22,460 nt of DNA, taken from a virus. The position numbers and the translations under genes are program-made. This document shows positions 1 to 22,460 of this stretch, in pieces (position 1 is the first letter of the stretch; every line of letters starts with the position of its first letter). The notes under the pieces are model-generated. The model was given only the letters and a program-made list of their open reading frames with translations. It did no database searches and was not told the origin of the DNA. Location of the stretch: the IMG/VR virus record IMGVR_UViG_3300042560_000597, positions 1-22,460 of that record, one strand, 5' to 3'.

Positions 1-117
1 AGCGGCACCACTCTCGTCGCGGCGAAACTCGAAGGACGGCAGGCCGTTGGGATCGAGATCAGTGAGAAGTATTGCGAGGCGGCTGCGAACCGACTGAGCC
101 AGGGAACGCTGTTTTGA
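1..117 (+). CDS. DNA methyltransferase, C-terminal fragment (N6-adenine/N4-cytosine type)
   Basis: The gene is cut by the left edge of the window; only its last 38 codons are present, ending in TGA at 115..117. The fragment opens with SGTTLVAA and continues with [17 protein letters not shown]. This is the SAM-binding motif I region (usual form FxGSGTT) and the following acidic strand of the N4/N6 DNA methylase family (PF01555). In that family's beta-type arrangement motif I lies near the C-terminus, after the DPPY-type catalytic motif, so a natural protein end here is expected. The catalytic motif would lie outside the window. Phages use such enzymes to modify their own DNA against host restriction. 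The family is fairly sure; the target base and sequence cannot be read from this piece. Confidence 0.8.
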
Positions 118-194
118 GTAGGCGAACACGCAGGATAAGCGGCGGCCCCGCCGTCCGCTTCATCCGCTGGTTCTGTGAGCGTAGAAAGGAAGAC

Positions 195-437
195 ATGGAC
201 GAAACATCGCACACGACTGAGTACGACAAGTTCCGGCGACGGTGCCTCGATGCAGTCGAGGGAATGAAGTTCTTCGACCATCCGGTGCAGGACATGACAG
301 CGGAGGAACTGCTGGTAGTCGTCGGCCACCTCGTCACCGAAAACGTCAGGCTGACGAACTTGGCCAAGGGGCTGCATGTGCGGCAAGTAAGCAAGATGAC
401 CGGCGGCGGCTGGATGGTTGTGTCAGACGGCAAGTAG
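195..437 (+). CDS. small hypothetical protein, 80 aa
   Basis: I do not recognise this protein. The frame is open further upstream, but the start is placed at ATG 195 because GAAAGGAAG lies directly before it as a ribosome-binding site, and the upstream part would overlap the methyltransferase gene. The protein is hydrophilic and mostly predicted helical, with an acidic N-terminal half (MDETSHTTEYDKF). It has no membrane segment, cysteine motif or clear DNA-binding motif. A stretch TAEELLVVVGHLVTENVRL could form an amphipathic helix. It lies in a run of small early-type genes between DNA modification and recombination genes, where phages often carry accessory proteins. No function is proposed. 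Confidence 0.6.
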   Translation: MDETSHTTEYDKFRRRCLDAVEGMKFFDHPVQDMTAEELLVVVGHLVTENVRLTNLAKGLHVRQVSKMTGGGWMVVSDGK

Positions 438-485
438 CCACAGAACGCCAGAGATCACAAGCCGCGAGCAACGGAGAGAGAAAAC

Positions 486-710
486 ATGAGCGACACTGAC
501 GAGCGGTCTTGTGCATCGCGTGGTTATGAGCGGCTCCGCGTCTGCCCGATACCGGACGACGACCCGGTCGGATTCGCCATACTCGGACTGTTTTTGTTTC
601 CAGTTGCGGTGTTTGGAATGGCGATTGTGCTTGTTTTTCTTGGCTGCGTTTTTGCCCACGCATTCCATGGTGCGATCTGGCTTGTGCGACTTATCGCTGG
701 AAACTCATAA
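486..710 (+). CDS. small membrane protein, 74 aa
   Basis: The start ATG 486 follows GGAGAGAG with suitable spacing. The first 26 residues are polar. From about residue 29 to 60 the protein is strongly hydrophobic (FAILGLFLFPVAVFGMAIVLVFLGCVFAHAF), enough for one long or two short membrane helices, followed by a short tail with an amphipathic end. The DNA of the hydrophobic part is richer in T than its surroundings, as expected for Phe, Val and Leu codons. It is not assignable to a family by eye. Small two-helix phage proteins of this kind can be holins or superinfection factors, but the position far from the peptidase gene gives no specific support for either. Confidence 0.6.
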   Translation: MSDTDERSCASRGYERLRVCPIPDDDPVGFAILGLFLFPVAVFGMAIVLVFLGCVFAHAFHGAIWLVRLIAGNS

Positions 711-730
711 CCACTGTGTATGTGGAACCC

Positions 731-767
731 GATAGCGGCGGGCGTTCCGCATAGCACCCCGCCGATC
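731..767 (+). other. stable inverted repeat downstream of the small membrane protein gene
   Basis: Arms CGGCGGG (736..742) and CCCGCCG (758..764) pair perfectly, and GAT (731..733) pairs with ATC (765..767) across a two-base bulge. The loop is 15 bases. It lies about 20 bases after the stop codon at 710. There is no following T run, so it is not a classical intrinsic terminator; it could be an RNA-stability or terminator-like element, or chance in GC-rich DNA. Confidence 0.35.
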
Positions 768-839
768 CCGCGCCGCCCGGCCGCGTGACGCGAGGCACGG
801 CGTTACCGAGTGCTGCATAGTCTGCTCGCTTGACAGCCT

Positions 840-854
840 TGGCATCCTGCGTGC
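840..854 (+). promoter_or_regulatory. sigma-54-like promoter match (weak)
   Basis: TGGCATCCTGCGTGC matches the sigma-54 pattern TGGCAC-N5-TTGC at 8 of 10 defined positions, with the GG and GC pairs correctly spaced. A transcript would start near 866, 25 bases before ATG 891. A TTGACA hexamer (830..835) just upstream has no matching -10 box at 16 to 18 bases. The match was found by eye in GC-rich DNA and may be chance. Confidence 0.2.
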
Positions 855-855
855 G

Positions 856-873
856 TCCCGGCGGATACCGGGA
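856..873 (+). other. short hairpin just upstream of the ribosome-binding site of the secreted protein gene
   Basis: TCCCGG (856..861) and CCGGGA (868..873) form a perfect 6-bp stem with a 6-base loop, 7 bases before the GGAGG Shine-Dalgarno sequence at 880..884. It would sit in the 5' leader of any transcript starting upstream. A regulatory role is only inferred. Confidence 0.3.
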
Positions 874-890
874 GCTCACGGAGGATTGCC

Positions 891-1190
891 ATGTTTCGCT
901 GCCTGTTGGTTCTGCTCGCTGCCCTGGTCTGCATTCACGCCAACGCCGACACCACCGTGGTGGCTCGTCGTGGCTCGGTCGTCAGTGCCAGTGACCACGC
1001 CGTCGTGATCGCCCGTCGTGGCTCGCTGGTTCACAGCAGCTGCGGCCAGTACGAGGGCATCGGTTGCGGATCGACGCCGGAGGCGGCCCGTCGAAACTGC
1101 TGCTTCTTCGGCCGTCGAGCCATCATCGAGGAAGGCGTGGCGTGGTCGCCCGTCCGCCGCATGTGGTTCGCCGTCATCCGCTATCGGTGA
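891..1190 (+). CDS. secreted small cysteine-containing protein, planctomycete-like
   Basis: The start ATG 891 has a strong GGAGG seven bases upstream. Residues 1..20 form a Sec signal peptide: a basic start, the hydrophobic run LLVLLAALVCI, and a likely cleavage after ANA. The mature part of about 80 residues begins with an imperfect repeat, VVARRGSVV and then VVIARRGSLV, followed by a cysteine region (SSCGQYEGIGCGS, ARRNCCFFG) and a C-terminal block ending WFAVIRYR. The layout YEGIG...CC-(Y/F)-(W/F)-G...EEGVA...W-(F/Y)-A-V-I-R-Y resembles short exported proteins I recall from planctomycete genomes; this is memory, not a search. It probably acts outside the cytoplasm. In a phage it could be a lysogeny or host-fitness gene, or simply acquired from the host. 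Confidence 0.7.
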   Translation: MFRCLLVLLAALVCIHANADTTVVARRGSVVSASDHAVVIARRGSLVHSSCGQYEGIGCGSTPEAARRNCCFFGRRAIIEEGVAWSPVRRMWFAVIRYR

Positions 1191-1193
1191 GCC

Positions 1194-1592
1194 TTGGCCG
1201 TCACGTTCACCATCCCCGGCGAGCCCGTCCCGCAGCCGAGGCCACGAGTCTCGACTCGGGGCGGGTTCGCACGGGCGTATGTGCCCAAAGAGCACCCGGT
1301 GCATGCGTACCGGCACTTGCTGGCAGCAGCTGCTCGAGCGGCCGGGCTGGGCGAGACCGGCGAGCCTCTGAACGTGGTGATCGACGCCGTTTTTCAGCGG
1401 CCGAAGTCGCACATGACCAAGGCTGGCGTGAAGCCCACGGCACCACGGCTACCGAGGCCCGACGTGGACAACCTGGCGAAGGCCGTGCTGGACGCACTGC
1501 AGGACGTGATGGGCGACGACACGCTAGTGGCCCGCCTAGTGGTCGAGAAGAGCTACGGACAGGAGGCACGGACGACCGTGCGGATCTCGTGA
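1194..1592 (+). CDS. rusA: RusA family Holliday junction resolvase
   Basis: RusA is a dimeric endonuclease that cuts four-way DNA junctions, which phages make during recombination and replication and must remove before packaging. The protein is 132 aa, the usual size. The N-terminus, FTIPGEPVPQPRPR, is the typical RusA opening strand. The catalytic signature PDVDNLAKAVLDALQ occupies residues 89..103, giving D90, D92, K96 and D100 as metal-binding or active-site candidates, followed by GDD at 107..109. The start is TTG 1194, three bases after the previous stop and in the same frame; no ATG or GTG fits the conserved beginning. Ribosome binding is weak, so translation is probably coupled to the preceding gene. 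Its stop overlaps the start of the next gene as GTGA. Confidence 0.9.
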   Translation: MAVTFTIPGEPVPQPRPRVSTRGGFARAYVPKEHPVHAYRHLLAAAARAAGLGETGEPLNVVIDAVFQRPKSHMTKAGVKPTAPRLPRPDVDNLAKAVLDALQDVMGDDTLVARLVVEKSYGQEARTTVRIS

Positions 1593-2257
1593 GCGAGCCA
1601 CAGTACGCCGTGTTCAACGACTACGAGCGGCACGCTCTCGGTGCCATGAGCTCGCACACGTACGAGATCGACGCCAAGCGGCTCGGCTTCACGCTGGCTC
1701 GGTATAAGTTCGTGGCTCGTGTGCTGGCCGGCTGCGATTGGGTGCTGGAGATCGGCTGCGGCGATGCGTTCGCCACCCGCATCGTGGCCCAGGCCGTCGG
1801 CAACGTCATCGCCACCGACTTCGACGCCGCCTTCATCGACGAGGCCCGCTCCCGGCAGCGGCCAGGCAACGTGATGCTGATGCAGCACGACATGGTGGCC
1901 GGGCCACGCTACGTGCCGGATCGTCTGCCGAAACTCTTCGACGCCGCCTACGCCCTAGACGTGCTCGAGCACATCCCGCCGCACCATGAGGGGGCGTTTC
2001 TTGGCAACGTGGCCCTTAGCATCGGCGAGTACGGCACGTTCATCTGCGGGATGCCTTCGCTGGAGTCGCAGCCGCATGCGTCCGAGCTCAGCCGGGCCGG
2101 GCATGTGAACTGCAAGACCGAGGACGGGCTGCGGTCCACGCTCAAGCGGTGCTTCCGAAACGTCTTCGTGTTCGGTATGAATGACGAGACTCTCCACACG
2201 GGCTACGGGCCGATGTGCCACTACCGGCTTGCCATCTGCACGGGAGCAACGCTGTGA
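1589..2257 (+). CDS. class I SAM-dependent methyltransferase (small-molecule/glycan type)
   Basis: A 222-aa protein with the Rossmann-type methyltransferase core. Motif I is VLEIGCGDA at residues 52..60, an acidic end of strand 2 is ATDFD at 75..79, and motif IV-like YALDVLEHIPP is at 121..131. This pattern belongs to the UbiG-like Methyltransf_11/25/31 families, not to DNA methylases, since no DPPY or PCQ motif is present. The start is GTG 1589, which overlaps the RusA stop (GTGA). The frame is open far upstream, but that part lies over rusA and the secreted protein gene and is discounted. The next gene, a glycosyltransferase, overlaps its stop in the same way. This suggests that the enzyme methylates a sugar or sugar-linked acceptor made by the neighbouring transferases; the substrate is unknown. 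Confidence 0.82.
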   Translation: MSEPQYAVFNDYERHALGAMSSHTYEIDAKRLGFTLARYKFVARVLAGCDWVLEIGCGDAFATRIVAQAVGNVIATDFDAAFIDEARSRQRPGNVMLMQHDMVAGPRYVPDRLPKLFDAAYALDVLEHIPPHHEGAFLGNVALSIGEYGTFICGMPSLESQPHASELSRAGHVNCKTEDGLRSTLKRCFRNVFVFGMNDETLHTGYGPMCHYRLAICTGATL

Positions 2258-3021
2258 GCGTGTCTGTCGTCATCCCGACGTGGGACCGAGCGGCCACGCT
2301 GGGCCGTGCCATCGTGTCGTCTGCGTGCCAGAGCCCGGCCGAAGTCGTCGTGATCGACGACGCCAGCACGGACGACACGCCCGGCATCGTGAAGCAGCTG
2401 CAGGGCGTCTACCCGTGCATCCGCTACGTGCGGCACCACGAGAAGGCAGCGGATTGGCAAGCCGCTGCGGCAACGGTGTACCCGTCGCTCGTGGGCTCGC
2501 ACGTCATCTGCATGGGGGCCGACGACCGCCTGCTTCCCGGCATCGTCGAGAGCGTGGAACGGTTCCCGACGGCCGCCGTGGTGTTCCACGACTACAAGGT
2601 GGCGAGCCCGGCCGGGCAGATCGTGGGCCACGTCGGCTGCGGGCTGGAGTCCACGACGACCATGACGCCGGCCGACGTTCGCCGCCGGCTGCGGGAGTGG
2701 CCCGTGCCCACGGAGACGGGCATCGGGGCGGCAATCCAGTTGCAGTGGCTGCTCAAGCTCGGCCAGCACCAGTGGTGGAACATGGGGCCGTGGAGCGACT
2801 GCATCGCCTACAGCGTCGTGGCCGGCACCGCCGGGGCTGTCTACGTGCCGCAGGACGGGGCCGTCTTCACGGACGACACCGCTGGCTACGGGCACACGCA
2901 CCGCGCGGGTCCCGAGGCCGCGGAGTACATGCACCGAGTGCGGCAGTTCCTGCGGTCCACCAACTTCCCGTGGAGCGTGTCGGCCGCCCTGTGCGGCAAG
3001 CGAGGAGTGCCGTATGCCTGA
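2254..3021 (+). CDS. glycosyltransferase family 2-like protein
   Basis: A 255-aa protein with the N-terminal half of a GT-A fold. SVVIPTWDR (residues 4..12) is the first strand, VVVIDDASTDDT (31..42) carries the nucleotide-binding aspartates, and GADDRLLPG (88..96) takes the place of the DxD metal-binding motif. These are hallmark positions of family 2 transferases, which move a sugar from a nucleotide-sugar to an acceptor in the cytoplasm. The C-terminal part (about 150..255) is less typical and probably sets the acceptor. The start is GTG 2254 in a GTGA overlap with the methyltransferase gene; the end overlaps the next gene by eight bases. The acceptor may be phage DNA, a virion protein or a host envelope glycan. 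Sequence alone does not decide between these. Confidence 0.85.
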   Translation: MSVSVVIPTWDRAATLGRAIVSSACQSPAEVVVIDDASTDDTPGIVKQLQGVYPCIRYVRHHEKAADWQAAAATVYPSLVGSHVICMGADDRLLPGIVESVERFPTAAVVFHDYKVASPAGQIVGHVGCGLESTTTMTPADVRRRLREWPVPTETGIGAAIQLQWLLKLGQHQWWNMGPWSDCIAYSVVAGTAGAVYVPQDGAVFTDDTAGYGHTHRAGPEAAEYMHRVRQFLRSTNFPWSVSAALCGKRGVPYA

Positions 3022-3901
3022 CCTAGATGCCGACCTGTGGATGCCGCACCCCGACTTCGCCGAGGAGTTCGACCGCCGCCACGCCGAAGGGCTCGAGCGG
3101 CTGCGGCACTCGTCCATCGCCGTCGTCGGCCTGGCTCGCAACTGCGGCCCGCAGCTGGCCGACAACCTGCGGCGAGTCGAGGCCCTCGGCCAGCATTGCA
3201 AGTCGTGGCAGCTGCATATCGAGAGCAACGACTGCACGGACGACACTCTGGACGTGCTGGCCGAGTTCTCCCGCCGGCACAGTCACGCCACGTTTCACTA
3301 CGAGGTCTTAGGTCGCCCGCACCTGCCGGGTGAGTTCGCCGGCCGCCGCACCGTGGCACTCGCCGAGTACCGGCACGCTTGTCAGCAGTGGGTGCGGCAG
3401 TGTGCCGCACGCTCCGACTACGTCATCGTCATGGACTTCGACTTATGGGCGGGCTTCTCGCAGCACGGGCTGGTAAACGGCGTCGGCTGCCTCGTTGAGA
3501 AGCAGGGTGCCTACGGCATGGCCAGCGTGAGTTTGTTTCAGTACGACTTCGGCAATGGCCCGCAGTGGGCTCACTATGACCTGTGGGCGTTGCGTGGCGT
3601 TGGCCAGCGGGACTGCTACTGGGACCAGTACCGAGGCGGCCGAGGCGGGTTCGGATACACATGGATGCCGCCCGTGGGATCGCCGCCCGCTCTCGTGTCG
3701 AGTGCGTTCGGCGGCATGGCGATCTACCGCACCGATGCCTACCTGGCCGGCACGTACGACGGCACGACGGACTGCGAGCATGTGCCGTTCCACAAGGGCA
3801 TCGCCCGGGCCACTGGGCAGATGCTGTATGTGTGTCCGTCGATGAGAACGATCGTGTCGTGGATGGAGCCATGCGAGGCGACACCGCAACCATCAGCCTG
3901 A
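3014..3901 (+). CDS. GT-A-fold glycosyltransferase-like protein (Mnn9/Anp1 or Cap59-like)
   Basis: A 295-aa protein. SIAVVGLARNCG (residues 34..45) and LHIESNDCTDDT (67..78) resemble the first strands of GT-A transferases, VIVMDFDLW (137..145) contains a DxD-type motif, and FGGMAIYR (232..239) followed by CEHVPFH (254..260) matches the acceptor and catalytic end. This order recalls the eukaryotic Anp1/Mnn9 mannosyltransferase and Cap59 families and their phage or bacterial relatives. ATG 3014 lies eight bases inside the previous gene, with a GAGGAG Shine-Dalgarno five to ten bases before it. The last 31 bases overlap the following gene. With the preceding methyltransferase and family 2 gene it forms a three-gene sugar-modification cassette. 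Confidence 0.75.
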   Translation: MPDLDADLWMPHPDFAEEFDRRHAEGLERLRHSSIAVVGLARNCGPQLADNLRRVEALGQHCKSWQLHIESNDCTDDTLDVLAEFSRRHSHATFHYEVLGRPHLPGEFAGRRTVALAEYRHACQQWVRQCAARSDYVIVMDFDLWAGFSQHGLVNGVGCLVEKQGAYGMASVSLFQYDFGNGPQWAHYDLWALRGVGQRDCYWDQYRGGRGGFGYTWMPPVGSPPALVSSAFGGMAIYRTDAYLAGTYDGTTDCEHVPFHKGIARATGQMLYVCPSMRTIVSWMEPCEATPQPSA

Positions 3902-4248
3902 CGGCGTTCCGTGCTGACTGGGCGACGCACATGCCGATGCGTGCATTGTGCGAGCGGTGGACTATTTCCCGGGACCAAGTCATCCGCCTGGCCGTCGTGT
4001 GGCAGCTGCCCCGGCGGCACGACCGCAAGCTCAGGGCCAAGCCGGTACGTCAGCGGGATCCGACGACCACCGAGATCCGAGACGCCTGCCTGCAGATCCA
4101 AGCGACGTGGAGCGACGACACCCGTGAGGATCGCCGGGTGACGAAGACACGGCACGTCAGCATTCAGCGGATCCCGATGGATCACGAGACGAAAGAGGCA
4201 GTTGGCTACGAGGGCAACCTAGCGGACCTATGGGAGCAGGACCGATGA
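3871..4248 (+). CDS. helix-turn-helix DNA-binding protein, 125 aa
   Basis: The first half reads as a short helix-turn-helix: MRALCERWTISRDQVIRL followed by AVVWQLPRRHDRKLR (residues 23..55). This has the spacing of a helix, a turn at the serine, a recognition helix, and a basic wing, similar to GcrA- or resolvase-type domains. The second half contains DPTTTEIRDACLQIQATWS and a basic TREDRRVTKTRHVSIQR segment. I recall similar blocks from small planctomycete and phage proteins, without a known function. The start is ATG 3871, with GGAG in front and a 31-base overlap into the glycosyltransferase gene. It is a plausible regulator of the early or middle genes. The next gene overlaps its stop as ATGA. 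Confidence 0.65.
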   Translation: MRGDTATISLTAFRADWATHMPMRALCERWTISRDQVIRLAVVWQLPRRHDRKLRAKPVRQRDPTTTEIRDACLQIQATWSDDTREDRRVTKTRHVSIQRIPMDHETKEAVGYEGNLADLWEQDR

Positions 4249-4517
4249 CCATGGCACCGAAGGGCCGCGAGGACGTGCTGCGTCGGATCGTCGTGGAGTA
4301 CGGCCAGCAGTACGCCTACATCTACATGACCGACGGCAGCGGAAAACTCATCGACGAAGAGGTTTTCAAGCAGCCGTTTCGCCTAGACCGCAAAGACGCC
4401 TTTGAGGAGGCGAAGGATTCCTACGACGCAGCGTACGACTGGCTGAACGAGACGATCAACGTCACGCCACTGCAAGAGGATGCCGGTGGGGAGGCAGAAT
4501 CCGATGAGGAGGACTAG
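4245..4517 (+). CDS. small acidic hypothetical protein, 90 aa
   Basis: I do not recognise this protein. The start is taken as ATG 4245, which overlaps the preceding stop (ATGA) and has GCAGGA eight bases before it; an in-frame ATG at 4230 is possible but less well placed. The sequence starts with a basic segment (MAPKGREDVLRRIV) and ends in a very acidic tail (EDAGGEAESDEED). In between is a mixed region with several aromatic residues (YGQQYAYIYMTDG). It has no cysteines or membrane segment. Acidic tails of this kind occur in DNA mimics and in chaperone-like phage proteins, but nothing here is specific enough for a call. Confidence 0.6.
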   Translation: MTMAPKGREDVLRRIVVEYGQQYAYIYMTDGSGKLIDEEVFKQPFRLDRKDAFEEAKDSYDAAYDWLNETINVTPLQEDAGGEAESDEED

Positions 4518-4519
4518 CC

Positions 4520-4822
4520 ATGCCCGACTACGGTGCCACCCCGCAAGAGCTCGAGCAGTACGGTAACGGCCTGAACCTGTGGCAGTCGCTCATGCTGCTG
4601 CAGCGATGGGCCCCGCTCATCGGCTACGGCCAGCGGTTCATGGCTGAGCCCGACCCGTACCGGCGTTCTCTCGTCGTGGCGGACGCCGTCGAGTGGCTGG
4701 CCGCACAGACGCACGCCAAGGTGGACGACCAGTTGGTGAGCAAGCTGGCCGCCGTGCTCAAGACGCCTGCGGGCGAGGATCTCGTGCGTTGGGTGATGCA
4801 GCAGGTGGAGGCCGTCCGGTGA
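4520..4822 (+). CDS. small helical hypothetical protein, 100 aa
   Basis: The start ATG 4520 has GAGGAGGA directly upstream, a very good ribosome-binding site located within the end of the previous gene. The protein is almost all predicted helix, with conserved-looking tryptophans (NGLNLWQSLMLLQRW, VEWLAAQ, LVRWVMQQ). There is no signal or clear transmembrane segment. It sits directly before a two-helix membrane protein and overlaps it as GTGA, so the two are probably translated together and may act together. No family is recognised and no function is assigned. Confidence 0.6.
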   Translation: MPDYGATPQELEQYGNGLNLWQSLMLLQRWAPLIGYGQRFMAEPDPYRRSLVVADAVEWLAAQTHAKVDDQLVSKLAAVLKTPAGEDLVRWVMQQVEAVR

Positions 4823-5430
4823 GCCATGAGTCACTCGTACGCACCGCCGCCGTGGTGGCGGCAGTTGCTTTCCTCGCTGCGCCGTACCGGCAGCAAATCG
4901 CTGGGTACCTCGCTAAGGCCGCCGAAGCCGCCAAGGCCCACGGAGCCCTCGCCGGCCGAATCGCCGCAGCGGCCCTCTTGATCGCCGCAGCCTGGGGCAA
5001 GGTGCCGATGCCGAGCCTGCCGAGCACGCCGGCCGTGCCCGTGATTACCGTCGATGCCCCGAGCTCTGCGATGCGTGCCACCGTCCAGCCGATTGCTGAC
5101 GCACTCAAGGCCGCACCGCTTGGGGATCGCATGCTGTGGGCCAACCTGTGGAGCAAGGCGGCCACGGTCGTGGCCGGCGACGAACTGGGCACCGAAGTGG
5201 TGCTGACCGACACTCGTGCCCTGCGGATGTTCACCACGCTCGCTCTCGACATCGGGTGGCGGCGAATCGGTGAGAACAAGCCCGGCACCTACGCCGGCCT
5301 CCGCCAGGCCGTTGAGAAGGCTATGGGCGACACGCTCAGCCTCGACGCCCGCCCGATCGACGTTGAGACACGGGCCAAGGTCGTCGAGCTCTACAAGGCA
5401 ATCGCATGGGCCGGCACGGCCAAGGAGTGA
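4819..5430 (+). CDS. hypothetical membrane-anchored protein, 203 aa
   Basis: The start is GTG 4819, overlapping the preceding stop (GTGA). Two hydrophobic helices are visible: about residues 9..22 (TAAVVAAVAFLAAP) and 46..60 (GRIAAAALLIAAAWG), separated by an alanine- and lysine-rich amphipathic stretch. A proline-rich linker (PMPSLPSTPAVPV) follows, then a soluble domain of about 130 residues with no recognised motif. The layout suggests an inner-membrane anchor with a larger soluble domain on one side. Its position two bases-plus upstream of the papain-like peptidase gene (5434) suggests a shared function, perhaps placement of the enzyme at the membrane or accessory work in lysis. That is inference only. 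Confidence 0.6.
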   Translation: MSHESLVRTAAVVAAVAFLAAPYRQQIAGYLAKAAEAAKAHGALAGRIAAAALLIAAAWGKVPMPSLPSTPAVPVITVDAPSSAMRATVQPIADALKAAPLGDRMLWANLWSKAATVVAGDELGTEVVLTDTRALRMFTTLALDIGWRRIGENKPGTYAGLRQAVEKAMGDTLSLDARPIDVETRAKVVELYKAIAWAGTAKE

Positions 5431-5433
5431 GCG

Positions 5434-6432
5434 ATGCCTTGGGATGCACAGTCTGAGTACCTGGCTGGCCTCGTCGGCGTCTACGCCGATCCGGCTGCGT
5501 CTGAGCGGCTCACTCAGTACCTGCTGATGCAGGGCCAAGCACCGGACGGCGGCACGACGTGCCGACGGTACGGGCTAGTGGGCAGCGGTGCGGGGAAACT
5601 GTGGGCGCCGTTTGAGATCATGCAGCGGGTGTTTCCTGACTGCCTGCCGGCATCGGCCCAGACCCGTGGCGACTGCGTCAGCCACTCGACCCGAAACGCT
5701 TGCCTCGGCACGCTCGCCTGCGAAATCGCCGCTGGCAAGCCCGACGAAGTCACCGGCCTTGTGGAAGGTGCTCCTGATCTTGCAGACGCTGCCCGGCGGG
5801 ACGGCGTGCTAAGCACTGAGGCCATCTACTGGTTTCGCCAGCACGGCGGCGACGGTTGGAGTTGCGACCACGCCGCCGAAGTGGTGCTGAAAGAATCCGG
5901 CCTGTGGGTGCGTAAGCGGTACGAAGCCCTCGGCATCGACCTGACGAAGTACGACGGCAAGCTGGCCGGCAAGTGGGGAGCAACAAAGCCGCCAGCCAGC
6001 GTGCTCGAGCTCGGCCGGCAGCATCTCGTTCGCACGGCGACACGGGCCCGCACGTTTGAAGAAGTGCGTGATCTGATCGCCAACGGCTACTGCATCAGCA
6101 GCTGCGGCTCGGAAGCGTTCATCAACACGCGAGACACCAACGGCGTGTCCAAACGATCCGGCGGCGTCTGGTACCACGCCATGGCGTACCTGGGCGTGGA
6201 CGACCGAGACGAAACCCGCAAGGCGTACGGCCAGCCGCTCGTGCTCGTGGCCAACTCGTGGGGCAAGTGGAACACCGGCCCCCGGGCGGTGATGGGGACG
6301 ACGCTTGAGATTCCGCACGGATCGTTTTGGGCCCGCTGGTCTGACATCAGTGGCCGCTACTCAATCGCCTTCTCTGGCGTGAACGGCTGGCCTGCCCAGC
6401 AGTTGCCCAACTGGACGGGGGACGTGCTGTGA
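5434..6432 (+). CDS. papain-like (C1A-type) cysteine peptidase
   Basis: A 332-aa protein containing all four catalytic positions of the papain family in the right order. Q76 and C81 lie in QTRGDCVSHS (oxyanion glutamine and nucleophile), H248 in VWYHAMAYLGVDD, and N274 in LVANSWG, the NSWG signature itself. The glutamine-to-cysteine distance is five residues, against six in papain. There is no signal peptide and no long propeptide, unlike most secreted C1A enzymes; about 70 residues precede the catalytic region. The substrate is presumably protein or a peptide cross-link. The neighbours are membrane proteins, a lipoprotein and an adhesin-like gene, so roles in lysis, in breaking a proteinaceous envelope, or in virion maturation are all open. 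The start ATG 5434 has AAGGAG nine bases before it. Confidence 0.82.
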   Translation: MPWDAQSEYLAGLVGVYADPAASERLTQYLLMQGQAPDGGTTCRRYGLVGSGAGKLWAPFEIMQRVFPDCLPASAQTRGDCVSHSTRNACLGTLACEIAAGKPDEVTGLVEGAPDLADAARRDGVLSTEAIYWFRQHGGDGWSCDHAAEVVLKESGLWVRKRYEALGIDLTKYDGKLAGKWGATKPPASVLELGRQHLVRTATRARTFEEVRDLIANGYCISSCGSEAFINTRDTNGVSKRSGGVWYHAMAYLGVDDRDETRKAYGQPLVLVANSWGKWNTGPRAVMGTTLEIPHGSFWARWSDISGRYSIAFSGVNGWPAQQLPNWTGDVL

Positions 6433-6695
6433 GATTCCTAGTGGCTCTGTGCATCGTGCTGGTGGGCTGCGTTATGACGCTGCCGGCTGACGATGCGTCG
6501 CTGACCGCCGAGTTGGCTGCCGAGACTGCCCGTGCTCTGGTGAAGATGCGGGCCACGCCCAGCCCTGAGCCGACGCCTGCAAGCGACAAGTGTTCGACGT
6601 GCGGTGCGAAGAATCCGCCCGGCGGCGGCTGGCTTGGTGACGGCACCGTGAAGGTGCCATGCCCTGAGTGCAACAAGCAGAGGGCCAAGAAATGA
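6429..6695 (+). CDS. putative lipoprotein with a DnaJ-like zinc-ribbon motif
   Basis: An 88-aa protein starting at GTG 6429, in a GTGA overlap with the peptidase gene. The N-terminus VRFLVALCIVLVGC is a short signal sequence ending in a lipobox (L11-V12-G13-C14), so the mature protein is expected to be lipid-anchored at C14. A short alanine-rich helix and a proline linker (PSPEPTP) follow. The C-terminus carries two CxxC pairs, C55-x2-C58 and C78-x2-C81, separated by a glycine-rich GDGTVK stretch, much like one DnaJ zinc repeat. A zinc-binding, membrane-tethered protein next to a peptidase is unusual. An outer-membrane spanin role is conceivable but unproven. Confidence 0.65.
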   Translation: MRFLVALCIVLVGCVMTLPADDASLTAELAAETARALVKMRATPSPEPTPASDKCSTCGAKNPPGGGWLGDGTVKVPCPECNKQRAKK

Positions 6696-7012
6696 CCCGC
6701 CAGCAACTCATCGACGCCGTGTGGAACGAACTGCCGGCCAAGCGGTATTTGCTCGGCCGCAAGCGTGGCGAGCGGCTCATCGGCCGTGCCCTCCGCAAGT
6801 GGCCCGTGCCCGTGCTGTACCAGTGCGATCCGCAGCAGACCGCCGTGGTGGGCCAGCACCTGGCCAAGAGCATCGAGCGGCAAGAGCGTGCCGAGTACGG
6901 CATGGGGTTTATCGCCAGCATCATCCTGGCGGCCATCATCAGCGAGATCGTGAAGATCCTGATTCGTCGCTGGCTGGAGAACCGAGTCGAGATGCTGGAG
7001 GCCCTGGCGTGA
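6692..7012 (+). CDS. small single-helix membrane protein, 106 aa
   Basis: The start ATG 6692 overlaps the lipoprotein stop (ATGA). Residues 1..70 are basic and soluble (AKRYLLGRKRGERLIGRALRK), with one cysteine. A single hydrophobic helix, MGFIASIILAAIISEIVKIL, covers about residues 71..90 and is followed by a basic, amphipathic end. The topology has the soluble part N-terminal and one membrane helix near the C-terminus. No family is recognised. The order lipoprotein, this protein, then a second membrane protein with a coiled coil invites comparison with a holin/spanin group, but no motif confirms it. Confidence 0.6.
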   Translation: MTRQQLIDAVWNELPAKRYLLGRKRGERLIGRALRKWPVPVLYQCDPQQTAVVGQHLAKSIERQERAEYGMGFIASIILAAIISEIVKILIRRWLENRVEMLEALA

Positions 7013-7242
7013 CTGAGGCGACGAAGGACACGCTCTACACGGCCCTGCGTGATTACGGATTCTCGGTCGTGGTCGCCCTGGCGGCCGGCTGGGTGCTTCG
7101 CAACGACGTTCTGATCCCGTTGGTCGAAGAACATCGAGTGTTCGTTCGCAGCCTGAGCGAGACGCAGAGCGAGATCAGCAAGGCAGTCACCGAGCAGACC
7201 AAGCTGCTGTACGAGATGAAGCACATGCGAGACACCCAATGA
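7009..7242 (+). CDS. small membrane protein with C-terminal coiled coil, 77 aa (holin- or spanin-like)
   Basis: The start is GTG 7009 in a GTGA overlap with the previous gene. The first 17 residues are polar. One membrane helix follows (FSVVVALAAGWVL, about 18..30), and then a charged helical tail of about 45 residues with heptad-like hydrophobic spacing (VFVRSLSETQSEISKAV, TEQTKLLYEMKH). One N-terminal membrane helix followed by a coiled coil is the layout of inner-membrane spanin subunits, and is also seen in some small holins. Adjacency to a lipoprotein and a peptidase makes a lysis role reasonable. The call rests on topology only. The next gene overlaps the stop as ATGA. Confidence 0.6.
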   Translation: MTEATKDTLYTALRDYGFSVVVALAAGWVLRNDVLIPLVEEHRVFVRSLSETQSEISKAVTEQTKLLYEMKHMRDTQ

Positions 7243-8078
7243 GCCCCATGAGCCCACGAACGCTGCGGCCGAGGCAGACGCTGCACCCCGAAGCGGCCAG
7301 CTGGCAGGCTCGAGTTGTCGCCAACGGGGGCAGTGTGGGCACGGCACTGCCGGCCGTGGACAGGTTCTGCAAGGCCATTGCATCGGCTGGCATTCGCAGC
7401 AAGTTCTACCGGCTAAACCTGTTCTGCGGCACGGGTTTGAATGCGTGCCTCGTGCCTCTCTACCGTGGTCAGTCACAGTCAGGGACGCAGTTCGGAAACA
7501 CCGTGGACACAAACGTAGGGCCGTTTGTCAGCGGGGATTACACCGCAACGGGCGGGCTAACTGGTGGCGGATCTAAGTATCTGGATACGGGATTCGCCAC
7601 CAACATTCTTACTGCTGGAGATCGGCACATTGCCGCGTATGAACGAGTTAGGTCAGGGGCGACGTTCAACACGTTCCTTGGCTCAGAGGCGATTTCTGGC
7701 GTCGCGCAATCCTTTTCTCTTGGCTACAACAGCCCAGCAACCACCGTGCAGTATGGGTATGGTGCGTTCAGCCCCAACCTAAGTGCCGTGACGCTATCGG
7801 CGGTCGGTCTGTGGATGGGCGTGAACACGCCAGCCAACGCAGGTCTGATCTATCGCAACGGCGTGCAGGATGCCACCAACACTCAGAGTGCAGCCACACC
7901 CGAAGCCTCGAACATCTTCGTGTTCGCTCTGAATAGAGCTTCGACGCCAGCAGCCAACAACATCTACACCGGCACGCTTGGCGGCTATAGCATCGGACTT
8001 GCGTTTACAGCGGCAGAGGCCGCCGCCTACTACACCGCAATGCAGGCGTTCCAGACGGCCCTTGGAAGGAACGTGTGA
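7239..8078 (+). CDS. LamG/concanavalin A-like virion adhesin or tail-fibre-type protein
   Basis: A 279-aa protein rich in Gly, Ser, Thr, Ala and Asn, with alternating beta-strand patterns typical of a jelly-roll carbohydrate-binding fold. The N-terminal segment LPAVDRFCKAIASAGIRSKF, then YRLNLFCGTGLNACLVPLYRG and a block with TNVGPFVSGDYTATGGLTG, resembles a protein type I recall from planctomycete and aquatic phage sequences; recall, not a search. The C-terminal half ends with an alanine-rich helix (TAAEAAAYYTAMQAFQTAL), as LamG-like phage proteins often do. It probably binds a host surface glycan. Unusually for an adhesin, it lies before the terminase genes and not after the tape measure gene. 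ATG 7239 overlaps the previous stop; a second ATG at 7248 is a possible start. Confidence 0.65.
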   Translation: MSPMSPRTLRPRQTLHPEAASWQARVVANGGSVGTALPAVDRFCKAIASAGIRSKFYRLNLFCGTGLNACLVPLYRGQSQSGTQFGNTVDTNVGPFVSGDYTATGGLTGGGSKYLDTGFATNILTAGDRHIAAYERVRSGATFNTFLGSEAISGVAQSFSLGYNSPATTVQYGYGAFSPNLSAVTLSAVGLWMGVNTPANAGLIYRNGVQDATNTQSAATPEASNIFVFALNRASTPAANNIYTGTLGGYSIGLAFTAAEAAAYYTAMQAFQTALGRNV

Positions 8079-8386
8079 TGTGGCTGTCAGACATCACGCT
8101 GCCGCTGCCGTACGGCGACTGCCGTGGCCTCGCCCTCGTCTACGACTACAACGTGGCGGTGACGCTATACGAACTGCAGCAGGCGTATGGCGATCCACGC
8201 CATATCCCTACGGGCAGACCGCTGACTGATGGCCGATGGATGATGTATGGCGACGTTCTCAGCGAAGTCGGGAGCGGCGGCATTCTTGCCAAGGCGTTCT
8301 CGCACATCACGCCCGAGATGATGAGCCAAGTGGAGGTAGTGCCGCTGGAGGTTGCCAAGGCACTGCTGCCGCAAGAGCCCGCCTAA
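8078..8386 (+). CDS. hypothetical protein, 102 aa
   Basis: The start is placed at ATG 8078, which shares one base with the adhesin stop (TGATG) and has GGAAGGA seven bases before it. A GTG at 8075 in the same frame is closer to the Shine-Dalgarno sequence than usual. The protein has a mixed composition (LSDITLPLPYGDCRGLALVY near the start) with no membrane segment and no known motif. Coupling to the adhesin gene suggests that it could be a partner or chaperone of that protein. It is not recognised, so no function is claimed. Confidence 0.6.
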   Translation: MWLSDITLPLPYGDCRGLALVYDYNVAVTLYELQQAYGDPRHIPTGRPLTDGRWMMYGDVLSEVGSGGILAKAFSHITPEMMSQVEVVPLEVAKALLPQEPA

Positions 8387-8414
8387 CTGCAAGACGTACG
8401 GCATAACGCCATAC

Positions 8415-8427
8415 CCTGAGACTCAGG
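8415..8427. other. perfect 13-base palindrome, operator-like
   Basis: CCTGAGACTCAGG reads as CCTGAG and CTCAGG around one central A. It lies in the 79-base gap between genes, about 40 bases before ATG 8466, where a dimeric DNA-binding protein could act. The symmetry is directly visible; the role is unproven. Confidence 0.3.
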
Positions 8428-8465
8428 CCACGATGCGGGCCAGACCCGAGCCACGGAGCTAGACC

Positions 8466-8822
8466 ATGTCCCATGTGAAGATCAAGCGGTACGAGCGTGA
8501 CGTGAGCATCGTGCTGCACAGCACGACCACCCTGGCCACCACGCTCAGGCTGGACGATATGGCTGGCGGTGTGGTGTCGCTTGGCACCATGACCACCAAC
8601 GCCACCACGCTTCAGACTTGGGGCGGCACCAGTGTCGATGGTGCGTTCCGTCGCATCTACGGGGCAGATGGCTCGGCAGCCGACATCACGCTGGCCCCCT
8701 CGAGCACGGACGGCAGGATCTACGCCCTGCCTGATGCGGTGTTCGCCGTGTCGTTTCTCAAGATCGTCTCGGCCACCACAAACAGCACGGGCACTCTCGG
8801 CATCGTGTCGCTCAAGAGCTAA
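8466..8822 (+). CDS. hypothetical beta-rich protein, 118 aa (possible virion protein)
   Basis: The start ATG 8466 follows ACGGAG with seven bases of spacing. The sequence begins with a charged segment (MSHVKIKRYERDV) and continues as Thr-, Ser-, Ala- and Gly-rich beta strands (LATTLRLDDMAGGVVSLGTM, TLQTWGGTSVDGAF), ending FLKIVSATTNSTGTLGIVSL. Composition and strand pattern fit a small structural or decoration protein. There is no signal, membrane segment or cysteine motif. The family is unknown. Its stop overlaps the start of the HNH gene as TAATG. Confidence 0.6.
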   Translation: MSHVKIKRYERDVSIVLHSTTTLATTLRLDDMAGGVVSLGTMTTNATTLQTWGGTSVDGAFRRIYGADGSAADITLAPSSTDGRIYALPDAVFAVSFLKIVSATTNSTGTLGIVSLKS

Positions 8823-9154
8823 TGCCCCAACGCATCCCATGCCACAGGCCGCTGCGTCTGCGTGCGTCCCGCCCACAGCGAGACGAGAGCACCAGGCCAA
8901 GCGCGGCAGCCCGTGGCTATTGCTCAAAGCGTCATCGACTGTGGCGGCAGGCCGTGCTCACGCGGGATGCGTGGCAATGCCAGGCCTGTGGCGTGGTCTG
9001 CTCACAAAAGGGGCAAGCCCACGCTGACCACGTATCCCCAGTGATGGAAGGTACGGATCGGTGCATGGATGGTAGGAGCCGCTACGACGTTTCTGCAGGC
9101 CAGTGTCTGTGTCATGGATGCCACACACGCAAGACACACCGCGACGCCCGCTAA
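8822..9154 (+). CDS. HNH endonuclease
   Basis: A 110-aa protein with a compact HNH domain in its C-terminal two thirds. A zinc-binding pair C53-x2-C56 (CQAC) precedes AHADHVSP, with the first catalytic histidine at H70. CLCHGCHTRKT (95..105) then supplies the second cysteine pair (C97, C100) and the final histidine H101. The basic stretch YCSKRHRLWRQAVLTRDAW before the core is typical of phage HNH proteins. In HK97-type phages an HNH nuclease beside the terminase genes helps DNA cleavage during packaging; the ligase and terminase genes follow here after one intergenic region. The start ATG 8822 is in a TAATG overlap. The N-terminal 30 residues are basic and low in complexity, so a slightly later start is possible. 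Confidence 0.85.
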   Translation: MPQRIPCHRPLRLRASRPQRDESTRPSAAARGYCSKRHRLWRQAVLTRDAWQCQACGVVCSQKGQAHADHVSPVMEGTDRCMDGRSRYDVSAGQCLCHGCHTRKTHRDAR

Positions 9155-9185
9155 CGCGAACTGGTGAAGCCTGGGAGGGTGCCTG

Positions 9186-9202
9186 CTGCCATACCGGCAG
9201 CG
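9186..9202 (+). other. hairpin after the HNH gene
   Basis: GCTGCC (9186..9191) and GGCAGC (9197..9202) form a perfect 6-bp stem with a 5-base loop, 31 bases after the HNH stop codon. No T run follows, so it is at best a weak terminator. Confidence 0.3.
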
Positions 9203-9391
9203 TCTGAGGAAAACCACCGTTTCGGATCGCATGCGTGGCCGAAAATGGTGTCCCCTAGTGCGTGGCGTTCCGCCTGGCGGCTCTCGGCTGCATGTGCGTG
9301 TGTCGAAGCCGCCTCCGAAATGCTGGCGTGAGTCGCTTGCCTGCGAGGCGTGACGAGGTGTCTGCACTGCGTGTTGTCGCAGCAGTTTGGA

Positions 9392-9406
9392 GCCTGTTTT
9401 TCAGGC
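9392..9406 (+). other. small hairpin with a T5 loop
   Basis: GCCTG (9392..9396) and CAGGC (9402..9406) enclose exactly five T residues. The structure is perfect but short, and has no T run after it. It stands out because T runs are rare in this window. Confidence 0.25.
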
Positions 9407-9428
9407 ACGAAACGCATGCGGTGGCCAG

Positions 9429-9458
9429 TTGAAAATGGGCCGATGATGAGCGTATGTT
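9429..9458 (+). promoter_or_regulatory. candidate sigma-70-type promoter before the ligase/terminase genes
   Basis: TTGAAA (9429..9434) and TATGTT (9453..9458) are 18 bases apart and match the -35 and -10 boxes at 5 of 6 and 4 of 6 positions. The position, just before the Shine-Dalgarno sequence and ATG 9483, would leave a leader of under 20 bases. The match was found by eye and is weak evidence. Confidence 0.3.
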
Positions 9459-9482
9459 TCAGCATCTCTGGAGGTGCGTGCC

Positions 9483-10232
9483 ATGTCGGTGATGCTTGCG
9501 AAGAACTGGGCCGGCAGCGACCCGGCCGGCTGGTGGATGAGCGAGAAGCTCGATGGCGTGCGTGCGGTGTGGGACGGGTACACGCTGGCGACGAGAGCGG
9601 GCAACGAGATCAACGCCCCGGCGTCGTTCGTGTCGTCGCTGCCGCGTGGCGTCAGCCTCGACGGGGAACTGTGGGCCGGCCGTGGCACGTTTCAGAGCGT
9701 GGTCGGTGCGTACCGCCGGATCGACGCTGAGTCGTGGCGGCCGATCCGATACGCCGTGTTCGACGCCCCGGCGGCGGCTGGCGGTTTCGAGGAGCGGCAG
9801 CAGCTGCTGCGTGACGTGCTGACCGGAAGCACCGGCCCTGCGTTCGTGCTCGAGCAGCAGCGGTGCGGCGGCCGTGACGAGCTCGCTGCCGTGCTGTCCA
9901 AGATCGTGCGGGCAGGCGGCGAAGGCGTGATGCTCCGCGAGCCGGGTAGTGCGTACCAGCCGAAGCGGTCGGCCTCGCTTCTGAAGGTCAAGACGTTCCT
10001 GGACGCTGAGGCCACGGTGATCGGGTACGAGCCGGGCACGGGCCGCAACCGCTCCAGCGTTGGTGCTCTGGTGGCACGGATGCAAGACGGCACCGTGTTC
10101 CGTTTATCGTCAGGGCTGACGGACTCGCTGCGGCGTAAGCCGCCACGGGTTGGCACCGTGTTTACGTTCAAGTTCCAGCAGATGACAGACGCCGGCGTGC
10201 CACGGTTTCCAGCGTTCCTGCGGATAGCGTGA
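9483..10232 (+). CDS. minimal ATP-dependent DNA ligase (LigE/LigB-like)
   Basis: The enzyme seals DNA nicks using ATP, through a lysine-AMP intermediate. At 249 aa it is a minimal form with only the nucleotidyltransferase and OB domains. Motif I is EKLDGVR at residues 21..27, with K22 the adenylated lysine. LDGELW (59..64) is the motif III region, EGVMLREP (147..154) motif IV and LLKVK (166..170) motif V; the OB domain ends with RVGTVFTFKF and FPAFLRI. The opening MLAKNW...GWWMSEKLDGVRAVWDG is typical of bacterial Lig E proteins, which often carry a periplasmic leader; here there is none, so the enzyme should be cytoplasmic. GGAGG (9470..9474) is nine bases before ATG 9483. Its stop overlaps the small terminase start as TGATG. 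Confidence 0.9.
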   Translation: MSVMLAKNWAGSDPAGWWMSEKLDGVRAVWDGYTLATRAGNEINAPASFVSSLPRGVSLDGELWAGRGTFQSVVGAYRRIDAESWRPIRYAVFDAPAAAGGFEERQQLLRDVLTGSTGPAFVLEQQRCGGRDELAAVLSKIVRAGGEGVMLREPGSAYQPKRSASLLKVKTFLDAEATVIGYEPGTGRNRSSVGALVARMQDGTVFRLSSGLTDSLRRKPPRVGTVFTFKFQQMTDAGVPRFPAFLRIA

Positions 10233-10690
10233 TGGGTAAGGGCCGAAAGCCGACGCCTAAGCCGATTCTTAAGCTCCGGGGCTCTCGCGTTAGAGGCCCG
10301 CATAAGAGCGGCATTGAGGCACCGGCGGGCATTCCTGAGCCGCCTAACTACCTGTGCGAGATCGGCCGGGCTGAGTGGCAACGTATCGTGCCGATGCTTG
10401 AGGCGTCCAAGGTGATGAGCATGCGGCACCAGCACACGCTGGCCGCCTACTGCGACGCCCTGGCCGACATGGTGAAGGCCGAGGCGGAACTGAAGCAGCA
10501 CGGGGCCACGTTCATGGACGACAAGGGTAGGGTGATGAATCACCCGGCCTGGTATCGGAAGAAGGACGCCCGCCTGCACATGCTGCGGTTCGCCGAGCAG
10601 TTTGGCCTCACGGCGTCCGCTTTGGCGAGAGTCTCTGCCGTTGAGCAAGCAGCGTCCAACGACGACGAAGACCGCCTCATGTTCGGCTGA
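10232..10690 (+). CDS. terS: terminase small subunit (P27 family)
   Basis: The small terminase recognises the viral DNA and brings it to the large subunit for packaging into proheads. The protein is 152 aa counted from ATG 10232, which overlaps the ligase stop as TGATG (a GTG at 10229 in frame is possible). The sequence opens with a basic GKGRKPTPKPILKLRGS segment, then PEPPNYLCEIGRAEWQRIVPMLEASKV, the typical P27-family (Phage_terminase_4) core, followed by the helix block HQHTLAAYCDALADMVKAEAEL and the HPAWYRKKDARLHMLRFAEQFGLT region that ends the domain. Position directly before the large terminase gene confirms the call. The two genes overlap by up to 50 bases, depending on the start of the next gene. 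Confidence 0.9.
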   Translation: MGKGRKPTPKPILKLRGSRVRGPHKSGIEAPAGIPEPPNYLCEIGRAEWQRIVPMLEASKVMSMRHQHTLAAYCDALADMVKAEAELKQHGATFMDDKGRVMNHPAWYRKKDARLHMLRFAEQFGLTASALARVSAVEQAASNDDEDRLMFG

Positions 10691-12200
10691 GAAGCCGTGC
10701 AATAAGTGCTCCTCGTGCCTAGCGGTGCGGTTCTTTGAGAAGCACCTGACGCACGCCAAGGGCGAGCTCGGTGGCAAGCCGTTCCTGCTCCAGCCGTGGC
10801 AGCGTGACTACCTGCGGGCGTTGTTCGCCGAGGACGCCGGCCGGCGAAAGGTACGCACGTCGCTGCTGGCCCTGCCACGCAAGAACGGCAAGAGCACGCT
10901 GGCTGCTGGCATCGCACTCAGGTGCATGCTCGAGGACGAGCCTGGGGCGGAAGTGTATTCGTGTGCGGCTTCACGAGATCAGGCCCGGCTGGTGTTCGAC
11001 ACCGCACGCATCGCCGTGGAGCAGTCGCCGGTGCTGCGGCAGCATCTCAAGGTGTATCGCAACGCCATCGTGCGAGAGTCCACGCACGCCACCTACAAGG
11101 CACTTTCTGCCGAGGCTGGAATCCAGCACGGGCTTTCGGCTCACGCGGTGATTTTCGACGAGCTCCATGTAAGCAACCGTGAGATGTGGGAGGTGATGCT
11201 CTCGAGCCAGGGGGCCAGACGCAACCCGCTCACGGTGGCGTTGACGACGGCGGGCCACGACAAGAAGTCGGTGTGCTGGGAGGTGTGGAAGTACGCCGAG
11301 GCTGTCCGCACCGGGGCGATCAAAGACGAGACGTTTCTGCCGGCGATCTACTGTGCCGATCCTGCAGCCGATTGGAAGGACGAGAAAACGTGGGCTATTG
11401 CCAATCCGAATCTCGGCGTTTCAGTAAAGCTCGACTTTCTCAGAAGCGAGTGTCAGCGGGCGGTTGAGATGCCTGCATACGAGAACACTTTTAAGCAACT
11501 TTATTTGAATTGCTGGACAGAGCAGGATACCCGCTGGATTGCGATGCATAACTGGGCGAAAGGCAACACGCCCTGCCCGGTGCCACTTGCCGGCCGTGAC
11601 TGCTTTGCCGGGCTCGACCTAGCCACGACGTTCGACACGACGGCGTTCGTGATTCTGTTCCCGCTGGACGACGGCACTTTTTGGGTGGAGCCGCACTTCT
11701 GGATTCCTGAAGAGAACCTGCACCAGCGAGTCCGTAGAGACAAGGTGCCGTATGACGTGTGGCAGCGGAAGGGCCTGCTTCACGTCACACAGGGCAACGT
11801 CACGGACTACTCGCAAGTGCGTGCCGACATCAACGACCTGGCCAAGAAGTACGGGTTTCGGCAGATAGCTGTGGATCGCTGGAACTCGACTCATCTCACG
11901 CAATTGCTGCAAGAGGACGGGTTGCCCGTTGTAGGTTTCGGGCAGGGCTACGGCTCCATGTCAGCGCCTTCTCTTCAGGTCGAGGCATGGATTTGCGGCT
12001 CTAAGCTTTTGCACGGCGGCCACGAAGTGCTGACGTGGCAGGCAGGAAACGTGGCGATTCAGACAGACGGGCAGAACATCAAGCCGAGCAAGCAGCGAAG
12101 CCATGAGCGGATTGACGGCATTGTGGCTCTAGTGATGGCGGCAGGCGTCTACGCAACATCGTCATCAAACGCAGGCACCTGGGACATCATCACGCTATGA
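10641..12200 (+). CDS. terL: terminase large subunit (Terminase_1/HK97-type)
   Basis: The packaging motor: an ATPase joined to a nuclease. From TTG 10641 it is 519 aa. The Walker A-type motif is PRKNGKST (residues 79..86) and Walker B is VIFDELH (170..176). The RNase H-like nuclease has the three acidic residues D326 (GLDLA), D412 (AVDRW) and D492 (RIDGIVAL). Before the ATPase is CNKCSSC (20..26) and then RFFEKHLTHAKGELGGKPF. This order is common in planctomycete-type large terminases and argues against a start later than about 10701. No ATG exists in this part; TTG 10641 is the best guess, with a weak GAGAG before it. It overlaps the small terminase gene. The stop overlaps the portal start as ATGA. 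Confidence 0.92.
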   Translation: MSKQRPTTTKTASCSAEKPCNKCSSCLAVRFFEKHLTHAKGELGGKPFLLQPWQRDYLRALFAEDAGRRKVRTSLLALPRKNGKSTLAAGIALRCMLEDEPGAEVYSCAASRDQARLVFDTARIAVEQSPVLRQHLKVYRNAIVRESTHATYKALSAEAGIQHGLSAHAVIFDELHVSNREMWEVMLSSQGARRNPLTVALTTAGHDKKSVCWEVWKYAEAVRTGAIKDETFLPAIYCADPAADWKDEKTWAIANPNLGVSVKLDFLRSECQRAVEMPAYENTFKQLYLNCWTEQDTRWIAMHNWAKGNTPCPVPLAGRDCFAGLDLATTFDTTAFVILFPLDDGTFWVEPHFWIPEENLHQRVRRDKVPYDVWQRKGLLHVTQGNVTDYSQVRADINDLAKKYGFRQIAVDRWNSTHLTQLLQEDGLPVVGFGQGYGSMSAPSLQVEAWICGSKLLHGGHEVLTWQAGNVAIQTDGQNIKPSKQRSHERIDGIVALVMAAGVYATSSSNAGTWDIITL

Positions 12201-13492
12201 GCGAGACAGCCACCAACGACTACCGGATGCACGAGCTCCGTGGCATCGACTGGAGCGAGATGGGCGGCGGCCGCACGTCATCCGGCATCCGGGTAAACGC
12301 CGACACCTCGATGGCCTGCTCGGCCTACACGGCGTGCATCCGTGTCATTTCGGATTCGGTCTCGTCTCTGCCGCTGCACCTGTACGAGCGAGTGACGACG
12401 GGCGGCAAGCGTAAGGTGCCCGAGCACCCGCTGTACCGCCTGCTGCACACGCAGCCGAATCCGTGGCAGACGGCTCAGGAGTTTCGGGATTGGATGACCG
12501 GGCTCTACCTGCACTACGGGGCGTCGTACGCCGAGAAGCGGCCCGGCCCCCGCGGCACGGTCGGCGAGCTCTGGCCGCTGCACAGTTCACGCATGGAGGA
12601 GGAGCGGCTGGAGAACGGCCAGATTCGCTACCTCTACCGTGAGCCGGATGGCCGGCAGACGGTGTACCGCCAAGAGCAGATCTTCGCCCTGCGGTACACG
12701 ACGAGCGACGGCATTCACCCGATTCCGACGTACCGGCTGTTCCAAAACGCCATCGGCCTGGCCCAGGCGTTGGAGGCCCACGGGGCCACCTACTTCGGCA
12801 ACGGTGCCCGGCCCGGCATCGTGCTGGAGAGCGACAACCCGATTCCCGTCGAGGCGGCCGAGCGTCTGCGTGAGCAGTGGGAGCGGATGCACCGTGGGCC
12901 GGATCGTGCCCACCGGACGGCTGTGCTGCCGAACGGCGTGAAGGCCCACGAGCTCTCGCAGAGCAACGAGGCGGCCCAGTTCCTTGAGACACGCCAATAC
13001 CAAGTCATCGAAATCTGCCGGGCGTTTCGTGTGCCGCCGCACATGATTCAGGATCTCACCCGCAGTACCTATTCGAACATTGAAGTTCAGGGCACCGAGT
13101 TCGTGCAGCACTGCCTTCTCAGTCATCTCAAGCGATGGGAAGCGGCCATTGCCCGTGACCTGATTGACGACGACGAAAAGTACTTCGCTGAGCACAACGC
13201 CAACGGCCTGCTGCGTGGCGACCACGCGAGCCGCTCGGCCTACTACGTCTCGGCGATCCAAAACGGCTGGATGAGCATTAACGAAGTGCGTGAGATGGAG
13301 AATCTCAACCCGCTCGGTCCCGAGGGCGACAAGCACTTCATCCAACTCAACATGACCACGCTGGACAAGGCAGGCGAGGAGCCGCCTGCACCGGAGCCGG
13401 TTGCCGAGCCGCCGGTGGTCGAAGCCGAGGACAGCCCGGCTGACGAGCTCGAGGACGACGCCGAAACAGAGGAGCAGACCGATGGAGATTGA
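12197..13492 (+). CDS. portal protein (HK97 gp3 family)
   Basis: The portal forms the twelve-subunit ring at one capsid vertex through which DNA enters and leaves. The protein is 431 aa. SMACSAYTACIRVISDSVSSLPLHLYER is the usual start of the HK97 portal domain, with HPLYRLLHTQPNPWQTAQEF following it, and the helical region FVQHCLLSHLKRWEAAI lies in the second half. WMSINEVREMENLNPLGPEGD is the family's typical end, where residues of the form N-E-x-R-x-x-E-x-x-P occur. The last 50 residues are a proline- and acid-rich tail. ATG 12197 overlaps the terminase stop (ATGA). The end overlaps the protease gene by 11 bases. Confidence 0.92.
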   Translation: MSETATNDYRMHELRGIDWSEMGGGRTSSGIRVNADTSMACSAYTACIRVISDSVSSLPLHLYERVTTGGKRKVPEHPLYRLLHTQPNPWQTAQEFRDWMTGLYLHYGASYAEKRPGPRGTVGELWPLHSSRMEEERLENGQIRYLYREPDGRQTVYRQEQIFALRYTTSDGIHPIPTYRLFQNAIGLAQALEAHGATYFGNGARPGIVLESDNPIPVEAAERLREQWERMHRGPDRAHRTAVLPNGVKAHELSQSNEAAQFLETRQYQVIEICRAFRVPPHMIQDLTRSTYSNIEVQGTEFVQHCLLSHLKRWEAAIARDLIDDDEKYFAEHNANGLLRGDHASRSAYYVSAIQNGWMSINEVREMENLNPLGPEGDKHFIQLNMTTLDKAGEEPPAPEPVAEPPVVEAEDSPADELEDDAETEEQTDGD

Positions 13493-14117
13493 ACGCCGGG
13501 ACTTCGCCTTTGAGGATGACAACGAGCTCGTGGTCGAGAGCCGTGCCGACGGCCGGGCCGCCATCGTTGGCTACGCCGCCGTGTACAACCGGCTGAGCCT
13601 CGACCTGGGCGGGTTCAAGGAGGAGATCCTGCCGGGTGCGTTCGACAAGATTCTCGGCCGCCAGCGTGGCAAGGGCGACGTGGTCGCATTGTTCAACCAT
13701 GACAGCAACATCGTGCTGGGCCGCACGTCGTCTGGCACGCTGGAGTTGTCCAGTGACGAGAAGGGCTTGCGGTACGTGGTGACGCCGCCCGTGAGCCGGG
13801 CCGACGTGCTCGAACTCATCCAGCGGCGTGATGTGCGTGGCTCGTCGTTCGCCTTCACGGTGGACCCGAAGCACGAGTCGTTTCGTACCGGCGAGGACGG
13901 CAAGGCCGTGCGGCAGATCCGAGAGGTTTCGGGCCTGTACGACGTTGGGCCGGTGCTGGTGCCGGCGTACCCACAGACGAGTGCCGGCGTGGCCATGCGT
14001 TCCTACGAGGCGTGGCTGGCGTCACAGGGCGAGCCAGCGGCCCCGCCTGCCGTGCGTTCGGCCATGCGTGGCGTCGCCCAGGCGTGGGCCGCCATGCTGA
14101 GGCTTCGCAATGTCTGA
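13482..14117 (+). CDS. prohead maturation protease (HK97 gp4 / S78 family)
   Basis: The protease cleaves the delta domain from the major capsid protein inside the prohead and then itself. The protein is 211 aa from ATG 13482. The motif order is that of the family: AIVGYAAVYN (residues 27..36), FKEEILPGAF (45..54), and LFNHDSNIVLGR (70..81) with catalytic H73. RGSSFAFTV (119..127) contains the serine nucleophile, S121 or S122, and LYDVGPVLVPAYPQTSA (152..168) closes the core. Gene position between portal and capsid is standard. The frame is open 81 bases upstream, but that part lies in the portal gene. The C-terminal tail of about 40 residues is alanine-rich. The next small gene starts inside its last codons. 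Confidence 0.9.
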   Translation: MEIERRDFAFEDDNELVVESRADGRAAIVGYAAVYNRLSLDLGGFKEEILPGAFDKILGRQRGKGDVVALFNHDSNIVLGRTSSGTLELSSDEKGLRYVVTPPVSRADVLELIQRRDVRGSSFAFTVDPKHESFRTGEDGKAVRQIREVSGLYDVGPVLVPAYPQTSAGVAMRSYEAWLASQGEPAAPPAVRSAMRGVAQAWAAMLRLRNV

Positions 14118-14280
14118 GGCCCGCTGCACCTGCGGCGAGAAGTTGCGGTGCCGTTCTAGTCGTGCCTGCGGCGATGAACGGCAGCGGTATCTGCGTTGCC
14201 CACGGTGCGGTGCTCGTGCGGTGGCGTTTGTGAAAACAACAGTTTCTCAAATGAGGTTCTGCAAGAGGCCGGGTGCGTAG
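14110..14280 (+). CDS. small cysteine-rich zinc-ribbon-like protein, 56 aa
   Basis: An open frame of 57 codons, starting at ATG 14110 within the last eight bases of the protease gene and ending in TAG at 14278..14280. The protein is basic and contains seven cysteines: CTC (C6, C8), C14, C20, CPRC (C30, C33) and C51. The pairs at 6/8 and 30/33 could bind one zinc ion, as in zinc ribbons such as the Com translational regulator of phage Mu; this is a likeness, not a demonstrated relation. It sits between protease and capsid genes, where no such gene is needed for HK97-type assembly. A regulatory role in capsid translation is possible. The start has no strong Shine-Dalgarno sequence, so it may depend on translation of the protease gene. 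Confidence 0.6.
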   Translation: MSEARCTCGEKLRCRSSRACGDERQRYLRCPRCGARAVAFVKTTVSQMRFCKRPGA

Positions 14281-14293
14281 CGGCACAGTGGAC
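14280..14293 (+). repeat. 14-base direct repeat, copy 1 (upstream of the capsid gene)
   Basis: GCGGCACAGTGGAC occurs here and again at 16124..16137. This copy begins at the stop codon of the small cysteine-rich gene and ends 32 bases before the capsid start. The two copies flank the capsid gene and the following head gene. Confidence 0.55.
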
Positions 14294-14325
14294 TCCATCG
14301 GCAATCACGCCGCTGGAGATCACAC

Positions 14326-15636
14326 ATGGACCGCCTCTCGACTCTTCGCGCCGAAGCCACCGACGTTGCCGAGCGGATTGACTCGCTCACGGCCCTGCAG
14401 ACCGACAACCAGGCCGACCTCGAGTCCCGTGATGCGGAGCTCACCGGCCTGACCGAGCGGGCTCAGAGGCTCGCCGCCTCGATCGACTTCGAGGTGAAGG
14501 TGGTCGAGTCGGCCAAGAATCTCCGCAGCGTGGCCGAGCGTTGCTCGCCGGCCCCCGAGGTGCGTGCGGTCGAGAATCGCATCGAGCCGGTGCGGGACGG
14601 CCGCAAGCTCAAGGCGTTCCGCTCGCACGAGACGGCGTACCGTTTCGGCATGTGGCTGCGTGCCAAGTTCGCCGGCGACGACAACGCCCGTCGGTGGTGT
14701 GCTGACCACGGCGTCGAGAGCCGCACGATGGTCGAAGGCGTCAACAGCACCGGCGGCTTCGCCGTGCCTGAGCCGGTCGCTGAGGAAATTCTGCGCAACG
14801 TCGAAACCTATGGGGTGGCCCCCGGGGCTCTCCAGAACTTCTCGATGGCCAGCGACACGCTGATGATCCCGAAGCGGCTCACCGGCGTCACCGGCGCGTG
14901 GCTCGGCGAAGGCAGCGAGTTCACCTACAGCGACATGACCGGCACGCAGGTGCAGCTGGTCGCCCAGAAGTTCGGCGTGGCCACGAAGATCAGCAACGAA
15001 CTGTGGGCCGACGGCGTGGGCATTGCCGACCTGATCGCCCAGGAGCACAGCCTTGCGGTTGCCAAGGCCCTCGATGAAGCGGTGTTCACGGGTACGGGCA
15101 CCTCGGCCTTCGGCGGCCACCATGGCGTGGCGGTCAAGATCGACACCGCTCCGTACACCGCCAGCGTGGCGACGGCGGCCCCCGGCAACACGGGATTCGA
15201 GACGCTCGACAAGGAAGACTTCCTTGCCGTGCTGGCGAAGACTCCGCGTTACGCCCTGCCCGGTGCCCGGTGGTACATCTCGCCGGCCGGCTACCACGCT
15301 GCGATGCAGCGGCTGGATCTCGGCCAGGGTGGCAACGCCAGCGTGGCACAGGGCTTCGGCCTGACGTTCCTCGGCTACCCCGTGACGCTCGTGCATGTGA
15401 TGAACAGCACGCTCGGTGCGGATGCGTCGAAGATCAAGGTGCTGTTCGGGGACATGGCCATGGCTGGTGCCCTCGGCCTGCGTCAGGGCTACGCCCTGCG
15501 TGTCAGCCAGGAGCGGCTGGTCGAGTATGACCAGACCCTCGTGACCGGCATCGTGCGTGCCAATGCGGTGTTCCACTCGCTCGGCTCGACGACCGAGGCT
15601 GGCCCGGTCATCGCGCTCAAGACTGCGGCGTCCTGA
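14326..15636 (+). CDS. major capsid protein (HK97 gp5 family)
   Basis: The shell subunit; 436 aa from ATG 14326, with GGAG about ten bases before it. Residues 1..75 are a charged coiled coil (RLSTLRAEATDVAERIDSL, LTERAQRLAASIDFEV), the delta domain that acts as a scaffold and is removed by the prohead protease. The family core begins around residue 130 with VEGVNSTGGFAVPEPVAEEI, then GAWLGEGSEFTYSDMT and KFGVATKISNELWADG, and ends with RLVEYDQTLVTGIVRANAVF. These are characteristic HK97-fold landmarks. The cleavage site is probably between residues 90 and 125. A cross-linking lysine and asparagine as in HK97 itself cannot be confirmed by eye. A 622-codon open frame on the opposite strand is a shadow of this gene. 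Confidence 0.93.
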   Translation: MDRLSTLRAEATDVAERIDSLTALQTDNQADLESRDAELTGLTERAQRLAASIDFEVKVVESAKNLRSVAERCSPAPEVRAVENRIEPVRDGRKLKAFRSHETAYRFGMWLRAKFAGDDNARRWCADHGVESRTMVEGVNSTGGFAVPEPVAEEILRNVETYGVAPGALQNFSMASDTLMIPKRLTGVTGAWLGEGSEFTYSDMTGTQVQLVAQKFGVATKISNELWADGVGIADLIAQEHSLAVAKALDEAVFTGTGTSAFGGHHGVAVKIDTAPYTASVATAAPGNTGFETLDKEDFLAVLAKTPRYALPGARWYISPAGYHAAMQRLDLGQGGNASVAQGFGLTFLGYPVTLVHVMNSTLGADASKIKVLFGDMAMAGALGLRQGYALRVSQERLVEYDQTLVTGIVRANAVFHSLGSTTEAGPVIALKTAAS

Positions 15637-15666
15637 ACCTAGTTCCATCCACGGAGAACTGCTCCC

Positions 15667-16110
15667 ATGATCCAGATTGCGGCAACGAAGACGGACGCCA
15701 AGGCGGCGGCGAGTGTGGCGGCCTCGGCCACCCACAGCCACGAGATCGACACCCTCGGTTTCGAGTACGTGTCCATCGATGTGGTGTACTCGCCGTACAC
15801 GGCGACCACCAGCAATGCGGCTCCGGTTCTCCGGCTGACGCAGCACGACGTGACCGGCACCGGCCAGACAAACATCAGCGGTTTCGTGGGCGGCACCGAC
15901 TTCACGGTGGCGGCTGGCACCACGACCGGGGCGAACGTCGGCTACGTGGCTCGGTTCAACGTGGACATGCGTGGCAAGCGTCGCTTCCTGACGCTGTACA
16001 CCTCGCCCGGCAACACCGTGGCGGTGAACAGCGTGGCCCGGCTGGGCCGTGCCGAAGAGGCTCCGGTCTCGGCGGCCACCAAGAACGTCGGCACGCTCGT
16101 CAGCGGCTGA
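15667..16110 (+). CDS. probable head decoration or head-associated protein, 147 aa
   Basis: The start ATG 15667 follows GGAGAAC nine bases upstream. The protein is Ala-, Thr-, Gly- and Val-rich with many predicted strands. Its N-terminus is helical and alanine-rich (ATKTDAKAAASVAASATHSH) and is followed by strands EIDTLGFEYVSIDVVYSPYT and a long loop with TGQTNISGFVGGTDFTV. This composition and its place directly after the major capsid gene fit a decoration or minor head protein, which phages usually encode next to the capsid gene. There is no recognised family motif. A strong hairpin follows its stop codon, as expected at the end of a highly expressed capsid transcript. Confidence 0.55.
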   Translation: MIQIAATKTDAKAAASVAASATHSHEIDTLGFEYVSIDVVYSPYTATTSNAAPVLRLTQHDVTGTGQTNISGFVGGTDFTVAAGTTTGANVGYVARFNVDMRGKRRFLTLYTSPGNTVAVNSVARLGRAEEAPVSAATKNVGTLVSG

Positions 16111-16123
16111 TCGCTTGACACAT

Positions 16124-16137
16124 GCGGCACAGTGGAC
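16124..16137 (+). repeat. 14-base direct repeat, copy 2 (after the head genes)
   Basis: GCGGCACAGTGGAC, identical to 14280..14293. This copy lies 13 bases after the stop codon at 16110. Its last two bases form the foot of the terminator-like hairpin. Confidence 0.55.
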
Positions 16138-16168
16138 GGCTGGCAGGGCTCTACGCTCTGCCAGCCGT
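16136..16168 (+). terminator. strong terminator-like hairpin after the capsid genes
   Basis: Bases 16136..16149 and 16155..16168 pair over 14 positions with one G-U wobble (16147 with 16157) and a five-base loop. Eleven of the pairs (ACGGCTGGCAG with CTGCCAGCCGT) are perfect and contiguous. TTTCCATTT follows, a broken T run. It is the strongest hairpin seen in the window and probably ends or attenuates transcription after the capsid and head genes. Confidence 0.6.
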
Positions 16169-16187
16169 TTCCATTTGAGGGGCCACA

Positions 16188-16925
16188 ATGCTCGTCCGTG
16201 TCGGTGACACGCAGGTGGATATCCGAGTCGAGGCCGTGCTGTCGATGCCCCGGCTGGGGTTCACCAGCAACTTCTTCGCCTGGGCTCAGGCCCTGATGCC
16301 GCTGGGCATCCGGCCGACTCTCGGCACGGGCTGCTTCTGGGACCAAGTGAACACCCGGGTCTTCGAGCAGTTCATCGACAAGGCCGAGTACCTGCTCGCC
16401 ATCGATTACGACACGTTTTTCACCAAGGAAGACGTGGAGACGCTCTTCGCCATGGCGATGACGTTTCAGTGCGATGCGATCACGGGGCTGCAAACCAAGC
16501 GTGAGGACGGCCGCCCCATGCTCACGCTCAAGGGCACGCTGGATTCGCCGCCGGATGCCGGGCACACAAGCCTGCCACCGTCGTGGTTTGCTGAGCCGAT
16601 TCAAGAGGTGGACACGGCCCACTTCGGCCTCACGGTGATCAGCACGGCCGCACTCAAGCGAACCAAGAAACCGTGGTTCTGGTCGAAGCCAGACCCCGAG
16701 GGTTCGTGGGGCGACGGCCGGCTAGATCCCGACATCTGGTGGTGGAAGAACTGGCGAGAGAGCGGCAACCGGATCTTCGTCTCGCCCCGGGTCGTGCTGG
16801 GACACGGCGAGTACGTCGTGACGTGGCCCGGCCGCAACCTGACCACGCCCGTGTTCCAGTGGGCGAATGAGTTCACCAGTACGAGCAAGCGGCCCGAAAC
16901 TGCATGGAGGGTGGGGGAATCATGA
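16188..16925 (+). CDS. phage glycosyltransferase-like protein inside the head module
   Basis: A 245-aa protein with GT-A-type features. LLAIDYDTFF (residues 69..78) contains a DxD motif (D73, D75) at the end of a hydrophobic strand. AHFGLTVISTAAL (144..156) is the usual strand before the active site, and LDPDIWWWKNWRESGNRIF (179..197) followed by VVLGHGEYVVTWP (202..214) provides an acidic and histidine-containing acceptor end. The order resembles family 2-like transferases in phage structural clusters. The start is ATG 16188, after the capsid terminator hairpin with GAGGGG upstream. The next gene overlaps the stop as ATGA. Its place between head and connector genes suggests glycosylation of a virion protein, with host sugar-nucleotides as donors. 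It is not a close relative of the two transferases at 2254..3901. Confidence 0.75.
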   Translation: MLVRVGDTQVDIRVEAVLSMPRLGFTSNFFAWAQALMPLGIRPTLGTGCFWDQVNTRVFEQFIDKAEYLLAIDYDTFFTKEDVETLFAMAMTFQCDAITGLQTKREDGRPMLTLKGTLDSPPDAGHTSLPPSWFAEPIQEVDTAHFGLTVISTAALKRTKKPWFWSKPDPEGSWGDGRLDPDIWWWKNWRESGNRIFVSPRVVLGHGEYVVTWPGRNLTTPVFQWANEFTSTSKRPETAWRVGES

Positions 16926-17161
16926 AGATAAGGATGCTGATGAGCTACCGGCACTACAAGCGTGGCCAGGTGCTGCCGGACGTTCCCGACGGCATGGCGA
17001 ACGATTGGATCAGCCGAGGCATCGCCGTCGAGGACAAGCAGCAGACCATCGAGACGGCGGCCATCGAGCACCGGGCCGAGACGGCCGACGCCACGCCCAG
17101 GAAACGAGGACGCCCCCGTGCAGTACCGCAGCCTGACCAGAGCGACGCCGCCGGCGGTTGA
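16922..17161 (+). CDS. small hypothetical protein, 79 aa
   Basis: The start ATG 16922 overlaps the transferase stop (ATGA), and GGAGGGTGGGG precedes it. The first 40 residues (MKIRMLMSYRHYKRGQVLPD, then a segment ending ANDWISRGIAVED) match a common type of short phage protein: a small beta-fold followed by a helix, usually found in head-connector clusters. The C-terminal half is low in complexity and basic (TPRKRGRPRAVPQP, an AT-hook-like RKRGRPR). It overlaps the next gene by 44 bases in another frame. The function of this protein type is not known to me. Confidence 0.65.
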   Translation: MKIRMLMSYRHYKRGQVLPDVPDGMANDWISRGIAVEDKQQTIETAAIEHRAETADATPRKRGRPRAVPQPDQSDAAGG

Positions 17162-17717
17162 GCCCGTCTCGGTATCCGAGGCCAAGGCCCATCTGCGTGT
17201 GGACATCAGCGACGACGATTCCTACATCTCTACGCTGATCACGGCGGCCCGTGAGTGGTGCGAGCAGTACCTGGACCGCACGCTGATCAACACGCAGTGG
17301 ACGATGCGGCTGGACTCGTTCCCCTACGAGATCGAGCTGCCCCGGCCGCCGATTGCCACGAGCGGCACAGCCACGGCGGTGTCGCTCACCTACACGCTGG
17401 GCGACGACTCCACGGCCACGCTGTCCACGACGGCGTACCGAGTGGACCGCAACTCAACGCCTGGCGTGGTGCGGCAGCTGCGTGCCGGAACGTGGCCGGC
17501 GAACCTCGACGACTACAACGCCGTGGCTGTGACGTGGTGGGCCGGCTACGGGGCCAGCGGCACGAGCGTGCCAGCCGCAATCCGCCACGCCATCCTGATG
17601 CTCGTTGGGCACTGGTATGAGTCACGCTCCAGCGTGCTCACCGGCAGCATCTCCAAAGAGATCGAGTTCGGCGTGAAGTCGCTTCTCGACTCGCAACGCT
17701 GGGGATCGTACCGATGA
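17118..17717 (+). CDS. head-tail connector protein (HK97 gp6-like)
   Basis: The connector ring attaches to the portal after DNA is packaged. The protein is 199 aa from GTG 17118, which has GAGGA seven bases before it; no ATG fits. The opening PVSVSEAKAHLRVD followed by DDSYISTLITAAREWCEQYLDRTLI is the signature of the gp6/Phage_gp6-type family. The middle is a beta domain (LPRPPIATSGTATAVSLTY...), and the C-terminal helix block is IRHAILMLVGHWYESRS, again typical. The next gene starts inside the stop codon as ATGA. The first 14 residues lie in another frame over the end of the preceding gene. Confidence 0.88.
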   Translation: MQYRSLTRATPPAVEPVSVSEAKAHLRVDISDDDSYISTLITAAREWCEQYLDRTLINTQWTMRLDSFPYEIELPRPPIATSGTATAVSLTYTLGDDSTATLSTTAYRVDRNSTPGVVRQLRAGTWPANLDDYNAVAVTWWAGYGASGTSVPAAIRHAILMLVGHWYESRSSVLTGSISKEIEFGVKSLLDSQRWGSYR

Positions 17718-18112
17718 GCATTGAAGGCCGGATCACAGTGGACGCCTTGTTCCACGACAAGGACGGCACCAACGCAATCAACGTGCTCTCAATTCAGGAT
17801 GCCGACTCCTATGCGTCTGGCACCGTGGCCTACTGGAGCGGAACGTGCGGCAGCACGGCGGTCACGCTGCAATTCGCACCGACAACATACAGAAACGCTG
17901 CCGGCAACTTGGTGACAGTGGCTCCGAGCGACGGCCACGTCGTTTTTCATGCAAGTGGAAACGGTGGCAGGCTGACTCAATCCAATGGCAGCGTGCATCT
18001 CGTTTCTATAGGCCACGTCTGCACAAGCAACCTCGACGAACAGGAGTCTATCTCTGTCGCTGGAGTTGCTGGCACCACGCAATACACCGTGTTGGTGTGG
18101 TCTGCGTCATGA
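17714..18112 (+). CDS. hypothetical protein, first member of a tandem pair, 132 aa
   Basis: The start ATG 17714 overlaps the connector stop (ATGA). The protein begins MSIEGRITVDALFHDKDGT and has YRNAAGNLVTV in its middle, both shared with the next gene. It is predicted to be beta-rich, with short Ser-, Thr- and Gly-rich strands and two cysteines. No family is recognised. Codon choice is less GC-biased than in its neighbours, for example in the stretch around 17880..18060, so this copy may be a more recent arrival or be under less selection. Its place in the connector cluster suggests a virion component, perhaps in the neck or on the head surface. Confidence 0.65.
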   Translation: MSIEGRITVDALFHDKDGTNAINVLSIQDADSYASGTVAYWSGTCGSTAVTLQFAPTTYRNAAGNLVTVAPSDGHVVFHASGNGGRLTQSNGSVHLVSIGHVCTSNLDEQESISVAGVAGTTQYTVLVWSAS

Positions 18113-18510
18113 GCATCGACGGCCGCATCACTGTTGACGCCCTCTTCCACGACACGTCTGGCACGGCCAGGCTGAAGGTGCAGTCGTTGCAGTCCGTCAC
18201 CGGGTACACCTCGGGCGAAGTCGTGGCCGTCACCGGCACCGCCGGAACCTCGAGCGTGTCCATTAACTTCGGCTCGTACCGCAACGCCGCCGGCACGCTT
18301 GTGTCGCTGGGCTCGCCGCTGAAGCTGGCCTTTGCGTGGAGCGGCTCTAGCCGCCGCACCCTCAACGACGGCGGCGACGATGCGTGGCGGCTCATTTCGT
18401 CCAACGGCGAGGTGGCCGTGACGCAGATGGCTGACAGCGAACCCGTGCCCCAGTTGCTGGCTGGGGCTGGCACCGGCACCTACAAGCTCATCATGTGGGG
18501 GCCAGACTGA
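18109..18510 (+). CDS. hypothetical protein, second member of a tandem pair, 133 aa
   Basis: The start ATG 18109 overlaps the stop of its paralogue (ATGA). The frame stays open further upstream, but the conserved beginning MSIDGRITVDALFHDTSGT fixes the start. YRNAAGTLVSLGSP aligns with the matching block in the first copy, and both end in a strand with a Val/Met-Trp pair (LVWSAS, IMWGPD). Apart from these blocks the two have diverged strongly. The codon use here is like that of the surrounding late genes. A paralogous pair inside the connector region is unusual. The function is unknown. The next gene starts in its stop as TGATG. Confidence 0.65.
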   Translation: MSIDGRITVDALFHDTSGTARLKVQSLQSVTGYTSGEVVAVTGTAGTSSVSINFGSYRNAAGTLVSLGSPLKLAFAWSGSSRRTLNDGGDDAWRLISSNGEVAVTQMADSEPVPQLLAGAGTGTYKLIMWGPD

Positions 18511-18824
18511 TGAACTCTGGCCGGCTCCGAGAGCGAGTGACGGTGCAGCAGGCCACGGACAGCCGCACGCCGCTGGGCGAGGCTACGCAGACGTGGGGCA
18601 CCTTCGCTGAGCGTTGGGCCAGCGTCGAGGGCATCTCGGCCCGGGAGTTCTTCCTGCAGGGCCAGCAGCAGACCGAGGCCAGCCACCGGGTGCGGATGCG
18701 GTATCTCACCGGACTCACGCAGCAGATGCGTCTGCAGTGGCGTGGCCGCACGCTGGAGATCGTCAGCATCCTCGAGCACGGCAACCGCACCGAGCACGAG
18801 CTGCTGTGCCAGGAGGCGATCTAG
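18510..18824 (+). CDS. head closure / head-tail adaptor protein (SPP1 gp16-like, Phage_H_T_join)
   Basis: Closes the connector so that packaged DNA does not leak, and joins the tail. The protein is 104 aa from ATG 18510 (TGATG overlap). The start GRLRERVTVQQATDSRTPLG followed by TWGTFAERWASVEGISAREFF is the classic opening of the family; the strand pattern RVRMRYLTGLTQQMRLQWRG, then LEIVSILEHGN and a short end HELLCQEA completes it. The length, 104 aa, fits the family. Its order after a gp6-like protein and before an HK97 gp10-like gene is also as expected. Confidence 0.9.
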   Translation: MNSGRLRERVTVQQATDSRTPLGEATQTWGTFAERWASVEGISAREFFLQGQQQTEASHRVRMRYLTGLTQQMRLQWRGRTLEIVSILEHGNRTEHELLCQEAI

Positions 18825-19591
18825 TGGCCTTCATCTTGATCACGGTGGACTCCACCGACCTGAAGCAAAAGACCGAGCAGCTGCGGAACCTGTTCGGGCA
18901 AGACGGCCGTGCCGGGCTTGCTGCAACGCTGGAGGCGGCCTTGGAGAAGGCCATCTGGCCGGCGTACCTGCGGCTGCGAGAAGTCACGCCCGTGGGCCCC
19001 ACCGGCAATCTCAAGCGGGCTGCCCACTACAAAACGGTTAAGTACCCGAAGGACGGGGCGGCCGTGGGCCTGATCGGCTACCGGCAGTCTCAGAAAGAGC
19101 GTGGCACCGCCACCGCTGGCAGCGTGCGGATTGGCAAGGAACGGGGCTTTCATCAGTGGTGGCTGGAGTTCGGCACTAAGGAGCGGGAAGTCACCAAGCT
19201 CTCGGACAAGCCCTACCAGCGAAAGTCGCACACCCGCCGCATGAAGTCTGGCAAGGTGGCCACCGTCAGTGCCCACCAAGTGAAGGGCCAGGGGGCCGTC
19301 ATCGCATCGAGCCTGGCCGCCCGTGGACCGTTCGACATCTACCCCGACGGCAGCAAGTCTCAGCCCTACGCCTTCTTCATGAAGGGCAAGAAGGGCCAGG
19401 GGGCAATCCGCCTGCCGGGAGTTCGGCCAGGTGGTGTGGCCGGCCGCCCGCCCGTGCAGACCGCCTACGAGCAGACCAAGAACCAAGTGGCCGAGATCCT
19501 GCGGCGTGAGCTGAGCATCTCGATAGAGGCCGCCATTTCCAAAATCACGCAGTCCAGCACCGGCACCATCAGCGGCATCATCGGAGGGTAG
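18824..19591 (+). CDS. neck / tail completion protein (HK97 gp10-like)
   Basis: A 255-aa protein starting at GTG 18824, one base into the stop codon of the preceding gene (TAGTG), with AGGAGG upstream. The HK97 gp10 family signature is the segment with VTPVGPTGNLKRAAHYKTVK, a glycine-rich VGLIGYRQS, and HQWWLEFGTKEREVTK. Here the family's usual HAHLVEFGT is replaced by HQWWLEFGT, and a long insertion (residues about 125..195, lysine- and glycine-rich) sits between it and the C-terminal segment GRPPVQTAYEQTKNQVAEIL. The insertion makes it longer than most members, which are near 130..160 aa. It probably acts at the head-tail interface. Confidence 0.78.
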   Translation: MAFILITVDSTDLKQKTEQLRNLFGQDGRAGLAATLEAALEKAIWPAYLRLREVTPVGPTGNLKRAAHYKTVKYPKDGAAVGLIGYRQSQKERGTATAGSVRIGKERGFHQWWLEFGTKEREVTKLSDKPYQRKSHTRRMKSGKVATVSAHQVKGQGAVIASSLAARGPFDIYPDGSKSQPYAFFMKGKKGQGAIRLPGVRPGGVAGRPPVQTAYEQTKNQVAEILRRELSISIEAAISKITQSSTGTISGIIGG

Positions 19592-19596
19592 CCACC

Positions 19597-20016
19597 ATGC
19601 CACTCAAGTCACCTGAGCAGCTGCTGGCTAACGCCCTGGTGGCCGACCCCGCCGTGGCGGCTGTCGTGGGCCAGCGTGTCTACCCCGTCGTGGCACCGGC
19701 CTCGGCGGATCTGCCGTTCATCACCTGGCGTCGCACGGGCATCCAGCGGACGCAGACGCTATCCGGCCCGATGGGAATGGGCGTCGTGCTGCTGTCGGTG
19801 GACGTGTACGCCGAGACGTACGGCGAGGCCCGGGACATCGCCGACCGATGCCGATCGGTTCTGGATGGGTACGGCACGGCTGTGGAAAACTACGTGAGCG
19901 TCAGGACCGTGTCTCTGGACACGGAATCGGACGGCGTGGTGCAGCTGGCGGGAGGCGACTTGCCGCCGATTCTCACGGTCAACCAACAGTATTCGATCCT
20001 CTGGCAGGAGATTTGA
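19597..20016 (+). CDS. tail completion / tail terminator protein (DUF3168 family)
   Basis: Caps the tail and joins it to the head. The protein is 139 aa from ATG 19597, with GGAGGG ten bases before it. SPEQLLANALVADPAVAAVVGQRVYPVVAP is the family's opening helix and loop, and LPFITWRRTG with a strand LLSVDVYAETYGEARDIADRC is its core. It ends LTVNQQYSILWQEI, the usual final strand. DUF3168 proteins are next to the gp10-like and tail-tube genes in most siphovirus genomes, as here. The next gene starts three bases after its stop. Confidence 0.87.
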   Translation: MPLKSPEQLLANALVADPAVAAVVGQRVYPVVAPASADLPFITWRRTGIQRTQTLSGPMGMGVVLLSVDVYAETYGEARDIADRCRSVLDGYGTAVENYVSVRTVSLDTESDGVVQLAGGDLPPILTVNQQYSILWQEI

Positions 20017-20019
20017 ACG

Positions 20020-20418
20020 ATGTCTTTCGAGACGCCGCATGATGGTGCAGGTACGGTGGTGACGTGGCCCACGACCAACACGGTCTACACCGTCACGAAC
20101 GTCGTCATCTCTGCCACCGATCCGACTGCGGAGGACGAGAAGATCAACGTGGCCCATCTGGGCCAGACAGCTGGCGAAACGGCCAAGACTCTCGACCTGC
20201 CGCTGGCCGGCTCGGCGTCTGGCGACACCGGGCAAACCGTGCAGTTTGACTACGTTGGGAAGACGCTGATTGCAGACCGATCGACGGGCACGATCAAGAT
20301 CGTCGTGGGTGGTTCCGAGCTGCTCGCCCGTGCTGGAACTGTCCAGAGTTCCACGCTGACGCTGGCGACGCAGGACGCTATCCGAGGCCAGGTGACGTTC
20401 CGCATTGCCCGTTCGTAG
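20020..20418 (+). CDS. candidate major tail (tube) protein, 132 aa
   Basis: The start ATG 20020 has GGCAGGAG ten bases before it. The protein is beta-rich, with TVYTVTNVVISATDPTAEDE near the start and an arm-like acidic loop, then KINVAHLGQTAGETAKTLDL. The strand TVQFDYVGKTLIADRST and an end QVTFRIARS follow. The order (after tail terminator, before tail chaperone) is where the major tail protein is encoded. The protein is shorter than most tube proteins. The motif HLGQ...GETAKTLDLPL recalls one group of siphovirus tube proteins. The next gene is a second candidate, so the exact roles of the two are not settled. Confidence 0.6.
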   Translation: MSFETPHDGAGTVVTWPTTNTVYTVTNVVISATDPTAEDEKINVAHLGQTAGETAKTLDLPLAGSASGDTGQTVQFDYVGKTLIADRSTGTIKIVVGGSELLARAGTVQSSTLTLATQDAIRGQVTFRIARS

Positions 20419-20419
20419 T

Positions 20420-20441
20420 CCATGACGGAGCCCCGTCATGG
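20420..20441 (+). promoter_or_regulatory. perfect inverted repeat covering a start codon
   Basis: CCATGACGG (20420..20428) and CCGTCATGG (20433..20441) are exact inverted copies with a four-base loop. The right arm contains the ATG (20438..20440) of the next gene, and the GGAG Shine-Dalgarno-like sequence (20427..20430) lies at the end of the left arm and in the loop. In RNA this nine-pair stem would hide both signals. It lies two bases after the preceding stop codon, so arriving ribosomes would open it. Confidence 0.6.
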
Positions 20442-20755
20442 CTACATACGCAGCGGGCGTCACGGCGACGTGGGACGGCGTGTCATTCGGTGAAGTCACC
20501 GAGTTGCGCGTGACTCACGGCGGCTCGCTGCCGCTGGCTCGTGCGAGTACGTGGACGCTTGACGTTGGCACTATAGAGATATCGTGCCTGACGACTGCGA
20601 ACATCTCGACGGCCAAGTACGCCAAGCGTGCTGCGGTTTCGATTGCGGGCGGTGGCCTTGCCTACTCCGGCACCGCCGTGCTCGAGAAGTTCACGCTCCA
20701 GGGCATTGCCAATGACGTGGCACGGTACACCGTCACGCTCAGGATCCAACCCTAG
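20438..20755 (+). CDS. second candidate tail-tube or tail protein, 105 aa
   Basis: The start ATG 20438 lies inside the right arm of a perfect inverted repeat, with GGAG eight bases before it. The protein is beta-rich and alternating: AAGVTATWDGVSFGEVTELR, TLDVGTIEISCLTTANIS, then the end GIANDVARYTVTLRIQP. The beginning (a short strand, then TWDGVSFGEVTELRV) is common in small phage tail-tube proteins. Translation may be tied to that of the preceding gene. It could replace, extend or cap the tube made by the 20020 gene. No clear family motif is visible. The following gene has its own good Shine-Dalgarno sequence. Confidence 0.58.
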   Translation: MATYAAGVTATWDGVSFGEVTELRVTHGGSLPLARASTWTLDVGTIEISCLTTANISTAKYAKRAAVSIAGGGLAYSGTAVLEKFTLQGIANDVARYTVTLRIQP

Positions 20756-20763
20756 GAGATGCC

Positions 20764-21141
20764 ATGGCTCTGACTGTGCAGGAACTCGCCGCCCAGATTC
20801 TCGCATCGGACGATCTGTCCGTGCTCAAGGTGACGGTGAAGGAGTGGAAGGACGCCAGCGGTAAGCCGCTGGTGCTCGGCATCCGTGTCATGACCGTCGA
20901 GGAGCGTGACAGCTACGAGAAGGAGTGGATCGGCAACAAGGAGCGGGGCATCGACAACTTCCGAACGAAGTACCTGGCCCGCTGCCTGTGCCACCCCGAG
21001 AGTGGCGAGCGGCTCTTCGACGAGCAGGGCATCGAGCAGCTGGCGAAGAAGTCGTCGGCCGTCGTGTCGAAGCTCTTCGAGAAGGCCATGAAGCACAACA
21101 ACATGACCGAGAGCGACGTGGAGGAACTCGCAAAAAACTGA
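20764..21141 (+). CDS. tail assembly chaperone, G-type product
   Basis: A 125-aa protein from ATG 20764, with AGGAG seven to eight bases before it. Acidic, helical and without domain motifs recognisable by eye beyond the layout typical of gpG-type chaperones: strand LKVTVKEWKDASGKPLVLGI, then RVMTVEERDSYEKEWIG and helical segments RTKYLARCLCHPESGERLF and IEQLAKKSSAVVSKLFEKAM. Position directly before the tape measure gene and the slippery sequence at its end support the call. The gene ends TGA at 21139..21141, directly after the slippery heptamer. Such proteins coat the tape measure protein during tail assembly and are absent from the virion. Confidence 0.8.
   Translation: MALTVQELAAQILASDDLSVLKVTVKEWKDASGKPLVLGIRVMTVEERDSYEKEWIGNKERGIDNFRTKYLARCLCHPESGERLFDEQGIEQLAKKSSAVVSKLFEKAMKHNNMTESDVEELAKN
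21132..21138 (+). promoter_or_regulatory. programmed -1 ribosomal frameshift site (A AAA AAC)
   Basis: The zero-frame codons are GCA AAA AAC TGA. A-AAA-AAC is a canonical X-XXY-YYZ heptamer, one codon before the stop. Slipping back one base joins the chaperone to an open frame that runs to 21446. A hairpin (21145..21182) begins six bases downstream, the usual distance for a stimulator. Confidence 0.82.
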
Positions 21142-21446
21142 AGACCCGGCCGATGCGGAGGTTTCTTTTCCGCCTCGCCGGGCACCTAGGCATGACGGTG
21201 CGGGAGTTGTCTCGCCGCATGGATTCGCAAGAGCTCAGTGAGTGGGTGGCGTTCACACGCTACTACCACGCTCTGCCGGATCCATGGCAGCAGACGGGCC
21301 TGCTCACGAGTGCCGTGCTCGCGCCGTACAGCGAGAAAGGAAAAGCACCGAAGGCGTCCGATTTCGTTCCTACCGAGAAGCCACCGCAGACATCAGAGGA
21401 GATGGCCCGAGAGCTCGCAAAGCTCGCTGGCATCTTTGAACAGTAG
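21138..21446 (+). CDS. T-domain of the tail assembly chaperone GT fusion (reached by -1 frameshift)
   Basis: After the slip the ribosome reads CTG AAG ACC from 21138 and continues to TAG at 21444..21446, adding about 102 residues. The added part is basic at first (KTRPMRRFLFRLAGHLGMTV) and then RELSRRMDSQELSEWVAFTRYYHALPDPW, a conserved-looking T-domain block of siphoviruses, with a helical end. The whole fusion would span 20764..21446, about 227 aa. No good Shine-Dalgarno sequence precedes the internal ATG at 21154, so independent translation is less likely. In lambda the T part binds tail protein and the G part binds the tape measure; the same division of labour is inferred here. Confidence 0.82.
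   Translation: MKTRPMRRFLFRLAGHLGMTVRELSRRMDSQELSEWVAFTRYYHALPDPWQQTGLLTSAVLAPYSEKGKAPKASDFVPTEKPPQTSEEMARELAKLAGIFEQ
21145..21182 (+). other. hairpin downstream of the frameshift site
   Basis: CCCGGC (21145..21150) pairs with GCCGGG (21177..21182), and inside it GCGG (21155..21158) pairs with CCGC (21170..21173). A T-rich loop lies between. Its start six bases after the slippery heptamer fits a frameshift stimulator. No pseudoknot partner was identified. Confidence 0.55.
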
Positions 21447-21454
21447 CAGCAGTT

Positions 21455-22460
21455 ATGGCCAACATCCTCTCACTTGCGATGAAGGTTTCCGCCGACGCCT
21501 CTGGCGTGGTCAAGAACCTCACGCCGGCCGAGCGGGCGCTTGAGAAGCTGGGGCAGAACGCCGACAAGCTCACGAGCGTTTTTGACCAGTTCGCCGGAAG
21601 CAGTGAAGCGGCGGCCAACGCTCAGCGTGCTGCGGCTGCAAGTTTCGACGCTCTCGTGACGCAGTTGCAGGGCGGCGAGATCAACGCCAAGCAGTTTGCC
21701 GAAGCGTATGCCAACCTCGGCAAGGAGATTGAGAAGGAAACGAAGCTCCTGCAGCGTGCGTCCGAAATTACCCGTGCGAACATCAGCCCGCAGGAGCGGT
21801 ACACCGAGGCGGTTGACGAGCTCAACGACCAACTGCGTGCCGGCCGCATCTCGCAGGAGACGTACAACCGAGCCCTGGAGAAGGCCCAGCGGGATCTCGA
21901 CAAGACGAGCGACAACGCCAAGAAGGCCGACACCAGCCTGGAGTCGCTGGCCCGCAATACGAAGATCCTCGCCGGCATCGAGCTCGGTAGGCTGTTCGTG
22001 GACGGCGTCCAGGCAATCGCCAACGTGTTCCGTGACGTGGCCAACCGAGTCACCACGCTGGTGTCCAGCGTCAACTCAGGCATCGACTCACTTAACGATC
22101 TGTCGGCCCGCACTGGCATCAACGTCGAGGCCCTGCAGGGCTATTCGCTGGCGGCAAAACTCGCCGGCGTGGACACCGAGCAGTTCGGCACCGCCGTGCA
22201 GCGGCTGGCTGTGAACATCGGCAAAGCTACGCCTGGCGACGCACTCGACAAGGCTCTCAAGGGCATCAACCTGTCGTTGGCGGATCTTCGGGCGTTGTCA
22301 CCCGAGCAGCAGTTCTCACAGATCGGGCAGGCTATCTCGCAGCTGCCGACGGCCGCAGACCGTGCTGCCGCCGCTGTCGCCATCTTCGGCAGGCAGGGGG
22401 CCGCTTTGGCTCCGCTGTTCCGTGAAGGTGCGGCCAGCATTGAAGAACTGCAGGCCCGTG
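21455..22460 (+). CDS. tail tape measure protein, N-terminal part (cut by the window end)
   Basis: The tape measure sets tail length and helps DNA injection. From ATG 21455 there are 335 complete codons with no stop before the window ends. The first 60 residues (LSLAMKVSADASGVVKNLTP, AERALEKLGQNADKLTSVF) start a long helical region with coiled-coil character, reaching about residue 170. A hydrophobic helix (NTKILAGIELGRLFVDGVQAI) follows. Then LNDLSARTGINVEALQGYSLAAKLAG and AVAIFGRQGAALAPLFREGA, segments typical of tape measure proteins (TP901-type and related). Its place directly after the chaperone genes agrees. The Shine-Dalgarno sequence is weak (AGCAGCAG), so translation may be coupled to the chaperone frame ending nine bases earlier. 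Confidence 0.88.
   Translation, partial: MANILSLAMKVSADASGVVKNLTPAERALEKLGQNADKLTSVFDQFAGSSEAAANAQRAAAASFDALVTQLQGGEINAKQFAEAYANLGKEIEKETKLLQRASEITRANISPQERYTEAVDELNDQLRAGRISQETYNRALEKAQRDLDKTSDNAKKADTSLESLARNTKILAGIELGRLFVDGVQAIANVFRDVANRVTTLVSSVNSGIDSLNDLSARTGINVEALQGYSLAAKLAGVDTEQFGTAVQRLAVNIGKATPGDALDKALKGINLSLADLRALSPEQQFSQIGQAISQLPTAADRAAAAVAIFGRQGAALAPLFREGAASIEELQAR

Follow-up and report, generated by a model that had tools for sequence, protein, structure and literature searches.

We analysed 22,460 bases of an uncultivated virus (IMG/VR record IMGVR_UViG_3300042560_000597), hereafter called the window, and consider it moderately probable that a papain-fold endolysin and its membrane partners form the lysis module of planctomycete-infecting phages, the enzymatic activity being predicted from sequence. 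The preliminary description of this DNA had proposed an unusual lysis module of four genes, beginning with the peptidase. The membrane partners and the lack of a conventional lysin lend this proposal circumstantial support, but its spanin part is weak. The families of the four genes do recur beside the peptidase, but the cassette is larger than was described, and its most conserved partner, encoded at 4819-5430, had been missed. The results suggest that a widespread group of viruses lyses its hosts with an enzyme type whose use on its own for this purpose had gone unrecognised. The features are listed in Table 1.

Table 1. Genes of the proposed lysis cassette and nearby genes in the window
Feature	Position	Strand	Details
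Small soluble protein, recurrent upstream neighbour	4245..4517	+	Cluster C12, 14 loci
Small soluble protein, recurrent upstream neighbour	4520..4822	+	Cluster C8, 16 loci
Partner "gene B", N-terminal TM hairpin and five-helix domain	4819..5430	+	203 aa, GTG start
Papain-fold cysteine peptidase, proposed endolysin	5434..6432	+	332 aa, ATG start; Q76, C81, H248, N274
Lipoprotein, lipobox LVGC, half DnaJ-type zinc finger CxxC...CPxC	6429..6695	+	GTG start
One-TM protein	6692..7012	+	106 aa, TM 73-91; family near the peptidase in 17 loci
One-TM protein with charged coiled-coil-like tail, holin-like (BhlA/UviB-type) or inner-membrane spanin-like	7009..7242	+	77 aa, GTG start, TM 20-38
Terminase small and large subunit genes	10229..12200	+	About 4 kb downstream of the peptidase, same direction; TerL of relatives confirmed by Pfam
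Separate prohead protease	13401..14117	+	S78 family in the complete relative

The peptidase family and its probable hosts

All four catalytic residues of a papain-type enzyme are present in the peptidase, N274 lying in an NSWG motif, and a hydrophobic N-terminal segment is absent from the window copy. In an alignment, Q76, C81, H248, N274 and W276 were 100% invariant among the 82-83 homologues that cover these positions, and the motif is therefore not due to chance. Three prophage copies carry Gln in place of the catalytic Asn. The order Gln-Cys-His-Asn with the NSW motif is that of C1A papain-like peptidases (clan CA). An AlphaFold2 model from 19 diverse sequences (alignment A2) reached a pLDDT of 88.8 and a pTM of 0.89, and a Foldseek search with it gave xylellain (PDB ID 3OIS, E 1.9e-10) as the best solved structure, followed by cathepsins B, the matches ranging from 1.9e-10 to 1e-5. 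Matches in the viral structure library BFVD were phage C1A peptidases and phage lysins, some of them annotated as peptidoglycan binding-like or Lysin A. The papain-type assignment of the preliminary description, with its four catalytic residues and no signal peptide, is thus borne out by the open reading frame, the homologues, the model and the structural matches.

The sequence itself had no match in Pfam, PHROG or the PDB beyond calpain-8 at E 0.36, and neither the C1A profile PF00112 nor the CHAP, NlpC/P60 and C39 endolysin family profiles matched it. Because the fold is predicted while these profiles are silent, the peptidase represents a papain-fold family missing from the searched libraries. 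Its predicted fold and catalytic residues support a C1A papain-type cysteine peptidase, like xylellain and cathepsin B in both respects, whereas the window copy differs from these enzymes in its low identity (about 14% across the structural match), the lack of a Pfam match and the lack of a recognisable propeptide.

A profile scan of IMG/VR gave 587 candidate places and at least 535 confirmed relatives, 80 of which were retrieved, with further ones coming from single-protein scans. GTDB contigs added six relatives, and a search of 50,697 named phage records gave none. Dereplication at 85% peptidase identity left 46 viral loci, or 58 loci when prophages were counted; genes were called by a codon-usage scorer and neighbours clustered across loci. 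One homologue (L029:10001-11386, 462 aa) contains 14 cysteines and a large insertion.

Two features point to work of the peptidase outside the cytoplasm, as far as can be read from sequence. By a hydropathy rule, the homologues L160, L162, L168, L169 and L171 from planctomycete chromosomes have N-terminal TM segments; in L161 such a segment follows an over-long predicted start, and in L163 it is weaker. Signal anchors of this kind in prophage homologues favour an extracytoplasmic enzyme. Across the 46 viral loci, C144 and C224 are kept together or lost together, the pair being missing in four lineages (L043, L048, L094 and L095). Such coupling is expected of a disulphide and favours the same location. 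The prophage homologues do not retain the pair.

The viruses that carry this family appear to infect planctomycetes. The profile built on alignment A2 matched 13 of 392 Planctomycetota genomes (one being a seed) and 1 of 396 Bacteroidota genomes (the seed only); with the seeds removed, the counts are 12 of 391 against 0 of 395 (Fisher p 2e-4), which gives statistical support to the planctomycete link suggested earlier. The prophages that contain the loci L168, L169 and L171 carry portal, capsid or tape-measure genes, and on a contig of a Pirellulales MAG (L094) the peptidase is again followed by a small TM gene, TerS, TerL, portal and protease. Chromosomes yielded no window-like copy (over 50%), and for the window phage itself the planctomycete host is therefore presumed. 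Matches in Lokiarchaeota, SAR202 and Flavobacteriales MAGs were set aside as presumably viral contigs in bins. An archaeal-virus or magrovirus origin, for which the literature search was not useful, was dropped once the planctomycete signal had appeared.

Membrane and putative redox partners in the cassette

The most conserved neighbour of the peptidase is the 4819-5430 family, whose members have one or two TM helices or a lipoprotein anchor and a helical domain. It was found in up to 48 of the 58 loci, prophages included, which is an upper estimate because the iterated profile also catches part of some lipoproteins. A model of the helical domain had no structural match (best E 0.33), and an inhibitor or a holin is a possible role for this protein. 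An exported 302-aa protein lying 1.8 kb before the peptidase in another locus (L088:8241-9149) matches both the partner-domain and the thioredoxin profiles.

The three genes that follow the peptidase overlap from stop to start, exactly as had been noted. The first product is indeed a lipobox protein with two CxxC pairs, but the pairs make up one half of a zinc finger of the DnaJ type (CxxCxGxG), which corrects the earlier description. What recurs directly after the peptidase is a protein, secreted or with a lipobox, that carries CxxCxGxG...CPxCxGxG; DnaJ zinc-finger Pfam matches in these homologues are weak (E 0.001-0.004, below the cut-off). In L081, L055, L057 and L075 the zinc-finger protein is extended by a thioredoxin domain whose motif is WCGPC or a variant of it, while L024 and L029 have a separate exported thioredoxin near the peptidase. 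Planctomycete loci (L160, L161, L162, L165, L167 and L170) also have an exported thioredoxin, and the window cassette has the zinc-finger form only. Because the profile was built from cassette members, some of this concentration around the peptidase is to be expected. In one planctomycete genome, an exported protein with a weak PKD-domain match (L163:10576-11541) adjoins the peptidase homologue.

The last gene, 7009-7242, had been taken together with the lipoprotein as resembling a split spanin, a resemblance that is weak. A conventional split-spanin module around the peptidase is quite unlikely: the lipobox protein does lie close to a TM and coiled-coil protein in the window, but this lipoprotein carries a zinc finger or, in relatives, a thioredoxin. 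The coiled-coil family was detected beside the peptidase in only 8 of the 46 viral loci, and in the complete genome G016 its gene lies about 24 kb away. None of the window proteins matched a holin or spanin family in Pfam or PHROG. The layout of 7009-7242, a single TM helix near the N terminus ahead of a charged coiled-coil tail, is also compatible with a holin of the BhlA/UviB type, a likeness that serves as a lead only; 7009-7242 itself, unlike those holins, has no Pfam or PHROG match. In marine relatives, proteins of cassette cluster C42 match holin PHROGs (phrog_9987, E 5e-5; phrog_297 in 5 of 34 scanned members, best E 7e-4); for the two small TM proteins of the window there was no match. 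Upstream of the peptidase in marine relatives, a TM protein with a PAS-like domain (L073:9182-9763; seen by eye, no Pfam match) is followed by a 70-aa two-TM protein (L073:9768-9977), conserved in 8 loci. A promoter and terminator scan and an Rfam search gave nothing informative.

Search for a conventional lysin

The window record had no lysozyme, amidase, SLT, M15_4 or CHAP match in a profile search, in agreement with the earlier remark that it holds no amidase, lysozyme or transglycosylase gene. Across 30 viral records, Amidase_2, Phage_lysozyme, SLT and CHAP were never matched, and the single M15_4 match was below the family cut-off. Two relatives, G005 (35,096 bases; it holds locus L008, whose peptidase is about 90% identical to that of the window) and G016 (59,692 bases), were taken as complete because each has a 127-base direct terminal repeat; 29 other records tested had none. 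In G005, Pfam recognised portal, S78 protease, capsid, terminase, integrase, RecT, RusA, DnaN-like clamp and other genes, and no lysin family. The whole-genome scan of G016 showed no lysin among the 25 of 54 families that were the matches listed, and the otherwise unassigned proteins of both genomes matched 25 families, none of them a wall hydrolase. A conventional endolysin elsewhere in the genome, for which the preliminary description had recommended a check, was thus not found in the complete relatives or the 30 records. This absence is firm for the described Pfam families and covers two complete genomes; lysins new to Pfam could hide among uncharacterised genes.

The credible TM or lipobox proteins of G005 are those of the cassette (16361-16603, 16600-16920, 16917-17162 and 18170-18781), other matches to the hydropathy and lipobox rules being tail, clamp, regulatory or unassigned soluble proteins. 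The sliding clamp of this 35-kb temperate phage (L110:3215-4318) is of the DnaN type and is accompanied by LexA-like and RecT genes. Close relatives of the window carry the peptidase about 3-4 kb before the terminase. By eye, a DNA-ligase-like gene (9474-10232) stands directly before the terminase small subunit gene in the window, with an HNH gene (8822-9154) upstream of it.

Recognised lytic proteins are present in 97.4% of the dsDNA phages of a reference set (PMC12596118). Considering this value, the conserved operon ahead of the terminase and the lack of any other recognised lysin, a peptidase conserved together with small TM and lipoprotein genes is most simply explained as part of a lysis cassette.

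Proposed mechanism, possible substrates and alternative readings

In the mechanism that we infer, as regards lysis role, holin, substrate and redox step alike, the operon at 4.2-8.1 kb would provide lysis for a temperate tailed phage whose hosts are planctomycetes or a close relative. The peptidase would be the wall-degrading enzyme, an endolysin by role, building up in the cytoplasm late in infection. The proteins encoded at 6692-7012 and/or 7009-7242, or the TM hairpin of 4819-5430, would open or depolarise the inner membrane, and the peptidase would then gain the periplasm and cut peptide bonds of the envelope. Two further products may help there: the anchored helical protein and the zinc-finger lipoprotein, which in many relatives is an exported thioredoxin. 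They could, for instance, open disulphides, maintain the catalytic cysteine in a reduced state, or serve to position or inhibit the enzyme.

Within the same lysis role, a papain-fold peptidoglycan endopeptidase cutting stem or cross-link peptides is a serious if tentative possibility, and a protein wall and the redox partners would then be irrelevant. Planctomycetes have lysozyme-sensitive peptidoglycan sacculi (PMC4432640), which would fit; papain-superfamily domains serve in known endolysins, namely N4/N5 of mycobacteriophages (PMC3314691) and CHAP (PMC10318531); and the names of some BFVD matches agree. However, the closest folds are C1A proteases and not C39, CHAP or NlpC, no wall-binding domain was seen, and the recurrent exported thioredoxin partners are left unexplained. 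A protein-wall substrate would fit a protease acting with a thioredoxin, and an exported papain-type endopeptidase and a thioredoxin/zinc-finger lipoprotein might together dismantle a disulphide-linked, proline- and cysteine-rich protein layer, which we regard as unlikely. If true, such protease/thiol-reductase lysis would be a principle not based on peptidoglycan cleavage.

Evidence against a reading as lysis only comes from the prophages L168, L169 and L171, in which the cassette and its peptidase lie among structural genes; a virion role would also fit this arrangement, as it would the position before the terminase in the window. The enzyme would then be packaged or tail-borne and open the envelope at DNA injection or process virion proteins. 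We give this only a small probability: the family occurs together with lipoproteins and TM proteins, some members have signal anchors that virion proteins do not need, and host lysis would be left without an account. A separate S78 prohead protease also stands against it, and because of this protease a role of the papain-type enzyme in capsid maturation was rejected. The glycosyltransferase and methyltransferase genes upstream of the cassette (1589-3901) and the membrane anchors of several cassette products would suit an envelope-modifying or superinfection-exclusion cassette that acts with these glycosyltransferases in a lysogen. Such a function is very unlikely, as the cassette lies in a long operon leading to the terminase, recurs in very divergent viruses whose other neighbours differ, and stands in two complete genomes with no other recognisable lysis enzyme.

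As a lysis enzyme, the peptidase would share its clan-level fold and proposed role with the papain-superfamily domains of endolysins, i.e., CHAP and the N4/N5 domains of mycobacteriophage Lysin A (PMC3314691, PMC10318531). Those domains are CHAP, NlpC/P60-like or C39-like and often form part of modular proteins that also have wall-binding or second catalytic domains, whereas here a single C1A-like domain is found with no recognised partner lysin in the genome. The N-terminal signal anchor of some planctomycete prophage homologues is shared with SAR endolysins, such as those of phages N4, HP1 and P1; those enzymes, however, are muralytic, and the window peptidase has no anchor. In lambda, the lysis genes (S, R and Rz/Rz1) form a compact operon just upstream of the terminase. 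The cassette is similar in its compactness, its position and its set of an enzyme, small TM proteins and a lipoprotein, but the enzyme class differs, the anchored helical protein and the zinc-finger/thioredoxin lipoprotein have no lambda counterpart, and a spanin pair is putative.

The literature searched yielded no lysis proteins for phages of planctomycetes. A family of at least 535 members in environmental viruses, nameless in the databases and unaccompanied by a conventional lysin, would fill this gap. The peptidase is also an enzyme to try on the envelopes of planctomycetes; whether these consist of a protein sacculus, of peptidoglycan or of both has been debated for decades. It further offers a marker gene and a possible hint of the host for uncultivated viruses.
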